In this document: positions 1 through 64,000 of the stretch, in pieces
How the letters are laid out: each line of letters starts with the position of its first letter
Position numbering within the stretch: position 1 is the first letter of the stretch
Source: Verrucomicrobiales bacterium
GTDB taxonomy: Bacteria > Verrucomicrobiota > Verrucomicrobiia > Verrucomicrobiales > DEV007
Reading direction: 5' to 3'
Assembly (NCBI GenBank): GCA_029233965.1
Contig: JARGOP010000016.1
Span: 1-64,000, forward strand
Length of the DNA: 64,000 nucleotides
Notes under the pieces: generated by a model
What the model was told of the DNA's origin: nothing
The model's database searches: none
Seen by the model: the letters and a program-made list of their open reading frames with translations, nothing else
Made by a program: the position numbers and the translations under genes

Positions 1-175
1 GGAGAGTTGCGGGTGCTGCGGGATTTGCAGAGAGGCGTAATTTCTGAGCCGCAGGGTCGACAAAACAAAACAAGCTCGAAAGCCCCGGCTCATTGAGAGA
101 GGATAATTACAACTCCTGGAACCGGGAAATTCAATCTACACTGCTTACGGATCAGTCCCCTTCTCCAAGCCACAT
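1..175. other. Window edge, no supported gene
   Basis: One plus-strand frame is open from the first base to a TGA near 94-96, and two other plus frames stop within about 50 bases. A 3' end of a gene entering from the left is possible, but 31 codons without a recognisable motif are not enough to call one. The rest lies beyond the 3' end of the minus-strand gene that stops at 176. No hairpin with a T-run was seen. Confidence 0.3.
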
Positions 176-769
176 CTAACTCAACTCCTCCAGAATCAAA
201 GACGTCCAGGCGACTAGAATCGCGACCCAGGTAACAATCCAGCCTACGGAGAGAATCATCGCGGTCCACCAACGCCAGCGCCCCCGGGGAAAGAGTGAGC
301 CCGTCTCTTTTCGATTCCTGATTAACAGAAACAGGGCGAGCGGAGCAGTAATCAGACTCAGCGGGGCGAGCAGGGTCACGAGGGCGAGGGCGCGATTGTC
401 ATTCAGCGCCGCCTTTGGTAAATAGGCGGGAGACTTTTCTTCTTCGCGAAGACGATAGAGGCAGGGCAGGCAGACCTCTTCGCCACTCCAGACGACGGTT
501 GCCTTCGACGACATGAGACATCCACATTCATCGCAGACCTTCTCTGCTTTCAGTTCCGGAAAAAAGGTGCAGTAAGACTCGGACTCATCGGCGATTTGGG
601 GATCGACCTGTCGAACCTGCTCTCGGAACAGTCTCGGGAAGACTCGGATATCGACGGCACTCCGGCAGACAGGACATTTGTCCTCGAGCGCCATCACTTC
701 ACGATTCACGCTGAGGACATTCCGGCAGGTCGGACACTGGAGGAGGGCTTCTCGCGATTCGGTTTTCAT
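176..769 (-). CDS. Zinc-ribbon membrane protein, function unknown
   Basis: A 197-residue protein with a cytoplasmic-looking N-terminal half carrying four cysteine pairs. CPTC (residues 12-15) and CPVC (32-35) form one probable zinc ribbon. CDEC (about 82-85) and CLPC (about 101-104) form a second. The C-terminal half has two hydrophobic segments, about 127-150 and 168-193, so the protein is probably a two-pass inner-membrane protein with metal-binding domains. It starts 14 bp after the stop of the upstream RDD gene and is probably cotranscribed with it. No catalytic motif is visible and I do not recognise a named family. A role in metal sensing or protein-protein contact is a guess. Confidence 0.8.
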   Translation of the reverse strand: MKTESREALLQCPTCRNVLSVNREVMALEDKCPVCRSAVDIRVFPRLFREQVRQVDPQIADESESYCTFFPELKAEKVCDECGCLMSSKATVVWSGEEVCLPCLYRLREEEKSPAYLPKAALNDNRALALVTLLAPLSLITAPLALFLLIRNRKETGSLFPRGRWRWWTAMILSVGWIVTWVAILVAWTSLILEELS

Positions 770-783
770 GAGGTCTCGTCACG

Positions 784-1725
784 CTACTTTTTCACCACGC
801 GGGTGGCGGCAACCCGGTCGTGCAGGGCACGCTTTTCCGGATCGAAAGCAGCCATCCAGTAAACACCACTTCCGAGGACTGAAACGATGACGCACCCGAC
901 GAGGCCGCCGATCACCGCAGCGCCAAGGGTCGCGCCTCCCCTTGCTTCACTGGAGGCCGCAATCGTTGTCCCGACAAGAAGGCCGAATCCCAGCATCACC
1001 GGAAACCAGAAGAGAAGATAGTTCAGCGGCTTTTTGGCGAGCCAGCGATAGAATGCCTGCTTGTAAGTGAGTTTGGAACCGTCCGGCTTGATGACCTTGG
1101 CGCCGATGATCGATTTCCCGAGGGTTCCGCCATACTTCCCGACCATCCAGGTTTCATAAAAGATGCTCACCCCGAGAATACCAAGCATTCCGATACCGTT
1201 CGAAACGGCCATGGCAACAATCACGCCCGTGGACGGATCGCTCTCAAGTTCTTCAAGGCCACCGGTAAAAACGACGATATAATAGGGAATCATACAGATC
1301 CAGGTCGGCACCATCTTGATGAGGTAATCGAGAAAGGAAGCGAGAGCCCGCCACCAGAATCCAATGTATTCAAACCGCTGTGCGGTCGCGTCTTCGATCC
1401 CGGTCGTCCCTTTTTCCAGGAGATTCTGAACGAAGCTCTCTTTTTCACCGGCCCCGATGAGAGCGGCGCCGTAGGGAAGCATTTCACGGACCGGAAAAAC
1501 CCGGTCTGACTGAGCACAGACACCTAGCTTCATTTCGCCCCCCTCTTCATCGCGGGGATAAAAGGAGGGAGCCAGATCAATCCAGCGGGTCCACGCTTCC
1601 ATGCCGTCCTCCCAAACCAGTGTGCTTGCGAGGATGGTGCCCTCTCTGCTGAGATCCAAGAGGGTTGACTCGTCGATCGGACCCTGTTGGTTCGCTTCTT
1701 TGTCCGTGTAAAACCAGGTGCCCAT
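784..1725 (-). CDS. GYF_2 plus RDD-domain membrane protein
   Basis: A 313-residue protein. The N-terminus (residues 5-50, WFYTDKEANQQGPIDESTL and a following W-E-x-G-M-x-x-W pattern) matches the GYF_2/DUF4339 domain often fused to bacterial membrane proteins. The C-terminal part (about 115-310) is an RDD-type membrane domain: an aromatic, Arg-rich segment (YIGFWWRALASFLDYLI) with the family Arg and Asp residues, then several hydrophobic helices, including the GKYGGTLGKSIIGAKVI loop typical of RDD proteins. RDD proteins are multi-pass and mostly uncharacterised; some are linked to ion exchange. The gene lies between moaD and the zinc-ribbon gene on the same strand, 64 bp after moaD. The domain call is firm and the function is unknown. 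Confidence 0.85.
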   Translation of the reverse strand: MGTWFYTDKEANQQGPIDESTLLDLSREGTILASTLVWEDGMEAWTRWIDLAPSFYPRDEEGGEMKLGVCAQSDRVFPVREMLPYGAALIGAGEKESFVQNLLEKGTTGIEDATAQRFEYIGFWWRALASFLDYLIKMVPTWICMIPYYIVVFTGGLEELESDPSTGVIVAMAVSNGIGMLGILGVSIFYETWMVGKYGGTLGKSIIGAKVIKPDGSKLTYKQAFYRWLAKKPLNYLLFWFPVMLGFGLLVGTTIAASSEARGGATLGAAVIGGLVGCVIVSVLGSGVYWMAAFDPEKRALHDRVAATRVVKK

Positions 1726-1789
1726 TCGATCGTCTCAGGTGGAGTCTAGCTTTCCGGGGAAAATGGAAAAGCGCAAAATCCCGCTTCCT

Positions 1790-2038
1790 TCATCCACCCT
1801 GAACCGGCGGCATCAGGGCAAGTTCATCCCCGTCCTGAAGCACGGTTGTGCCATCAGCGTATTCACAGTTCACCGCGATCAGCATCTTCGACTCCCATGA
1901 CCGCAGTTCCTCGAAAGATGCGAACAGTTCGGCGAGAGCATCCGCGACGGTCGTACTGGATCCGCCAAGCCCGAGGGTCAGTTCGTTGAACCCCGTTTTC
2001 TCGCGGAAAATAGAGAAAAAGAGAACGGTGATCTTCAT
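1790..2038 (-). CDS. moaD: MoaD/ThiS-family sulfur-carrier protein
   Basis: An 82-residue beta-grasp protein ending in VQGG. The C-terminal Gly-Gly is the residue pair that is adenylated and thiocarboxylated in MoaD and ThiS. The start (MKITVLFFSIFREKTG) and the ALMPPVQGG ending fit MoaD, the small subunit of molybdopterin synthase, better than ThiS. Its start codon directly abuts the hpt stop codon with no gap, so the two are almost certainly cotranslated. No moaE, moaA or moeB lies in the window, so the molybdopterin role rests on similarity alone. A sulfur carrier for another pathway is possible. Confidence 0.82.
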   Translation of the reverse strand: MKITVLFFSIFREKTGFNELTLGLGGSSTTVADALAELFASFEELRSWESKMLIAVNCEYADGTTVLQDGDELALMPPVQGG

Positions 2039-2593
2039 TCAGGACTCGATGAATTCAGGTTTGAGAACTCCAATCATGGGAAGATTCCGATACTCCCCCC
2101 GATAGTCGAGACCGTATCCCACGACAAACTCGTCGCCCACCTCAAAGCCGACATAGTCCGCTTCAACTTCGACGGCGCGCTCCACTCTCTTCGAGAGAAG
2201 GACGGCGGATCGAACCGAGTTGGGTGAACATTCGCTTTCCAGCTTCCGTCGAATCGCGGCGAGGGTTCGTCCGGTGTCGAGGATGTCATCAAGAATAAGC
2301 ACGTCCCTCCCTTTCACTTCCGGCATGCGTGTCTGGTGAAAAGTGACCTCGCCGGAGCTCGTTGTCGCGCCGTGATAACTCGCCACTGAGATCGAGTCGA
2401 GCTGGAGCGGCAGGTTGATCTCCCGAATCAGGTCGGCCATGAAGAGAATCCCACCCTGCAACACGGTGATAACGGAAAGCGGACCACCCTCGTAGTCATT
2501 TGTGATCGCCTCTCCCATTTCGGCAACGCGGCGACGAATGGCACTTTGCTCAAAAAGGGTTCTTTCAAGATGAGAAGTTTGGTCTCTCGGCAT
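2039..2593 (-). CDS. hpt: Hypoxanthine phosphoribosyltransferase
   Basis: A 184-residue type I phosphoribosyltransferase. The PRPP-binding loop VLILDDILDTGRTL (about residues 96-109) is the family signature, with the paired acidic residues and the TGRTL phosphate loop. The VVGYGLDYRGEYRNLP segment near the C-terminus is the purine-binding region of HPRTs. The length matches bacterial Hpt (about 175-185 residues). It converts hypoxanthine or guanine plus PRPP to IMP or GMP in purine salvage. It is first in a minus-strand set followed immediately by moaD. A GC-rich hairpin (GGGGCGG/CCGCCCC, 2600-2615) sits just upstream of the start. Confidence 0.95.
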   Translation of the reverse strand: MPRDQTSHLERTLFEQSAIRRRVAEMGEAITNDYEGGPLSVITVLQGGILFMADLIREINLPLQLDSISVASYHGATTSSGEVTFHQTRMPEVKGRDVLILDDILDTGRTLAAIRRKLESECSPNSVRSAVLLSKRVERAVEVEADYVGFEVGDEFVVGYGLDYRGEYRNLPMIGVLKPEFIES

Positions 2594-2707
2594 AACTCAG
2601 GGGCGGACCCGCCCCAGAAGACATCCTTACGAAAGCCGCTTCAACCAATTATTTGCCTGCCGTGTCGAATCGATCCATCGTAAATTCCTTATAAACCTCC
2701 GATACCC

Positions 2708-3373
2708 ATGAGTGACTCCATTCGACAATCCATCGCCGAAATGAGGCAAGACTATCGCGCCGGCACGCTGACTCCTGCTGACCTTGCCGATTCACCTATA
2801 GACCAATTCGCAAAATGGTTTGATGAAGCGATCAAATCTCAAATTCGCGAGCCGAACGCGATGACCCTCTGCACCCTCGGTGAGGATGGGATTCCAAATG
2901 CCCGCACCGTTCTCATGAAAGACTTCAGCGACCAGGGAGTGACGTTTTATACCAACTACGGAAGCCGCAAGGGGCGCGAGATTGCCGCTCATCCCGGTGC
3001 CTCGGTCCTCTTTTTCTGGAAAGAACTGGAGCGCCAGGTCCACGTGCGGGGACAAGTGGGAAAGACTTCAACAGCTGACTCGGAATCCTACTTTTTCTCC
3101 CGTCCCTACGATGCGAGGATCGGGGCCTGGGCCTCTCAGCAAAGCCGGAAGATTCCCGGCCGGAAATGGCTCGAAGACCGGGTCGCGGAGCTCGAAGCGA
3201 AGTATCCCGATGACGGCACGCCGAACTGTGTTCCCCTGCCCGACTTCTGGGGTGGCTACCGTTTGGAACCGGTCACGGTTGAGTTCTGGCAGGGCCAACC
3301 GGGGCGCAAGCACGACCGCTTCGTCTACTCGCTCGAGGGCGCGGACTGGAGCATCTCGCGTCTCAGCCCTTGA
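2708..3373 (+). CDS. pdxH: Pyridoxamine 5'-phosphate oxidase
   Basis: A 221-residue FMN flavoprotein that oxidises PNP or PMP to pyridoxal 5'-phosphate in vitamin B6 salvage and synthesis. Family features: PNARTVLMKDF and FYTNYGSRKG (FMN phosphate binding), VHVRGQVGK, the YFFSRPYDARIGAWASQQS segment, and a C-terminal domain ending in W..SRLSP, the conserved PdxH terminus. The length is typical (210-230). It is transcribed divergently from hpt across a 114-bp spacer. A hairpin just past its stop may end its transcript, although the T-run is on the side serving the opposite strand. Confidence 0.96.
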   Translation: MSDSIRQSIAEMRQDYRAGTLTPADLADSPIDQFAKWFDEAIKSQIREPNAMTLCTLGEDGIPNARTVLMKDFSDQGVTFYTNYGSRKGREIAAHPGASVLFFWKELERQVHVRGQVGKTSTADSESYFFSRPYDARIGAWASQQSRKIPGRKWLEDRVAELEAKYPDDGTPNCVPLPDFWGGYRLEPVTVEFWQGQPGRKHDRFVYSLEGADWSISRLSP

Positions 3374-3380
3374 GCCGGTA

Positions 3381-3415
3381 TAATAAAAACGCTCCCGGCG
3401 GTAAGACCGGGAGCG
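3381..3415 (-). terminator. Rho-independent terminator for the MarR gene
   Basis: A 9-bp perfect stem CGCTCCCGG/CCGGGAGCG (3390-3398 and 3407-3415) with an 8-nt loop. On the minus strand the stem is followed by TTTTTATTA, a good U-tract, so it fits an intrinsic terminator for the MarR-family gene ending at 3519. It is only 8 bp past the convergent pdxH stop and could also act on that transcript, but the plus-strand side has no T-run. Confidence 0.75.
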
Positions 3416-3518
3416 CTACTAAAATCGCTTAAATATCGGAGAAGTTAGGTTTCCAGGTAAGGCTGAAAGGTGTGTTTCGTGTGTAGATCAAAGCTCAAAG
3501 AAGCTTTGAAATCAGCGC

Positions 3519-3974
3519 TTATCGGGATGCCAGGAACTCTCGCAGTTGCGAATAGATGGGCTGAATGTCTTCTTCAGACCCATTTTCTTGCGCAGCCATG
3601 ATGTCCGAGATGCTCTCTGCAATCGAATTGCGGAGGCGCGTCACCATCTCGATTCCCTTGCGGGTAATCTGGACCATGACCTTACGGCGATCATCCGCTG
3701 CGTGAAGTCGTTGAACATATCCGAGCTTCTCAAGGCGATCCACCAATCCAGTCGCCGCAGCGGTGGAATGACCCATCTTCTTGGAGATGTCCGTCATGGT
3801 GAGATAGTCCTCGTTCGCCAGATATCCCAACAGGAAAAATTGGGCGTATGATACGTTGCCTTTGTTAAGCTCCTTCGACAAGTCGAGGAGAAAGGAACGC
3901 TGAGCGAACATAATAAAGTCCGCCAAACGATCTGCGTTGGGCTCTACAGCCGCTGTTTCTTCTGATATTTGCAT
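3519..3974 (-). CDS. MarR-family transcriptional regulator
   Basis: A 151-residue winged-helix protein. The DNA-binding core is residues 60-115: LTMTDISKKMGHSTAAATGLVDRLEKLGYVQRL followed by the wing DDRRKVMVQITRKG, the conserved MarR D-R-R-x wing motif. Flanking helices form the usual dimer interface. The start is well supported by GGAGGT six bases before the ATG. There is no adjacent efflux pump or enzyme in the usual divergent position, so its target and ligand are unknown. The AT-rich region upstream, with an imperfect inverted repeat, may carry its operator. Confidence 0.92.
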   Translation of the reverse strand: MQISEETAAVEPNADRLADFIMFAQRSFLLDLSKELNKGNVSYAQFFLLGYLANEDYLTMTDISKKMGHSTAAATGLVDRLEKLGYVQRLHAADDRRKVMVQITRKGIEMVTRLRNSIAESISDIMAAQENGSEEDIQPIYSQLREFLASR

Positions 3975-4350
3975 AATATAACCTCCGAGCGATTTTAGAT
4001 TTACTGATAGTGATTATAAATAAAACACTTCAAAACACCTCGCGCAACTAATTTATTATAGATTTCATAATAATTAGATAGAAATTCCATCTCGTCGCAC
4101 AAACTTTCAAAATAGATTCCCATTAATTTTGAATTTCGCAATCTCAAATTGTAAATCTGCGTTAATTTTCAGTTATGAGAGGATTCTCTACGAGGGGTAT
4201 TTAATGCCATTCCCGACTGTAAAGCGAGCCAATTCGACTTCCTCTTCTATGGTGATGAGTCATTTCGTGATATGATATCTCCCGGGATGAACCGAAACTC
4301 TGTCGGCGGCGTTATTGAATAAACGACCGTCTCCAAAGATATTTTTCTCC
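3975..4350. promoter_or_regulatory. AT-rich MarR upstream region with inverted repeat
   Basis: This 376-bp divergent spacer is much richer in A and T than the surrounding coding DNA. It holds a near-perfect Shine-Dalgarno for the MarR gene (GGAGGT on the minus strand, 3981-3986). An imperfect inverted repeat, CTAATTTATTAT (4048-4059) and ATAATAATTAG (4067-4077), lies 74-103 bp upstream of that gene and differs by one extra T. The repeat could be an autoregulatory operator, which is inference. I see no ORF with coding character and no tRNA-like fold. A small RNA cannot be ruled out. Confidence 0.5.
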
Positions 4351-4926
4351 ATGCGATTTCAACTCACTGAAGACTACTGGGCACTGGATGCCCTCTCTCC
4401 GGCCGAATGGCACCTCGTCGCTGAACTTCCGGGAACAGCGGCGGGCGAAAATTTCAGTGAAGAGACGAGAGCCCGCCTCTACCCCTCCCCCCTTTCTCCC
4501 GACTCCCTCGCTGATGAAGAAACGCTCAGCTCGATCGATGACTGGAATGAGTTTGTGCAGCCGGAGATCGAATCCACTTTCAGAAACGCACGGGAAATCG
4601 TGGAAAAGGATCTCGAGAAAGTTGAATTCGTGTCGATGGAGGAATTCTTCAGCCCGGAGCAGTATGAGTTGATCAAGGCCGATCTCCCTGAACTCCGCAG
4701 AGTCACGATTCGGCTCGAAAACACGGAAGCCTGGTACAGCACTCTCAATCAGGCCCGCCTTCTCATGAATGAGGAATACGATCTCGCTTCCTCCGAAGAA
4801 CGCCTGATGCTGCGCCTCGAGCATCAGGAGAACATCGATCAGGAGCGCCTTCTCATTTTTGCTCAATACGAGCTCTACTCTGCAGTTCAGGGGATGCTGG
4901 TGGAAAACGTGATGGGACTTTCCTGA
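4351..4926 (+). CDS. Hypothetical protein coupled to cdd
   Basis: A 191-residue acidic, mostly helical soluble protein. The ORF track starts it at a TTG at 4315; I prefer the ATG at 4351 (MRFQLTEDYWALD), which gives a more natural N-terminus. There is no signal peptide, membrane segment or catalytic motif. The pattern of an MRFxL start and a late W-x-x-x-LN-x-x-R-L-L segment (WYSTLNQARLLMNEEYD) weakly recalls DUF2017, a family of small uncharacterised proteins, but I would not assign it without a profile search. Its TGA overlaps the cdd ATG (TGATG), so the two are translationally coupled. Confidence 0.75.
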   Translation: MRFQLTEDYWALDALSPAEWHLVAELPGTAAGENFSEETRARLYPSPLSPDSLADEETLSSIDDWNEFVQPEIESTFRNAREIVEKDLEKVEFVSMEEFFSPEQYELIKADLPELRRVTIRLENTEAWYSTLNQARLLMNEEYDLASSEERLMLRLEHQENIDQERLLIFAQYELYSAVQGMLVENVMGLS

Positions 4927-5411
4927 TGAATACCTCGAAGATTCGATCTGAAAGCGGCCTCTGGACACTTTTTGGCGATTTTCAGGTCGGTGATCCGACA
5001 CGGTTCGACGAACTGATGCAACGAGCCCGTGAGGTTCAGGAAAACGCCTACGCTCCCTACTCGAGATTCCGCGTCGGAGCGGCGGCGCTGGTCGACGGGC
5101 GCGTCTTCAGCGGCTGCAATGTCGAGAATGCGAGCTACGGAGGCACGATGTGTGCCGAGCGCGCCGCCCTCTTCAGTGCCGTCGCGGCAGGAGCACAGAA
5201 GCTTACAGTCATTGCCATCACCACCGATGCGAGGACAGAAGCACCGATCGAATCAAGGTCACCCTGCGGGTTGTGCCGCCAGGTCATGGCCGAGTTCGCC
5301 GGCGACGAGACTCTCGTCCTCCTTGACGGCGGCTCCGGAGACGACTCACTCTATCGTGGCGAAATCATTCGCTTCGATGATCTCCTGCCCTGGCGCTTTC
5401 GCCTGCAGTGA
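4926..5411 (+). CDS. cdd: Cytidine deaminase
   Basis: A 161-residue zinc-dependent deaminase converting cytidine and deoxycytidine to uridine and deoxyuridine in pyrimidine salvage. The catalytic signatures are clear: NVENASYGGTMCAERAA supplies the first Zn cysteine and the proton-shuttling Glu (C-A-E), and SPCGLCRQ supplies the other two Zn cysteines. The YAPYSRFRVGAA substrate-binding motif is present. It has about 20 extra residues at the N-terminus compared with the compact tetrameric form (about 130 residues), so an internal start is possible, but the four-base overlap with the upstream gene supports this one. Confidence 0.95.
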   Translation: MNTSKIRSESGLWTLFGDFQVGDPTRFDELMQRAREVQENAYAPYSRFRVGAAALVDGRVFSGCNVENASYGGTMCAERAALFSAVAAGAQKLTVIAITTDARTEAPIESRSPCGLCRQVMAEFAGDETLVLLDGGSGDDSLYRGEIIRFDDLLPWRFRLQ

Positions 5412-5610
5412 TCCCGGCAAGGTAGTGGTGATCATGAATTGCCATCCCGAAAGCACCGGCCGGACTTCCGGTGGAGATTGAAAGTCACCAGCGGAACAAG
5501 CATCCCGCTACGCCCGGTTGCCCTCGAATCCACCACATCACGGCGAAATCTGCTTTTTTTGAAAAAATCGACTTTCATTCTTGAGGTTTTTATAAAAAAA
5601 GCAATTAATT

Positions 5611-7019
5611 ATGGAAATTATAAATTCCGCGCATGACTTCCCTGTTTTTTCCCTCTTTTCAAAGCTCAGTCTTTTCGTGGTTTCAGCCGGAGTGGGAATG
5701 ATTGCTTACTTCCTGTTTGCCGGAACCAACACCAAGGCAGGCTATGACGGCGGCGCCGGGGCGATCATCATCCCGGCCGTGGAAAGTCATCTCCACCTTC
5801 CGATGGAGGAGGCGCTCCTCGCGAAGACCCAGTCTCCCGTTGATGTCAGCGGAGACGCTTACGGGGTTCTCTATGTCCTCCAGCTGGACGGCAAGTTCAT
5901 CCGCATTGGAAACGGAGGGACCATGATGAAGGTCTCCACTCAGTATGCGAATCTCAGTGATGACCGGACGAAGCACGAAGTCGGATTTTCCGCGATTGCA
6001 TTTCATCCGGAATTTCTCGTCAAAGAGCGTCCCGGATTCAGCAAGTTTTACGTCGTCGTGGCCGAGAAAGCGCGTTCCGCGATGCCGGACTTCATTCCTC
6101 AGTTCGGATTTGGTCCTGAGACTCATCAGGAAGTGCTCTACGAATACCAGACCGATTTCCCTACGCTTCGAACTTCAAAGGCACCCGTCGTGAAGTGATG
6201 CGCTTCAGCCAGCCGGGGCGGGAGAACAATGTCACCAGCATCACTTTCGATCCCTACGGCCATCTCTTTCTCGCCGTTGGCGACGGAGCCCACATGGAGG
6301 TCGATCATCGCAGCCCTTCGAAAAATGCGTCTTCGCTTTCGAATGCCTATGGAAAAATCCTGCCCATCGACCCCATGGGGCGCAACTCGGTGAATGGAAA
6401 ATACGGCATTCCCAGGACGAACCCCTTCCAGCTCGTCTCCGACGCGCTCCCCGAACTCTGGACCTTCGGCCTCCGTGCTCCGCACAGCCTTTCCTTTGAT
6501 CCCTTTCTCCAGAATCTTTGCATTGGAGAATCCAGTGAGAATGGCATGGAAAAGGTCAACATCAGCGAATACGGCGGCGAGCACTTCGGGTGGGACCTCC
6601 TGCGCGACAACGGCCTTTTCAGCCTTGTTTCCAACAGCCAGCTTGCCGAAGTCGTCACTGCTCTAACCTTCTCGATTGACCGTAGATCGCAGTCCATGGG
6701 AATGAACACGGGAAACGTGATCTACCGAGGCGAGAATTTTCCCTCCCTCGCCGGAAGACTCATCGTTGCGAACGAGTCCGGTGACCTCGTTGTTTCCCAG
6801 CCCGAACTGCAGGGGCAGCTTCAGCTCCTCGATCTCGGCCCCCTTTCCGGAAGACGAATCAACGCACTTCGCACCACTCCCGCGGGAGAGCTGCTCATTC
6901 TCTGCGCGGACGGCAGTATTTTCGAACTGAAGAAAACCGAGTCCACGACGGAAGGAAGCTGGAAGCGTAAGCCCCTCTACTGCCTTCGCACGATCGAGAG
7001 CACGGCGAGCCGCAGCTAA
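5611..7019 (+). pseudogene. PQQ-type sugar dehydrogenase, split by a frameshift
   Basis: Two ORFs (5611-6198 and 6195-7019) together encode one glucose/sorbosone dehydrogenase-like beta-propeller. The first half has an N-terminal hydrophobic anchor (about residues 18-40) and the early propeller blades. The second has NVTSITFDPYGHLFLAVGDGA, the family substrate/calcium-site region, and RAPHSLSFDP. Reading past the first half in the second frame gives Y-A-S-N-F-K-G-T-R-R-E-V-M-R-F, a natural continuation. Restoring one C in the CCC run at 6159-6161 joins both halves into a protein of about 470 residues. Either the gene is broken or the assembly has a homopolymer error. The 199-bp gap before it (5412-5610) shows only a short CACCGG/CCGGTG hairpin. 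Confidence 0.85.
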
Positions 7020-8383
7020 AACTCAGCGGACCCCGGCGTGCGCGGGAACGGGATCACATCCCGAATGTTGGCAACCCCGGTGATAAACATCAGGAGCCGC
7101 TCAAAACCGAGGCCGAAACCGGCATGAGGCACTGAGCCGTAGCGGCGGAGATCGACATACCAGGAATAGTCCGCCTCATCGAGGTCGTGCGCTTTCATAT
7201 TGGCACGGAGAATCTCGAGGCGTTCCTCCCGCTGGCTGCCGCCAACGATCTCGCCGATCCCCGGTACAAGCAGATCCATCGCCGCGACCGTCTTTTCATC
7301 GTCATTGATGCGCATGTAGAAGGGTTTGATCTCCTTCGGGTAATTATAAACCGTCGTGGGACACTTGAAGTGCGTCTCGGTCAGGTAGCGCTCGTGCTCA
7401 GACTGAAGGTTGTGCCCATACTCAACGGGGAACTCAAACTTTGCGCCGCTCTCCTCGAGGATCCTTACCGCCTCAGTGTAGCTGACCCGCTCAAAGGCAC
7501 GATCACGGACGGACTCGAGGCGACTGATGAGCCCCTTGTCGACAAACTGATCAAAGAAGCCGAGATCTTCGCGGCAGGATTCGAGAGCATCGGTGACAAG
7601 ATGTTTGATCATCGCCTCGGCCAGATCCATGTCCGCCATCAAATCACAGAACGCGATCTCCGGCTCTATCATCCAGAACTCCGAGGCATGGCGCGAGGTA
7701 TGGGAATTCTCAGCCCGGAAGGTCGGCCCGAAGGTGTAGATGTTCGAAAGGGCACAGGCGAAGGTCTCGCCTTCAAGCTGACCACTCACGGTGAGATAGC
7801 TCGGCTTTCCAAAGAACTCCTCATCGCCAAGGCGAATCTCCTCACCATCCATCGTGACCACGCGGAACATCTCACCGGCCCCCTCGCAATCCGAGGCGGT
7901 GATGACAGGCGTGTGCACATAGACGAAACCACGATCCTGAAAAAACTGATGAATCGCATACGCCATGCGGCTGCGCACGCGGAAAACGGCCCCGAAGAGG
8001 TTGGATCGCGGCCTGAGGTGGGCAATGGATCGGAGGAACTCCATCGAGTGCCCTTTTTTCTGGAGAGGAAAATCGCCTTCTGCGGAGCCCAGCATCGTGA
8101 CCGTGATCGCCTGCATCTCCCATTTTTGTCCCTTACCCTGCGACTCGACGACCTTACCGCGAACAGAGACCGATGCCCCGGTGGTGAGAGGAATCACCGA
8201 GTCGTGATAGCCCTCCAGCGTGGCGTCTGCGACAATCTGCAGATTGGTGAGGCAGCTTCCATCGTTTACTTCGATAAAGGAAAACGCCTTTGAGTCGCGC
8301 TTCGTTCGCACCCATCCCTCGATGAGGATTTCCGGCTCGGGAGCGTCGCTTTGAAGAACTTCACGGATAGGAGTGCGCGTCAT
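7016..8383 (-). CDS. asnS: Asparaginyl-tRNA synthetase
   Basis: A 455-residue class IIb aminoacyl-tRNA synthetase that charges tRNA-Asn. It has an N-terminal OB-fold anticodon-binding domain ([24 protein letters not shown], about residues 20-45). The catalytic core includes the motif 2-like [25 protein letters not shown] and motif 3 [15 protein letters not shown] near the C-terminus. The ORF track extends to a TTG at 8431, but the ATG at 8383 gives the family length (E. coli 466) and a normal start ([10 protein letters not shown]). It is convergent with the sugar dehydrogenase with a 4-bp overlap. It lies 48 bp after the kinase gene on the same strand. Confidence 0.96.
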
Positions 8384-8431
8384 ACCGGGAAGTATCGAAA
8401 CGGCCTCACGATTTTCAACAGGATTCGGCAA

Positions 8432-11197
8432 TCATTCTCCGACCGGCACGAGAACAAACCGGAAACCGTAGGAGCCGCCCCGGGATCCTGTCGGCACCGG
8501 ATTTCGATAGGAGGTCCGGAGCACATTTTGATCATGAGAGTCCCAGCCGCCTCCCCGAACCACCCCGAGCGCCGAACCGCCGCCATGGTAGGAATCACTG
8601 ACCCATTCCCAGACGTTGCCGCCAAGGTCAGCCAGCCCGTTGGGCCCGGGAACAAAACTCCCCACAGGAGCCGTTGTTGAAAATCCATCGTTGTAGCCTT
8701 CGATCACATATTGACCGAAGGTCGAACTCGAAGCCAGATCGGCGTAGTTCCCGGACTGAGCCGGCGGAGGCCACTCGCTGCCCCAAGGAAAGGCATCGCC
8801 CCCATTGCGCCCCCGCTCCTCCGGTGTCGCCCCGGCGGCGGGTTCCTCGCCGACCATCAGGCTCCACTCAAGATCGGTGGGAAGGCGGTAGTAAAGATTG
8901 CTCTGAATGAGACCGGCCTGCTGCTCCCTCAAGGTCAGCCAGTTGCAGAAAGCGACGGCTTCCGAAGCCGTCACGGAAGTGACCGGATGATTCAAGGCCT
9001 GGGGAAATCCTGAGGACGGCATTGGCACGATTCCGGAGTCTGTCACAAACTCGCGAAAGTCACTCACCCGGGTTTCAAATTGCGCCACCATCAGGGAGCC
9101 GACCGGCACGAGAGGCATGCCGAGGCTGTTCGTCCACGATTCCCCGAAAATGACCGATGCATTGCGATTCAAGGTTTCAACAACAGGGATGGCTTCCGGC
9201 CCCGTAATCTCGCCCGTGTTGATCTTGTTGGCATGGCCGGGCAACTCAAAGAGCACTTCAAAAGGTCCCAGTCTGACATCAGTGACCGTGACCGGCGTCG
9301 GGTCCTCGTATCGCTGCCCGTTCACGGTGACCGTCGCGCCCGGCGGCTCAGAGTTGATGAGGAGCGAACCAAAGCGGTTGTCAGTCCGACAGCGAAACAT
9401 CTCACCGCCGTCTTCCGGGAGGATATCGACAGGCCGATAGTATTCATTTCGCCCGAGGTAGCCGGAAGCGCGGTCCTGCGCGGTCATCCAGTCACAAAAT
9501 TTCCACATCGCCTCGCGATCGAGCAGGATCGCCACCCCCTGCTTCCCGGTCCTTGGAATCTGCAGATTCGCCGCTTCGGTGAAGGTGTCGAAAAGCTGCG
9601 TCGAAACGAGTGACGACATGACATGGCCTCCATCGGCGAGCGGTTCAAAACTGACTCCGACGGAATTGACCCAGGAATTCCCCGCGACCGGTCCATAGTC
9701 GGGAAGCAGCGGCACTTCGATCAATTGAAAATCTTCGGTGACATTCACGACCTGACGAGTGTCCCGGTAGCGGGGATGTTTCAGGACCAGTTCCACCGGT
9801 CCAACCGGGAACTCCAGCGGCGAAGTCTCCGTTCGCGCGACTTCTTCGCCGTCAATCCAAACCGTCGCCCCGTTCGGCTCGCTCATGATTTTGATCTGCC
9901 CCGTCACGATACTGGCAACGAGCAGTGGCTTGTCCTCTTCCTTCGGTTCATCTCCCGGAGTGTCGACCGGACTGTCATCTTCAGGAGTCTCACTGGCGGC
10001 ATCCCCCCCCTCCGAGATCTTTTCGCCGCTGTCTCCGGGATCATGGATCACCACCTCTCCAACGCCGTCGCCTGAAACTACGGACGGATCCGTTCCTTCC
10101 CCGTTTTTGTCAGGCTCGAGGCTGGAAGTCTCGTCGTCGGGAGGGCCCGGAACCGGGTCGGTGGTCTCTTGGACTTTGTCGGGAGCAGCCACTTCTTTCC
10201 CGCCTCCGTTTGTGACGAGGAGATTGGAATTTTGATCCACAAATGACCGGGTGTCTTTCCAAACCCAATAACCTCCGTATCCTGCGGCAGCGAAAAAGGC
10301 GAGAACGAGAAAGGTCACCAGCGCACCGATGCCACTTCGTCGCTTTTTCCCGCCTCCCGGAAGATTCGAAGTGATCACTCCCCGCAGGGCGAGCGCGAAA
10401 GAATGAGCCGAATCATAGCGCTTTCCCGGATCCGGCGAACCCGCCCGGCAGATGACCCCGTTCAGGGCCCGCCATTCATCGCGGTTCACCGTGGGAGGAA
10501 TCTCGAGATTGGTCGGAAGCTCGGGAAAATCCATGCGGTCTTTTCCCGTGTGCATTTCGTACAGCACCATCGCAAGCGAGTAGAGATCGGCCGAACTTGT
10601 GCCCGGTCCTTCCGGCGGGACGTAGCCCTCCGTTCCCACATAAGTCCTTTGACCACTTGCCGCAACGAGCCCGACATCGGCGAGCTTCGGCTCTCCCTTC
10701 ACAAAAATGATATTCGAGGGCTTCACGTCGCGGTGCGTGAGTCCGGCGAGATGGAGATGCCCGAGAGCGCCCGCGAGGGACATGCCGATATTCACACAGT
10801 CACTGACTTCACGACTGGAATTGCGGCGGAGTTCCGAGGTGAGCGTTTTCGCTCGATACGTTTCCGGATCGATCTCTTCAGAGCCACCCAACTCATCATC
10901 GGCGAGCTCCATGACATAATAATAAAATCCGGCCTCATCATCACGACCGACGTGCAGCACATCGACGAGTCCGGGATGATCCTGGGAAACCTGCTCGTAG
11001 CGCTGAATTCCCTCGAACTCCCGTTCGAAAGTCTTCTCGTATTCGAAGTCCTCACGACGCACGACTTTGACAGCGCGGTACATTCCGGTCACGGAACGGG
11101 CAAGAAACACCTCACCGTAGGCTCCGCCACCAATGCGACCGAGGATTTCAAAATTGGGGATTGAGGGTTTGTCTGAGGAGTCCTGGATGCGGAAAAT
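8432..11197 (-). CDS. Membrane Ser/Thr kinase with duplicated PEGA/FGE-like sensor
   Basis: Numbering is from the GTG at 11110 (892 residues). Kinase domain 1-240: VAIK-type Lys15, HRDVKPSN (126-133), DVG in place of DFG (145-147). A membrane helix lies at 262-284, then an acidic Pro-rich linker to about 400. The exterior has PEGA 1 (about 404-470), a shortened FGE-like domain (about 478-575), PEGA 2 (about 580-645) and a full FGE-sulfatase fold (656-892, ending GNVWEWVSD...YGFRFV). The FGE lacks the paired active-site cysteines of true formylglycine-generating enzymes, so it is probably a binding domain. The P-loop GRIGGGAYGEV lies upstream of GTG 11110 in the same frame. That frame opens after a TAG at 11198-11200 with no ATG, GTG or TTG, so I extend it to the ATT at 11197. 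Confidence 0.85.
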   Translation of the reverse strand: MFRIQDSSDKPSIPNFEILGRIGGGAYGEVFLARSVTGMYRAVKVVRREDFEYEKTFEREFEGIQRYEQVSQDHPGLVDVLHVGRDDEAGFYYYVMELADDELGGSEEIDPETYRAKTLTSELRRNSSREVSDCVNIGMSLAGALGHLHLAGLTHRDVKPSNIIFVKGEPKLADVGLVAASGQRTYVGTEGYVPPEGPGTSSADLYSLAMVLYEMHTGKDRMDFPELPTNLEIPPTVNRDEWRALNGVICRAGSPDPGKRYDSAHSFALALRGVITSNLPGGGKKRRSGIGALVTFLVLAFFAAAGYGGYWVWKDTRSFVDQNSNLLVTNGGGKEVAAPDKVQETTDPVPGPPDDETSSLEPDKNGEGTDPSVVSGDGVGEVVIHDPGDSGEKISEGGDAASETPEDDSPVDTPGDEPKEEDKPLLVASIVTGQIKIMSEPNGATVWIDGEEVARTETSPLEFPVGPVELVLKHPRYRDTRQVVNVTEDFQLIEVPLLPDYGPVAGNSWVNSVGVSFEPLADGGHVMSSLVSTQLFDTFTEAANLQIPRTGKQGVAILLDREAMWKFCDWMTAQDRASGYLGRNEYYRPVDILPEDGGEMFRCRTDNRFGSLLINSEPPGATVTVNGQRYEDPTPVTVTDVRLGPFEVLFELPGHANKINTGEITGPEAIPVVETLNRNASVIFGESWTNSLGMPLVPVGSLMVAQFETRVSDFREFVTDSGIVPMPSSGFPQALNHPVTSVTASEAVAFCNWLTLREQQAGLIQSNLYYRLPTDLEWSLMVGEEPAAGATPEERGRNGGDAFPWGSEWPPPAQSGNYADLASSSTFGQYVIEGYNDGFSTTAPVGSFVPGPNGLADLGGNVWEWVSDSYHGGGSALGVVRGGGWDSHDQNVLRTSYRNPVPTGSRGGSYGFRFVLVPVGE

Positions 11198-11240
11198 CTA
11201 CCCGATTCCGCCACGTATTCCAGTCTCTTCCGCTTCCCCT

Positions 11241-12764
11241 TCAGGATTGCCCCATCGCAGGGATCCCGGCCGAACCGTCCCGGGTCAGGATCAAATCGCC
11301 TTCCCCCTGCTCCGGAAGTTCCGCGTGCAGAATGATCTCGAAAACCGTGTCTGCCGGAATCTCCCTGCCCGCCCATCCCGAGGCCTGAAGCGCTTCACCT
11401 GACTCATCGATCTCACGGACGCGGTGTCCAAATCCCCAACCTCCATAGGTGAAACGGGTCTCCACTTCGTTCGGGCAGGCGTCGGAATACATTCCCAAAT
11501 GGCGCGCTCCATAGAAAAGCTCGTGGCTTCCGTTGAATCCAACGGACCCCGGAGTCTCAGAGTTCGAGAGACAGAACCCATCCGTGGATGTGTAGACGAC
11601 TTCCCCGGTGTCAAGTCGACGGATCGAAATCCAATCAGCCCAGTCAGGGATCATTTCGAGAGCCCGGGCACGCTGGTTCACTCCGCGATAGATATCCTGT
11701 CCCCAGAGAGTGACATCATTCGAACGAAAGAGCACCAGCTTTCCATCCTCCGGCTCGTCAATCGCATCCCCCCGATGACGGCTCTGAGGAACGGCCCGTT
11801 CATGGTGACCGTTCAACCCGCGAGATTCAGCCTTCGCTGACGCAAATTCAGAGGAGGGAACCAAATCTTCATTCGGCCGCAACGCGACCGGCGATTCGTA
11901 CTCATCCTCTTCAAGCAGGTCGAGGAGATCTTCGATGCCACTGGAGAGACTCAACCCACTGCCCCTCTCGAGCGAATCTGTGACAGCACCGTCCACCAGA
12001 AGAATATCGCAGATTGACTGAAAACACTTTTCCCCACCGGCAGAGAGGGTGTCTCGAATTTGACGATCCGCCTCATCGGTCAACACCTGCCAGTCAGACG
12101 GGGACTCACTCAACATTCTCTGGACATCGAGCAGCTTCCCGCGAATCCGGTCGCGTTCAGCCCTGATGCTGTCGGCATTGATGCAGTAGGAATCCTCGAG
12201 CGCACTGAGTTCCTGACTGACCGGACGCATCCGGTCGCGGGCCCCCTCAAGTCGCGAGAGTTGGGATTCCGCCATTTCCAAACAAGCCTTGATCGCCTCC
12301 GGTCGCCCCGGAGCCTCAGCGGCAATGGCCGTCAATCTCGACTTCACAAGAGCGAGCCTTGAATAATCCGTCCCGATGCGCTGACGAATCTCCCGTGCCT
12401 CCTCAGCAAGAAAGGAAAGCCCCAACTTTATCCGAACCGGCCGGGGAGTATCGGAATGCTGAAGCTCTGACCTCAATTCGGCCTGCCTCACGAGCCGCTC
12501 CTGTTCCTGTCGTTCGAAAAGGACCAGTTTTTCATGCCGCCAACGAAGTTCTTCACTCTCCGCAGGGACGGTTTCGACCTCCGCAAGATTCGCCCGCTTC
12601 ACCGAGAAGCGCCCGATAAGAAAGGTGACAAAAGCAACGAGACCGACCGCGATCCACCCCCCGGCGGGAGTGGACTCGATCCAGATACGAAGCGTCTCCC
12701 CGATTTCCGGATTCAGGGCCGGAATCTGATCAAGAAGCGCAATCACTATGGCAGTAGGATGCAT
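11241..12764 (-). CDS. Membrane-anchored coiled-coil protein, unknown function
   Basis: A 507-residue protein with one clear transmembrane segment (about residues 35-52, GWIAVGLVAFVTFLIGRF). A long Glu/Arg-rich helical region follows (about 60-260, WRHEKLVLFERQEQERLVRQ and on) that reads as coiled coil. The C-terminal part (about 345-500) is a separate globular domain rich in Trp and Gly (NDVTLWGQDIYRGVNQRARALEMIPDWADWISIRR, YGGWGFGHRV) that I do not recognise. It lies immediately upstream of the kinase gene on the same strand, with about 43 bp between its stop and the kinase frame, so a shared signalling or scaffold role is plausible but inferred. Confidence 0.75.
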   Translation of the reverse strand: MHPTAIVIALLDQIPALNPEIGETLRIWIESTPAGGWIAVGLVAFVTFLIGRFSVKRANLAEVETVPAESEELRWRHEKLVLFERQEQERLVRQAELRSELQHSDTPRPVRIKLGLSFLAEEAREIRQRIGTDYSRLALVKSRLTAIAAEAPGRPEAIKACLEMAESQLSRLEGARDRMRPVSQELSALEDSYCINADSIRAERDRIRGKLLDVQRMLSESPSDWQVLTDEADRQIRDTLSAGGEKCFQSICDILLVDGAVTDSLERGSGLSLSSGIEDLLDLLEEDEYESPVALRPNEDLVPSSEFASAKAESRGLNGHHERAVPQSRHRGDAIDEPEDGKLVLFRSNDVTLWGQDIYRGVNQRARALEMIPDWADWISIRRLDTGEVVYTSTDGFCLSNSETPGSVGFNGSHELFYGARHLGMYSDACPNEVETRFTYGGWGFGHRVREIDESGEALQASGWAGREIPADTVFEIILHAELPEQGEGDLILTRDGSAGIPAMGQS

Positions 12765-12846
12765 GAAGAGGGACCGGAAAAAATTCCAGTAGCTCTACCA
12801 TTAATGAGAATTCATCCTCCGCCAAGCCAATAATTTACAGAGAGAC

Positions 12847-14151
12847 TCAACGCGACGGCACTTCGCCGCGGAGGAGCCGGCCACCTTCGCCGGTGAGCCA
12901 GAGATAATGATCCGGAGGCAACCCTTCGTAGGTTCCGAATCGGGAGGCCCCAACGGGAGGATCATTGGTGCATTTAAAGATCGCGGTGCCCTCGTCAATC
13001 TCATCAAACATCGCGACGTAGGCCGTTTTGTTGCCCGCTGCGGCCGTCGCCTGAAACTGGCGCCAGAGAAACCTTCCCCCCTGCCGCGGAATACCGGAGT
13101 CGGACTCCCCTTTCAAATTGTTCCAACTGAAGCCGGGAAAGAGAACCGGCAGCATCCTGATCTGATGTTTGTCGGCCCATTCCCGATCGGCTCGTTGCTG
13201 ATCGGTCATCCTTTCTTTTTCCTCCTCTTTCTCCCGGTATCGGCCCACCGCCCACGGACTGAGGACATCGGCGAGTTGGAGCACTTCGTGGAGATTCGGA
13301 TCCGGCGTCGCGTCGCGAATCTGCTCCCTCCAATAATAGGGAACCCCTAACATGATACTCATGCCGCCCCACTCCGGATTGTATTTGAGAAGACGAATGA
13401 ACCACTCAACCTTCTCGAGACCATACTCACGCTCGTCGTTGAACCCTACCCCCCAGATTGCGACAAGAGGCTTTCCGTTTACCTGCAGATAGGCCCTGTC
13501 GTTCGGATCCTTGCCCAGATCCATGCCCCGCCGCAGGCGTTTCCAGTCCTCGGCAAGACGAGCGAAATCGTCATCTTTCAATCCGGACAAATCGTACATG
13601 AGAACCCACGCCCGCCCGTGTTTCCGCGCGGCGTCGCGGCACAGGAGAAGCTTTTTGTTCTCGTATTTGAGGCGGCGGTAATCCCGCTGCTCGCGGGCTC
13701 CATGGGTCGCGAAACGCTGCACAAACGCCCCGTCGATCCCGTATTCCGCCATCCACGAAAAGTGGCGATCCACGGTCTTCGGATGGAGCGAGCTGAACAC
13801 TTCAGCGACCCTCCCGTCCGCGTGTCGGAAGGCGGTGGGGAATTTTTCATCGTCGTCGAAGCCACTGAGGTCAGGCCAAAGATCGATGGAGCAGTCTCCG
13901 GGCTCGAATTTTCCACCGAGCCCATAGTGATGAAAGCCCAAACCGGTGCCGTCCCCTTCCGCACGGAACCAGCCCTGGTAGCCCGTCACAACCCGCCCCT
14001 CGAGTCCCTCCGGTTTTTCCCTTGTGTCTCCTGCAGATTGTTCCGCAGGAGAGAGAACGCGGTATGCTTCGTCACGGGAAACCGGCGGCTCTTTTCCAAA
14101 AGCGGCCATCGTGAGACAGGCGGAAATGAAAAGAAGGAAGATGTTTTTCAT
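12847..14151 (-). CDS. Secreted GH71/GH99-like glycoside hydrolase
   Basis: A 434-residue protein with a signal peptide (MKNIFLLFISACLTMAAFG). The mature part begins with the GYQGWF motif, followed by HYG, a W-P-D-L segment and HFSWMAEYGIDGAFVQRF, the pattern of the GH71/99-like family (endo-alpha-mannosidase/mannanase and alpha-1,3-glucanase relatives). LVAIWGVGF and VAMFDEIDEGTAIFK carry acidic residues near the expected catalytic sheet ends. The ORF track begins at a TTG at 14166 that overlaps the sulfatase stop; the ATG at 14151 gives the signal peptide and a gap of 11 bp. Its position behind a sulfatase fusion suggests that both act on one sulfated glycan. The exact linkage cleaved is unknown. 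Confidence 0.82.
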   Translation of the reverse strand: MKNIFLLFISACLTMAAFGKEPPVSRDEAYRVLSPAEQSAGDTREKPEGLEGRVVTGYQGWFRAEGDGTGLGFHHYGLGGKFEPGDCSIDLWPDLSGFDDDEKFPTAFRHADGRVAEVFSSLHPKTVDRHFSWMAEYGIDGAFVQRFATHGAREQRDYRRLKYENKKLLLCRDAARKHGRAWVLMYDLSGLKDDDFARLAEDWKRLRRGMDLGKDPNDRAYLQVNGKPLVAIWGVGFNDEREYGLEKVEWFIRLLKYNPEWGGMSIMLGVPYYWREQIRDATPDPNLHEVLQLADVLSPWAVGRYREKEEEKERMTDQQRADREWADKHQIRMLPVLFPGFSWNNLKGESDSGIPRQGGRFLWRQFQATAAAGNKTAYVAMFDEIDEGTAIFKCTNDPPVGASRFGTYEGLPPDHYLWLTGEGGRLLRGEVPSR

Positions 14152-14162
14152 GGATCGATCAC

Positions 14163-17100
14163 TCAACGGTTCGCGGCGGCTTCCTCCTGCTTTTCCGCGA
14201 GAAGCACCCGGAACTCTTCGAGACGGTCGGGAAACCCTGACTTAACGGCGAGATTGTTTTTCTCCTCCGGGTCGTTCCCTAAGTGATAGAGCTCTTCTCC
14301 ATCAGGCCACAGCGCGTAACGCCAGCTCTGATTGCGAAGAGCGTAGCCGAGTTTCACGCCGCGAGTCACGACGCTGTAGGCATACTTCTTTTTCCCGGGG
14401 CGCTCGGGATGTCCCAACAGAGGCCGAAGCGAGCTGCCCTGCAAGTGATGTGGCGGAGTCAGCCCCGTAAGATCAGCGAGGGTCGGATAAATGTCGATCA
14501 ACTCCACCATCGCTTCGGATTCGGTTCCGCCCTCGGTCACTCCCGGAGCACGAACGAGAAAAGGAACCTTTGCCCCGATATCGAAGAGCGTCACTTTCCC
14601 CCAGAGAAAATGATCTCCAAGGTGGTAACCGTGGTCTGAGGTGAAAACAATGATCGTGTCGTCCCAGTGTCCGCTCTCTTTCAGAGCATCGAAAACAAGC
14701 TTCAACCGGGCATCGAGGAAGGACACGCAGGCATGATAGGCCTGCATGTACTCACGACGAAGGGCGTCATTTTCGACACCCAACTCAAAACCAAATTCAC
14801 GATATCTTCCGGATACGGCCATTTTCGGGAGCGTCTCCCAGAGGTTGGGCCGGTCTGGATCGTATTCGATTTCATCAAGCGGGTAGAGATCAAAATATTT
14901 GTCAGGCGCGAGAAACGGCACGTGGGGTTTTTGAATACCGCAGGCAATGAAAAAGGGCTTGTCACCGGAGACATCGTCTTTCAACCACCTCGAAACAGTC
15001 CGCGCATTTTTTCCGTCCTTGTGTTGTCCGTCAGTCAGGCCACTCCGCCCGTAGCCCGGAGGCGTCTGCGCATCGAGCTTCGACTTCGCTCCTTTTTCGA
15101 TCTCTTTCCACAATTTCCGATTGGGCCCCTCTTCGATTGAACCATGCTCCGCTTCGAATTTCTCACGGGCCGCCGTCACCACAGGCAACTCATCATTTTC
15201 AAAACGGAGAAACTCATCCCAGGCAACCTCCCCGTGTTCATGACGAGGTGAATGAAAGATCTTCCCAACGCTTCCGGTCCAGTATCCATTTTCCTTGAAA
15301 AACTGCGGCATCGAGACCGTGCCGGGGCGGGTTTCCCGAATGTCGGCCTTGTTGTCAAGGACGCCAGTGGACTCAGGATAGAGCCCATTCAGAAAAGAGG
15401 CTCGCGACGGCCCGCAAACCGGATACTGACAAAACGCCCGTTTGAAGGTCATCGCCTCCTCCGCAAATCCTGCCAGTGTCGGGGTCTGAATCTGAGCATA
15501 GCCTGAAGTCGAAACGTGTGTGTTGAGATCGTCACACACGATGAGAAGAACGTTCTTCTTATTCCCGCCTCCCTGTTTCCGAACTTCCTTTGCCGCCTCC
15601 GGCTTCGCGGAACGAAGAAAAAGACGGACGTCGTCGACAAAAAAACGACCACTGAACTCTTTTCCGGGAAAAAAGCGGAGCGTGACCTCTTCGAAACCAT
15701 CGCTCTTGAAGCGACTTGAAAACTCAAGCCACTCCCCGGTGCGACTTGCCTTCATCACGATCTGAGCACTCTCATCAAAGCGGTCAAGGGTGTCGAAAAC
15801 GACCAGCCCCGAGGAGCCCGGCTCGAAGAAAATTTTGAAGGACGCCTCGTATTCTTCTCCGGCTTTGATCGGAATGACCTGCCTCACAACATTGGACTGC
15901 TCGACTCTGCTGCGAAATTCCAAAGAATTTTTTCCTTCCGCTTTGTGCTCCTGACTCACTGCGTAGACATCACTCCCAAATCGCCAGCCCGATTTCCGCG
16001 GATCCTCCTCAAAGGATCCCCCTTTCACCAGATTCCCTCCGGACACGCCACTTTCGCTGGAAGCCCCTTTTCCGCGAGTCACCGGCGGGACGTAGCCGGA
16101 GGTCGAGGTGGTATTTCCGGCACCTTTCTCCCATCGAAACGTTTCCCCCTCGGCAACGAGATCTTTGTTGCTGTTGAGCTTCTCTTCGTGATCCGCAAAG
16201 GTCTCCGGGGCGAGCTTTCGCATCGCGTCTATTTGCGCCGCATACTCAGGTCGGCCCGCGAGATTTGTCCATTCCTCGGGATCTTTCTGCAGGTCATACA
16301 ATTCCTCCCCGTCTTCACCGTAACGGATGTAGCGCCAGTCGCGGTTGATGATCGCAAACTCGCCCGGCTCCGTATAGGGCAGGTAAACATTCCGGTCTTC
16401 TGCCGCCGCCGGATCCGCGAGCGTCGCGACCAGTGACTCCCCTTCCAGAGCTTGCGCCGGCCCGGGGAGGTCACACATCTCAACAAAGGTGGGATACATG
16501 TCGATGAGGCTGACCGTCACATCGGTCTTCGCCCCCTCGGCCACGCCGGGCCCCGCCCAGATGAAAGGCACATTCGAGGTGCGCTCCCAGAGGGTGTGTT
16601 TGCCCCAGTTCCCCTTCTGCCCGTGATGATACCCGTGATCACTCCAGAACACGACGATGGTGTTGTCGGCGTAGGGGCTGGCTTCGAGAGCGTCGAGGAC
16701 CCGCCCCATCATCGCATCCGCGTAACTGATACAGGCGAGATACCCATGGATGGCATCAGCGACGGAATCGAGCTCCTGCAATCCACGATGATGAAGATTC
16801 CTCCGGTTGACCATCTTCTTTCTGATCTTGTCAGGCAGATCATCGAGCTCGTCTTCATTGGATTCAGGCAGCGTGATCTTTTCCGGATCGTAAAGATCGA
16901 AGTATTTCTGCGGGCAGTAGTTCGGGTAATGCGGCGCGTAGATCCCGGTCGCGAGAAAGAACGGTTTGTCGTGCTGTTTCTGAAGCTGCTCGACAGCCCA
17001 GTTGATCCGGATCGTGTCGGCCATCTCCTCCTCTTTCCCGTCAGGGATCGCCCCCCACTCGAGAAAAAGTCCGCCCTTCAGCTGTTTTCCAACATTGTAA

Positions 17101-17630
17101 ATGCTTGCCGGAAAGGGATCCGGAAACGGCGTTTCCGAACTCCACGAATCGAGCGGCCAGCCGTTTTCTTTTTGCGCCCGGGTGCGAAGAAAAAATTCCG
17201 TCCAGCCGCGCTGGTCAATGGCTCCGGCAGGATGATGAAACAGCTTTCCCGCTCCCAGAGTGGCATAACCCGCTTTGTCGAAACTCATTTGCAACGCCTC
17301 AATCCCGGGAGAGCTGACAAAATAATTCGCGGTGTTGTAGCAACCGGTCGTCGAAGCAAACTGCCCGGAAAAGATCGCCGCCCTTGATGGAGCGCAAAAG
17401 ACACCTGCGGTGTGGGCATTGGTGAAATTGACGCCACGAGCCGCGAGCCGGTCGAGATTCGGAGTAATTGCCTGCGGGCGGACCACCGGTGCCGTCCCGT
17501 CGAGGCAACCGATCCAGTCATTCATGTCATCGACCGCGAGGAAGAGGACGTTGGGTTTCGAGGTCTCAGCACCTTGAGAAGGGATCAGCAGAAGAGCCGC
17601 GAGAAAAGGGATCAGAACAAGCGATTTCAT
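14163..17630 (-). CDS. Two-sulfatase fusion with central carbohydrate-binding-like domain
   Basis: A 1155-residue exported protein (signal peptide [22 protein letters not shown]). Domain 1 (about 25-500) is an iduronate-2-sulfatase-like S1 sulfatase: [13 protein letters not shown] metal site and the formylglycine motif C79-A-P-S-R. The middle (about 550-690) looks like a CenC/CBM4_9-type beta-sandwich ([12 protein letters not shown]...[12 protein letters not shown]). Domain 2 (about 700-1150) is a second full sulfatase: [13 protein letters not shown] and C-G-P-S-R at about residue 739, plus [11 protein letters not shown]. Both catalytic Cys are present, so both domains should be active after maturation. 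Single sulfatases are about 450-550 residues, so this is a fusion. It is followed at 11 bp by the GH71/99-like gene. No sulfatase-maturing enzyme lies in the window. Confidence 0.93.
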
Positions 17631-17657
17631 GGGAGTGGTTTACAGAGAGAGGGAAAC

Positions 17658-17688
17658 AACAGGGTTAAGTCACTGAGTGAACCCTGTT
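17658..17688. repeat. Perfect 9-bp inverted repeat between dehydrogenase and sulfatase
   Basis: AACAGGGTT (17658-17666) and AACCCTGTT (17680-17688) are perfect reverse complements with a 13-nt spacer. They lie in the 122-bp gap between the PVC dehydrogenase and the double sulfatase, 28 bp upstream of the sulfatase ATG. There is no T-run in the direction of transcription, so an operator or a 5'-UTR hairpin is more likely than a terminator. Confidence 0.55.
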
Positions 17689-17752
17689 CAATCCCTCAGG
17701 AGTATTAGTGACACTCCCGGAGAACTCCGAATTGCCCTTAATACGCTACTTT

Positions 17753-20320
17753 TTATTTCGCCGCGCGCAACACGTTCAGGTCATGAACCGACCAGTAGAG
17801 CCTGTGTTCCCCCTTCTGTGTAATCCGGATATATTTCGCCGGCTGCGCGGGAAATTCGACGACCACCCTGGGATTCTTTTCCTCCGCCCGCTTGATGGCA
17901 TCACTCCATTTCTTTCCATCCGTCGAGAGCTGCACTTCGCATCCCCGGGGATAGTCATTGCGTGAATTCGCCGCGTCCAGAATCAATCCGGCCACCTCGG
18001 TGACTTCAGGTAACTCCACCTGCAACCACATGCCGGGCTGCATGCTTTCGCCCGTGGTGTATCTCGTCGCGAGATCCCCGTCGATCGCATTTTTCACATC
18101 CGCCGGTTTGTGACTCGCACTCAGCTTCCAACCGGAACGGTCCGGCAGAATCTGCGGCACGCTCGCAAACAGCTCCTCTTCAGTCCAGGCAAGAGTGCGG
18201 TCCGAATTCTCTTCACGAATCCGGGTGACTTCTTCCTCCGTCACAAATCCCAGCTGATTTCCAAAACTGTTCCGGACGTAGGAAAGCACCGCAGCCACCC
18301 ACTCATCACCGTTTGAAGCCATCGCGATCATTTCTCCCGGATAATCCCTCCCTCCGGAAGGACCCGTCATACCATGCAGAACCACTTTCGTGGCCAACTC
18401 GCGATGTCCCCTGATGATTGCAGAATTAGCAAGTGAAGGAGCGAGAAGCGTGTCATCCCCTCCGGGGATTTTCATGCCCTTTCCATCCTCGCCATGACAG
18501 GCAAAGCAGAGCGAGGCGTAAATCGTTTTCCCCTCTTTGTAGAGCGTGAGCTCATTCTGGCTCATTTTCGGCAATCCCTCGCCCCCGCCTGAGATGAGCT
18601 GCTTACCAATCTCCTTCACGCCCCGGCTCCCGCTCGCTGCGGCCGTTGTCCTGACCAGATCCTGATACTCAGGGAAATTCAATAGCTTCGCGGTAAGGAG
18701 ACTCTGAATGACGACGTTCTCGTCGGCATCCCCGGTCATGGCGATGAGGTCATTTTGAAGATCAACCACCCCGCCATTGATCAAGGTCTCACTGGCACGA
18801 ATCGCAGCGCGGCGAACGGAAGCGTGCTCATCCTTCAGTTTCTCTCTCGCGAATTCGGGCGTGAGACTGCCAATTCCCTCCAGTGTCCAGATCGCATGCA
18901 TCCTCGCGAGATCGCTCTCGCTGCTGCGGGCCATCGTTTCGAGCGCCGGGGCAACTGACTTATCACCGCTCAGGACGAGAAGCTTCTGCGCCGTGTCGCG
19001 CCACCAGCCGTTGGGATGCTCGAGGTGGGCGACCAATTGTGCGGGCGTTTCCTCAAGCATACGGGGTTGCGGGCCCGGCTCAAAGTCTTCATGGGCAAGG
19101 CGGTAGATCCGGCCACGCTGAATGTTTTTCGCAAAGCCATATTCATCGATCACACCACGCAGGTAACTGCCGGGCTTCGTCCAGTTGCCCTGCTGAACAA
19201 TTCCACGATACATGTCGACGATGTAAAGCGTGCCGTCAGGAGCATTGACCATGTTCATTCCACGAAAATTTGGATCGGTCGAACGAATGAATTCACTTCC
19301 GGGATGAGCGTTTGTCAGGTGGGTGATCCCATCGCGGACCTCGACCTTGCTCCGGCGGATGAGACGCCCGACCGGCTCGGAGAAAAGCAAATCGCCCCGC
19401 AGCTCTTCAGGGAGACGATCCCCGCGGAAGATCTCCTCCCCGCAGGTCGCCGTAAAATGGTTCAGGGTGTGGTTCTCAGGACGGAATCGCTTTTCCCCGC
19501 CCTGCACATCAGGAATCCCCACGAGCGGAAAAACCTCGCGGTAATCAACCGGGAACTGATCGGCGACGTTGAAGGCTCCATACACGATCGGCTGCTGGAA
19601 ATTCAGCGGCCCGCGCTCCCCACCCGCATTCACGAACCACGGCTTCCCATGATCATCCTGACAAAGACCCCACTGACCGCCATTCGGAGCGGTTGCCTCT
19701 TTGTGAGCGAGCCCCCCGGGGTTGTGGCGCAGGCGGTAGGCGTTGTAGGTCGTGTAGATCCAGTTATCCATCGACCAGATCAGTCCGCTGGGCTGGTGCT
19801 CCATGTTTCCGCCGCGGGGCCCGCCTTCATACCAGAGGGTCTTCTCGTCGGAAACCCCGTCTCCATTCGTGTCACGGTAGCAGTAGATATCGAGGGTATT
19901 CGTTTCGCCGATGAGGACCCGGTCATCAAGGGGCAGGACCATGCGGGGCAGAAGGAGGTCGTCTGCAAAAACGGTATGCTTGTCCATGACCCCGTCGCCA
20001 TCCGTGTCCTCGTGACGGGAGACACGACTCGTCGGCTCGTTTTCGCCCGAAGCATCGGCATCCTGCATGTAGGTGCGCATTTCGACGACGTAGAGGCGAC
20101 CGTTTCCATCGAAGGCGCAAACCACGGGTTCCGCGATTTCGGGCTCAGTCACGACCGGCTCGAGGCGGTATCCTTCCGGGAGATGGAAAGTCTCCAGACT
20201 CTCCTCGACAGAGAGGTAAGGAAGCGTCCCGGATGGCTCATACCTCTTCACCTCTGCAGCAAAGATGAAAGATCCGGTGAGGAAACAAGTGGCCACGCAG
20301 GCGGTGAATTTCATCATCAT
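17753..20320 (-). CDS. PVC-type membrane-bound dehydrogenase with cytochrome c and discoidin-like domains
   Basis: An 855-residue exported protein. The signal peptide spans residues 1-21. The N-terminal half (about 40-400) is the PVC-type dehydrogenase beta-propeller (VVTEPEIAEPVVCAFDGNGRLYVVEMRTYMQD, EDTDGDGVMDK, GTLYIVDMYRGIVQ). Residues about 420-570 are HEAT-like repeats (LEHPNGWWRDTAQKLLV). A monoheme cytochrome c follows with C-F-A-C-H at about 605-609. The end (about 735-855) is a discoidin/F5-8C-like domain (NAIDGDLATRYTTG, YIRITQKG). Such proteins are thought to oxidise sugars and pass electrons to the respiratory chain, though substrates are mostly unproven. The gene follows DUF1501 by 58 bp in the same transcription unit. 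Confidence 0.9.
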   Translation of the reverse strand: MMMKFTACVATCFLTGSFIFAAEVKRYEPSGTLPYLSVEESLETFHLPEGYRLEPVVTEPEIAEPVVCAFDGNGRLYVVEMRTYMQDADASGENEPTSRVSRHEDTDGDGVMDKHTVFADDLLLPRMVLPLDDRVLIGETNTLDIYCYRDTNGDGVSDEKTLWYEGGPRGGNMEHQPSGLIWSMDNWIYTTYNAYRLRHNPGGLAHKEATAPNGGQWGLCQDDHGKPWFVNAGGERGPLNFQQPIVYGAFNVADQFPVDYREVFPLVGIPDVQGGEKRFRPENHTLNHFTATCGEEIFRGDRLPEELRGDLLFSEPVGRLIRRSKVEVRDGITHLTNAHPGSEFIRSTDPNFRGMNMVNAPDGTLYIVDMYRGIVQQGNWTKPGSYLRGVIDEYGFAKNIQRGRIYRLAHEDFEPGPQPRMLEETPAQLVAHLEHPNGWWRDTAQKLLVLSGDKSVAPALETMARSSESDLARMHAIWTLEGIGSLTPEFAREKLKDEHASVRRAAIRASETLINGGVVDLQNDLIAMTGDADENVVIQSLLTAKLLNFPEYQDLVRTTAAASGSRGVKEIGKQLISGGGEGLPKMSQNELTLYKEGKTIYASLCFACHGEDGKGMKIPGGDDTLLAPSLANSAIIRGHRELATKVVLHGMTGPSGGRDYPGEMIAMASNGDEWVAAVLSYVRNSFGNQLGFVTEEEVTRIREENSDRTLAWTEEELFASVPQILPDRSGWKLSASHKPADVKNAIDGDLATRYTTGESMQPGMWLQVELPEVTEVAGLILDAANSRNDYPRGCEVQLSTDGKKWSDAIKRAEEKNPRVVVEFPAQPAKYIRITQKGEHRLYWSVHDLNVLRAAK

Positions 20321-20378
20321 CGTAGAAAAATTTTGGCTGGGAAGCTTACCGCAGAACAGCGCGTTTGGACCCGCGCCA

Positions 20379-21788
20379 TCATGCCAGAAGCTCTTTCACG
20401 ACCCGGGACTTTTCGACGCCGGTCAGTCTGACATCAAGGCCCTGAAACGGATAGGAAAATCGATGATGATCGATGCCGAGCAAATGAAGCATCGTCGCAT
20501 GAAAATCATGAACACTGACCCCGTTCTCAACGGCGTTGTAGCCCATCTCATCGGTCGCCCCGTAGGACAATCCACCTTTGATGCCACCTCCGGCCATCCA
20601 GATGGAGAAGCCCTTGATGTGATGGTCACGACCGGTTCCCTGGGCCATCGGAGTGCGCCCGAACTCGCCACCCCACACGACCAGTGTGTCCTTGAGCATG
20701 TCGCGCTGCTTCAGGTCTTCGACCAGTGCCCAGCTTCCCCGGTCAACTAGGGCTGCCGTTTTTTCGACACCGCTCTTCACTGCGCTGTGGTGATCCCAGC
20801 CGCGGTGATAAAGGTGAATAAAGCGAACCCCGCGCTCCGCAAGGCGGCGGGCGAGAAGGCAGTTGCTCGCGAAGGAGCCATCACCGGGAACGGCGCCGTA
20901 CATATCGAGGACGTGCTTCGGCTCCCCTGAAAGATCCACCAATTCAGGAACGCTTGCCTGCATTTTAAAGGCCATCTCATACTGCGCGATTTTCGTCTCG
21001 ATTTCCGGATTCGCGACGGAACCGTTCCGGAAACGGTTGAGCGCGTTGACCCCGTCGACGACCTTGCGCTGAGCATCGCGACTCACTCCTCCTGGATTAC
21101 CCACATAGAGCACCGGATCCCCTTTGGAATGAAACTGCACACCCTGAAAGCGACTCGGAAGAAAGCCGCTGTGCCACTGGCGGGCCGCAATGGGCTGGCT
21201 CTGACCTCCGCCCACGGAAGTTAAAACGACAAATCCGGGGAGGTCCTCCGACTCACTGCCGAGACCGTAGTTGATCCAGGAACCCATGCAGGGACGGCCG
21301 GAGATCTGCGTTCCGGTATTCATGAACGTGTGCGCCGGATCGTGGTTGATCTGCATCGTGCTCATCGACTTCACGATCGCAATATCATCCGCCAGTTTCG
21401 CAATGTTAGGAAGAACATCGGAAATCATCTGACCGGATTCACCATGTCGACTGAAGCCATGTTGAGGCCCCATGCAGGTGAGCGCCTTCCCCTGCAGTTG
21501 CGCAATCGGCTGGCCGTCCGTGAACGATGCCGGCATCGGCTTGCCGTCCATCTTCGCGAGTTCCGGCTTGTAGTCGAGCGTTTCGAGATGCGAGGGACCG
21601 CCCGCCATGCAGAGAAAAATAACCCGTTTCGCCCTGGCCACGTGATGGGGCTGGACCGCCCCGGCCCAGCGCTGCTCCAGGCCGGCTTCGGCGAAGAGTT
21701 GATGGGTGAGAGCCGCAGCCCCCAGCCCTACGGTGGCGTTATTTAAAAAGGCTCGTCGCGAAACCTGAGTGGAAAAATCTGAGTTCAT
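20379..21788 (-). CDS. DUF1501 protein, Tat-exported
   Basis: A 469-residue protein of the DUF1501 family, which shares the alkaline phosphatase/sulfatase fold. The N-terminus SRRAFLNNATVGLGAAAL is a twin-arginine-type signal. Family landmarks are VIFLCMAGGPSHLETLDYKP, MSTMQINHDPAHTFMNTG, HLYHRGWDHHSA and VVWGGEFGRTPMAQG. It lacks the CxPSR formylglycine motif of the true sulfatases nearby. DUF1501 genes in Planctomycetes and Verrucomicrobia almost always sit next to a DUF1549/DUF1553 cytochrome gene, as here, with a 26-bp gap. The biochemical role is unknown; a joint role in extracellular carbon breakdown is the usual inference. Confidence 0.93.
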   Translation of the reverse strand: MNSDFSTQVSRRAFLNNATVGLGAAALTHQLFAEAGLEQRWAGAVQPHHVARAKRVIFLCMAGGPSHLETLDYKPELAKMDGKPMPASFTDGQPIAQLQGKALTCMGPQHGFSRHGESGQMISDVLPNIAKLADDIAIVKSMSTMQINHDPAHTFMNTGTQISGRPCMGSWINYGLGSESEDLPGFVVLTSVGGGQSQPIAARQWHSGFLPSRFQGVQFHSKGDPVLYVGNPGGVSRDAQRKVVDGVNALNRFRNGSVANPEIETKIAQYEMAFKMQASVPELVDLSGEPKHVLDMYGAVPGDGSFASNCLLARRLAERGVRFIHLYHRGWDHHSAVKSGVEKTAALVDRGSWALVEDLKQRDMLKDTLVVWGGEFGRTPMAQGTGRDHHIKGFSIWMAGGGIKGGLSYGATDEMGYNAVENGVSVHDFHATMLHLLGIDHHRFSYPFQGLDVRLTGVEKSRVVKELLA

Positions 21789-21814
21789 GTTGAGAATTCG
21801 TCGGGAGTTTCAGT

Positions 21815-24800
21815 TCAGTTTCGCGCCGTCGTTTCGTAGGCATTCAGGATCGTCCGCCCCACCTGCGCCCAGGCAGCGGCTTCGGCAACCTCTGTCGTTT
21901 CTGCCGCCGGGGCTTCCCCGACACTGAGGAACTCCAGCGCGGCACCGGGGTTTTTCGTGTATTCAGCCCGCTGCCATTCATAGACACTTCGAAGCGCTCC
22001 GATTTCGTCCGCCGTCGCGGTTCGTCCTGTTGCCAGTTTCATTCCCATCGAAATCTTCTCTTCCTCGTTTCCTTCGACGGCTGCGATTCGCTCTCCGAAT
22101 TTCCGGGCTGCTTCAACAAAGGCAGGGTCATTCAACATCACCAGAGCCTGTTGAGGAATGTTAGAGCGCGAGCGTCTTGAGGTACATTCCTCACGGCTCG
22201 GGGCATCAAAGGCCATCATGGCCGGGTGAAGGAAACTCCGGCTCCAGAACGTGTAGAGACCGCGGCGATAAAGCTTCCCGCCGGTGTCATGCTTCCATTC
22301 CCGCTTCGGAAAATTCAGATGCTGCCAGTATCCCGCCGGCTGATAGGGCTTCACGCTGACGCCACCCACTTCATCTTCGAGGAGACCACCGAGGGTCAGG
22401 GCAGTGTCCCGCACAAACTCGGCGCTGATCCGCCAGCGACCCTGACGCCCGTAGAGCTCATTCAACGGGTCTTTTTCCAGCAACTCCGGCGAAACGACGG
22501 ATGACCGGCGATAGGTCTCCGACATCAGCATTCCCTTGATGAGCCGCTTCACGTCCCAGCCGTCTTCACGAAACTGAATCGCGAGTTGGTCGAGCAACTC
22601 AGGGTGAGTCGGAGGCTCTCCCTGCCCGCCGAGGTCTTCGACATTTCGCGAAATCCCCTCTCCGAAAAACAGCATCCAGACCCGGTTCACGAAGGCCCGG
22701 GCCGTAAGCGGATTGCTGTCTCCGACGATCCAGTTCGCGAGATCAAGACGGGTCCCGCGCCGGTCCGCCGGGAGATCCGAATCTTTGGGAAGAAAGGCCG
22801 GGAGCGCCGGCTCGACCACTTCGCCGGTCGTGTCCATCCAGTCACCGCGATGGAGAAGACGGGTCATGCGCGGCTCGTCCATCGACTCCGCGATCAACAT
22901 GGTTCGAAGACCGGCCTCAAGTTTTGCGAGAGAGGCCACGACCTTTTCATGAGCCGCTCGAGCCGGCGCGAGAAGCGGAGTGGTCGCGAGGTAGTGATCG
23001 CGGAGCTTTTTCGATTCCTCCGCGGTGCGCTCCTTCGGTTCTTTTCCCAGCAGGCTCAGCAGTTCGGGAGTAAGTCCTTCCGCCCCGGCAGGCGGGTTCG
23101 GTGCGGTATCGTCCGTGAGCCCGAGCCGGAACCGTCCGATGTTGTGCCTTCCGTGCTTCGAGCGATGCTGCATCTCGACCGTTAGTTCTTCGCCTGCGGC
23201 TAAAGTGACCGGTTCACGCAGCACAAAGATCGCTTCCTGATTCGCGGCCTCTTCCGTTTGGCCGGAAACGGCCCATCCAGTTTCCTCCGACGGATCGATT
23301 GCCCCTGCTACCGGCCAACCGTTCTGCTCAAAAGTAGCCTTCGCTGTTTCGATGGGCAGAATCTGTCCCCCTTTCTTGACGCGGAAATGAGTGAGGACGA
23401 AATTGCCATTCCCTCTCGAGAGTCCCTTCGGAAACGACTCATGCATTTTCACCTCAAGTCGAACCGCTTTGAACGTGCCCTCTTCCTTCAGAGTCACTCT
23501 GTAATCCGCCTGATCAGGATTACCGCCTTCGGCGAGGAGGGAGCGGTCTTCAAGTAACTTGAACTTTTGCCCCCCGGTTGAGGTAAAGGCAGTCGGTTTC
23601 GCGGAGCGCTCAATCGCGAGCAGGGCCTGCTTTGCCTGTTCCCGCATTGCAACCCCCCACTGCGCCGCGCCTTCCTCCACCGCTTGCGAGAGCGCCGCAT
23701 CCCGAGCCAGCACCTGTCCAATCGCGGTGGTTTTCACTTCCGACTTGAGCCGGTCGATCTCCGCCTGCTCCTCCTCAGTCGGCAGCTTCAAATTAGCAAC
23801 CCTCTTTCCCACCGCTTTCTCTGTTATGTCCGCAAAGAAAGCAGCAAAGGCGTAAAAGTCTCTCGCGGTAAAAGGATCAAACTTGTGGTCGTGGCATTGA
23901 GCACAGCCGATCGTCGATCCCAGCCACACCGTCGAAGCGTTTCTGACCCGGTCCGCCGCGTAGATTGCCTTGTATTCGTTCGCCTGAGCCCCGCCCTCTT
24001 GGGTCGTCTGGAGGAGTCGATTGTACCCGGAGGCGATCTTTTGCTCGAGCGTGGCATCCGGTAGCAGATCCCCCGCGAGTTGTTCGATTGTGAACCGATC
24101 GTAGGGAAGGTTCCGGTTGAAGGCTGAAATCACGTAGTCCCGGTACGCAGACACCTCCATAGGATTGTCGGAATGGTAACCAATCGAGTCGGCGTAACGA
24201 ACCAGATCCAACCAGTAGACCGCAAGCCGCTCCCCGAAGGCTTTGTCGGCGAGGAGCCGGTCGACCAGCTTTTCATAGGCATCCGGAGATTCGTCAGCGC
24301 GAAACGCTTCGATGGACTCCACCGGTGCCGGCAAACCAAGCAGGTCAAAATACAAACGCCTCGCAAGAGTAACGCGATCCGCGGGCCCGACCGGATCGAG
24401 ATTTGCCTTCTCCAGTCCGGCGCGGACGAAATGATCGATGAGGGAACTCTCTGCCTTTATCTCCTCATCCCGGATCAGGGGTGCATAGGACCAGTGAGTC
24501 CTGTACTCGGCACCCGCTTCGATCCATTGCCTGATGAGGTCTTTTTCCCCGTCTGTGAGCGGTTTGTGGAACTTCGGAGGCGGCATGAGATCATCTTCGT
24601 CATCAGTGACGATCCGATACCAGGCCTCGCTGTTTTCGAGATCCCCGGGAACAATCGCCGCATACCCCCCGAGGTCCTGAAAAGCCCCCTCGCGCGTATC
24701 GAGCCGGAGATCCGCCTTCCGCTCATGCTCGTCAAATCCGTGACAGGCGAAGCACTTATTCGACAGGATCGGGCGAATATCGCGATTGAAGTCAACGGCC

Positions 24801-24850
24801 CCTGCCGTCTGGGAGGCAAGAAGAAGGAGGGTGATGAAAACTGACTTCAT
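21815..24850 (-). CDS. PSCyt1/DUF1549/DUF1553 cytochrome protein
   Basis: A 1011-residue exported protein, starting at the ATG at 24850 (MKSVFITLLLLASQTAGAV) rather than 24907, because the later start gives a clean signal peptide. An N-terminal PSCyt1 heme domain has C33-F-A-C-H. DUF1549 (about 130-350) includes the second heme-like IGCAQCHDHKFDPF. A middle region (about 400-590) has sandwich-like sequence, and DUF1553 (about 690-960) carries LANWIVGDSNPLTARAFVNRVWMLFFG and RRSRSNIPQQALVMLNDPAF. It heads the minus-strand set that continues with DUF1501 and the PVC dehydrogenase. The family is almost confined to the PVC superphylum and is a strong taxonomic marker. The function is unproven, probably electron transfer linked to polymer degradation. 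Confidence 0.93.
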   Translation of the reverse strand: MKSVFITLLLLASQTAGAVDFNRDIRPILSNKCFACHGFDEHERKADLRLDTREGAFQDLGGYAAIVPGDLENSEAWYRIVTDDEDDLMPPPKFHKPLTDGEKDLIRQWIEAGAEYRTHWSYAPLIRDEEIKAESSLIDHFVRAGLEKANLDPVGPADRVTLARRLYFDLLGLPAPVESIEAFRADESPDAYEKLVDRLLADKAFGERLAVYWLDLVRYADSIGYHSDNPMEVSAYRDYVISAFNRNLPYDRFTIEQLAGDLLPDATLEQKIASGYNRLLQTTQEGGAQANEYKAIYAADRVRNASTVWLGSTIGCAQCHDHKFDPFTARDFYAFAAFFADITEKAVGKRVANLKLPTEEEQAEIDRLKSEVKTTAIGQVLARDAALSQAVEEGAAQWGVAMREQAKQALLAIERSAKPTAFTSTGGQKFKLLEDRSLLAEGGNPDQADYRVTLKEEGTFKAVRLEVKMHESFPKGLSRGNGNFVLTHFRVKKGGQILPIETAKATFEQNGWPVAGAIDPSEETGWAVSGQTEEAANQEAIFVLREPVTLAAGEELTVEMQHRSKHGRHNIGRFRLGLTDDTAPNPPAGAEGLTPELLSLLGKEPKERTAEESKKLRDHYLATTPLLAPARAAHEKVVASLAKLEAGLRTMLIAESMDEPRMTRLLHRGDWMDTTGEVVEPALPAFLPKDSDLPADRRGTRLDLANWIVGDSNPLTARAFVNRVWMLFFGEGISRNVEDLGGQGEPPTHPELLDQLAIQFREDGWDVKRLIKGMLMSETYRRSSVVSPELLEKDPLNELYGRQGRWRISAEFVRDTALTLGGLLEDEVGGVSVKPYQPAGYWQHLNFPKREWKHDTGGKLYRRGLYTFWSRSFLHPAMMAFDAPSREECTSRRSRSNIPQQALVMLNDPAFVEAARKFGERIAAVEGNEEEKISMGMKLATGRTATADEIGALRSVYEWQRAEYTKNPGAALEFLSVGEAPAAETTEVAEAAAWAQVGRTILNAYETTARN

Positions 24851-25097
24851 AGAAAACGAAAGAACAAGGTGACGCAGGAGTGTCCTGCCTCCACGACCGG
24901 AGGTCAATCAGCCGCCACGACGGAAAAAGGCCAGACCGGTTCGACATCCGTTGAACAAGGCTCTGATTGTTCGCCGGAGATTCTTCACGGAGAGGCTCCT
25001 CAATTTTCACAGAAGACGGCGACGCCCGTCTCCTGCCGGTTCCCCCGGCGCAAATTCAGTGTTGTCGCCCGTTTCGATTCCCGATACGATCCCGCCG

Positions 25098-26093
25098 ATG
25101 AATCCCCGTATATTACTTCCGGCCCTCCTTTTCGCTTCTCTGTTCCAGTCACAGGCCGCCGACCTTACGCTCGAACAAATCGAATCGATCAAGAAACAGG
25201 CCGAGGCAATCAAGGAAAACCTTGATACGCACCTCTCTACAAGAAACAGTTCCGCAGGGGAACGGTTTGCGGCGGCATCTACAGATCCGAGAGCTGCCGT
25301 TGCGCTTTATCTTGATTGCCACAAACTGGTTAATTTTGATCGCGAAGGTCGTCCGGAGTCAGATTTCCGGGCGTGGAAGGACGGACAGGAGGACAGACTG
25401 AAACAGCCTGAAAACGTTGAGTCCCTTCAAATGCAGCTGCGATACCTCGCCTTGAGCTGCAAAGCAGCAGGGGCTGAGAAGATCGAGGAGGTCTTTACTC
25501 CCTTGTTGAGTTATGTCGACAGCCTGAGTCGACTTGAAGAACTTCCGACGGGGGACCTGACTTCGTCGGTGGCAGGATCCATTTTTGCCAGGGCTTTTTA
25601 TCTGGATCGCCAACTCGGAAGCAATCAGGGATGGGAGCCGGTACCTTTCAATATCGGAGGAATGTATGAGAAGACTATTTTTCCATACTTGAGGTCGGAG
25701 AATCCGGGAGCCTTGATGGGAGCGTGGGACAAACGAATCGAGCAGCAAACCCGGATCGCTCAAATGATCAACCACCACAAAGAGGAAGCCCTCCGAGGAT
25801 TGGATCGGGATGAGCAGCGCCGCGCGCGGGCGAATCAGGATCGACAGGGCGGAATTATGAAGGACCTCGACATGGACGATTTCACGGCACGGACCCTCCC
25901 GAAATTGAAGTGGGCAAAACTGAAGGATATGTTCCACTTCGTCAGTGAGGTGGATGCGGTTCAGGCAATGCTTCCTTTCCTCAAAGAGCATCTCACTCAC
26001 GAATTAGGGGAGGACTTTTTCGCTGAATTCTACAAGATGATCGAAGAAGCTGAAATGGGAACCGACAGACTCCCCGGATCCGCTTCGGAATGA
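25098..26093 (+). CDS. Secreted helical protein, unknown function
   Basis: A 331-residue protein. The ORF track starts at 24951, but the ATG at 25098 gives a standard signal peptide (MNPRILLPALLFASLFQSQAA), so I take that. The mature protein is charged and mainly helical (LTLEQIESIKKQAEAIKENLDTHL at its start), with no CxxCH, catalytic triad or repeat that I recognise. Its stop overlaps the start of the redoxin fusion by four bases (ATGA), which implies cotranslation and perhaps a shared task in the cell envelope. The 247-bp spacer upstream carries the hairpins GCAGGA/TCCTGC and AGACGG/CCGTCT. Confidence 0.75.
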   Translation: MNPRILLPALLFASLFQSQAADLTLEQIESIKKQAEAIKENLDTHLSTRNSSAGERFAAASTDPRAAVALYLDCHKLVNFDREGRPESDFRAWKDGQEDRLKQPENVESLQMQLRYLALSCKAAGAEKIEEVFTPLLSYVDSLSRLEELPTGDLTSSVAGSIFARAFYLDRQLGSNQGWEPVPFNIGGMYEKTIFPYLRSENPGALMGAWDKRIEQQTRIAQMINHHKEEALRGLDRDEQRRARANQDRQGGIMKDLDMDDFTARTLPKLKWAKLKDMFHFVSEVDAVQAMLPFLKEHLTHELGEDFFAEFYKMIEEAEMGTDRLPGSASE

Positions 26094-27298
26094 GCACCCG
26101 TTTCCCCCTCAATCTCATGGTACGTTTTCAGTTCGCGACATGGCTCGCTTCCGTCACCATCCCCGCCCTTCTCTGCGCGGCACCCGCCGCACCCGAAGAG
26201 GTGAAAACCCTGGAGATCGGAGCTCCTGCTCCTGATTTTGATCTCCCCGGCGTGGATGGCAAGCAGCACACCCTCACTGATTACAGGGACGCCGACATCC
26301 TCGCGATTCTCTTCACCTGCAATCACTGCCCCAGTGCGCAGGGTGCCGAGTCCCGCATCAAGGCGATCGTCGATGACTACGCCGACGCGAGTTTTCAACT
26401 CGTCGCGATTTCTCCGAACGATCCGGAGTCGGTCCGCCTCAACGAACTCGGTTATTCGGTCTACGGCGATACACTCGAAGACATGAAAAAGCATGCCGCC
26501 GATTTCGAGTTTAACTTTCCCTTTCTCTACGACGGGGAGACCCAAAGCGTCAGCAAAGCCTACGGAGCAACGGCAACGCCACACCTCTTCCTCTTCGACA
26601 AAGAGAGAAAGCTCCGCTACGCCGGTCGCATCGACGATTCCAGGTTTGGTGACCCTGACACGATCAAAAAACACGACGCCCGTGAGGCGATCAACGCCCT
26701 TCTCGCCGGAGAGGAGATCGCCGAACCGGTGACCCGCGCGCACGGTTGCTCGACGAAGTGGGCCCACAAGCGACACCTCGTCACCGAATACAACGAGAAG
26801 TTCGAGGCCAAAGAAGTCACCCTCGAATCCATCGACGTGAGCGGCGTCGAAGCCCTCCGCGCCAACTCGACGGACAAGCTTCGCCTCGTCAATCTCTGGG
26901 CGACCTGGTGCGGTCCCTGCCTCGGAGAAATGCCTCACCTCGTCGAAATCGGCCGACAGTTTGAGACCCGCGGTTTCGACATGATCACGATCAGCACCGA
27001 CAGCACCGAAGCGATGGAAAAAACAAAGATCCTCCTCGGTCGCTTCCAAGCTGCGATGCCCGACCTCACTGAAGCCTCCGTCAAAGAAGAGGGCCGCACG
27101 ACCAACAACTACCTCTTCGACGGAAGCACCGACGAACTGGCCGAAGCGCTCGACCCCAAGTGGCAGGGAACTTTGCCCCACACCGTCATCATCGCGCCGG
27201 GTGGCGAGATCATCTATCGAGTCTCCGGAGAAATCGAACCGGACGAGGTCAAAAGAGCCATTGTTGAAAAACTGGGGCGATGGTATTCGCCGAAGTGA
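26090..27298 (+). CDS. Redoxin/AhpC-TSA plus TlpA-like thioredoxin fusion
   Basis: A 402-residue protein with an N-terminal export segment (to about residue 31). Domain 1 (about 38-205) is a peroxiredoxin-like redoxin domain (APAPDFDLPGVDGKQHTL, then FTCNHCPSAQ, a CxxC pair in the thioredoxin position, and the cis-Pro region YGATATPHLFLF). Domain 2 (about 240-400) is a TlpA/ResA-like thioredoxin with the classic WCGPC (LWATWCGPCLGEM) and cis-Pro in GTLPHTVII. Two thiol-redox domains in one exported chain suggest envelope disulfide exchange or cytochrome maturation support. It overlaps the preceding gene by 4 bp and stops directly against the convergent oxidoreductase gene. Confidence 0.9.
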   Translation: MSTRFPLNLMVRFQFATWLASVTIPALLCAAPAAPEEVKTLEIGAPAPDFDLPGVDGKQHTLTDYRDADILAILFTCNHCPSAQGAESRIKAIVDDYADASFQLVAISPNDPESVRLNELGYSVYGDTLEDMKKHAADFEFNFPFLYDGETQSVSKAYGATATPHLFLFDKERKLRYAGRIDDSRFGDPDTIKKHDAREAINALLAGEEIAEPVTRAHGCSTKWAHKRHLVTEYNEKFEAKEVTLESIDVSGVEALRANSTDKLRLVNLWATWCGPCLGEMPHLVEIGRQFETRGFDMITISTDSTEAMEKTKILLGRFQAAMPDLTEASVKEEGRTTNNYLFDGSTDELAEALDPKWQGTLPHTVIIAPGGEIIYRVSGEIEPDEVKRAIVEKLGRWYSPK

Positions 27299-28636
27299 TC
27301 AGACCAGCAGCTTCTCCAGCTCCCAGCCTTCCCGATACTCACGGGAGAGATATTTGTTCGCTTCGTCGTTGTTGGTGAACTCCATCTTCTCCGCGTCCCA
27401 CTGCAGCTTTTCTTTCGGAAAGCGGATCGCAATGTTGGCGAGGAGGATCACTTCGGTGAGGCGTCCGCCATATTGAAAATCATCCGAGGGCTGTTCTTCA
27501 AGAATGCAGCCGTCGATCCAGCCGTGGTAGTGATCGAGGTCTTCCGCCATCTCGTATTCCTGCGTCATTTCGCCGCCCTCCAGGTAGATCTCCGGAGCGG
27601 CGACGTGCGGGATCACAAGAGTGCCGGTTTCCCCGATGAGCATGGATCCGCTCCGCGGGAGCTGAGTCTGAGCCGGAACATGTGATCCCTTTTTGTCAGG
27701 GGCCCGTCCTCCATCATTCCACGTGATTTGCAGCCGATCTTCGGCCGTGTATTCCGTTCCCGGCACGGTGAAACGATAGGTCGTCTGAGCGGGCCAGACT
27801 TCATCGTTCATTCCGGAGTGGTCGGCGAAATAATCATCGCTCGGCCCCGTGATATTGAGCGCGGTGAAAACCGGATCGAGAATATGGCAGCCGAAATCTC
27901 CGACCGCACCGCTTCCGAAATCCTGCCAGTCGCGCCATCCCCAGGGGTGATAGCAACGATGCTCGGCCGAGTAGGGCCGCATTGGAGCGACCCCGATCCA
28001 GCTGTCCCAGTTGAGCGATTCCGGAACCGGGTCCTCCCCTTTCGGACGACTGATATGCATGCTGCGTCCGTGCCCCGGAGTGGGAACCCAGCTTTGCACC
28101 TCCTTCACTTTCCCGATCCGCCCGGACTGCACGAGCTGCACCGCAGTGCGGTAAAATTTGTGCGAGTGAATCTGATTGCCGAGGCGGGTGATCACTCCGG
28201 ACTCCCTCGCTACCCTCATCATTTGCCGGTTCTCCCAGACGTTGTGAGTCATCGGTTTCTGGCAGTAGACGTGTTTGCCCATCTTCATCGCGCTGATCGC
28301 GCAGTAGGCGTGCATGTGATCGGGAGTGGAAACGGTCACCGCGTCGATCTCATCCGCTTTTTCGGCAAACATTTCGCGGAAGTCCTGGTAAATCGGCGTA
28401 TCCGGACTGAGTTTCTGCACGTTCAGCGTACGGTCGAGGTCAACATCACAAAAGGCGACATACTGCTGATAGCCATGAGACGACATCGCTTTGATGTCGC
28501 TGAATCCTTTGCCGTCCGATCCAATCGAAGCGAGCTGAAGCTTCGAGTTCAGATTTTGCCCACGAACGATTGCCGGAGCCGCAATGATAGTGGAAGCCGC
28601 AGCCGCCCCCTGTAGAAAACGTCGTCTTGTCGTCAT
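27299..28636 (-). CDS. Gfo/Idh/MocA-family oxidoreductase, Tat-exported
   Basis: A 445-residue NAD(P)-dependent oxidoreductase with a twin-arginine signal (TTRRRFLQGAAAASTIIAAPAIV). The ATG at 28636 puts the signal at the N-terminus, so I prefer it to 28657. The Rossmann region is around residues 30-110; VTVSTPDHMHAYCAISAMKMGKHVYCQKPMTHN carries the conserved E/Q-K-P motif whose Lys is catalytic. The C-terminal domain includes GAVGDFGCHILDPVF. PVC genomes hold many such exported paralogs, thought to act on sugars or sugar acids, with substrates mostly unknown. It is convergent with the redoxin gene and follows the sulfatase by 59 bp, probably as one transcript. Confidence 0.92.
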   Translation of the reverse strand: MTTRRRFLQGAAAASTIIAAPAIVRGQNLNSKLQLASIGSDGKGFSDIKAMSSHGYQQYVAFCDVDLDRTLNVQKLSPDTPIYQDFREMFAEKADEIDAVTVSTPDHMHAYCAISAMKMGKHVYCQKPMTHNVWENRQMMRVARESGVITRLGNQIHSHKFYRTAVQLVQSGRIGKVKEVQSWVPTPGHGRSMHISRPKGEDPVPESLNWDSWIGVAPMRPYSAEHRCYHPWGWRDWQDFGSGAVGDFGCHILDPVFTALNITGPSDDYFADHSGMNDEVWPAQTTYRFTVPGTEYTAEDRLQITWNDGGRAPDKKGSHVPAQTQLPRSGSMLIGETGTLVIPHVAAPEIYLEGGEMTQEYEMAEDLDHYHGWIDGCILEEQPSDDFQYGGRLTEVILLANIAIRFPKEKLQWDAEKMEFTNNDEANKYLSREYREGWELEKLLV

Positions 28637-28695
28637 GAGGACAAGACAACGAATCACCTTCCTCCCGTCGAGCCGTTTTCCGGCGCAACCACGTC

Positions 28696-30189
28696 TCAGT
28701 CCAACCCGCCTTCGGGCAATTTGTATTGCCGCCGCAAACGAATGAGTTCCTTCTTCAGCCCGTTCTGCACCTCTTCCAGCGCGGGATCGCCGTAGCGGCT
28801 TTCCAGCTCCAGAGGATCGGCCTGCAGATCGAACAGCTCCCAGTCATCGATCTCCTTTTCCGGAAAACGGATCAACTTGTAGCGACCATCCGTCACACCA
28901 AAGTGAACAGGCACGCCGTGGCCGCCGGATTCGTAGTAGTGGTAATAATGACTGGTCCTCCAGTCGTCAGGCGTCTCCCCTGTAAGAACAGGAACGAGCG
29001 ACTCACCCTGAATATCCTCCGGTATGTCGGTCGCAGCGGCTTCGAGAAACGTGGAAGCGAAATCGAGATTCGAGACGAGATCGCGGTCATTCACGACACC
29101 CTGCGCGACGACTCCCGGCCAGCGCACGAGAAGAGGCGTCCGGAAACTTTCTTCATACATCCAGCGCTTGTCGAACCAGCCGTGCTCGCCGAGATAAAAG
29201 CCCTGATCGGAGCTGTAGATCACGATCGTATTTTCGGCGAGACCATTCTCATCGAGATATTCCAACAGGCGCCCCACATTCTCATCAACTGCCTGCACGC
29301 AACGGAGGTAGTTTTTGATGTAACGCTGAAAATGCCAGCGCGTGCGATCTTTCCCTTCCAGATTGGCGGCAAGAAACGCTTCGTTCTTCGGCCGGAAAAA
29401 ACCGTCGAACTTTTCAAACTGCGCCGGGGTGAATTTACTCGAGTATTTCAACATGAGCCGGTGATCGCCCATGTCGTCGGCAATCCCCATCTCGTGCCGG
29501 GAAGCTGCCTTGCTGCGACCTGAGTAATCATCAAACAAAGTCGGCGGCTCAGGGACCTCGACGTCTTCCAGAAAATCAAGATGACGAAGGGCCGGCTCCC
29601 ACCTTCCGTGCGGAGCCTTGTGCTGACTCATGAGAAAAAACGGCTTTTCAGGATCGCACTGCTCCAGCCACTTCAAACTCTGATCGGTGATGATATCAGT
29701 CGTGTAGCCCTCGTGGTTGATCATTTCCCCGTTCGTGAGCAGCCCGGGATTGTAGTACTGGCCCTGTCCTTTCAGGACTTCAAAATGATCAAACCCCGTC
29801 GGCTCCGACTTGAGGTGCCACTTGCCGACGATCGCGGTCTGATAACCCGCCGCCCCGAGAAGTTTCGGAACCGTCTCCTGTGATCCGTCGAAGGTGTCCC
29901 CATTGCTCCGGAAACCGTTGCGATGAGAATATTTCCCTGTCAGGACGACGGCGCGGGAGGGACCACAGATCGAGTTGGTCACATAACACTTCCGGAAAAG
30001 CATGCCCTCCTTCGCAATTCGATCAATGTTAGGTGTCGGGGCGATCCCCGCAAGCGGCCCGCCGTAGGCACTGATCGCCTGCGTCGCGTGGTCGTCACAA
30101 AAGATGAAAAGAATGTTGGGCCGTTCCGCCGCCTGCGAGAGACCGCTCAGGAGCAGAAAACCGAGGGCGGTTAGATTCCAATGTTTCAT
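28696..30189 (-). CDS. Secreted type I sulfatase
   Basis: A 497-residue sulfatase with a signal peptide (MKHWNLTALGFLLLSGLSQAAE). Metal ligands appear in NILFIFCDDH, the formylglycine motif is C75-G-P-S-R, and YSSDQGFYLGEHGWFDKRWMYEESFRTP holds the late metal-binding Asp-Gln. It hydrolyses sulfate esters, probably on a polysaccharide, in the periplasm or outside the cell. The catalytic Cys must be converted to formylglycine by an enzyme not in this window. It is transcribed with the following Gfo/Idh/MocA gene and divergently from the esterase, which suggests one glycan pathway for desulfation, deacylation and sugar oxidation. The substrate cannot be told from sequence. Confidence 0.94.
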   Translation of the reverse strand: MKHWNLTALGFLLLSGLSQAAERPNILFIFCDDHATQAISAYGGPLAGIAPTPNIDRIAKEGMLFRKCYVTNSICGPSRAVVLTGKYSHRNGFRSNGDTFDGSQETVPKLLGAAGYQTAIVGKWHLKSEPTGFDHFEVLKGQGQYYNPGLLTNGEMINHEGYTTDIITDQSLKWLEQCDPEKPFFLMSQHKAPHGRWEPALRHLDFLEDVEVPEPPTLFDDYSGRSKAASRHEMGIADDMGDHRLMLKYSSKFTPAQFEKFDGFFRPKNEAFLAANLEGKDRTRWHFQRYIKNYLRCVQAVDENVGRLLEYLDENGLAENTIVIYSSDQGFYLGEHGWFDKRWMYEESFRTPLLVRWPGVVAQGVVNDRDLVSNLDFASTFLEAAATDIPEDIQGESLVPVLTGETPDDWRTSHYYHYYESGGHGVPVHFGVTDGRYKLIRFPEKEIDDWELFDLQADPLELESRYGDPALEEVQNGLKKELIRLRRQYKLPEGGLD

Positions 30190-30248
30190 TCAGAGTCATA
30201 CACGATGACGCATCGACTTCGCAAGCGGAGGCAGGTAACCTCATCACG

Positions 30249-31145
30249 ATGAAATTCCCCCTGCTTTCTATTCAACCCTCCTGGGTCATCGGCGCGACCC
30301 TGTTCACACTCCCTCTCGTCGCTCAGGAGAAAAAGAAGAAACCGGTAAGCCCTCCTCCGGGAACGGCCGTGAGCAAAGACGTCCACTACGCCACTCACAA
30401 TGGCGTCGACTTGAAGCTCGATCTCTACCGCCCGGAAACGCTTCCGGAAAAGCCCCTCCCCGTTGTTCTCTGGGTCCATGGCGGAGGATGGCTCAACGGA
30501 AGCAAAGACAAGTGCCCCGCCGCGTTTCTGGCCGGTGAAGGCTTTGCCGTCGTCAGCGTGGGCTATCGACTCACCGACGTCGCGCAATGGCCCGGTCAGA
30601 TTGATGACTGCTCCGCTGCGGTGGAATGGGTCAGACAAAACGCTGACAGGTTTCAGCTGAACCCTGCCGCGATCGGTGCCTGGGGCAGCTCGGCGGGTGG
30701 ACATCTCGTCGCGCTTATGGGAACGCGCCCGACCGATAGGGAGACGGGAATCAGAGTGCAGGCCGTCGTCGACTGGTTCGGGCCCACCGACCTCCTCACG
30801 ATGCCGCCAAACGTCGTCTCCGAAAAACGAAGCTATGAGCAAGTGAGCACATCGAACGGCGCGAAGCTCCTCGGCGCAACAGTCATGGACGTTCCCGATC
30901 TCGCCAAAGACGCGAGTGCGCTCCATCATGTTTCCGCCGACGATCCCCCGTTTCTGATCATGCACGGGAGTGAGGATCCGGGGGTTCCTCTGGTTCAAAG
31001 CACCCGTTTCCATGAAGCGCTCAAGTCGAAAGGCGTCGACTCAACTCTGGTCATCATCGACGGCGCCGGACACGGAGGCGCTGAGTTCAAAACCGAAGCA
31101 GTGAAGCAGGAAGTCGTCACCTTCTTCCGAACTCATCTTCACTGA
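30249..31145 (+). CDS. Secreted alpha/beta-hydrolase esterase
   Basis: A 298-residue hydrolase with an N-terminal hydrophobic segment (residues 8-26) that may be a signal peptide. It has the oxyanion motif HGGGW (VVLWVHGGGWLNGSK), the nucleophile elbow G-S-S-A-G, an acidic residue in HGSEDPGVPL and a His in GAGHGG. This is the hormone-sensitive-lipase/carboxylesterase type (BD-FAE like). It probably removes acyl groups such as acetyl from a sugar or related substrate. It is divergent from the sulfatase, 59 bp away, and ends with a strong terminator. Confidence 0.9.
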   Translation: MKFPLLSIQPSWVIGATLFTLPLVAQEKKKKPVSPPPGTAVSKDVHYATHNGVDLKLDLYRPETLPEKPLPVVLWVHGGGWLNGSKDKCPAAFLAGEGFAVVSVGYRLTDVAQWPGQIDDCSAAVEWVRQNADRFQLNPAAIGAWGSSAGGHLVALMGTRPTDRETGIRVQAVVDWFGPTDLLTMPPNVVSEKRSYEQVSTSNGAKLLGATVMDVPDLAKDASALHHVSADDPPFLIMHGSEDPGVPLVQSTRFHEALKSKGVDSTLVIIDGAGHGGAEFKTEAVKQEVVTFFRTHLH

Positions 31146-31156
31146 CTCAATCGCAA

Positions 31157-31177
31157 GCGACACGGTCGCATTTTTTT
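31157..31177 (+). terminator. Intrinsic terminator after the esterase gene
   Basis: GCGAC (31157-31161), a 3-nt loop, GTCGC (31165-31169), then A and seven Ts. The stem-loop plus T-run starts 12 bp past the esterase stop and fits a rho-independent terminator on the plus strand. Confidence 0.75.
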
Positions 31178-31185
31178 AGTTATGT

Positions 31186-31241
31186 TATTTATGAAAAATA
31201 GCAAGTCAGAATTGAATCGTTCAGTCTATTTTTCATAAATA
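31186..31241. promoter_or_regulatory. Perfect 16-bp inverted repeat before the FkbM gene
   Basis: TATTTATGAAAAATAG (31186-31201) and CTATTTTTCATAAATA (31226-31241) are perfect reverse complements separated by 24 nt. The right arm ends 5 bp before the ATG of the FkbM methyltransferase gene. The repeat may be a regulator-binding site or an mRNA hairpin that hides the start codon. No close copy was noticed elsewhere in the window by eye. Confidence 0.65.
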
Positions 31242-31246
31242 CAAAC

Positions 31247-32011
31247 ATGCGCATTATCCCCAGTGACCGCATCTCTCCGAAACACCTCGTTCCCCTGCTT
31301 CCGCAGGGCCTGCAGCAGCGAATTCGCGATTCCCACTACCTTTCCAAGCCGAAGTCGGCTTGCCTCACTGACGAAGTTGATCTCGGTGTGATCGCCGAAC
31401 TGGTGAAGAAGGGAGACACCATGATGGACATCGGAGCCAACTTCGGACTTTTCACCCGCTTTCTCTCTGAGCAGGTTGGCGAAGAGGGAAAGGTTTACTC
31501 GTTCGAACCTACTGCGGCCATGTCACGAATCCTGAATCACAATGTCGATTCACTGAATCTTGAGAACGTCGAGACATCATCCTGTGCTCTTTCCGACAAG
31601 GTCGGCACAGCGCAAATCAGCATGCCTCTCCACAACAATCACAGCCCGAACTACTACGAGGCCTCACTTTGCGAAATAAACGACGCCGAGATTGGCGAGG
31701 TTGACACCGTCGAGACAACGACGCTCGACGCTTTCTGTGACGCCCGCGAACTGGAGGGACTCTCCTTTATCAAGTGCGATGTCGAAGGTCATGAGATCGC
31801 TGTTCTCAACGGAGCCCGAATCACCCTGGAGAAGTTTCGCCCAATAATCCTCCTCGAAGTGAATGAGCCCCTCGACGAAGAGGGCCACGGTCGTGAAGTC
31901 CGCGATCTCATCCGCTATCCCGGCAATGAGATCCACCTCTTCGAAAACGGGGTCATCCGGAATCGGGAAGACGGCGAGTTCTTCGTGAACTACGTCCTCC
32001 TCCCCGTCTGA
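31247..32011 (+). CDS. FkbM-family SAM-dependent methyltransferase
   Basis: A 254-residue class I methyltransferase. The SAM-binding motif I is MMDIGANFGLFTRFLSE (about residues 58-74), followed by the acidic end of strand 2 in VYSFEPTAAMSRIL. The FkbM hallmark LSFIKCDVEGHEIAVLNGA lies near 180. FkbM enzymes methylate hydroxyl groups on small molecules, glycans or lipids. There is no signal peptide, so it acts in the cytoplasm. It stands alone between an esterase with its own terminator and a convergent FRG gene, with a striking inverted repeat just upstream. The substrate is unknown. Confidence 0.92.
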   Translation: MRIIPSDRISPKHLVPLLPQGLQQRIRDSHYLSKPKSACLTDEVDLGVIAELVKKGDTMMDIGANFGLFTRFLSEQVGEEGKVYSFEPTAAMSRILNHNVDSLNLENVETSSCALSDKVGTAQISMPLHNNHSPNYYEASLCEINDAEIGEVDTVETTTLDAFCDARELEGLSFIKCDVEGHEIAVLNGARITLEKFRPIILLEVNEPLDEEGHGREVRDLIRYPGNEIHLFENGVIRNREDGEFFVNYVLLPV

Positions 32012-32050
32012 GAATCCCCGCGAAAGTTCGCTGAAGAGATGGACGCCCTC

Positions 32051-32806
32051 CTATTCGCCCGGAAAAACCCACTCAAACGAATCTGTGTGAGAGTAGATCT
32101 CCTCACGGATTTGTCCGCAAAGCCCCCTCATTCCGGGGAAAAGCGTCCGGCTGTCAAAACCCATCGTGGCGAGACGACGGCGCAGGTATTCCTTTTCGGC
32201 GGCAGGAATGACGATCCTCGCGAGGTGGAGGCGATCATTCCCCAGCTCGAAAAACTCTTCAAAGCACTCCGGAGCCGCATCCTCGGCAGGAAGCGGGTGA
32301 GAAAGATAACAGGTCTTTTGATTGAGCATCGCAGGTGTCATTTTCTGCGGCGTGTAGACTCGCGGACTTTCAGGGACCTGCTCATAATCGTGGGAGATCG
32401 CCAACTCCCCGTCGCCGGGTAGAATCCGCCAAACCACTCCGTCGTCGTCACAGTGAGGATCCGTCGCAAAGTAGAGTGCGACGAGAGCATTCTCCGTCCA
32501 GGTCGAGAAACGGGTCGGGAGTCCATAGTGCTCACCGATGGACATCCACTCAAGTTCGGTGACGGGATCATATCCCAGTTCTCCCCGCGACTTCTGCTTT
32601 AGCGTGAGCAGTAGCGCCCCTTCCAGTTCTGCCCAGCTCTTAAACTCCGTCTTGCCGACTTCCTCGCGGAACAGAGTCGGGAGGAGTTTCCACTGATCCG
32701 AGGCCTGTCCCCGGTAAATCGGATTTCGCTGAAACCCGAGCCGGGGAACCATCTCATTCAGGAAGGCATCCATGCTTTCTACAAAAATATTCTCAATCTC
32801 TCTCAT
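32051..32806 (-). CDS. FRG-domain protein
   Basis: A 251-residue protein with the FRG domain, named for its F-x-G-Q and R/G motifs. Here the signature reads FQRNPIYRGQASDQWKLLPTLFREEV (about residues 25-50), followed by the conserved LTEL..M..QHYGLPTR-like segment EWMSIGEHYGLPTRFSTWTENALVALYFA (about 108-137). FRG proteins are cytoplasmic with no settled activity. They turn up in accessory regions and next to defence or toxin genes. This one is divergent from a small unknown gene across a 179-bp AT-rich spacer. Nuclease or ADP-ribosyl-related roles have been suggested for relatives, but nothing here shows catalysis. Confidence 0.88.
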   Translation of the reverse strand: MREIENIFVESMDAFLNEMVPRLGFQRNPIYRGQASDQWKLLPTLFREEVGKTEFKSWAELEGALLLTLKQKSRGELGYDPVTELEWMSIGEHYGLPTRFSTWTENALVALYFATDPHCDDDGVVWRILPGDGELAISHDYEQVPESPRVYTPQKMTPAMLNQKTCYLSHPLPAEDAAPECFEEFFELGNDRLHLARIVIPAAEKEYLRRRLATMGFDSRTLFPGMRGLCGQIREEIYSHTDSFEWVFPGE

Positions 32807-32823
32807 GAAACTCGACTTTCTTG

Positions 32824-32938
32824 GCTCAATTTGTAATTTTTTGAGCTATACAGATGACAAATTTACAAAATAACGGATATTAACTCAGGAATCTCTCGCT
32901 CACATGATTGAATTCTCATTTCTGATACAAATTTGCAA
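32824..32938. promoter_or_regulatory. AT-rich divergent spacer with direct and inverted repeats
   Basis: The FRG/unknown spacer contains GCTCAA (32824-32829) and TTGAGC (32841-32846), an inverted repeat. It also has a direct repeat ACAAATTTACAA (32857-32868) and ACAAATTTGCAA (32927-32938), exactly 70 bp apart with one mismatch. This spacing is close to a whole number of helical turns. Two bound copies of one regulator would fit, but this is inference. Confidence 0.4.
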
Positions 32939-32985
32939 CAACTATTTCCACTATTTTTCATTTTTTGAGTTTTTCTTGAGAACAA

Positions 32986-33459
32986 ATGAGCAAAGCAAGC
33001 CTAAAGGACCTCGTGTCACTGATTCCTGAACTGGAATTGAGTGAACTGCGTGCCCTCGAAATGTCCGTGAAAGTTGCCATCGAGATCAGGACGCAGGGCC
33101 AGCTCTCGACCGAGACCTCGATGAGCCCCCGCGCCACAGACGAAGGCCCCGGGCTCAATGATCAAGCCCTCGCGATCCTCGAAGAGGTCGACGCCTTTGA
33201 CTTATCCCTCGCGGATCAGGCACTGCTCGGGGCGCTCATCCTCAGCGAAGGCTATCACCAGGACGTTTTCTCAAGCCGCGATGTGAACGATATCATTGAG
33301 GAAAGCGGCCGCCCCCGCATCGCCCATGTCACCTCCGCAATCTCAGGCCTTACGGATCGGGCCTATCTCACCGGCTCGACGAAGGCGCTCTCGTTGTCCA
33401 AAGAAGGGCGGGCGAAAGCGCGCGGGCTCATCGGGATGATTCGCCGCAGGGCCGCGTAA
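32986..33459 (+). CDS. Small protein with probable winged-helix C-terminus
   Basis: A 157-residue protein with no recognised family. The N-terminal 40 residues form a helical pair (LKDLVSLIPELELSELRALEMSVKVAIEI). A Ser/Thr/Pro linker of about 15 residues follows. The last 90 residues (LADQALLGALILSEGYHQDVFSSRDVNDIIEESG, then HVTSAISGLTDRAYLTG and LSLSKEGRAKARGLI) resemble a winged-helix DNA-binding or protein-binding domain. It is divergent from the FRG gene and might regulate it. There is no signal peptide or membrane helix. Confidence 0.7.
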   Translation: MSKASLKDLVSLIPELELSELRALEMSVKVAIEIRTQGQLSTETSMSPRATDEGPGLNDQALAILEEVDAFDLSLADQALLGALILSEGYHQDVFSSRDVNDIIEESGRPRIAHVTSAISGLTDRAYLTGSTKALSLSKEGRAKARGLIGMIRRRAA

Positions 33460-33470
33460 TTTTCCGTTCT

Positions 33471-34352
33471 TTACCCAAGCGCCTCCAGAAAGAGCGATGC
33501 GGTCGGGCTGATGCGGCGTCCATGCGCGACGGCATGAGTCATCTTGAGCTGCTTCCGGCGTGCCCCCACGAGAGGAATCCCGTTACCTGTGATGCGGTTC
33601 AGCGATTCCGGCAGAATCGCAATGCCTGAACCTGCCACTGTCATCGCCGCCACGGCCTGGGCTCGTCTCGCCTCCTGTACGATGCGGGGACGAAATCCCT
33701 CCTCAAGACACAGTGCCCTCAGGTGAGCCGTGTAGGCAGGCGCCGCCTCGGAGGAGATCATGACGAAAGGCTCGTCGCGAAGGTCTTTGATCCAGACCGC
33801 CGTCTTTTCCGTGAGCGGATGCTTCGGGGGGAGAAAGACCCGGAGCGGTTCTTCCATCCAGCTGGTGGATTCTATCCCGTCCGGAACTCTTTCGGGAGCA
33901 ATCCCGATGAATCCGATTTCCAGCTCTCCATTTCGCAGCGCCTCAAGCTGATCAATCGGAAGCCGGTCATGAAGATTGAGCTGAATGTGAGGATGCCTCT
34001 CACGAAAACCGGCGAACACCTGCACCAGTTCCGGTGAAAGCACTGCACTGACAAATCCAACATCGAGCCTTCCCGTTTCCCCCTCCCCCGCCCGTCGCGC
34101 CGCTTCCCCTGCCCGGCGAACCTGCTGCAGGATCTCCCGCGCTTCGCTTCGAAAAGCAACTCCCGGAGAGGTAAGACGAACCTCCCGGTTCGTCCGTTCG
34201 AAAAGCTGCACCCCGAGCTTATTCTCCAGATTCCGAATGTGCCTCGACAAGGGCGGCTGCGCGAGATGAAGGCGCTCCGCCGCCCGGGTGAAGGACAATT
34301 CCTCGGACACGGCGAGGAAGCATTCCAGCTCGCGGAAAGAAAATTCGTTCAT
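33471..34352 (-). CDS. LysR-type transcriptional regulator
   Basis: A 293-residue LTTR. The N-terminal HTH is FLAVSEELSFTRAAERLHLAQPPLSRHIRNLENKLGVQLFERTNREVRLTSPG (about residues 11-63), the full family signature. Residues about 90-290 form the periplasmic-binding-type effector domain. It is divergent from ilvD with a 69-bp spacer holding an ATACT-N11-AGTAT box, so it probably controls ilvD and itself. By analogy with IlvY-type regulators a branched-chain intermediate might be the inducer, but the ligand cannot be read from sequence. Confidence 0.94.
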   Translation of the reverse strand: MNEFSFRELECFLAVSEELSFTRAAERLHLAQPPLSRHIRNLENKLGVQLFERTNREVRLTSPGVAFRSEAREILQQVRRAGEAARRAGEGETGRLDVGFVSAVLSPELVQVFAGFRERHPHIQLNLHDRLPIDQLEALRNGELEIGFIGIAPERVPDGIESTSWMEEPLRVFLPPKHPLTEKTAVWIKDLRDEPFVMISSEAAPAYTAHLRALCLEEGFRPRIVQEARRAQAVAAMTVAGSGIAILPESLNRITGNGIPLVGARRKQLKMTHAVAHGRRISPTASLFLEALG

Positions 34353-34366
34353 ATCAAAAAGGTATC

Positions 34367-34387
34367 ATACTCGATTTGAAATAGTAT
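34367..34387. promoter_or_regulatory. LysR-type operator between lysR and ilvD
   Basis: ATACT, 11 bases, AGTAT: a perfect 5-bp inverted repeat containing the T-N11-A core that defines LTTR recognition sites. It lies 15 bp upstream of the LysR start and 34 bp upstream of the ilvD ATG. The site probably serves autoregulation and ilvD control. Confidence 0.7.
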
Positions 34388-34421
34388 TTCCATCATCCAA
34401 TAAATCCTGCAAAGTTCCCTC

Positions 34422-36128
34422 ATGGCCAAGAAATCCAAAGTGATCCCCGCTCATCGTCAGTTCTCCTCACCCATGCTCGACGGTCCCGACCGGGCCCCGA
34501 GTCGTGCCATGCTGCACCCCGTCGGATTCACGAACGAAGACTTTCAGAAATCCATCATCGGCGTGGCTTCCACCTGGAGCATGGTTACCCCGTGCAACAT
34601 GCACATCGACAAGCTCGCGAAGGAGTCGGTTAAAGGAGCCGACGCAGCCGGAGGCAAAGGCGTTGAATTCAACACGATCACAATTTCCGACGGCATCTCG
34701 ATGGGGACCGAAGGAATGAAATACTCGCTCGTGAGCCGGGAAGTTATCGCCGACTCGATCGAAACCGTCGTCGGATGCGAGGGCATGGACGGTGTCGTTG
34801 CAATCGGTGGCTGCGACAAGAACATGCCCGGCTGCATGATCGCAATCGCCCGCATGAACCGTCCCGGTATTTTCGTCTATGGAGGCACGATCAAGCCCGG
34901 TTGCTTCAAGGGCGAGGACGTCGACATCGTTTCGGTTTTCGAAGCGGTCGGTAAACACAGCGCCGGGAAAATTGACGACGCTGAACTCGACGGGGTCACC
35001 GGGACGGCCATTCCCGGCCCGGGTTCCTGCGGCGGCATGTACACCGCGAACACGATGGCGAGCGCGATCGAAGCCCTCGGCATGAGCCTTCCGAACAGTT
35101 CCGCACAGGCCGCGGTCAGCGACGAAAAGCTCATGGACTGCTTCGACGCCGGCGCGGCCGTCGTGAATCTGATCAACAACAACATTCGCCCCCGCGACAT
35201 TATGACGCGGAAAGCATTCGAGAATGCGATCACCGTCACAATCGCACTCGGTGGCTCCACCAATGCCGTTCTGCACCTCCTTGCGATCGCAGATGCCGCG
35301 GGAGTGAAACTCTCCCTCGACGACTTCACCAGGATTGGAAAGCGCGTTCCGGTCATTGCCGACCTCAAGCCGAGTGGCGCCAACGTCATGATGAAACTCG
35401 TCGAGATCGGCGGAACGCTTCCTCTCATGAAGATGCTTCTCAACGCCGGCTTGCTCCACGGCGACTGCATGACCGTGACCGGAAAAACGATGAAGCAGAA
35501 CCTCGCGAAGGTGAAACCCAATTATGAAAAGGGCCAGACCATCATCCGCAGCCTGAAAAACCCCATCAAAAAGGACAGCCATCTCGTCATTCTCTACGGC
35601 AACCTCGCTCCTGAAGGCGCCGTCGCCAAAATCTCCGGCAAGGAAGGACTCACCTTTAAAGGGAAAGCAAAAGTCTACGACTCAGAGGAAAAGGCGATGA
35701 CCGCGATTCTCGGAGGCAGGATCAAGAGCGGCGACGTCATCGTGATTCGCATGGAAGGACCCAAGGGCGGCCCCGGAATGCGCGAAATGCTCGGGCCCAC
35801 CGGAGCGATTATGGGAGCAGGCCTCGGCAAAGAAGTCGCTCTCATCACCGATGGTCGCTTCTCAGGAGGCAGCCACGGTTTCGTAATCGGCCATGTCACC
35901 CCGGAGGCTTTCGTCGGCGGTCCCCTCGCCCTCGTGAAGAACGGCGATGAGATCTCGATCGATGCCGAAAGCCGGGAAATGACCCTTCACATCACGAAGA
36001 AGGAAATGGCCGGGCGAAAGAAAAAGTGGAAACAGCCGAAGCCCCGCTACACCAAAGGCGTCCTCGCCAAGTATGCGAAGCTGGTGAACTCCGCTTCGCA
36101 GGGTGCCGTCACGGACGCCGGTCTGTAA
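34422..36128 (+). CDS. ilvD: Dihydroxy-acid dehydratase
   Basis: A 568-residue iron-sulfur enzyme that dehydrates 2,3-dihydroxy-isovalerate and dihydroxy-methylvalerate in valine, isoleucine and leucine synthesis. The three cluster-ligand segments are visible: [21 protein letters not shown] and [15 protein letters not shown]. The C-terminal signature [21 protein letters not shown] and the [23 protein letters not shown] segment are the family signatures. The length is typical (about 560-570). No other ilv gene is in the window, so this is a stand-alone gene under probable LysR control. Confidence 0.97.
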
Positions 36129-36149
36129 GAACGGAATCGCTCTACGATC

Positions 36150-36587
36150 TCACCGGGTCACCAGTGGGATCGTCAGGCTCACATCCGAGTCCGCCACCGC
36201 AAAAGAGCAGGCAGCAAAGGACGGCTTCCCACGGGGAATCTGCCGGATTTTTGAAAAGGCAAGCGGCTCCTGAGGCATTCCAACGATTGATTTATCGAGA
36301 CGGCCGTTGCCGTTGAGATCCTGAACCACAGAGACCGCGTAGGTTCCGGGCTGCACATTCGGAATCGTGACCGTCATCGGACTGGTCGATGTCACCCTGA
36401 CTTTCGGGGAATTCTTCAACGGGCGCTTTGTGAAGGATCGCTCGGAGTCAAACAGCCCAATCAACAGATCCCCTTTCACTCCGGGAATGTTGGTCACTGT
36501 GACCGTGATCGAAACGCCTCCCTCATCAGCGGCGAGCGCGACAGGGAGCAGGGAAAAAAGAAGGAGGATGGGGAGAAAATCTTTCAT
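36150..36587 (-). CDS. DUF2141 secreted protein
   Basis: A 145-residue exported protein, starting at the ATG at 36587 (MKDFLPILLLFSLLPVALAA), which gives a signal peptide. The ORF track's 36638 start adds 17 residues without support. The mature part is a beta-sandwich with the DUF2141 pattern: GDLLIGLFDSERSF, then NVQPGTYAVSVVQDLNGNGRLDKSIVGMPQEPLAFS. The D-x-N-x-N-G-x-x-D segment may bind calcium. The function of DUF2141 is unknown. It is convergent with ilvD and divergent from the serine hydrolase. Confidence 0.9.
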   Translation of the reverse strand: MKDFLPILLLFSLLPVALAADEGGVSITVTVTNIPGVKGDLLIGLFDSERSFTKRPLKNSPKVRVTSTSPMTVTIPNVQPGTYAVSVVQDLNGNGRLDKSIVGMPQEPLAFSKIRQIPRGKPSFAACSFAVADSDVSLTIPLVTR

Positions 36588-36685
36588 AGGAATGAGTGGG
36601 AACTCCCCCAACATAAGAACATTCCCGTCGCATCTCAACGTTTAGAATCCTTGACCCGCGAAAAGGGTTCCTTCAGCCTTCGTCC

Positions 36686-38353
36686 ATGAAATCCCGGGTG
36701 CTTTTTCTGATTTTACTTCACATCCTTGCCTGCCGGTCTTTTTCCGCCGATCTCGAATCGCAGGCCATTGAGCATCATCAGCGTATGCAGTCTCAGAACG
36801 AGGGAATCATTTTGGGAAGCATCAAAGGAGAAATCGCTGAATTCGGGGCCGCAGGAGTTCTCGGAACGGGTCGGGAAGCAATCAATGAACATTCCCTGTT
36901 TGAAATTGGATCGATCACCAAAACCTTTACCGGGGTTTTGCTGGCAGATCAGGTGCTCAAAGGAAAGATTGAGCTGACGGATCCGATCACCGATTTCCTG
37001 CCTGAATCGGTGGCAGACGAAAATTCGGCCTTGTCTGCGGTGACTTTCCTGGAGCTGGCCACCCACACCTCGGGGCTCCCGCGCCTTCCTTCGAATCTCG
37101 ACCGGGGAGCTGATTCAAATGATCCCTACGCCCACTATTCCGAGGGCGAACTCTATGACGATCTGAGAGAGTTCCAAGAGTCCGACTTTGAGAAAAGAGG
37201 GACGCAGAGCTACTCCAATCTCGGCACGGGATTACTGGGGCACCTCCTCGAACTCGCCTCAGAAAAGCCTTACGAAATCCTTCTTCAGGAAACCATTCTC
37301 ACGCCGCTCAAGATGGACTCCACTTTCACTCAGAGAAACAAGCGCTCCATTCCCGAATCCTTCCGTGACCGCTTTGCGACAGGACACCGCTCAGGCAAAG
37401 AAGTCTCCCATTGGCACATCGATGCCCTCTGCGGAGCCGGAGCGATTGTTTCCTCCGCCGACGATATGCTTCGCTACGCATCAGCCTACTGGTCGCCGGA
37501 TACCCCACCCGCCCTGAAAGACGCTTTCGAACTCGCGACCGAAAACCATACGAAATCAATGGGACTTGGCTGGTTCGTTAGTGGCACCGGTTTCAACCAC
37601 GATGGCGGGACCGGAGGTTTCGTGAGCAGCTTGCAAATCGACCCGGGGAAACAGGAAGCGACGATCCGTCTCGAGAATTCCAGCAGCCCGACGATCAAAG
37701 AAGAGAGCCGGGGGGACTTCTCCTCCCTTTCCGGCTACTGGAGCGGCTCCTTGAAAACCCCGGCCGGAGAACTCCGTCAGGTTCTGAGGATCAGGGATGA
37801 TGGAAAAGTTTTTCTTCACAGTATTGACCAGAGCACCTCAGGAATTCCGGCTGCGCAATCCGTGTTTGAGGACGGGGTACTGACCTGCGTCTTCCCCTCG
37901 ATCGGAGGAAAACTGAAGGGAACGATCAGCGGAGAAACTCTCAGCGGAAACTGGACCCAGGGTTCCGGGATCCCCCTGACATTCACCCACTCGGCGGAGG
38001 CCCCCGAACCCCTTGAGAGCGGACTATCAAAAACCACGAAGGGAGACTTCACTGATTTGGAAGGCTACTGGTCCGGCTACCTCGGCGGAAAGGCGGGACT
38101 CTTCGTCGTGCTTCACATCGAAAGAATCGGCAAGTCCGCCCAGGCAACGCTTTTCAGCCCCGATCAGACGGATTCCCCCCTTCCAGTCAGCAAAGTCACC
38201 TTCAACGGGGATGATCTTAAGCTGGAATCCAAACTGATCAAAGCCACCTACTCGGCAAAGCGGAAGGACAAGACCCTCACGGGAACCTGGGATCAGGGTA
38301 ATCCCATGCCCCTGGAACTTGACTGGTCTGCTGAGAAGCCTTCGAAAGACTGA
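36686..38353 (+). CDS. Serine hydrolase (class C beta-lactamase fold) with tandem C-terminal repeats
   Basis: A 555-residue exported protein (signal peptide residues 1-20). The beta-lactamase/DD-peptidase-like domain (about 25-330) has S76-I-T-K (the S-x-x-K nucleophile and Lys), YSN (the Y-x-N motif, at about 174-176) and HDGGTGG (the third-motif equivalent). Two copies of an unusual domain follow: GDFSSLSGYWSGSLKT at about 341 and GDFTDLEGYWSGYLGG at about 449, each about 90 residues and ending in a G-x-W-x-Q-G stretch. They look like small beta-barrels. The enzyme could be an esterase, peptidase or lactamase relative; the substrate cannot be stated. Confidence 0.9.
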   Translation: MKSRVLFLILLHILACRSFSADLESQAIEHHQRMQSQNEGIILGSIKGEIAEFGAAGVLGTGREAINEHSLFEIGSITKTFTGVLLADQVLKGKIELTDPITDFLPESVADENSALSAVTFLELATHTSGLPRLPSNLDRGADSNDPYAHYSEGELYDDLREFQESDFEKRGTQSYSNLGTGLLGHLLELASEKPYEILLQETILTPLKMDSTFTQRNKRSIPESFRDRFATGHRSGKEVSHWHIDALCGAGAIVSSADDMLRYASAYWSPDTPPALKDAFELATENHTKSMGLGWFVSGTGFNHDGGTGGFVSSLQIDPGKQEATIRLENSSSPTIKEESRGDFSSLSGYWSGSLKTPAGELRQVLRIRDDGKVFLHSIDQSTSGIPAAQSVFEDGVLTCVFPSIGGKLKGTISGETLSGNWTQGSGIPLTFTHSAEAPEPLESGLSKTTKGDFTDLEGYWSGYLGGKAGLFVVLHIERIGKSAQATLFSPDQTDSPLPVSKVTFNGDDLKLESKLIKATYSAKRKDKTLTGTWDQGNPMPLELDWSAEKPSKD

Positions 38354-38486
38354 GTCCCGGAAGTATTCGTAAAAGACCTCGTGGAAGAAAGACCTCGCGA
38401 GCCGGACCGGCGGGGGCGACGTGGAAGTTGCCCCTCCACTGCCCGTAAGGCAGCTCACACAGTCGGTGCGCGCAGCCACCGTCCGA

Positions 38487-41015
38487 TCAGAGACCCATCA
38501 TCTTCTCGACTTTCTCGACGCTCAGCCCGGTCACCGGCAGGTCGAACCCGAGAGTGTCGAAATTCGGCTCGAAGCCTCCCCCATCGACATCGACGTAGAT
38601 CGGATTGTTGTAGGCACAGGGTTGAATGGATGCCTGAGCGCTCGTTCCGAATCCCCGCTGCAAGGTCTCGTTCTCTCCGATCGCAACGACAATGAGATGG
38701 GCGTCCTCGCTTAGATCCAGCTTCAGGGTGTGATCAAATTTCACGGTCCCGTCGCCGAACATCTCAGCGTTGTCGGCACGTGTGTAGTTGTAGCGCTCAT
38801 CCTGCCTGCCGTTCACGAGCACCTGAACGCGGTCAATGTTCAGCCAGTTTGCGCACTGAACCTTCACCTTGAGTTCGATCGCTCCGCTGACGCGATCATG
38901 ACCGCCCGCAATGATCCCGCTTCCGGTCTCCACTTCGAGGTAAGGGCCTGAGGACAAAATCATGCGTCCTGCCTTGGCATTGCGGGACATCTCACGCCAA
39001 TTGATTTTCGCAGGATCGTCGGTCGAGCTGGGAATATAGGTCCGCCAGCTTCCGACCCCGTTCCCGTAGACATGATGAGCATCGGCAACTCCGAGGCCCC
39101 AGACCGTCAGACCCTGATTCAAAAGCTGAAGCCAGATAAACTCGCGGAAATAGTTCACCTGCTTCCCGAGACCGGTCCGGGCCTTTCCAATTTCAAAAGG
39201 GGCACCGGCAAGAATGTTGGATCCCCGGTAGTTCTGCGACTCAAGTCCATCAATGAGATTCCCGAAAAAGGCATAACCGCCGTCAGGTCGACCGTCCCGA
39301 TTGCTGTCGATGAAATTTTCGGACATGTCAGGGTGGTTGACATGCACCCAGCGGTCCCGCTCCTCCTCCTGGTAGCCGCGCAGAACAATCGCGTTCAACC
39401 GCGGGTCTTTCTGCCAAACCGGAGCCCCTCCGTCCTGCTTCGCCGGATCAGGCTTAAAAGGAAAAGCGTTGAAGTGAGCGCCGCGACCGGTCAACTCCAT
39501 CCCCGGAACCGTACTGAGAACGTCATCCAGAGCCAGCTCTTTGATAAGAGGCTCCCAGTCATAGAGACGATTGTGCTCCGTCGTGGGCGCAAACTCGATC
39601 TGCTCCGCCGCGAGGTTGATGAGTCGATCTTTCGTTCCGCAGGTATTGTCTCCGCTCGGTGTCGAGTGGTTGTGAAAGTCTGTCGAAACCCAACCCGGAG
39701 TCTTCACGGAGCGAACCAATTTCCCTGACACCGCAATAATCTCTCCCGGAGGAAGCGTGATATCCTGAGTCAGCGAATCAAATTCCGGCCCCCTCGTGAC
39801 GACGATCCGATACTCTCCCGGTGGCAACGGCACATCGAATTCCCCGGTCTCTGAATGCCATTGGTCAACGCATCCATGAGCGCGGTCGGTCGGGCCCAGT
39901 TTCACCGGTGCGGTGCCTGCCTTCGCATGGAATTGGATCTTGCACGGCGTGTCTTTCCCCTCGCCGTCGGTAATTGAAAAACTCACCGCGGATTGTTCCG
40001 ACAGGATTGTCTCACGTCTCACCGTCTTTCCATTTTCGACCACAAGCGTTCCCGAAACCGTCTCGCGCCCGATGTCTTCAAACACGACCTCGTGTTCCCC
40101 TGCAGGCCAGGAGATGGAAATACTTCCGTTCTCATCCGGGTAGGCATAAATCACTTTTTCATCGGCGAGCTTGATCCCGACGCGTCCGGAAGCGATCGCA
40201 GCACCGTCCTCTTCCTTCATGACGACTTCGAAGGTGCCATTGTCGGCCGCGTTCCTTCTCGCCGAAACAACCCCGACCGCTGCCGCCGGCGAATTCCCTA
40301 CCGCAAGGAACCTTGCCACGGAAGCGGACTCCCCGCTTCGCAACTTGATCGAATTCGATTTCGGCAGACTCGCTCCGAATTCTTCAACCCAGGCATAGGC
40401 GTAGCCGCATTTGTCAGCGGGATCGATCGCGTCCGCCCACTGAATCCCTTTGACGCTTCCCTTTTCCCTCATCTGAGTCCACCCATCTCCGAGCGCGACA
40501 TCTTTCTCCTCTTCGCTGGTATTCTCGAACTCGGAAACAATCAGCAGTCCCTGCCAACCATCACGGATCAGATACTGGTGGCGCCGGGACAATCCGTCAC
40601 CTTTCGCTGCCGTCACGACGGTTTCGACGCCGGCGAACCCTTCCTCGAGGCCCTCGATCTGCCTGACATAATTGACCGGGCCACGCTGGGTTGAAGGAGT
40701 GAAGATTGTGATCTGATCGTTATTTGCATCACGCAAAGTGAGATCATAGAGGCAACCGGGAGTCTCGTTTCCATCGCCATAAAACGCGCTCATGTTAGGA
40801 CGGCGCAAGGGTAGATTCCCGGAAACGACTGCTTCGATGAGATCATTCCTCAGGACGAAGTCTCCGACAATTCCGTCGGCCTCTTTCCCGCCGGGCAGTT
40901 CCCCGAATTGAGCGGAACCGACTTCAAACACCTCAGCGGCAGGCAGTAATGCCGTTGCCAGCAAACAAACAGGAGCAAAAAACAAACAAATTTTGGTTCT
41001 CATCGTCCGCAGCAT
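38487..41015 (-). CDS. CehA/McbA-family metallohydrolase (PHP-like), secreted
   Basis: An 842-residue exported protein (signal peptide about residues 1-27; an alternative ATG lies at 41003). Residues about 30-430 are beta-rich, with carboxypeptidase-regulatory-like repeats (ENGSISISWPAGEHEVVFEDIG, PLPPGEYRIVVTRGPEF). The PHP-type metal site begins at about 445 with STDFHNHSTPSGDNT, followed by FAPTTEHNRLYDWEP, LNAFPF, HVNHP and VADAHHVYGNGVGSWRTYI. This matches the CehA/McbA group, which includes a carbaryl hydrolase but mostly has unknown substrates. It is divergent from the M24 peptidase gene. The 133-bp gap to the convergent serine hydrolase holds two GC-rich hairpins without T-runs. Confidence 0.9.
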   Translation of the reverse strand: MLRTMRTKICLFFAPVCLLATALLPAAEVFEVGSAQFGELPGGKEADGIVGDFVLRNDLIEAVVSGNLPLRRPNMSAFYGDGNETPGCLYDLTLRDANNDQITIFTPSTQRGPVNYVRQIEGLEEGFAGVETVVTAAKGDGLSRRHQYLIRDGWQGLLIVSEFENTSEEEKDVALGDGWTQMREKGSVKGIQWADAIDPADKCGYAYAWVEEFGASLPKSNSIKLRSGESASVARFLAVGNSPAAAVGVVSARRNAADNGTFEVVMKEEDGAAIASGRVGIKLADEKVIYAYPDENGSISISWPAGEHEVVFEDIGRETVSGTLVVENGKTVRRETILSEQSAVSFSITDGEGKDTPCKIQFHAKAGTAPVKLGPTDRAHGCVDQWHSETGEFDVPLPPGEYRIVVTRGPEFDSLTQDITLPPGEIIAVSGKLVRSVKTPGWVSTDFHNHSTPSGDNTCGTKDRLINLAAEQIEFAPTTEHNRLYDWEPLIKELALDDVLSTVPGMELTGRGAHFNAFPFKPDPAKQDGGAPVWQKDPRLNAIVLRGYQEEERDRWVHVNHPDMSENFIDSNRDGRPDGGYAFFGNLIDGLESQNYRGSNILAGAPFEIGKARTGLGKQVNYFREFIWLQLLNQGLTVWGLGVADAHHVYGNGVGSWRTYIPSSTDDPAKINWREMSRNAKAGRMILSSGPYLEVETGSGIIAGGHDRVSGAIELKVKVQCANWLNIDRVQVLVNGRQDERYNYTRADNAEMFGDGTVKFDHTLKLDLSEDAHLIVVAIGENETLQRGFGTSAQASIQPCAYNNPIYVDVDGGGFEPNFDTLGFDLPVTGLSVEKVEKMMGL

Positions 41016-41136
41016 TCAAGATTCCGAAAACCGAAAACAGAAAAAAATTACCCTGATTCCGTCACCCTTGCATCGCGACTATTCCCCAATTCGCTGCTTG
41101 AACGAAAATTCTCTCTGCGTTACATCCTTCCCCGAT

Positions 41137-42252
41137 ATGTCAGGAATCCCCCCTGTTCTCGATCCTGTTTCCTGCCGCGCACGCCAGGAAACGCTGCGGA
41201 GTTACCTCAAGGAAAACGATCTCGATGGCGCGGTCTTTTTCAATCGCCATTATGTCTACTGCCTCTCCGGCTACTGGCACGGGCAACCATTGACTCCAAC
41301 CGCAATCCTGGTCGAGACCGGCGGAAAGACCTCGATTTTCACCCACGACGAAGCCCCCACCGCCCCGGCTGCGGATGAGGTGGTCCATTACATTCCCAAT
41401 CACCTTTTCACGCTCAAGCCGAACCTGAGCGGTTGCATTGCGGAGGTTCTCAATCCCCGACTCACCGGGCTCCGGAAAATCGGCACGGGCGAGCAGACTC
41501 CCGCCGCGATGCTTTCCGGAGTTGAGTGTCGCGACATCACTGAGGACTATCAGTATCTGCGTCGGGAGAAGCATCCTGACGAAGTCGCTGCGCTGGAATT
41601 TACGATCCAGTGCGCGGAACGCGCCTACGCGGCCGCGCTGCAGCTTCTCGAGCCGGAGATCGAGGAGGTGGAACTCATGGCCGCGATGCATGAGGAGGCC
41701 ACCTTTGCCGCAGGCGAGCTCCTATCCGGCTGGGGACAGGATTTCCAATGCGGAGTCCCCGGTGGTTTTGCGATTCGAAACAAGAAGGCGCTGGCCGGTG
41801 AACTCTATATCCTCGATGTTGGAGTCGGGGTGCGAGGTTACCGCAGTGATCTCTGCCGGACATTTGCCGTGGATGGCAATCCGACAAGTGCCCAGAAGGA
41901 GGCTCACGCAAAGATCATCGAGGTCATGAAAGCCGGGGAAGCCTTTCTGAAACCCGGTCAATCCTGCCGGGAAATGTATGATTTCGTTCATGGCGCACTC
42001 GATGGCTGGGAGGGCTATGGCTTCATCCATCACGCCGGCCACGGCATCGGGCTCGATGCCCACGAAGTTCCGCGCATCAATCCGGCGTGGGATGACACTT
42101 TTGCTGTGGGTGACGTCGTTGCCTTCGAGCCCGGCCTCTACGGCGGGGAGCTCCGGGGCGGAATTCGTCTCGAAAACAACTACCTCATCACAGCGGACAG
42201 TTTCCGCCAGTTATCCCGTTTTCCCCTCGATCTGACCCTTACGGGGACTTGA
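41137..42252 (+). CDS. M24-family Xaa-Pro-type peptidase
   Basis: A 371-residue cytoplasmic metallopeptidase (pita-bread fold). I take the ATG at 41137 (MSGIPPVLDPVSCR); the ORF track begins at 40993, which would overlap the divergent gene. All five metal ligands are visible: two Asp in LDVGVGVRGYRSDLCRTF, His in HHAGHGIGLDAHEV, and two Glu in FEPGLYGGELRGGIRLENN. The N-terminal creatinase/prolidase-like domain covers residues 20-150. It probably cleaves Xaa-Pro bonds (PepQ/PepP type), although creatinase-like activities use the same fold. Confidence 0.92.
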   Translation: MSGIPPVLDPVSCRARQETLRSYLKENDLDGAVFFNRHYVYCLSGYWHGQPLTPTAILVETGGKTSIFTHDEAPTAPAADEVVHYIPNHLFTLKPNLSGCIAEVLNPRLTGLRKIGTGEQTPAAMLSGVECRDITEDYQYLRREKHPDEVAALEFTIQCAERAYAAALQLLEPEIEEVELMAAMHEEATFAAGELLSGWGQDFQCGVPGGFAIRNKKALAGELYILDVGVGVRGYRSDLCRTFAVDGNPTSAQKEAHAKIIEVMKAGEAFLKPGQSCREMYDFVHGALDGWEGYGFIHHAGHGIGLDAHEVPRINPAWDDTFAVGDVVAFEPGLYGGELRGGIRLENNYLITADSFRQLSRFPLDLTLTGT

Positions 42253-42304
42253 CGGGCGGAACTCACTCACGGAGAATCAGTCCCCCTTGAGGCACTGAAC
42301 GATC

Positions 42305-43867
42305 ATGAGCAAGCAACCCGTATTCATCGCCGGAGAATGGCGCGAGTCAGACGCCACCGGCACTTTCCAGTCCGGGAATCCCGCCACAAAGGAACCGCTC
42401 CCCGAAGTCTACCCGGTGAGCAGCTGGGCGGATTGCGATGCCGCCCTGGATGCCGCCACCACCGCATTTGAGGAAATGAGAAGCCTCAGCGGGTCACAAA
42501 TCGCCGAGTTCCTCGAAACCTTTGCCAACGAGATCGAATCAAGGGCCGACGAACTCGTGAAGTGGGCGAATCTTGAGACCGCCCTACCGGTGTCACCCCG
42601 CCTCGCCGATGTCGAACTTCCCCGCACCACCGGGCAACTGAGACAGGCCGCTGCGGCCGCCCGCTCCAGCAACTGGACTCAGCCGGTGATCGATTCGGCG
42701 AACAACATCCGCTCCTGCTACGGCGCCCTCGGACCGGTCTGCGTCTTCGGGCCGAACAATTTCCCTTTCGCCTTCGGGAGCGCCTCGGGTGGTGACTTTG
42801 CGGCTGCGATCGCGGCGGGGAATCCCGTCATCGCGAAAGCGAACTCCTCACACCCGGGAACCACGAAAGTCTTTGCGGAATGCGCCTCGGCTGCCGCTGA
42901 AAAGACCGGCATGCCCTCCGCGATCGTTCAACTGATCTATCGCACGAGCCATGATGTCGGCGAACGCCTCGTCAGTGATCCCCGTATCGGAGCGACGGGA
43001 TATACAGGAAGTCGCGGTGCCGGCCTCACCCTGAAGAAAGCAGCTGATGCGGCGGGAAAACCAATCTACCTCGAACTCTCGAGTGTGAATCCCGTCGTTT
43101 TTCTTCCCGCCATCCTGGAAGAAAAGGCGGAGGAACTCGCCACTGAATTTGCCGGCAGCTGTCTCATGGGAACCGGACAGTTTTGCACCAACCCCGGAAT
43201 GGTCGTTCTCATCGAGAGTTCCGCAGCGGAAACCTTCGTCACCTCCGTGGCGAAGCAGTTCTCCGAAGCGGGAGTCGGCACCCTCCTCTCCGGCGCGGTT
43301 GAAAAATCGCTTCATCAAAGTCACGCCATTCTCACCGAAGCCGGTGCGGAAGTCTGCACCGGAACCGGTGCGGGCAACGGGGTCGGCTACTGCGCCGCGA
43401 ACACACTCCTTCGCATTTCAGGAAGTCAGTTCCTGACGAATCCGGAGGTGATGCAGACCGAAGCCTTCGGGAACTCATCGCTCATTGTCGTCACAGAGAG
43501 CGTGACGGAGGCCGCCGCCGTTCTCGCCCGCCTTGAGGGCAACCTCACCGGCTGCCTCTACTCTGCCGCCGACGGCAAGGACGACGAAGCCTACCATGCG
43601 CTCGCTCCGATCCTCCGCCAGAAAGTCGGCCGACTCCTCAACGACAAAATGCCCACCGGCGTTGCGGTCTCTCCGGCGATGAATCACGGCGGCCCCTACC
43701 CCGCAACCGGACACCCGGGGTTCACCGCCGTCGGGATTCCGGGATCGCTGCTCCGCTTCGCGATGCTGCAGAGTTATGACAATGTCAGGCAGGATCGTCT
43801 CCCCGAAATTCTCCGTGATGACTATTCCGGTCAGGCACAGCGCCTCATCGACGGAGTCTGGACCTGA
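42305..43867 (+). CDS. NADP-type aldehyde dehydrogenase (probable 2,5-dioxovalerate type)
   Basis: A 520-residue aldehyde dehydrogenase. The fold marker FGPNNFPFAFGSASGGDFAAAIAAGNPVIAKAN (about residues 143-176) is the variant seen in NADP-dependent alpha-ketoglutaric semialdehyde dehydrogenases. The catalytic Glu lies in YLELSSVNPV and the nucleophile Cys in GTGQFCTNPG. The length (about 510-525) also fits this subgroup. These enzymes oxidise 2,5-dioxopentanoate in sugar-acid breakdown (glucarate, arabinose, hydroxyproline). With sugar oxidoreductases nearby, a role in a glycan-derived acid pathway is plausible. It follows the M24 gene by 52 bp and may be cotranscribed. Confidence 0.92.
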   Translation: MSKQPVFIAGEWRESDATGTFQSGNPATKEPLPEVYPVSSWADCDAALDAATTAFEEMRSLSGSQIAEFLETFANEIESRADELVKWANLETALPVSPRLADVELPRTTGQLRQAAAAARSSNWTQPVIDSANNIRSCYGALGPVCVFGPNNFPFAFGSASGGDFAAAIAAGNPVIAKANSSHPGTTKVFAECASAAAEKTGMPSAIVQLIYRTSHDVGERLVSDPRIGATGYTGSRGAGLTLKKAADAAGKPIYLELSSVNPVVFLPAILEEKAEELATEFAGSCLMGTGQFCTNPGMVVLIESSAAETFVTSVAKQFSEAGVGTLLSGAVEKSLHQSHAILTEAGAEVCTGTGAGNGVGYCAANTLLRISGSQFLTNPEVMQTEAFGNSSLIVVTESVTEAAAVLARLEGNLTGCLYSAADGKDDEAYHALAPILRQKVGRLLNDKMPTGVAVSPAMNHGGPYPATGHPGFTAVGIPGSLLRFAMLQSYDNVRQDRLPEILRDDYSGQAQRLIDGVWT

Positions 43868-43877
43868 CCCTCTCGGG

Positions 43878-46619
43878 TCACTGACCTGACCCTCTTGCCC
43901 CGGGGGCTTGTTCACTTGAAGGAACCTCGATTTCCCTCGCCTGACACCAGGCGAGGGCACCCGGGTTGCCGAGCGCGGCGGCCATTTTGATCCATCTCGT
44001 CGCTTCAGTGAAATCAGCCTGCTTTCCGAATCCGACTTCATGGCAGCGCCCCAGCACGAACATGGCACGGGCTTCCCCCTGAGCAGCGGCCGCTTCGAAC
44101 TGAGAGGCTGCCAGCTCAGGATTCACCGCTTCCCCGATTCCGTTCGCGGCGAAAAGCCCAAGGTGATAACGGGCCCCGAGATGGTTTTGCTTCGCGGCTG
44201 CTTCCATGAGCTGCCTGGCTTCTTCGGGCTGCTCCTCGACGAGGAGGACTCCGAGAAGCTCTCTCGCATCCGCGTTCCCTGACTTCGCAGCGCGATCCAG
44301 CATTACGCGAACGGCAGCAGAATCACGGTTTCCAAGACCTTTTACTAACACAATGACAGCGAGGTCAAACTGGGCTTTTGAGTCTCCGAGGCGGGCCGCT
44401 TCCGCAAAGCTGTCGAGCACTTCGCCCATGGGAGCTCCATCCAACCCCACCAAAAGCGCATTCAAGCGGGCGGCAGCTCCATCCTCTTCCAAGATTCGCT
44501 GAGACAGAAAATCGTCGATCAAACCACGACTTTCCGGTAATCCGAGCGCTTTGGTGTGAGGAAGCAAATCAGGCTGAGCCTGCGCCATCAGATATGACTC
44601 CAACTCCGCGACCGCTTCATCCGCCGTGGGAGCTTCGGGTACTTCGTAATCCGTGATCGGAAAACGAATGCCTCGATGTTCTTTGTAATCACCGAGTCGA
44701 CTGTTCCAGCCGGCGAACAGGTATCCGACCATCAACGCCGCAACGACAGACCACAACGCGAGCCACCATCCGCGAACAAATCGGGCCGGAGAGACAGGCT
44801 CGTCACCCGCGTAGTCTTCTTCATCCCACTCCGGTTCATCCAGCGATTCATCCCCGCTTTCAGAATCCTCTGCCGCTCGCACCGGTCCTGTCGGCTCCGA
44901 CAGTTTGACCGGCTCACGGTAGAGCGTGTCGTTGAGCATGGACTCGAATCCATCGTCCGGAGCGGTCTTATCACTCAGGGGTTCCTCTCCCGAAACTTCC
45001 TCCAAACAAAAGTCCCCTTTCAGATATTCATCAAAGAGATTTATCTCGACCAACTCCGGAGCTTCCAGGAGAGAGATCCGATACCGCTCAAGCAGGTCAG
45101 AGAGAGGACCGGACAGGTCAGCTTGCGAGGCGACGGGCCGGCGCCAGTGAAAACGATGGCAGGTCAGCACAAAAAAGATGAGTGGCAGAGCAATTGCAGA
45201 ACGCCGCGCTCCTTCGTGCTTTTTTCCGGGAATTCTCGAAAGAGCACGAACCGGCCCCGGCAGATTCACCCCCTCCCGCAAAGTTGTCGCAGTTTGATGA
45301 AGGCGTAATTTCAGCCCCCACTCCTCCCAGACTGATCCTCCCTTTCTCTCAACGAGGTGAACCGAACCGGTCGCTGAACTGGTCCCGGTGAGAAACAGAA
45401 CATTCTCCGGAGGAAGCCACCAGACAGCACAGGATCCGGTGTTCTGCTCGAGGGAAGCCACGGCTCCGGAAATCCGCTGAATAAGCGGAGCTGCCGCATT
45501 GGGACCCTGCGACCCGAGATGGAGGAGCAGGGTCGAGAGATTCACGCCCTCAACCTGCTCTTCGCCGACAAGGGTAAGCGAACTCCGATCTTCCAGGTAG
45601 TTCACGTGCAACTGATGCAGCATAGGCCGACCGGGGCGGCGGGTCGCATCATGATGTTGATTCAACCACCCTTCCCGGGGGAGGGACTCCGTCCCGGGGA
45701 GCACCTGGACAAAGCTCGATTTTCCACGAATTACCGCAGGGATCGCATAGCACTCCGTTTTCCGGTCCTCGAACGGCTCAAAGGCAAAGTCAGGTTCCCC
45801 CGCATAAGAGTCGGTAAGGTCCCGATCCATCCACTCGCGAACGAGAAGACGCGGGAGCGGGACCTTCTCGCGGTGATCCCCCGCATCGCTTGAGAGGTTC
45901 CGCATTTCGGATTTCAATCGATCATAGGTTCCTCCGCCACTTTCGGCAAGCGCATCGAGGACAGCGCCCTGGACCTTCAGCGGGATTTCCTCGAAATTTC
46001 GCGGAAGCGACTCGCGGTAAAACGTTCTCACCGGCACCCCCGCGATCAGGGAACAAAAAATCTGCGCCAAATACCACTCCCGCGGGTGCTCCTGCACCTG
46101 CGCCCCCGGCTTGGTCCATCCGTAAAATTCGGAGAAGACAGGTCGAACCTGATGATACCGGTCCACCACGACCTGAAAATTCAAAGTCGTAAACCGGTCA
46201 AAGGATGGCAACCCCCGCGGAACCTCTTCGAGAAATTCAAAGAGCTGAGCGATCCACTCCCCGGCTACGGAAAACGGGACACCCGCAGTCCGGTCCAGAT
46301 ATCCGGGAAGCGGCTCTCCGTCCTGCATTTCGTCCGCATAGAAGAGTTCATCGGAATCCCGCCCCCACGTGATGAGACGCGACACCGAGTCGCTCCGAAT
46401 ATCAGCGATCTTCCGCAACTCCTCTTGAAAGGCCTCCAGCTTGTCCTGCCTCACTGCCGCTCCTTCAAAGATGTGTAGGCGAGCCATTCCCCATCTTTCA
46501 CAGTCGAGGACGAGAAGATTTTTCTCATCAATGCCCTGCGCCGGCAACGGAATGACATTCCCCTCTGCACTCCTGACAAAGCGAAACTGCGCGAACTCGG
46601 CGTTGGTAGGACTCTTCAT
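43878..46619 (-). CDS. Probable double pseudokinase with membrane helix and Sel1 repeats
   Basis: A 913-residue protein. Residues about 30-190 read like a degraded kinase domain (ARLHIFEGAAVRQDKLEAFQEELRKIADIRSD, then DELFYADEMQDGEPLPGYL in the hinge position), without VAIK, HRD or DFG residues. A second degraded copy spans about 290-440 (LTLVGEEQVEGVNLSTLLLHLG, then VWWLPPENVLFL where HRDLKPxN would be). After an acidic linker (about 560-620) a membrane helix is at about 628-645 (WWLALWSVVAALMVGYLFAG). Sel1-like/TPR repeats fill about 740-890 (GDSKAQFDLAVIVLVKGLG, KQNHLGARYHLGLFAANGIGE, GEARAMFVLGRCHEVGFG). The kinase assignment is inferred from pattern only; the Sel1 repeats are secure. It may be a signalling scaffold. 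Confidence 0.75.
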   Translation of the reverse strand: MKSPTNAEFAQFRFVRSAEGNVIPLPAQGIDEKNLLVLDCERWGMARLHIFEGAAVRQDKLEAFQEELRKIADIRSDSVSRLITWGRDSDELFYADEMQDGEPLPGYLDRTAGVPFSVAGEWIAQLFEFLEEVPRGLPSFDRFTTLNFQVVVDRYHQVRPVFSEFYGWTKPGAQVQEHPREWYLAQIFCSLIAGVPVRTFYRESLPRNFEEIPLKVQGAVLDALAESGGGTYDRLKSEMRNLSSDAGDHREKVPLPRLLVREWMDRDLTDSYAGEPDFAFEPFEDRKTECYAIPAVIRGKSSFVQVLPGTESLPREGWLNQHHDATRRPGRPMLHQLHVNYLEDRSSLTLVGEEQVEGVNLSTLLLHLGSQGPNAAAPLIQRISGAVASLEQNTGSCAVWWLPPENVLFLTGTSSATGSVHLVERKGGSVWEEWGLKLRLHQTATTLREGVNLPGPVRALSRIPGKKHEGARRSAIALPLIFFVLTCHRFHWRRPVASQADLSGPLSDLLERYRISLLEAPELVEINLFDEYLKGDFCLEEVSGEEPLSDKTAPDDGFESMLNDTLYREPVKLSEPTGPVRAAEDSESGDESLDEPEWDEEDYAGDEPVSPARFVRGWWLALWSVVAALMVGYLFAGWNSRLGDYKEHRGIRFPITDYEVPEAPTADEAVAELESYLMAQAQPDLLPHTKALGLPESRGLIDDFLSQRILEEDGAAARLNALLVGLDGAPMGEVLDSFAEAARLGDSKAQFDLAVIVLVKGLGNRDSAAVRVMLDRAAKSGNADARELLGVLLVEEQPEEARQLMEAAAKQNHLGARYHLGLFAANGIGEAVNPELAASQFEAAAAQGEARAMFVLGRCHEVGFGKQADFTEATRWIKMAAALGNPGALAWCQAREIEVPSSEQAPGARGSGQ

Positions 46620-46752
46620 TCACAAGCGACGAAAAACATTCCGGCGGTCTCCAATGTGGACCCGGAGGAGGGCGGGAGAACAATCGGTTGAGGTATTCAG
46701 TGAAAAGGTAGACATTATGGGCCGGTTCGTCATCACGAAACCGCAAACAATC

Positions 46753-47355
46753 ATGGCCGCCATTTCCCGCACCAGCACGATCAACCGTTCCACGAGTGAA
46801 ACTGAAATTCAGCTCTCGCTCAACGTGGACGGCACGGGTCAATCGACGATCACCACCGGCGTTCCGTTTTTCGATCATATGCTCACGCTTTTTGCAAAGC
46901 ACGGACGCTTTGACCTCGAACTGAAAGTGAACGGCGACATCGAGATCGACTTTCATCACACCGTTGAGGATACCGGCATTGTTCTCGGGCAGGCATTTCG
47001 AGACGCCCTCGGGGAAAAACGCGGCCTCTTTCGCTATGGGTCGGGTCTCTTTCCCATGGACGAAACTCTCGTTCAGGTGGCCCTCGACATGAGTGGACGT
47101 CCCTTCCTCGACTACCGCGGACCGGAGAATGTTCCACACATCGGCGACAAGTTTAACTTCACTCTCGTGGAGGAGTTCCTCCGTGCGTTCTCTATCAACG
47201 CGCTCTGCAATCTCCACGTCGAAATCCAGTACGGACGCGATCCTCACCACATGGCCGAGGCGATTTTCAAAGGGCTTAGCCGAAGCCTCGATGATGCCAC
47301 CCGCATCGACGAGCGCATCAGCGATGTGATCCCGAGCACAAAAGACGTGCTTTAA
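46753..47355 (+). CDS. hisB: Imidazoleglycerol-phosphate dehydratase
   Basis: A 200-residue enzyme that dehydrates imidazole-glycerol phosphate in histidine synthesis. Signatures: GVPFFDHMLTLFAKHGRFDL, DIEIDFHHTVEDTGIVLGQA and GRDPHHMAEAIFKGLSRSL, which hold the paired metal-binding His and Glu residues. The ATG at 46753 gives the family length (195-200). An ATG at 46717 has a better Shine-Dalgarno (AAGG, 8 bases away) and would add 12 residues. There is no fused phosphatase domain, so this is the monofunctional form. hisH follows after 28 bp. Confidence 0.95.
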   Translation: MAAISRTSTINRSTSETEIQLSLNVDGTGQSTITTGVPFFDHMLTLFAKHGRFDLELKVNGDIEIDFHHTVEDTGIVLGQAFRDALGEKRGLFRYGSGLFPMDETLVQVALDMSGRPFLDYRGPENVPHIGDKFNFTLVEEFLRAFSINALCNLHVEIQYGRDPHHMAEAIFKGLSRSLDDATRIDERISDVIPSTKDVL

Positions 47356-47383
47356 ATCGGCGCGTCCTGAATTACAGATCACC

Positions 47384-48013
47384 ATGGCGGATCGAGTCGG
47401 TGTTATCGATTATGGAGGAGGCAACCTCCGGAATGTGTTGAATGTGCTCAAAGCCCTCGGGCATGAGGGAACCCTCGTCTCGGAGGCCAACGATCTCGAT
47501 GCGGTGGATCGTCTCATCTTTCCCGGTGTCGGCTCTTTTGGCGACTGCGTCGAAGATCTCGACCGGAAGGAATTGCGTGCTCCGCTGCTCCAGTGGCTCA
47601 AAGAGGACCGCCCCTACTTCGGAATCTGCCTCGGGTATCAAGTGCTTTTCGGCGACTCTGAAGAATCCCCCGGATCGCAAGGCCTAGGATTTTTCGAGGG
47701 CAAAGTCGTCCGCTTTGACGATTCACACGGTCTTAAGATTCCGCACATGGGCTGGAATGAAGTAAACCCCGTGGATCCGGACTACTACATCTGGAAAGGT
47801 TCCTCATCCCCTCTCCACCTTTATTTCGTCCACTCGTTTTACCCGCAGCCTTCCGACTCAGGCCTGATCAGCTCGACTGCGGAATACGGCAACGCTTTCG
47901 CCTCCAGCATTGCCCGGGGAAACATCTTTGCGGGGCAGTTTCACCCAGAGCGAAGTCAGGACGCCGGGCTGAATCTGATCTCAAATTTCCTTGAAGGTCG
48001 ACCGCTTTCGTAA
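47384..48013 (+). CDS. hisH: Imidazole glycerol phosphate synthase, glutaminase subunit
   Basis: A 209-residue class I glutamine amidotransferase that supplies ammonia to HisF. The catalytic Cys is in FGICLGYQVLF, and His and Glu are in GQFHPERSQD. IDYGGGNLRNV at the start and the LYFVHSFY segment are HisH-specific. It is cotranscribed with hisB. The partner hisF and hisA are not in the window, so the operon is partial here. It is convergent with dnaN across an 89-bp gap. Confidence 0.96.
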   Translation: MADRVGVIDYGGGNLRNVLNVLKALGHEGTLVSEANDLDAVDRLIFPGVGSFGDCVEDLDRKELRAPLLQWLKEDRPYFGICLGYQVLFGDSEESPGSQGLGFFEGKVVRFDDSHGLKIPHMGWNEVNPVDPDYYIWKGSSSPLHLYFVHSFYPQPSDSGLISSTAEYGNAFASSIARGNIFAGQFHPERSQDAGLNLISNFLEGRPLS

Positions 48014-48102
48014 ATCGGGTTGCCCGGCACGTTTCCATTGGTCCGCGCGAAGAAAGAGCAGGCAGTCCGCCCTACTTTCCTCACCTGACTGTTTCTCGAA
48101 AC

Positions 48103-49200
48103 TCAGTTCGCAACACGCATCGGCATGATGACGTAGAGGAAAGGCTCGTCGATCTTGATCACACCTGGACTGCTTTCATCGATGAGATCAATGAATATTT
48201 CATCCTGATCGAGATTACGAAGCGGGGCCATGACGAACTCAGGATTGAAAGCCACGACGATGCGGGGACCATCATAACGAACGTCGATCGATTCCTCCGC
48301 TTCTCCGATATCCGGAGAGTTTGCCGAGATCGCAAGACGGTTATCATCGAAGGCGAACTTGATCGAATTGGTCTTTTCGTTGGCGAGAAGGCTGACACGC
48401 TTAACCGCGTTGAGGAAGACTTCTCGCTCGATCGTAACCCGATGGTTGGCAGCGCCGGGAATAACCTGGCGAAAGTTCGGGTAATTCCCCTCAATCAACT
48501 TGGTGATGAGGTTGCTTTCGTTCAGTGCAAAACCGGCCTGGCTGTTTGTCAGCGAAATCTTCAGCTCACCTGAATCTCCGAGGAGGCGCTGCAACTCATT
48601 CACCGCTTTGGTCGGAATAATCACCGCAGTCTCATTCCCGGCCGGAAATTCGAGATCCTGCTCCACCATGGCAAGGCGGCGGCCGTCAGTCGCTACAAGA
48701 GTGAGCATGCCTTCGCCGATGAGGCAGTTCACGCCGTTGAGCACGTAGCGGGTCTCATCCGTCGAAATCGCGTAGGAAGTCTTGCGAAGCGCATCTTTAA
48801 GTAGCCGCTGATCAATCGTGAATTCCTTGGCTTCACCAAACTCACCGATGACCGGAAACTCATCGGCAGGAAGGCCGAGAATCTTGAAAAAACTGGGGCC
48901 GCTCTTTACTGTGGCGGCGTTGTCTTCATTCACCTCGAAGTCGATTTCGGAGGTCGGGAGCTCACGAACGATGCTGGCGAGGCGGCGTGCGGGAAGCGTG
49001 GTCTTCCCGATGCTCGAAACCTTGGCAGAAATACGTTTCGTGATCGTGACATCCAGATCAGTCGTCGAGAGCTGCAATCCCAGTTCATCGGCCTCGATGA
49101 AAACATTCGACAAGATGGGGAGGGTAGTCCGCGTGCTGACGACGTGCTGAACCTGGTTAAGCGCGTCTTGAAATACGTCTTTTTCGATCTGAAATTTCAT
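48103..49200 (-). CDS. dnaN: DNA polymerase III sliding clamp (beta subunit)
   Basis: A 365-residue protein, the same size as E. coli DnaN (366), which forms a ring-shaped dimer that tethers polymerase to DNA. Three clamp domains are visible: MKFQIEKDVFQDALNQVQHVVSTRTTLPILSNV (domain 1), DQRLLKDALRKTSYAISTDETRYVLNGV (domain 2) and EREVFLNAVKRVSLLANEKTNSIKFAF (domain 3). The C-terminal YVIMPMRV is the conserved edge of the protein-binding pocket. It lies 53 bp downstream of dnaA on the same strand, the common bacterial origin-linked order. Confidence 0.97.
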   Translation of the reverse strand: MKFQIEKDVFQDALNQVQHVVSTRTTLPILSNVFIEADELGLQLSTTDLDVTITKRISAKVSSIGKTTLPARRLASIVRELPTSEIDFEVNEDNAATVKSGPSFFKILGLPADEFPVIGEFGEAKEFTIDQRLLKDALRKTSYAISTDETRYVLNGVNCLIGEGMLTLVATDGRRLAMVEQDLEFPAGNETAVIIPTKAVNELQRLLGDSGELKISLTNSQAGFALNESNLITKLIEGNYPNFRQVIPGAANHRVTIEREVFLNAVKRVSLLANEKTNSIKFAFDDNRLAISANSPDIGEAEESIDVRYDGPRIVVAFNPEFVMAPLRNLDQDEIFIDLIDESSPGVIKIDEPFLYVIMPMRVAN

Positions 49201-49253
49201 GCTGGAGCAAACGTGAAGGTGAACGCGAAAGCCGACCCTGTCTATGGCAAACT

Positions 49254-50789
49254 TCAGCCTGAGTATTTCTCACGGTAACGAGTCGAATCAAGACTCTCAC
49301 CGCCCGACTTTCGCGGGCTGGATTGCCGGGCCCGCTGCGATTCGAGTGAGGAGCCTCCGCGAACGAGGCGGCGGCGAATCAGCTCTACAGTCCCCTTCGT
49401 GGAATTCGAAGTGCTGCACTCCGCTTTCACCTTTTTCACCGCATGAATGACAGTTCCATGATCTTTTCCAAAGCTGGCCGCGACATCCATGAGAGAGAGG
49501 TCAGTCATCTCACGAATCAGAAACATTGCGATATGACGAGCTTCCGCGACGCGCTTCGTGCGCCTCTTTCCATTGAGAACGTTGAGTTCAATATCAAAGT
49601 GCTCAGCAACCGCCTGCTTAATTTCTTCAAGGCCCACCAATCCTGAAGAAACACTGCCCCCGATAATGTCGGAAAGAATTTCATCCAGTCGCGAAGGATC
49701 CACTTCCTCATCAGTCATTGTCTTGACCATCGCAACGCGAATGAGAGCACCTTCCAAAATCCGGACATTCCCCTGCACGCGCTCGACAATCGCATTAATC
49801 AGTTCATCTGAAACCAGCATGTTCCAGTCATCACGTTTACGGCGAAGAATTGCAGCGCTGGTCTCAAGTTCCGGACGATGGATTTCGGCGCTCAGCCCCC
49901 ACTGAAATCGTGAGACAAGGCGATCCTCGAGGGCACGGATCTCACCGGCGGGACAATCGCTTGCAAGAACAATCTGCCTTCCGAGATCCGAGAGTCGGTT
50001 GAAGGTGTGAAAGAACTCCTGCTGAAGCCCTTCCTTCCGGCCGAAAAACTGAACATCATCGATCAGGAGAAGATCCGCTTCACGATACTTTTTACGAAAC
50101 GCGACGAGGGCATTGTTCTGAATCGCGTCGATATATTCGTTGGAAAACTGCTCTGCGGTGACAAAAAGAACGCGGGACCTTGGACGCTTCCTCAACGAAG
50201 CCCAACCGATCCCGTGAAGTAGGTGCGTCTTCCCGAGACCGCAGGCAGAATGAAAAAAGAGAGGCTGGTAAGTCTTGCCCGGCTCATTGGCGACCGCCTG
50301 TGAAGCAGCCCAGGCCAGGTCACTGTTTTGCCCGGGAACGAAATTCTCAAAGGTAAAGAGCTCGACAAGCCCGGCGGCACGGCCCCGCTCCAGCAATTTT
50401 TCGTCGCTGATCTTCTCGGTAAGAATCCGCTCCTTAAGTTTTGCTGCCTTGTTTTTCTTCTTCTGCAGTTTCGTCTCTTTCACCGCCGGGGCAGGCTCCT
50501 CGACGGTGATATCGAAGCGAAACCCCTCGCAGGAAGGAATATATTTCTGAAGAGTTAATAATATACTTTCTTTAAAATTTGTTTCCGCCCAGAGTGCATA
50601 TCCCGAACCGGGAACCTGGATAACGGCGACGGAATCCTCCAGTTGCGTCAGCGTAAAGTTCGGCAGGAAAAGCTCAAAAGTTGAGTCACCCAGCTCGGCG
50701 CGAAGATCCGAGGAAATACTTCGCCATAGTGTCTTAAGGTTTTGCTTTTCAGAGGGTTCTTGTGATTCGGATTCGGGACTAAACTGCAT
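49254..50789 (-). CDS. dnaA: Chromosomal replication initiator DnaA
   Basis: A 511-residue initiator. I start it at the ATG at 50789 (MQFSPESESQEP) rather than the TTG at 50852. Domain I is near 20-100 (LWRSISSDLRAELGDSTFELFL). The AAA+ core has a Walker A of the form S-A-C-G-L-G-K-T-H, where most DnaA have G-G-V-G-L-G-K-T-H, and Walker B LLLIDDVQFF. Domain IV has the DNA-binding signature DHGTVIHAVKKV. After it comes a tail of about 40 Arg/Ser-rich residues (SSLESQRARQSSPRKSGG) that typical DnaA lack. It is followed by dnaN. Confidence 0.96.
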   Translation of the reverse strand: MQFSPESESQEPSEKQNLKTLWRSISSDLRAELGDSTFELFLPNFTLTQLEDSVAVIQVPGSGYALWAETNFKESILLTLQKYIPSCEGFRFDITVEEPAPAVKETKLQKKKNKAAKLKERILTEKISDEKLLERGRAAGLVELFTFENFVPGQNSDLAWAASQAVANEPGKTYQPLFFHSACGLGKTHLLHGIGWASLRKRPRSRVLFVTAEQFSNEYIDAIQNNALVAFRKKYREADLLLIDDVQFFGRKEGLQQEFFHTFNRLSDLGRQIVLASDCPAGEIRALEDRLVSRFQWGLSAEIHRPELETSAAILRRKRDDWNMLVSDELINAIVERVQGNVRILEGALIRVAMVKTMTDEEVDPSRLDEILSDIIGGSVSSGLVGLEEIKQAVAEHFDIELNVLNGKRRTKRVAEARHIAMFLIREMTDLSLMDVAASFGKDHGTVIHAVKKVKAECSTSNSTKGTVELIRRRLVRGGSSLESQRARQSSPRKSGGESLDSTRYREKYSG

Positions 50790-51198
50790 GAGGGAACGGA
50801 ATTTCTCGGGTTCGGAACGGTTGTGTTTGTGCGTGGGACGCGACTGGCGCAAACAGCGATACGGAAAGTTAATTCATTGAATATTAACTAGTTACAAATC
50901 AAACTAAGCGGCGGAATTCCGCATTCAATATTCTTTGACGGTTCCGTCTTGCTGAGACGACGGATCTGCCGCTGCCGTTCCCCCGGACTGGAAACGATGG
51001 TCCGGAAGTGATTGGTAGAGCTTTTCCGCGCTGTGCGAGACGCGTGGGTTCAGAGTGACATTCCCGTCAAAAAAGGACAACTCGAAATTGCCTGATTCGC
51101 CAGATTTTTTCGAGCGCCTCCGTCTTGAATCTAGAAGAAAAGAGAGGGTTCCCCAAAAGCTAAAATTTTGAGAAAACCACTCAACACAGCCAAATTAT
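50790..51198. other. dnaA upstream region, possible origin, no DnaA boxes seen
   Basis: This 409-bp gap separates dnaA from the symporter gene, both on the minus strand. The first 120 bases are AT-rich (ATTAACTAGTTACAAATCAA). A 12-bp perfect palindrome GCGGAATTCCGC lies at 50911-50922. The only DnaA-box-like word I found is TTATTTACA near 51195, one mismatch from TTATNCACA and overlapping the symporter stop. Without a box cluster I do not call an origin. It probably contains the dnaA promoter. Confidence 0.3.
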
Positions 51199-52827
51199 TT
51201 ACAATTTTGAAGAGTCCCGTTTCCCAAGCAGTAATCCGCAGGCAATTGTGATGAACGTAGTCACCGGCCACATCCACACCGAAGCGATCGTCGACTTTAC
51301 CGATTTCACCACGTCACCCACCAGTTCGTAGGTGGGGAGTTGAGCCAGAGACTCAGCTAACCCGTTGGACATGAAGAGAACCCAGACATCAGTCCGGACA
51401 AAGACAACGAGCACGAATGAGATCGCCGCACCAATTACCAATCCTTGAATACTGCCACGACGCTTTGCGAGGAGGGCGACGAGGAACATGCCGAGCAAAG
51501 GCCCGACCGTGTAGGTGGTCATTCCAAAGGCCAGAGGGAGCACGTTGACGTCCGTCTTCTCTTTCACAAAGTAGAGGATAAAGGTAAATCCGGTGAGGAT
51601 CGCTCCCCAAACGAGCACGAGAATACGGGACAGGCTCACAAGCCGCAGATGCTCTTCCGCGCTGTGCTCATGATCCGTGCGACGCATCAAAGACAACGTA
51701 GTTTGGCTCAAAGCTGCGAGAATGGAATCGAGACTCGAAATCGCGGCAGCGAAAATTCCGGCAAGAATCAGTCCGCGCAGTGCCGTAGGCAGCTCAGTAA
51801 CAATCCAGACAGGGAAGACATTGTCAGGATTCTTTGGCTGCCCACCCTCCCACTTCAGGGCGTCCATGATCAGTGGATCAGTCGGCGGATTCTTCTGGTA
51901 GAACACGAAAAGTGCCGCTCCCACAAACAGCATCAACACCGTAATCAGCTGTCCAAAGGAACTCCAGATGATTGCTTTTTTCGCATCTGAAGGGCTTTTG
52001 CAGCAGAACATGCGCTGGGCGTTCAGCTGATCGACGCCAAAGGCATTCAGATTCTGGAACGGCACCGCAAAGAGGGCGACCCAGAAAGTGAACTCGAGAG
52101 CCGGATCGATCGAGAAGTTGAAGACCTGCATTTTGTTCACGGTTGTGCCGTCAAACTGCTCCGCCGCCATCGCGGAGCTGAAAAGCGTACTCCATCCCCC
52201 GTCAAAACTTGAGATCATCCAGAAGAGCGCGACGAGCCCTCCGACGACGAACAGGAAAAACTGCATTACGTCGGTCCAGATCACCGTCCGCATGCCTCCC
52301 ATCAAGGTCCATCCGACCGCAAAGACTCCGATGACGACAATGCACCACTCGAACGGCAGCGGGGTGACCACCTTCAGGGGAAGAGCGGCCACGAGAACCC
52401 GAACACTCTGGGCCAGGATGCTTCCCACGGTGAAGAGCACTGTCGCAAGTTTCTTGACGCCCTGCCCCAGTTTGTTCCCCATGTAGTCGTAAGGACTGTA
52501 GATATCCTTTTCGTAGAACACCCGCACGAAGTAGAGCCCGACAATAATCCTTGCGACAATCGAGCCGGCGGCCCACTGGAGGTAGGTAAAATCCCCCTGC
52601 AGGGCCATCACCGCACCGGGAACCCCGATAAAGGTCACTCCGCTGATTTCAGTGGCAATGATCGAGCCGGAAACTGCCGGCCAGGGAAGGGATCGACCGC
52701 CGAGAAAGAAATCGTTGATGCTCGCCTGCTTGCCGCGGAGGCGATGGCCCACCATCGTTGTGAGCAACAGGTAGCCAAAAACCACGAGCCAGTCGAGCGG
52801 GGTAAAAAAGTGATTGAGTCCGTTCAT
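51199..52827 (-). CDS. Sodium:solute symporter (SSS family)
   Basis: A 542-residue integral membrane transporter with about 13-14 hydrophobic helices. The N-terminus has the SSS pattern DWLVVFGYLLLTTMVGHRLRGKQASINDFFLGGRSLPWPAVSGSIIATEISGVTFIGVPG, where the FLGGRSLPW segment and the unwound helix 1 region are typical. Further marks are WTLMGGMRTVIWTDVMQFFLFVVG (helix 5-6 area) and ALRGLILAGIFAAAISSLDSILAALS. SSS transporters bring in sugars, sialic acid, amino acids or organic acids with Na+. The substrate is not readable here. It stands between dnaA and the ATP synthase operon. Confidence 0.94.
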   Translation of the reverse strand: MNGLNHFFTPLDWLVVFGYLLLTTMVGHRLRGKQASINDFFLGGRSLPWPAVSGSIIATEISGVTFIGVPGAVMALQGDFTYLQWAAGSIVARIIVGLYFVRVFYEKDIYSPYDYMGNKLGQGVKKLATVLFTVGSILAQSVRVLVAALPLKVVTPLPFEWCIVVIGVFAVGWTLMGGMRTVIWTDVMQFFLFVVGGLVALFWMISSFDGGWSTLFSSAMAAEQFDGTTVNKMQVFNFSIDPALEFTFWVALFAVPFQNLNAFGVDQLNAQRMFCCKSPSDAKKAIIWSSFGQLITVLMLFVGAALFVFYQKNPPTDPLIMDALKWEGGQPKNPDNVFPVWIVTELPTALRGLILAGIFAAAISSLDSILAALSQTTLSLMRRTDHEHSAEEHLRLVSLSRILVLVWGAILTGFTFILYFVKEKTDVNVLPLAFGMTTYTVGPLLGMFLVALLAKRRGSIQGLVIGAAISFVLVVFVRTDVWVLFMSNGLAESLAQLPTYELVGDVVKSVKSTIASVWMWPVTTFITIACGLLLGKRDSSKL

Positions 52828-52954
52828 AGAAAAGGCAGACCAACGGGTCGTTGCTCACCTTGAAACCATGACGGGTATCCACAAAGGAAAATCTCTCGAA
52901 ATCTGAGAAAATGCCACGCTCTCCGCGAGCGCGGGCCACCGGAAAATCGGCGCT

Positions 52955-53356
52955 TTAAAGGCGACGCCGACGGCGCTTGATGTGAAGCTGAGCGAGAGAT
53001 TTCTGAATCGAAACCTGAACCGCAGCGACCTCCTCCGGGGTGCTGATCTCTTTCATCGAGTCCTGGGCGCGGGCAAGGGCTTTCTCCACGGCACTCTCGT
53101 CAATCTCCGAATCATCGAGGGCCATATCGGTGAGGACAGAGACGCGATCATTCGAGATCTCGACGACGCCGGTTCCAATCGCGAGAGAGTGTTCCTCTCC
53201 GTCCTTGAGGTAACGCAATTCGCCCGGTGCGAGTGTAGTGACGAGTGGCGCGTGGGACTTGAGAATCCCCAACTCGCCTTCGATTCCGGGCACGACGACA
53301 CTGTCAATCTCATCGGAGAAAGCCTTCTTTTCGGGAGTGACGATGTCCAGTTGCAT
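52955..53356 (-). CDS. atpC: ATP synthase epsilon subunit
   Basis: A 133-residue F1 subunit with the N-terminal beta-sandwich (MQLDIVTPEKKAFSDEIDSVVVPGIEGELGILKSHAPLVTTLAPGELRY) that contacts the c-ring. A C-terminal helical pair follows (ESAVEKALARAQDSMKEI to IQKSLAQLHIKRRRRRL) that can inhibit rotation. It ends in a run of five arginines. It is the last gene of the atp operon, 31 bp after atpD. Confidence 0.95.
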   Translation of the reverse strand: MQLDIVTPEKKAFSDEIDSVVVPGIEGELGILKSHAPLVTTLAPGELRYLKDGEEHSLAIGTGVVEISNDRVSVLTDMALDDSEIDESAVEKALARAQDSMKEISTPEEVAAVQVSIQKSLAQLHIKRRRRRL

Positions 53357-53387
53357 GCAGGGGATAAATCAGTTCTTCAGAAAGCGA

Positions 53388-54809
<1,422 letters not shown>

Positions 54810-54861
54810 CTACTCGTTGAGGGTCTAAGTTATAATTTAAATGGAAAGGAGAGATCACGGG

Positions 54862-55764
54862 TTATTCAAGAGCCTTCATGGCCGTGGTGATCTCGAGCAG
54901 TTCTGCGGTAATAGCCGCCTGGCGCTGCTTGTTGTATTCCAGGGTGAGATCCTTGATCATCTGCTGCGCGTTATCGGTCGCGGCTTTCATCGCCACCATG
55001 CGGGCACTGTGCTCGGAGGCACGTGACTCAAGAATCATCTGGTAAAGCTGGTAGTTCACATACTGCGGAACGATGGAATCGAGCACGGAGCCGGCACTTG
55101 GCTCGAAAAGATAGCCGCCATACTCAGGACCCGGATTCACATCAAGAGGACCGGGATCTTTGCCCACACCCACAAAATCACTGTCGCGTCCGAGATCAAT
55201 TGGACGAATCGGGAGCAGGGTCTCCACGGTCGCCTCCTGACTGATCGTGTTGATAAAGTTCGTGAAGGCCACTTTGACGCGGTCGTATTCCCCACTGAGG
55301 AACTTCTCGATCGCAAATTCGGAAATCTGCTTGGTCTCGAGAAAAGCCACCGGATCCTTCACCGCGAAATCAGCGAGCAGCTCCCGCTTCATACGGGAAA
55401 GAGCCTGACTTCCTTTTCGGCCCACGGTGACAAAAACAGCTTCCGTCGAGACGTTCTCCTGACTCGAAACAAGACGAAGGAGGTTCGTATTGAGAGGACC
55501 GCATAGCCCTTTGTCCGTCGTCACGACGATGACGAGTTCTTTCTCCCCATCCCGCTCTTTCAGGAGCGGATGATCTTCTTCACTGGTCTGCTCCTTGAGA
55601 TTCACGAGCACCTTATTGAGAAGATCAGCATAAGGCCGACCGGACATGGCCTGGTCCTGCGCCTTCTTCATCTTCGAAGCCGCGACCAATTGCATGGCCT
55701 TGGTAATCTGGGCCGTGTTTTTGACCGACTTGATGCGTCGGCGGATGTCGCGAAGGTTAGCCAT
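54862..55764 (-). CDS. atpG: ATP synthase gamma subunit
   Basis: A 300-residue central-shaft subunit. The N-terminal coiled coil begins ANLRDIRRRIKSVKNTAQITKAMQLVAASKMKKAQ. The central region has KELVIVVTTDKGLCGPLNTN. The C-terminal helix ends ARMVAMKAATDNAQQMIKDLTLEYNKQRQAAITAELLEITTAMKALE, the conserved rotor tip. The length is at the usual size for bacteria. It lies between atpA and atpD. Confidence 0.97.
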   Translation of the reverse strand: MANLRDIRRRIKSVKNTAQITKAMQLVAASKMKKAQDQAMSGRPYADLLNKVLVNLKEQTSEEDHPLLKERDGEKELVIVVTTDKGLCGPLNTNLLRLVSSQENVSTEAVFVTVGRKGSQALSRMKRELLADFAVKDPVAFLETKQISEFAIEKFLSGEYDRVKVAFTNFINTISQEATVETLLPIRPIDLGRDSDFVGVGKDPGPLDVNPGPEYGGYLFEPSAGSVLDSIVPQYVNYQLYQMILESRASEHSARMVAMKAATDNAQQMIKDLTLEYNKQRQAAITAELLEITTAMKALE

Positions 55765-55796
55765 GTCTCAATGAAACAGTCGTCGGATAAATCGGG

Positions 55797-57335
55797 TTAG
55801 GAAGCCTTGTAGCCTGACTTGAAGTCTTCAATCGCCTGAGCAAGTTCCTCTTTGACCTGGTCAGTGAGGGCTTTCTCATCGCGGATCAAACTAAGCAGAC
55901 CGTCCTTACGAGTGGAGAGAAACTCCATCATCTTGTCCTGGCAATCCTTAATGTGAGAAACCTGAACATTGTCGAAGTGACCATTCTGAATTGCCCAGAG
56001 AACGCAGACCTGAACTTCCACCGGGATCGGGGAATACTGCTTCTGCTTGAAGAGTTCCACGATACGCTGACCACGCTCGATCTGAGCCTTGGTCTTCGCG
56101 TCGAGATCGGAACCAAACTGGGCAAAAGCCTGAAGTTCGCGGAACTGAGCAAGATCGAGTTTGATTGTGCCCGCCACCTTCTTGACCGCCTTCGTCTGCG
56201 CCGCAGAACCCACCCGGCTCACGGAAAGACCCACCGAAATCGCGGGGCGGATCCCCTGATAGAAGAGATCGGTCTCCAGATAGATCTGACCGTCCGTGAT
56301 CGAAATCACGTTCGTCGGAATGTAAGCCGAAACGTCACCGGCCTGAGTCTCAATGATCGGAAGCGCCGTCAGGGAACCGCCACCATTGGCCTCACTGAGG
56401 CGGGCGGAGCGCTCGAGGAGACGACTGTGAAGGTAGAAAACGTCACCGGGATATGCTTCACGACCGGAGGGGCGGCGGAGAACAAGAGAAACCTGACGAT
56501 AGGCAACCGCGTGCTTGGAAAGATCATCATAGACGATAAGAGCATCCATGCCCTGATCCATGAACCACTCACCGATAGCGCAACCACCATAGGGAGCCAG
56601 ATACTGATTCGTCGCTGAGTCGGAGGCGGGAGCGGAAACCACGGTGGTGTATTCCATGGCACCGGCCGATTCGAGAATCGCGATGTTACGGGCGACGTTC
56701 GCCTGCTTCTGGCCGATCGCCACGTAGATACAGTAAAGAGGCTTGTGATCCTTGAGCTTACCTTCTTCGGCAGCCTTGTTCTGCTGGGCCTGGGAAATGA
56801 TCGTATCGATCGCCACCGTCGTTTTCCCCGTGGAACGGTCACCAATGATGAGCTCGCGCTGGCCACGGCCAACAGGAATCATCGCATCGATCGCCATGAT
56901 ACCGGTCTGCACCGGAACGGAAACAGACTGACGGGGAATAATGCCGGGAGCAATTTTCTCGACGGGGTAGGTTTCGGTGGACTCAATTTCCCCCTTGCCG
57001 TCGAGCGGCTGCCCGAGAGCATTCACGACACGCCCGAGAAGACCTTTGCCGACCGGAACAGAGAGAAGACGTCCCGTGGACTTCACTTCATCCCCTTCCT
57101 TCACATGAAGCCCTTCCCCGAGAAGAATACAACCCACTTCGGTTTCTTCGAGGTTCAGCGCCAAGCCGTAGAGTCCGCCGGGGAACTCAAGCATTTCGTT
57201 CAGCATGACATCACTGAGGCCTTCGACCTTGGCGACACCGTCACCAATTTCCCGGACAATTCCCACGTTCGACTTCGATACGGAAGTCTTAAGGGCTGCG
57301 ATTTCAGATTCCAGTTCCTGGAGGATATTGCTCAT
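55797..57335 (-). CDS. atpA: ATP synthase alpha subunit
   Basis: A 512-residue non-catalytic nucleotide-binding subunit. The Walker A is [16 protein letters not shown], and the region [49 protein letters not shown] is diagnostic. The arginine finger lies in [15 protein letters not shown]. The protein is complete and typical in length. It follows atpH by 49 bp. Confidence 0.98.
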
Positions 57336-57384
57336 GACGTTTCGTCAGGTTCTTCGCTACGATGAATCGTTTCGATTAAGTTAC

Positions 57385-57780
57385 TTAGTTAAAATTCTCT
57401 TCGAGACGCTGGATGCGATTCTTCACCGAACCATCCCAAACGTCACTTCCAATCTTGATGCGAATCCCGCCGAGAAGCTCGGGGCGGACCGCATATTCCG
57501 TGGTGACTTGATCACCGTATTTCTTTCTCAGATCCCCTTCCACCTGCTTTCTTGTCGCCGTATCAAGCTCAATCGCACTTTCAATCAGGGCACTGTTCCG
57601 CTCGACTTCGAGACGGACCAAACGCCAGTAAGCAGTCACCACCTGAAGGTAGCCGCGAGGCTTGGCATCAGACAATTTACGCACCACCTTCTGAACGACC
57701 TGAGGATCCAGAACGCCATCCACCATCGAAACCTGAAACAGCTTCTTCGCCGTGCGCTTCAATTCTTTGCCTGACTTCAT
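57385..57780 (-). CDS. atpH: ATP synthase delta subunit, short form
   Basis: A 131-residue protein (ATG at 57780) where most delta subunits have about 175-185 residues. The C-terminal domain is intact (RKQVEGDLRKKYGDQVTTEYAVRPELLGGIRIKIGSDVWDGSVKNRIQRLEE), including the LLGGIRIKIGSDVWDGS signature. The N-terminal six-helix domain that binds the tip of alpha is much reduced (KSGKELKRTAKKLFQVSMVDGV). The ORF track's extension to 57891 overlaps atpF and gives Arg/Pro-rich sequence that does not look like delta. The short form is probably normal for this lineage. Confidence 0.9.
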   Translation of the reverse strand: MKSGKELKRTAKKLFQVSMVDGVLDPQVVQKVVRKLSDAKPRGYLQVVTAYWRLVRLEVERNSALIESAIELDTATRKQVEGDLRKKYGDQVTTEYAVRPELLGGIRIKIGSDVWDGSVKNRIQRLEENFN

Positions 57781-57799
57781 GCAATGGAATTTACCTGGA

Positions 57800-58300
57800 C
57801 TAGAGCGCCACCTGTCCGGCGGTCTCCTCATTAATCCGTTTTTGATCACCTTCATCCAACACCTTACCGGTAACTTTGGACGTCGCCTCAATGACGAGAT
57901 GCCCGAAGTCGCGCTTCAGCTCATTCATCGCGGTCTGGTGCTCAAGCCTGGAAGCTTCGCGAGCTTTCTCGATAATCGTCTGAGCTTCGTTGATCGCCTC
58001 TTGTGATTTCTGGGAACGAAGCGCCTCGCTGCTCTCGCGAGCCTCTGCGATAAGACGTTCCGCACCTTTGTTCGCTTCATCGAGAAGAGCCTGAACCCTC
58101 TCTTCAGCCTTGGCCATATCCTCCTCGACCTGCTTCAGATTTCTCTCCCCTGCTTCGATCCGGGAACGACGCTCATCAAGCATGGCGAGAACCGGCTTAA
58201 AAGCATATTTGGCGAGGATCGCGTAAACCACGAGGACAACGATGCACTGAGCGATAAACTTTCCCCAGTCGAGGCCGAAAGTCGTTAAAATGTCGTTCAT
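57800..58300 (-). CDS. atpF: ATP synthase b subunit
   Basis: A 166-residue stator subunit. One N-terminal membrane helix (about residues 11-32, WGKFIAQCIVVLVVYAILAKYAF) is followed by a long Glu/Lys/Ala-rich coiled coil (ERRSRIEAGERNLKQVEEDMAKAEERVQALLDEANKGAERLI) that links F0 to F1. There is only one b-type gene, so the stator is probably a homodimer. It starts 102 bp after atpE. Confidence 0.95.
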   Translation of the reverse strand: MNDILTTFGLDWGKFIAQCIVVLVVYAILAKYAFKPVLAMLDERRSRIEAGERNLKQVEEDMAKAEERVQALLDEANKGAERLIAEARESSEALRSQKSQEAINEAQTIIEKAREASRLEHQTAMNELKRDFGHLVIEATSKVTGKVLDEGDQKRINEETAGQVAL

Positions 58301-58402
58301 TGGTTAAGTAAAGGCTGGATGAGACGCAGAAAAGTTTCCCGGGAAAGGCGGCCTGCGGCAAATGGAGTTGCCGCAGACCAAAACCTTAATCGATCTATCG
58401 AA

Positions 58403-58660
58403 TTAACGAAGAGCAATAATGAGAGCGTAAATCGCAATCGCCTCAGCAAGCGCCATTCCAATAATACCGATGGTAAGAATGTTACCAAATGCACTTGGGT
58501 TACGGCCCACTGCCTGAGCGGATGCCATTCCGATCATTCCAATACCGATCGCAGCACCGGCACCCGCAATCGCGAGTGTGAAGTTACCGTCGAAGTTGGA
58601 AGCAACAGCGACTGCATCATCTGCAGCGGCTGCCATCATGGGAAGGAGTTCCAGGGTCAT
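58403..58660 (-). CDS. atpE: ATP synthase c subunit
   Basis: An 85-residue rotor-ring hairpin. I use the ATG at 58660 (MTLELLPMMAAAADD); the track's 58726 start is too long. TM1 is Gly-rich (LAIAGAGAAIGIGMIGMASAQAVG), the polar loop is R-N-P, and TM2 carries the ion-binding Glu73 (IGMALAEAIAIYALIIAL). The Glu is followed by Ala, and TM1 lacks the Gln found in Na+-binding c-subunits, so proton coupling is expected. It lies between atpB and atpF. Confidence 0.95.
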   Translation of the reverse strand: MTLELLPMMAAAADDAVAVASNFDGNFTLAIAGAGAAIGIGMIGMASAQAVGRNPSAFGNILTIGIIGMALAEAIAIYALIIALR

Positions 58661-58739
58661 AGCTTTTATTTTGTTACTGTTTCTCTGCCACCGCCCACAC
58701 TTTTCCACGCATGGTCCCGATGACAAAATTGGTTACCAC

Positions 58740-59603
58740 TCAGTGATCGTCGTGGCTGGTTGAAAGTTTGATGTAGACGGCGCAAAGAAGCGCAAACACC
58801 GTCGCCTGAAGCGCTCCGATCAGAATCTCCAGAAAGTAGAACGGAAGAGGAAAAACAACAGAGGTGATGGCCGAGAGCCAACCGGGAAATCCCAGGGTCG
58901 CCCCGAGCCCCTGCATGGTCGCAAGGAGTGTCTCACCGGCGTAGACATTTCCAAAAAGTCGCAGCGAGAGCGACATCGGGCGGAAGACGATCGAAATCAC
59001 CTCGATCAATCCGACAAAAATGAAGATCGGCATGAGCGCCCACATCAGAACCCCCTTGAGACCGCCCTTCGGCCCGAAGATATGAAGAAAGGTCCCCTTG
59101 ACTCCCAGTTCAGCGACTGAAATCCAGAGCCAGACGAACATGAAGACCACCGCCAGAGCGAGCGTCATGTTTAAGTCCGCCGTAGCCGGACGGAGGAGAG
59201 GAGTCTCCATGTAGGAAATCGTCAGCGGCCCGCTGGTCTGCCCCCATCCAATCGTTCCAACACCCGGAACCATGCCGAACCAGTTGGCGACTACCACGAA
59301 AATGAAAATGGTCGCAAGGAGGGGGAAGGCCTTCGGCGCCACGTGCTTCCCGACAATGCCCTCCACCTGGTTGTAGAGGAATTCGATGACCAACTCGACA
59401 AAGTTCTGCTTCCCATCCGGAATCAGCTTCATGTTCCGCGTCGCCATCCGCGTGAAAAGAAGCACTCCGACCATCACAATCAGCGCCACGAATATCGAGT
59501 TGGTGAACCACGCAAGGGAGGGAAGCTCGGGGGCGTTCAAGCCGCCGGCAGCGATGAGCGGACTCAACGAATTGAGCGAAATCATGGGCAGGTGCAGGTC
59601 CAT
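58740..59603 (-). CDS. atpB: ATP synthase a subunit
   Basis: A 287-residue F0 membrane subunit with about six hydrophobic segments that forms the proton half-channels next to the c-ring. The essential Arg is in SLSLRLFGNVYAGETLL, and the C-terminal helix region has LPFYFLEILIGALQATVFALLCAVYIKLS. NWFGMVPGVG is a family landmark. It is the first gene of the atpBEFHAGDC order. No atpI-like gene precedes it. Its 159-bp upstream gap holds a CRP/FNR-like palindrome. Confidence 0.97.
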   Translation of the reverse strand: MDLHLPMISLNSLSPLIAAGGLNAPELPSLAWFTNSIFVALIVMVGVLLFTRMATRNMKLIPDGKQNFVELVIEFLYNQVEGIVGKHVAPKAFPLLATIFIFVVVANWFGMVPGVGTIGWGQTSGPLTISYMETPLLRPATADLNMTLALAVVFMFVWLWISVAELGVKGTFLHIFGPKGGLKGVLMWALMPIFIFVGLIEVISIVFRPMSLSLRLFGNVYAGETLLATMQGLGATLGFPGWLSAITSVVFPLPFYFLEILIGALQATVFALLCAVYIKLSTSHDDH

Positions 59604-59704
59604 CAGTTACGACAGGAAGAAGGCCAATCAGGGGGTATTTCGAGAGCGACGGGACCTTTCTTCAGTGCGCACCCTAAGCAATGGGATTCGTCTCGCAACA
59701 GCAA

Positions 59705-59724
59705 TTTGTGAAAAATTTCACAAA
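59705..59724. promoter_or_regulatory. CRP/FNR-like palindrome upstream of the atp operon
   Basis: TTTGTGAAA, two As, TTTCACAAA: 9-bp arms with perfect symmetry. It contains TGTGA-N6-TCACA (59707-59722), the textbook CRP consensus. It lies 102 bp upstream of the atpB ATG and about 40 bp past the AsmA-like gene's stop. A 6-bp hairpin GTGTCG/CGACAC (59729-59744) sits between it and that stop. The site could regulate the ATP synthase operon. No CRP/FNR-family gene is in the window. Confidence 0.6.
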
Positions 59725-59762
59725 GTCTGTGTCGTCCTCGACACGTATTAGAAAATTCGAAC

Positions 59763-61235
59763 TCAGGGGCGCCTCAGGAAAGGGCTCAGCATGTCGAGGA
59801 GCGGCTTGGCCTGTTCGATCAAATCGGAGGAATCGACCGCAGGATCGTCGCCGTCAGGACTCGTGGGCAGAAACTTGTAGGCTTCCTTCAAAATCCCTTC
59901 GGGCAGGCCTTTCAAAATCTCCTCCCCGGCTGCCGCAATGAGACGGCTGCTCAAGTCTTCGCGAGGCTCGCTCACGGTCCCGGTCAAAGTAAGCGGTGCC
60001 CAGAGAAAGCCGTCTTTGCTCTCCGTGAAAACCTGACGCTCTGCCCCCGGAATCCAGCGCAGCGTTCCCGGAGTCACTCCGACACGACAGATTCCTTCGA
60101 GGCTTTCTCCCAAAATCGTGATGTCACCCTCCACTCTCACGAGCCCATCCGATTGCAGCACGAGATCATTCAGCTCGACAACGTCACCCTCACGTCTGAA
60201 GCCGGTTTTTGCTTCGCTGAAGACGAGCTGTTTGAACTGCTCGTTTCTCGTGTATTCCGCAATCAGCGCAAGCACCGGAATCGATTTGGCAGTGGCCTCC
60301 TTCACCCGCAGCTCACCCTCATAGAGAAAGGCACCCGGTTTTCCGGTGACTTTGACGGGCCCCTCAACCAATCCATCGAGCCGATCCGACCAGTCCCCCT
60401 CGACCAAATCGTCCACTTTGATAGAGGAAAGCTCGAGATCGAGGTCAAATACACCTTCTTCCCCGAACCCGATTTCCCCGGCGGCGGCGACCGATCCATT
60501 CCCGAAAACACTGAGGGAACAGCGATCAATGAACAGATCCGACCGCTTCCAGCGCATTGCCAGCTCCCGGATCCCGACCTCCTCCTGATTGGGAACAAGA
60601 ACGGTGCCTCCTTTCATGAGGATTTCCCAAATGCGGGTATTGAAATCAGGCCGGATCGTTCCCTGCGCTCCCTTCAGGAGAAAGGCCGGTTCATTCGCGC
60701 TGTTCAACACCGAAATCTGAGTCGAGCCAACCGCGATCTCATCGACCTCGACCCGGTTCGGCAGGAAGCGTTTCAACCAGTCCGGAACCGAGGGCCCGCC
60801 GGATGAATCAAGATCGATTACTTCGCTTTCGCGCGGAGCCTTCGTCCGCCGGTCCGAAAACTCCAGATCGAGACGGTTCACCGAAGCTTCCGGGACCCGG
60901 AACGCTCCCGCTCTGACTCCGCCGGTCTTCACGCGAACCCCGTCCAGTTTGAGTTCGGCAAAAGGAGCTCCCTCATAGCCAAGCGCCTGAAACTGGTCCA
61001 CGTAGACCTCCGAGCCCTGCCACTTCATTTCGGAAAGCAGGATCCGCGACGTCATTGCTGCCGAGGCTTTGTTCACGATCAAATTGCGAAACCCGTCCCC
61101 CCGGAGCCAGGAATCAACACTCGACTTGGCGATCAAGAGGACCACCACCATGATGAGGAGGAGACTGAGGCAGGTGATCAGCACCGCTTTGAGCGGATGA
61201 AATCCCCGGGACTGGCGTTTCGGTTTTCGAGGCAT
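59763..61235 (-). CDS. AsmA-like membrane protein
   Basis: A 490-residue protein with one N-terminal membrane helix (about residues 16-38, LKAVLITCLSLLLIMVVVLLIA), preceded by a basic segment (PRKPKRQ), so the rest is periplasmic. Repeating beta-strand sequence with stretches such as LDLELSSIKVDDLVEGDWSDRLDGLVEGPVKVTGKPG and VVELNDLVLQSDGLVRVEGDITILG resembles AsmA/YhdP-type lipid-handling beta-groove proteins. I start it at the ATG at 61235; another ATG at 61274 would add 13 residues. AsmA-like proteins help outer-membrane lipid transport and assembly. The family call is moderately sure. Confidence 0.75.
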   Translation of the reverse strand: MPRKPKRQSRGFHPLKAVLITCLSLLLIMVVVLLIAKSSVDSWLRGDGFRNLIVNKASAAMTSRILLSEMKWQGSEVYVDQFQALGYEGAPFAELKLDGVRVKTGGVRAGAFRVPEASVNRLDLEFSDRRTKAPRESEVIDLDSSGGPSVPDWLKRFLPNRVEVDEIAVGSTQISVLNSANEPAFLLKGAQGTIRPDFNTRIWEILMKGGTVLVPNQEEVGIRELAMRWKRSDLFIDRCSLSVFGNGSVAAAGEIGFGEEGVFDLDLELSSIKVDDLVEGDWSDRLDGLVEGPVKVTGKPGAFLYEGELRVKEATAKSIPVLALIAEYTRNEQFKQLVFSEAKTGFRREGDVVELNDLVLQSDGLVRVEGDITILGESLEGICRVGVTPGTLRWIPGAERQVFTESKDGFLWAPLTLTGTVSEPREDLSSRLIAAAGEEILKGLPEGILKEAYKFLPTSPDGDDPAVDSSDLIEQAKPLLDMLSPFLRRP

Positions 61236-61431
61236 GTCGGAAGATACGGTAAGTATTCCGTTACGCGGCTCCATGGCAAGTCTTTCGTGGAGGGATCGTC
61301 CCGCAAGGGAGGCTTGTGACCTTCGGCACGACAGCAGCAGGGAAACTGACGCTACCGGACATCCTTATCACGCCAGTGATTCCGTATTCTCAAGCATTGC
61401 GGATTTTCCCGAAACATCCTAGAAGTGTCGC

Positions 61432-63123
61432 GTGCTTGAGCTAAAAAACATCCATTTCACAATCCAGAAGGGTAAGGAAGACATCCATCTTCTGGAGAAA
61501 GTCGATCTCCGGGTGCCGACAGGACACTTCATGGCGATTGTCGGCCCTTCCGGCTGCGGCAAGTCGACCCTGCTGAAATTGATCGCCGGCATCAATCAGG
61601 AGAGCGACGGCAGCATTCACTGGAACGGCCGGAACCTCTCCGAGGAAGGCGACCTCGAATGCTCGGAAATCGGCTACGTTCCGCAGTTCAGTATCGCCTA
61701 CGATGAACTGACGGTGGAGGAGAATATCGAATCGACCGTTCGACTCCGGGCGAAGACAGAGAACCGCAAAGAGTTCGAAGCCCTTGTCGACGGGATCCTT
61801 AACTCCACCGGTCTCGATCCGCTCCGCGAGCGCCCCGTGAGAGTTCTCTCCGGCGGGCAGAAACGACGCCTCTCCCTTGCCCTCGAACTCGCAACCGATC
61901 CCGTCCTTCTTCTCTGCGACGAAGTGACGAGCGGACTCGATCCGAAAAGCGAGCAGGAGATCGTCGCCCTCATGCACGAGCTGAGCAGGAACGAGCACCG
62001 CATTGTCGTCAACGTCACTCACAGCCTCGCCAACCTCGAGCTTTACGACTCCGTGCTCGTCCTCGACGCGGGGCGCGTCGTCTATCACGGCCCGCCGCGT
62101 GCTCTCGAACACTACTTCAGCGTCAGTAAGGCCGAAGATGTTTACCCACAGCTTGCGAAGCGGGATAAAAACGCATGGGCCCACAGCTGGGCGAAACATC
62201 GCGAAGCCTACTACGAAAATTTACCCAACCGGGCGAAAGGAGATCCTGACATATCCGTATCGGCAATCACGCCCGGTGCCGCCGCACAATTCTTCGCACT
62301 CTTTTTCCGACGCTGGAAAATCTTCTTCCGCGACTGGGGCGGTCTCATGCTGCAGGCCTCAATTCTTCTGGGCTTTCCTTTTCTGGTCGTCGTTTTCGAA
62401 CTCGAAGGAGTCGAGCAGACGATGCGCCTTGCCGATGCCGCTCCGGGGACCAAAGAGGCCATGATGGCTGAGCAGAAGGCCATCACCTTCAACCTGAATC
62501 TCGGTGGCGTCGTCTCCGGCCTCGTCATGTTTCAGGTGATTCTTCTGACCCTCATGGGCTCGAATAACTCCTCCCGTGAAATCGCAGGAGAGCGCCAGAT
62601 ATTTGAAAAGGAAAAACTCGGAGGTGTCCGCCCCCTCGTTTACCTTGGAAGCAAACTCGCCTTCCTTTCTGTCCTCGTGATTATCCAATCCGTCTGGATG
62701 GCGATCTTTGTGCAAAGCATTTGCAAGCTGCCCCTGGAATCCTTTTTTCCGCATATCATTATGCTCCTGTTAGTCAACGGGGCCATGACGTCGATCTGCC
62801 TCGGAATCTCTTCCATGGCGAAAACCGCGGACCAGGCTTCTCTTCTCAGTATTTATCTCGTCGGCTTTCAGTTGCCCCTTTCGGGAGCGGTCCTTGCACT
62901 CCCGGAATGGGCCGGCTGGCTCACGCGCCCCTTCATCTCCGCTTACTGGAGTTGGGCGGGCAGCATGGACGGGATGGAGAAAAACTACCTGCGCTGGATC
63001 AAAGAAGTGACCGACACCTGGCTCGGGCCGATGTGGCTCTGCATGCTCGTCCTTCTTGCCCACGTCGCCGTTGGATTATTCATCGCCTACGTCGGCGTGA
63101 AACGTCCCCGCTGGGAACACTGA
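61432..63123 (+). CDS. ABCG-type half transporter (ATPase and permease fused)
   Basis: A 563-residue ABC transporter with the nucleotide-binding domain first. Walker A is GPSGCGKSTLLKL (about residues 38-50), the signature is LSGGQKRRLSLALELATDPVLLLCDEVTSGLD (about 141-172, including Walker B), and the H-loop is in VNVTHSL. A long linker follows, then an ABC2-type membrane domain of about six helices (about 300-555) with ERQIFEKEKLGGVRPLVYLGSKLAFLSVL and FQLPLSGAVLALPEWAGWL. The order matches the ABCG/White group, where two halves dimerise to export lipids or hydrophobic compounds. It starts at GTG 61432, the first start in frame. trmH follows after 12 bp. Confidence 0.92.
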   Translation: MLELKNIHFTIQKGKEDIHLLEKVDLRVPTGHFMAIVGPSGCGKSTLLKLIAGINQESDGSIHWNGRNLSEEGDLECSEIGYVPQFSIAYDELTVEENIESTVRLRAKTENRKEFEALVDGILNSTGLDPLRERPVRVLSGGQKRRLSLALELATDPVLLLCDEVTSGLDPKSEQEIVALMHELSRNEHRIVVNVTHSLANLELYDSVLVLDAGRVVYHGPPRALEHYFSVSKAEDVYPQLAKRDKNAWAHSWAKHREAYYENLPNRAKGDPDISVSAITPGAAAQFFALFFRRWKIFFRDWGGLMLQASILLGFPFLVVVFELEGVEQTMRLADAAPGTKEAMMAEQKAITFNLNLGGVVSGLVMFQVILLTLMGSNNSSREIAGERQIFEKEKLGGVRPLVYLGSKLAFLSVLVIIQSVWMAIFVQSICKLPLESFFPHIIMLLLVNGAMTSICLGISSMAKTADQASLLSIYLVGFQLPLSGAVLALPEWAGWLTRPFISAYWSWAGSMDGMEKNYLRWIKEVTDTWLGPMWLCMLVLLAHVAVGLFIAYVGVKRPRWEH

Positions 63124-63135
63124 TTCAATCCTGAC

Positions 63136-63801
63136 ATGACAGCAAACGAGGAATTGACCGACTACCTCGCTGACTTCGTCACGGAGAACAAGCGCAACAA
63201 GATTGCGGAGGTTCTTGCGGACCGGACGCGACATCTCACCGTGATGCTCGAAGATATCTTCCAGCCTCACAACGCCTCTGCCTGCCTTCGCAGCTGTGAA
63301 TGCCTCGGGGTGCAGGATGTCCACATCGTCGAAACGAAAAACGAATACCGGCCGAATAACGATGTTGCCATGGGCAGTTCAAAGTGGCTCACGATGCATC
63401 GTTACCGGAGAACAATATCGGCACTCGAGACCTTGAAAAACAAGGGCTATCGCGTCGTCGCGACGACACCAAACGAAGACGGTTATGATCTCACCACCCT
63501 TCCCCTCGACAAACCGGTCGCCCTTTTATTCGGCACCGAAGAGCATGGCCTCACCGATGAAGCCCTTGCAGCTGCCGACGCCACGATGAGGCTTCCCATG
63601 TATGGATTCACGCAGAGCTACAATATCTCTGTTACTGTCGCCGTTTCCCTCTCCCAGCTCGTCGCGCGACTTCGACAGTCGGAGGTTGACTGGAACCTGA
63701 GCGAAGCGGAGATCCGGGAGCTGACCCTCAGTTTCTACCGCCGCATCATCAAACGCCACGAACTCATTGAGGAGGAGTTCTGGTCCAGCCGCGAGAGCTG
63801 A
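63136..63801 (+). CDS. trmH: tRNA (guanosine-2'-O-)-methyltransferase, SpoU family
   Basis: A 221-residue SPOUT (knotted) methyltransferase. Motif 1 is TVMLEDIFQPHNASACLRSCECLGVQDVHIVE, motif 2 is VALLFGTEEHGLTDEALAAADATMRLPMYGFTQSYNISVTVAVSLSQL, which forms the knot and binds SAM. The length and the N-terminal extension match TrmH, which methylates G18 in the tRNA D-loop. It is in an apparent operon with the ABC transporter. Confidence 0.93.
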   Translation: MTANEELTDYLADFVTENKRNKIAEVLADRTRHLTVMLEDIFQPHNASACLRSCECLGVQDVHIVETKNEYRPNNDVAMGSSKWLTMHRYRRTISALETLKNKGYRVVATTPNEDGYDLTTLPLDKPVALLFGTEEHGLTDEALAAADATMRLPMYGFTQSYNISVTVAVSLSQLVARLRQSEVDWNLSEAEIRELTLSFYRRIIKRHELIEEEFWSSRES

Positions 63802-64000
63802 AATCTGCTTCCTGTAGACTGTTTGCCAAAAGGGTGTTCGTGAAAAAGTTGCGTCAGAAATTCATGTGGGTAGGCGCGCCGGAGAGAGCGAAGCCAGCTT
63901 CGTGACCGTAGACGGAACACCGCCACGGGGATTTCCGGCCAACTCACCCGGCGTTTCGAGCGGAGCGGGCATTTCCTCTCCACCCGGAAAACTCTTCTTG
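63802..64000. other. Window edge, no supported gene
   Basis: This 199-bp end holds no gene I can support. On the minus strand a frame is open from the window end to a TGA at 63862-63864 (about 45 codons, Pro/Gly-rich), so the tail of a gene entering from the right is possible. The ORF listed at 63735-63983 overlaps trmH and has no convincing composition. Confidence 0.3.

Follow-up and report, generated by a model that had tools for sequence, protein, structure and literature searches.

The window analyzed here, i.e., the whole 64,000-nucleotide stretch of DNA from a Verrucomicrobiales bacterium, carries on its minus strand a large open reading frame which extends from stop to stop between positions 11197 and 8432, immediately preceded by a TAG codon (11200-11198), and reads IFRIQDSSDKPSIPNFEILGRIGGGAYGEVFLARS. 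Its translation contains the P-loop, HRD and D-x-G motifs of bacterial Ser/Thr kinases (GGGAYGEV, HRDVKPSN and DVG, respectively). When started at the ATC codon 11188-11186, the protein exhibits in Pfam searches a Pkinase domain followed by PEGA and FGE-sulfatase domains, the match to PF00069 (E 2.9e-24) beginning at residue 14. In domain content and catalytic motifs, it is thus similar to bacterial Ser/Thr kinases with PEGA and FGE-sulfatase domains, from which it differs only by its start codon. The features of the locus are collected in Table 1.

Table 1. Features of the kinase locus, with the basis of each assignment.
Feature	Position	Strand	Basis
Ser/Thr protein kinase gene, 918 aa	8432..11188	-	Pfam matches; coding signature sets in exactly at ATC 11188-11186
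AUC start codon and predicted transcription start (A = +1)	11186..11188	-	ATC, ATT or ATA at the homologous codon in 38 species
GTG within the P-loop, not a start codon	11108..11110	-	GTG not conserved in orthologs; a start there would delete the glycine-rich loop
Predicted -10 element TAGATT, 6 nt before the start codon	11195..11200	-	contains the TAG and ATT of the original prediction
Conserved TCG just upstream of the -10 element	11203..11205	-	35 sequences, aligned on the -10 element, give 1.2-1.5 bits
-35-like element TGGAAT (family consensus TGGAAA), spacer 16	11217..11222	-	conserved TGGnAA block, 16-17 nt before the -10 element
Upstream gene, 507 aa, ending 52 nt before AUC	11241..12764	-	open reading frame; homologs precede the kinase in most g1 loci
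asnS, asparagine--tRNA ligase, downstream of the kinase	7016..8383	-	NCBIfam PRK03932 / TIGR00457; same order in most g1 loci

The first ATG, GTG or TTG codon of the kinase frame is GTG 11110-11108, which lies inside the P-loop GRIGGGAYGEV. This confirms the coordinates and the codon list of the original prediction, according to which the P-loop is encoded upstream of the only standard start codon. That translation must begin before this GTG has also been borne out, as initiation there would remove the glycine loop and as the P-loop valine codon varies among orthologs (GTC 18, GTG 12, GTA 5, GTT 3), most of them having GTC, GTA or GTT. Since PF00069 begins at residue 14 of the ATC-started protein, no start downstream of ATC 11188-11186 is reasonable.

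Both neighboring genes have the same orientation as the kinase. The upstream one has no match in Pfam or NCBIfam. The kinase and asnS perhaps form one operon, and we know of no functional link between them.

Onset of coding and start codon in related species

A related kinase was found in 37 of 37 genomes in the first search, and a close one in 66 of 75 genomes in a search of the family; most of the relatives which bear a title are metagenome bins. With the start region taken from the best kinase match of each genome, the homologous start codon is ATC in 34 species, ATT in two and ATA in two, while ATG is never found in place. These 38 species with an AUH codon (AUC, AUU or AUA) represent four genera (g1, g15, g16 and g18) of the window's family, and the position of the codon is constant, usually 19 codons ahead of the first P-loop glycine. 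The comparison with close relatives called for by the original prediction has thus shown this arrangement to be common to 38 species. Between -60 nt and the P-loop, 26 of the 38 orthologs, including the window, have no unblocked in-frame ATG, GTG or TTG. The 12 others have an incidental one, in most cases not common to sister species, and in a few orthologs an equally incidental TTG or GTG lies in frame 3-9 nt upstream of AUH. Relatives whose genomes were assembled independently likewise offer no usable standard start at the same place.

Maximum-likelihood analysis of the kinase domain (77 rows, with one AUH sequence excluded for its short length) groups the AUH kinases in a clade of 42 rows (support 100/98), 37 of which have an AUH start. 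The rest of this clade has GTG in two rows (G004, g17), ATG in two (G018, g23) and Ns in the region in one (G044). Natural replacements occur at or near the AUH point, with GTG in G004 and G072 and ATG in G018 and G082, and ATG, GTG or TTG is available in most other genera of the family as well as in outgroups at the order level. At six loci of outgroup genera (L067, L071, L074, L188, L194 and L196), the kinase overlaps the 3' end of another upstream gene, with a TTG start within the overlap. The arrangement of the AUC clade, with what appears to be its own promoter, is unlike that of these overlapping loci.

Among close relatives, the substitution pattern changes at the AUH codon. The 12 codons before it accumulate 0.39, 0.40 and 0.42 substitutions at codon positions 1, 2 and 3, the AUH codon itself 0, 0 and 0.10, the eight codons after it 0.12, 0.09 and 0.29, and those further on 0.035, 0.031 and 0.42; the zero change at positions 1 and 2 of AUH is drawn from 29 pairwise comparisons between related genomes. 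In addition, 23 in-frame stops, distributed over 21 of the 38 rows, precede AUH, and none occurs from AUH up to the P-loop. With flat substitutions and stops upstream and a three-base rhythm behind, the boundary between noncoding and coding sequence can be placed at the AUH codon. The locus therefore shows what is expected of a natural AUH start, namely a conserved protein without possible standard start and an AUH codon conserved at the coding boundary. Collectively, these data strongly support that translation of the kinase begins at AUC 11188-11186, the predicted N-terminal peptide being (M)QDSSDKPSIPNFEILGR. The rare ATT or ATC start which the original prediction envisaged, by reference to infC, thus stands as regards its nature, and its codon is ATC 11188-11186; the ATT next to the TAG forms part of the putative -10 box TAGATT.

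The choice among AUH codons also appears constrained. ATC occupies the start position in 34 of 38 rows, compared with 61% of the Ile codons in the next 200 codons (nominal P 1e-4, which is indicative only, simple P values being optimistic when rows are related to each other). The third base of AUH has changed to T or A; G is never found in place, though AUG is one step off. Elsewhere in prokaryotes, a drift of GUG and UUG starts toward AUG is far more frequent than a drift away from AUG (PMC5622118). The third-base pattern suggests, without proving it, selection against AUG.

A promoter adjacent to the start codon

The sequence directly in front of the kinase resembles a sigma-70 promoter (TGGAAT, 16 nt, TAGATT, 6 nt, ATC). 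In 31 of the 38 species, a TAnnnT motif ends 5 or 6 nt before AUH, while shuffling predicts ~0.65 per position, i.e., ~1.3 in total. In three g15 orthologs no TAnnnT stands at the proper distance, and G043, G007 and G070 have a longer gap to AUH, of 10-12 nt; this implies a short leader in some species and hence that strict leaderlessness would not be universal. Shine-Dalgarno-like 4-mers are rarer than expected by chance (one of 38 orthologs versus 6.5 by shuffling). The TCG which precedes the -10 box is conserved as strongly as the -35 block and may be the site of a special sigma factor or regulator. An ECF-type promoter was considered and rejected: GGAAA..CGTT is similar, but the spacing is, in our judgment, ~3 nt too short.

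As the -10 box lies 5-6 nt before AUH, with a -35 element and no Shine-Dalgarno sequence, the transcript is predicted to be both leaderless and non-AUG. The main transcript would start at the A of AUC, giving an mRNA with 5'-AUC, and the usual fMet initiator tRNA would decode this codon. The layout typical of leaderless genes, with TANNNT 5-7 nt ahead of the start codon, has been described in several studies (PMC3160421), including in Deinococcus (PMC12340547) and mycobacteria (PMC4633059). The kinase genes are similar to these in the position and sequence of the -10 element (~6 nt ahead of the start codon) and in the missing Shine-Dalgarno sequence. They differ in that known leaderless genes have AUG or GUG at the 5' end, whereas the kinase genes start with AUC, AUU or AUA. 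In Mycobacterium smegmatis, leaderless translation proceeds from AUG and GUG only, and AUC, a presumed negative control, gave weak initiation even with a Shine-Dalgarno sequence (PMC4633059); in E. coli, leaderless initiation requires AUG (PMC4611024). Our literature search retrieved no leaderless AUC start and no relevant non-AUG starts in Verrucomicrobia. Under the AUG/GUG rule for leaderless mRNAs, either the window's family departs from this rule or the kinase transcript is leadered, and we clearly favor the departure from the rule.

Alternative explanations

Taken as a whole, the arrangement is probably best explained by an AUC start on a leaderless mRNA behind an abutting promoter, with low, IF3-dependent synthesis of the kinase. 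The most serious alternative, though an unlikely one, retains the AUC start and places it on a leadered transcript, produced by read-through of the upstream gene or by an additional promoter, with coupling or re-initiation 52 nt past the upstream stop and a secondary role for the abutting promoter. The co-orientation of the upstream gene and its conservation in place in most g1 loci are consistent with such a transcript, as is the lack of precedent for leaderless AUC initiation in the literature searched. A Shine-Dalgarno sequence is missing, however (1/38, below chance), and it is the -35/-10 pair which is conserved, with a position fixed relative to the start codon. Furthermore, g16 orthologs retain AUH though the upstream gene was not detected at two of their loci (L055 and L057). 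These observations argue for the abutting promoter as the source of the main transcript and for a leaderless 5' end, which we infer from sequence features.

The remaining readings dispense with AUC 11188-11186 as the start. The window has further in-frame AUH codons, so that translation could begin at the ATT or ATC of IPNFE or at ATT 11197-11195; we regard this as improbable, since the -10 box ends with the latter, which is not conserved, the codons from AUC to IPNFE evolve as coding, and a 5-codon insertion in G042 and G002 preserves the frame. Moreover, the Ile codon of IPNFE (ATT 18, ATC 13, ATA 6, GTT 1) varies as internal codons usually do. Ribosomal frameshifting from a standard upstream start, which had been put forward in the original prediction, could have relied on a GTG at 11214 that opens an out-of-frame ORF running past AUC. 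This now appears very improbable: this GTG stands in frame +1 in the window's genome, its homolog in a near relative (G006) is shifted to frame +2 by an indel, the region before ATC is noncoding by its substitution pattern, and no canonical slippery heptamer was seen by eye at the crossing. A conserved upstream start with a slip site and a fixed frame, as in programmed frameshifting, was thus not found. Lastly, the draft state of the window's genome (151 contigs) could evoke a sequencing or assembly error, as also suggested earlier, or a decayed gene. An error is excluded by the same arrangement in 38 species, the 918-aa frame is intact, its catalytic motifs are conserved, and the sequence after the start is under strong purifying selection; we consider either hardly credible.

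IF3, infC and the significance of the AUC start

The closest parallel to the kinase start is infC, which starts with AUU, AUC or AUA and is autoregulated by IF3 discrimination. In the window's genus, infC reads GGAGG-N9-ATC-GCT-AAG (at loci including L164, L163 and L170), and in two other families of the order it starts with ATA-GCC-AAG. As the ATC of infC stands behind GGAGG and the next ATG, five codons later, is too far from the Shine-Dalgarno sequence, AUC starts are very likely used in genomes of this genus, in this case with a Shine-Dalgarno sequence. Like infC, the kinase has kept AUH instead of AUG, and the first codons ATC-GCN-AAG of infC recur in many kinase orthologs, which begin with ATC-GCC-AAG or ATC-GCC-AGG. 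Where infC has GGAGG, 8-9 nt before its start, the kinase carries a promoter box instead and lacks a Shine-Dalgarno sequence; nor is it a translation factor. Another gene with an AUU start is pcnB; as in the kinase, AUH is used outside initiation factors, although the proteins differ. To our knowledge, E. coli pcnB has not been described as leaderless.

IF3 discriminates against AUU, AUC and AUA and antagonizes leaderless mRNAs (PMC4611024). With both leaderless initiation and AUH codons opposed by IF3, output of the kinase would rise when IF3 is scarce, in parallel with infC. The conservation of AUC behind the promoter across several genera, with AUG one base away, suggests selection for a weak, IF3-sensitive start, and the idea contained in the original prediction that kinase synthesis is sensitive to initiation fidelity is plausible. 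Judging from the start codon, we infer low synthesis and IF3 dependence; that the kinase is actually held low and rises when IF3 becomes limiting is possible, if somewhat doubtful. It is more tentatively that we propose that, with a 5'-terminal AUC on a leaderless mRNA, the kinase may report on free IF3 or on 70S-type initiation, within a small IF3-controlled set that would include infC.

Very few genes are known to have a conserved AUH start, and AUG or GUG is considered necessary for leaderless translation, so that a leaderless AUC start is a combination hardly workable under the current rules of bacterial translation. The kinase thus offers a natural sequence for testing the start-codon rule of leaderless mRNAs. 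There is also a consequence for annotation: gene callers limited to ATG, GTG and TTG would cut the P-loop off the kinase or misplace its start throughout the family, and on infC they would pick the ATG five codons later.

Within the window's genome, the combination of promoter and ATC has 45 matches, and inspection of the 40 outside the window yielded no convincing second gene. A wider class of ATC-leaderless genes was rejected; the matches L269 and L296 fall within other genes or are antisense to them. TAnnnT upstream of ATC shows no clear peak in 849 kb, while for ATG there is a modest peak at 6 nt. A stricter version of the kinase promoter pattern, applied to six genomes, returned the kinase loci and scattered matches.

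A dedicated AUC initiator tRNA with anticodon GAU was also considered. With the first anticodon base left free, the sole initiator-like match in the window's genome has CAU; no initiator tRNA with a different anticodon was found, and the idea of a dedicated tRNA was discarded. The initiator tRNA in question (L211:98-172, minus strand, contig C12) has A29:U41 in its anticodon stem (UCAGG-CUCAUAA-CCUGA), i.e., AU/GC/GC instead of three G-C pairs. This variant also occurs in mycoplasmas with a preference for non-AUG starts. In the family and phylum searches, A29:U41 occurs in nearly every initiator tRNA among the matches listed; it does not track AUC and was rejected as the cause of the AUC start.

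Two minor observations concern other reading frames. Near the kinase with its FGE-sulfatase-like domain, a single 1155-aa frame (14163-17630, minus strand) seemingly encodes two tandem sulfatases, with CAPSR and CGPSR motifs. Elsewhere, the frame L238:8995-9762 (plus strand) resembles a di-heme cytochrome c peroxidase (..HIAQFWDGR..) whose N-terminal part is missing and which is possibly broken or frameshifted.

Follow-up and report, generated by a model that had tools for sequence, protein, structure and literature searches.

What acts at the palindrome that separates the ATP synthase operon of this Verrucomicrobiales bacterium from the gene upstream of it? From the sequence alone, the TGTGA-N6-TCACA contained in this 20-bp palindrome, 102 bp before atpB, had been taken as a CRP/FNR-type site. 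We analysed the window (the whole stretch of DNA studied, 64 kb) together with the rest of the genome and a set of related genomes, and the data point to a different regulator, Rex, an NAD(H)-sensing winged-helix repressor.

The palindrome upstream of atpB matches the Rex operator motif

On the minus strand, the genes below the palindrome run in the order atpB, E, F, H, A, G and D, of which atpB, atpE and atpF were assigned by Pfam and the remainder recognised by eye from the ORF sequences. The features of this region are:

53388-58726, minus strand: atpE, atpF, atpH-like, atpA, atpG and atpD (ORFs; Pfam matches for atpE and atpF)
58740-59603, minus strand: atpB (F1Fo ATP synthase subunit a), first gene of the operon (PF00119, E 4.9e-49)
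59706-59723, minus strand: putative Rex operator (ROP), TTGTGAAATTTTTCACAA (0 mismatches to TTGTGAANNNNTTCACAA; found before atpB in relatives)

The palindrome was located at 59705-59724 (TTTGTGAAAAATTTCACAAA), with mismatch confined to the central base pair, and 102 bp lie between the site edge at 59706 and the atpB ATG (59601-59603, minus strand). Within it, TGTGAAAAATTTCACA at 59707-59722 is the sole exact TGTGA-N6-TCACA in the window, where shuffles gave an expectation of 0.08 per 64 kb. About 1e-4 would be expected in 159 bp, in agreement with the earlier judgement that chance is unlikely in that length, and a chance origin was rejected. At full width the site is a perfect 18-mer, TTGTGAA-N4-TTCACAA (59706-59723; 14/14 specified bases), that fits the published Rex operator motif (PMC5355995) at every position. 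The inner half-sites are identical to those of E. coli-type CRP sites, whereas the conserved bases flanking them on the outer and inner sides match a Rex operator: TGTGA-N6-TCACA is just the inner part of the latter, common to CRP sites. A second palindrome, GTGTCG-TCCT-CGACAC, occurs at 59729-59744, 5 bp off the Rex operator, and is present only in close relatives (L010, L021).

The genome encodes one Rex and carries perfect operators before three respiratory genes

We found a single Rex gene in the genome (L053:1489-2115, 208 aa). Its product scores 235.6 bits against the NF003992 equivalog model (cut-off 226), exceeds the curated thresholds set for several of NCBIfam's Rex models, contains both Rex domains (winged helix, PF06971; Rossmann, PF02629) with GVGNLG as the GxGxxG motif, and matches solved Rex structures along its whole length (E 4e-39).

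A search for more sites, which the sequence-only reading had recommended, yielded three perfect 18-mers in the 4.83-Mb genome vs 0.008 expected from base composition and 0 in a reversed-pattern control. Besides the one before atpB, they precede nuoD (TIGR01962, 556 bits) and the gene for a multihaem cytochrome of 253 aa (Cytochrome_C7 family, PF14522), which from its sequence we infer to be ActA, a subunit of alternative complex III; all three targets are respiratory. The nuoD site lies between this gene and a divergent 98-aa ORF (L213) with no Pfam family, and an ORF of 97-124 aa, likewise with no Pfam family, is conserved in relatives, where it shares the Rex site with nuoD. The asymmetric ATTT core points the same way with respect to the gene at each of the three sites (L052, L213, L214); among relatives this orientation is a bias rather than a rule. 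Two near-matches with one mismatch, at C83 (overlapping an ORF 3' end, ~45 bp before a 682-aa ORF) and at C33 (inside an ORF), were set aside as evidence. Patterns with three mismatches were uninformative (199 matches vs 89 in the control), and no operator with up to three mismatches was found in the 8 kb around the rex gene of this genome.

The operator is conserved with its target genes and co-occurs with Rex

The 18-mer before atpB is identical in 13 of the 16 nearest loci (L010-L025) and near-intact in the remaining ones, with one base lost in L018 and two changes each in L017 and L025. Conservation extends over the whole 18-mer and takes in the outer T/A and the inner A/T positions that belong to the Rex motif. 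Since the upstream neighbour of atpB differs in several loci (L012, L019, L022-L024) and the site is kept, the site goes with atpB. We then considered 100 stretches around perfect sites, taken from many genomes within the genus and from seven other Verrucomicrobiales genera. The genes that recur after the 18-mer in Verrucomicrobiales are atpB, nuoD, the actA-like gene, nuoB, nuoG, nuoF, nuoH and those for a NuoL/M-type antiporter subunit and a polyprenyl synthetase, and one site each was found in relatives before the genes for phosphoglycerate kinase and a cbb3-type cytochrome c. In a genome from another family of the phylum (G089), a perfect operator precedes rex itself by 22 bp, which fits the autoregulation expected of Rex.

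Among the 27 relatives at least 90% complete, Rex was found in 24, all of which (24/24) have 3-9 perfect sites, and the other three have neither Rex nor sites (0 sites in 3/3; Fisher P 3e-4, kinship ignored). These three belong to one genus, of which 12 further genomes also lack both, and the association therefore probably reflects one evolutionary event, a single loss. Elsewhere in the phylum, most Rex-positive genomes, many with a more divergent Rex, are without the exact 18-mer, and their operators perhaps differ; judged by the exact motif, Rex and sites are thus less closely associated phylum-wide. One perfect site each occurs in G073, G104 and G157, in which no Rex was detected, and these may be due to chance.

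The operator has a fixed spacing to a putative −35 element

After the operator follow, in order, 7 bp, TTGCGA, 16 bp and TAGGGT, and two promoter elements are proposed:

59693-59698, minus strand: putative −35 element TTGCGA, 7 bp downstream of the operator, a spacing that recurs
59671-59676, minus strand: putative −10 element TAGGGT, after a 16-bp spacer; TAnnnT or TATAAG is likewise placed in most relatives

TTGCGA-N16-TAGGGT is a plausible sigma70-type promoter, which would put the operator at ~−59 to −42 and the start near 59664. A TTG exactly 7 bp past the operator is present at 23/25 atpB and 21/22 nuoD sites, as well as at all three nuoF, three of four nuoG, two of three nuoH and both nuoL-like sites; at nuoB sites the spacing is mostly 5 or 7 bp. 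Within each of three single genomes, the 7-bp TTG spacing holds at 5-6 of 8-9 sites (P 5e-6 to 1e-8), and in a fourth genome a 6-bp spacing is commoner. The actA-like sites have no such −35 at 7 bp, and their operator is close to the start codon.

By analogy with characterised Rex proteins, which supply the direction of the NADH response assumed here, Rex dimers would occupy ~−59 to −42 when NADH/NAD+ is low and hamper RNA polymerase at the adjoining −35. A rise in NADH, when electron acceptor or respiratory capacity is limiting, would let Rex bind NADH and release the operator, so that atp and nuo transcription would increase. Rex of Streptomyces avermitilis protects ~27-29 bp around its 18-bp operator (PMC5355995), and a footprint of that size would here reach towards the −35 and could hinder polymerase. 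In S. avermitilis the atpI and nuoA1 operators cover the −35 and extend into the spacer (PMC5355995), whereas the operator described here is 7 bp upstream of the putative −35, a position from which Rex may repress by occlusion or act in another way.

This geometry also invites the alternative that the palindrome is a Rex operator from which Rex activates atp and nuo, or both activates and represses them, acting from ~−50 on a fixed promoter face, with the AAATTTTT core perhaps serving also as an UP element. The rigid 7-bp distance between operator and −35 across unrelated promoters and the uniform orientation of the core, with respect to the gene, in this genome's three sites would suit such a role, and set against it are the spacing of 5 or 6 bp at some sites, the mixed core orientation at nuoD and the actA operator near a start codon without such a −35. 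Characterised Rex proteins, moreover, are mainly repressors. Repression of both atp and nuo in S. avermitilis (PMC5355995) also speaks against activation, which we consider unlikely at these promoters. For Verrucomicrobiales as a whole it seems doubtful that Rex at a fixed site upstream of the −35 is a phase-dependent activator or dual regulator, with the operator doubling as a promoter element, and so brings complex I, alternative complex III and ATP synthase into step with NADH.

No CRP/FNR protein was detected in the genome

Were the palindrome a CRP/FNR-family site, as initially proposed, a cAMP- or oxygen-sensing protein would control atp, and TGTGA-N6-TCACA does match CRP half-sites exactly. 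Nonetheless, the search for CRP/FNR homologues, whose absence had been named beforehand as refuting that proposal, detected none, as far as the 96% completeness of the genome allows: PF00325 found no match, and PF13545 gave two, both under threshold, one of them a MarR-like protein and the second without identifiable protein. Nor was a DNA-binding domain detectable in any of the seven proteins with a cNMP-binding domain, which are stand-alone or fused to a kinase, an NDH-2 dehydrogenase or a fumarase/aspartase-type lyase. In one of them (L004:157-2250, plus strand; G000:C133) an NDH-2-type NADH dehydrogenase is fused to the cNMP-binding domain and two CBS domains, and in another (L007:1-1902, minus strand; G000:C7) the cNMP-binding domain is at the N-terminus of the lyase. 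The absence of CRP/FNR from a 96%-complete genome is strong, if not absolute, evidence. Furthermore, the conserved width is an 18-mer with Rex-type outer and inner bases beyond the CRP arms, the site departs from the 22-bp E. coli CRP consensus at 10 positions and from that of FNR (TTGAT-N4-ATCAA) at 4, and sites are absent from relatives without Rex. With no such protein detected, an 18-mer that is a Rex operator in sequence and a Rex gene present, we rejected CRP/FNR as the factor on grounds of protein absence and motif width, and regard it as very improbable.

Least credible of all is a terminator of the upstream ORF (59763-61274, minus strand; 503 aa, without Pfam or NCBIfam match), whose stop codon is 39 bp from the palindrome, or a hairpin formed by the atpB leader RNA, both of which we rejected on position and conservation: the minus-strand RNA can form an 8-bp stem (z −3.3 for a 56-nt stretch), but this stem is A+U-rich, has no U-run after it and lies upstream of the putative promoter, and the palindrome persists despite changes of upstream neighbour and is found again in front of nuo and actA genes.

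Discussion

Very probably, then, the palindrome is a Rex operator that places atpBEFHAGD in a respiratory Rex regulon with nuo and the ActA-like cytochrome, predicted to be repressed at low NADH and released at high NADH. Joint repression of ATP synthase, complex I and alternative complex III under NADH control is the reading best supported by these sequence comparisons. The earlier idea that atp expression is tied to carbon or oxygen state by CRP/FNR survives in part, a link to respiratory state being very likely, but misnamed the factor family; CRP and Rex sites are not distinguishable from TGTGA-N6-TCACA alone, which calls for caution.

The closest known counterpart is S. avermitilis, whose Rex is a repressor of atpIBEFHAGDC and nuo that binds them less well in the presence of NADH (PMC5355995). 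Common to that ROP system (atpIBEFHAGDC, nuoA1-N1) and the one described here are the motif, ATP synthase and complex I as targets, and a Rex in the genome (PMC5355995). They differ in that the motif is perfect here and mismatched in S. avermitilis (PMC5355995), that the actA-like target is extra here and that rex is no evident target in this genome. Rex is thus already known to control atp and nuo in Streptomyces, and what seem new are the occurrence of such control in Verrucomicrobiales and the constant upstream distance of the operator; a literature search of partial coverage found no paper linking Rex with Verrucomicrobia in a regulon sense. The data provide a concrete candidate regulon, with complex I, an ActA-type complex and ATP synthase apparently set together by one NADH sensor, in a phylum whose transcriptional regulation is little known.
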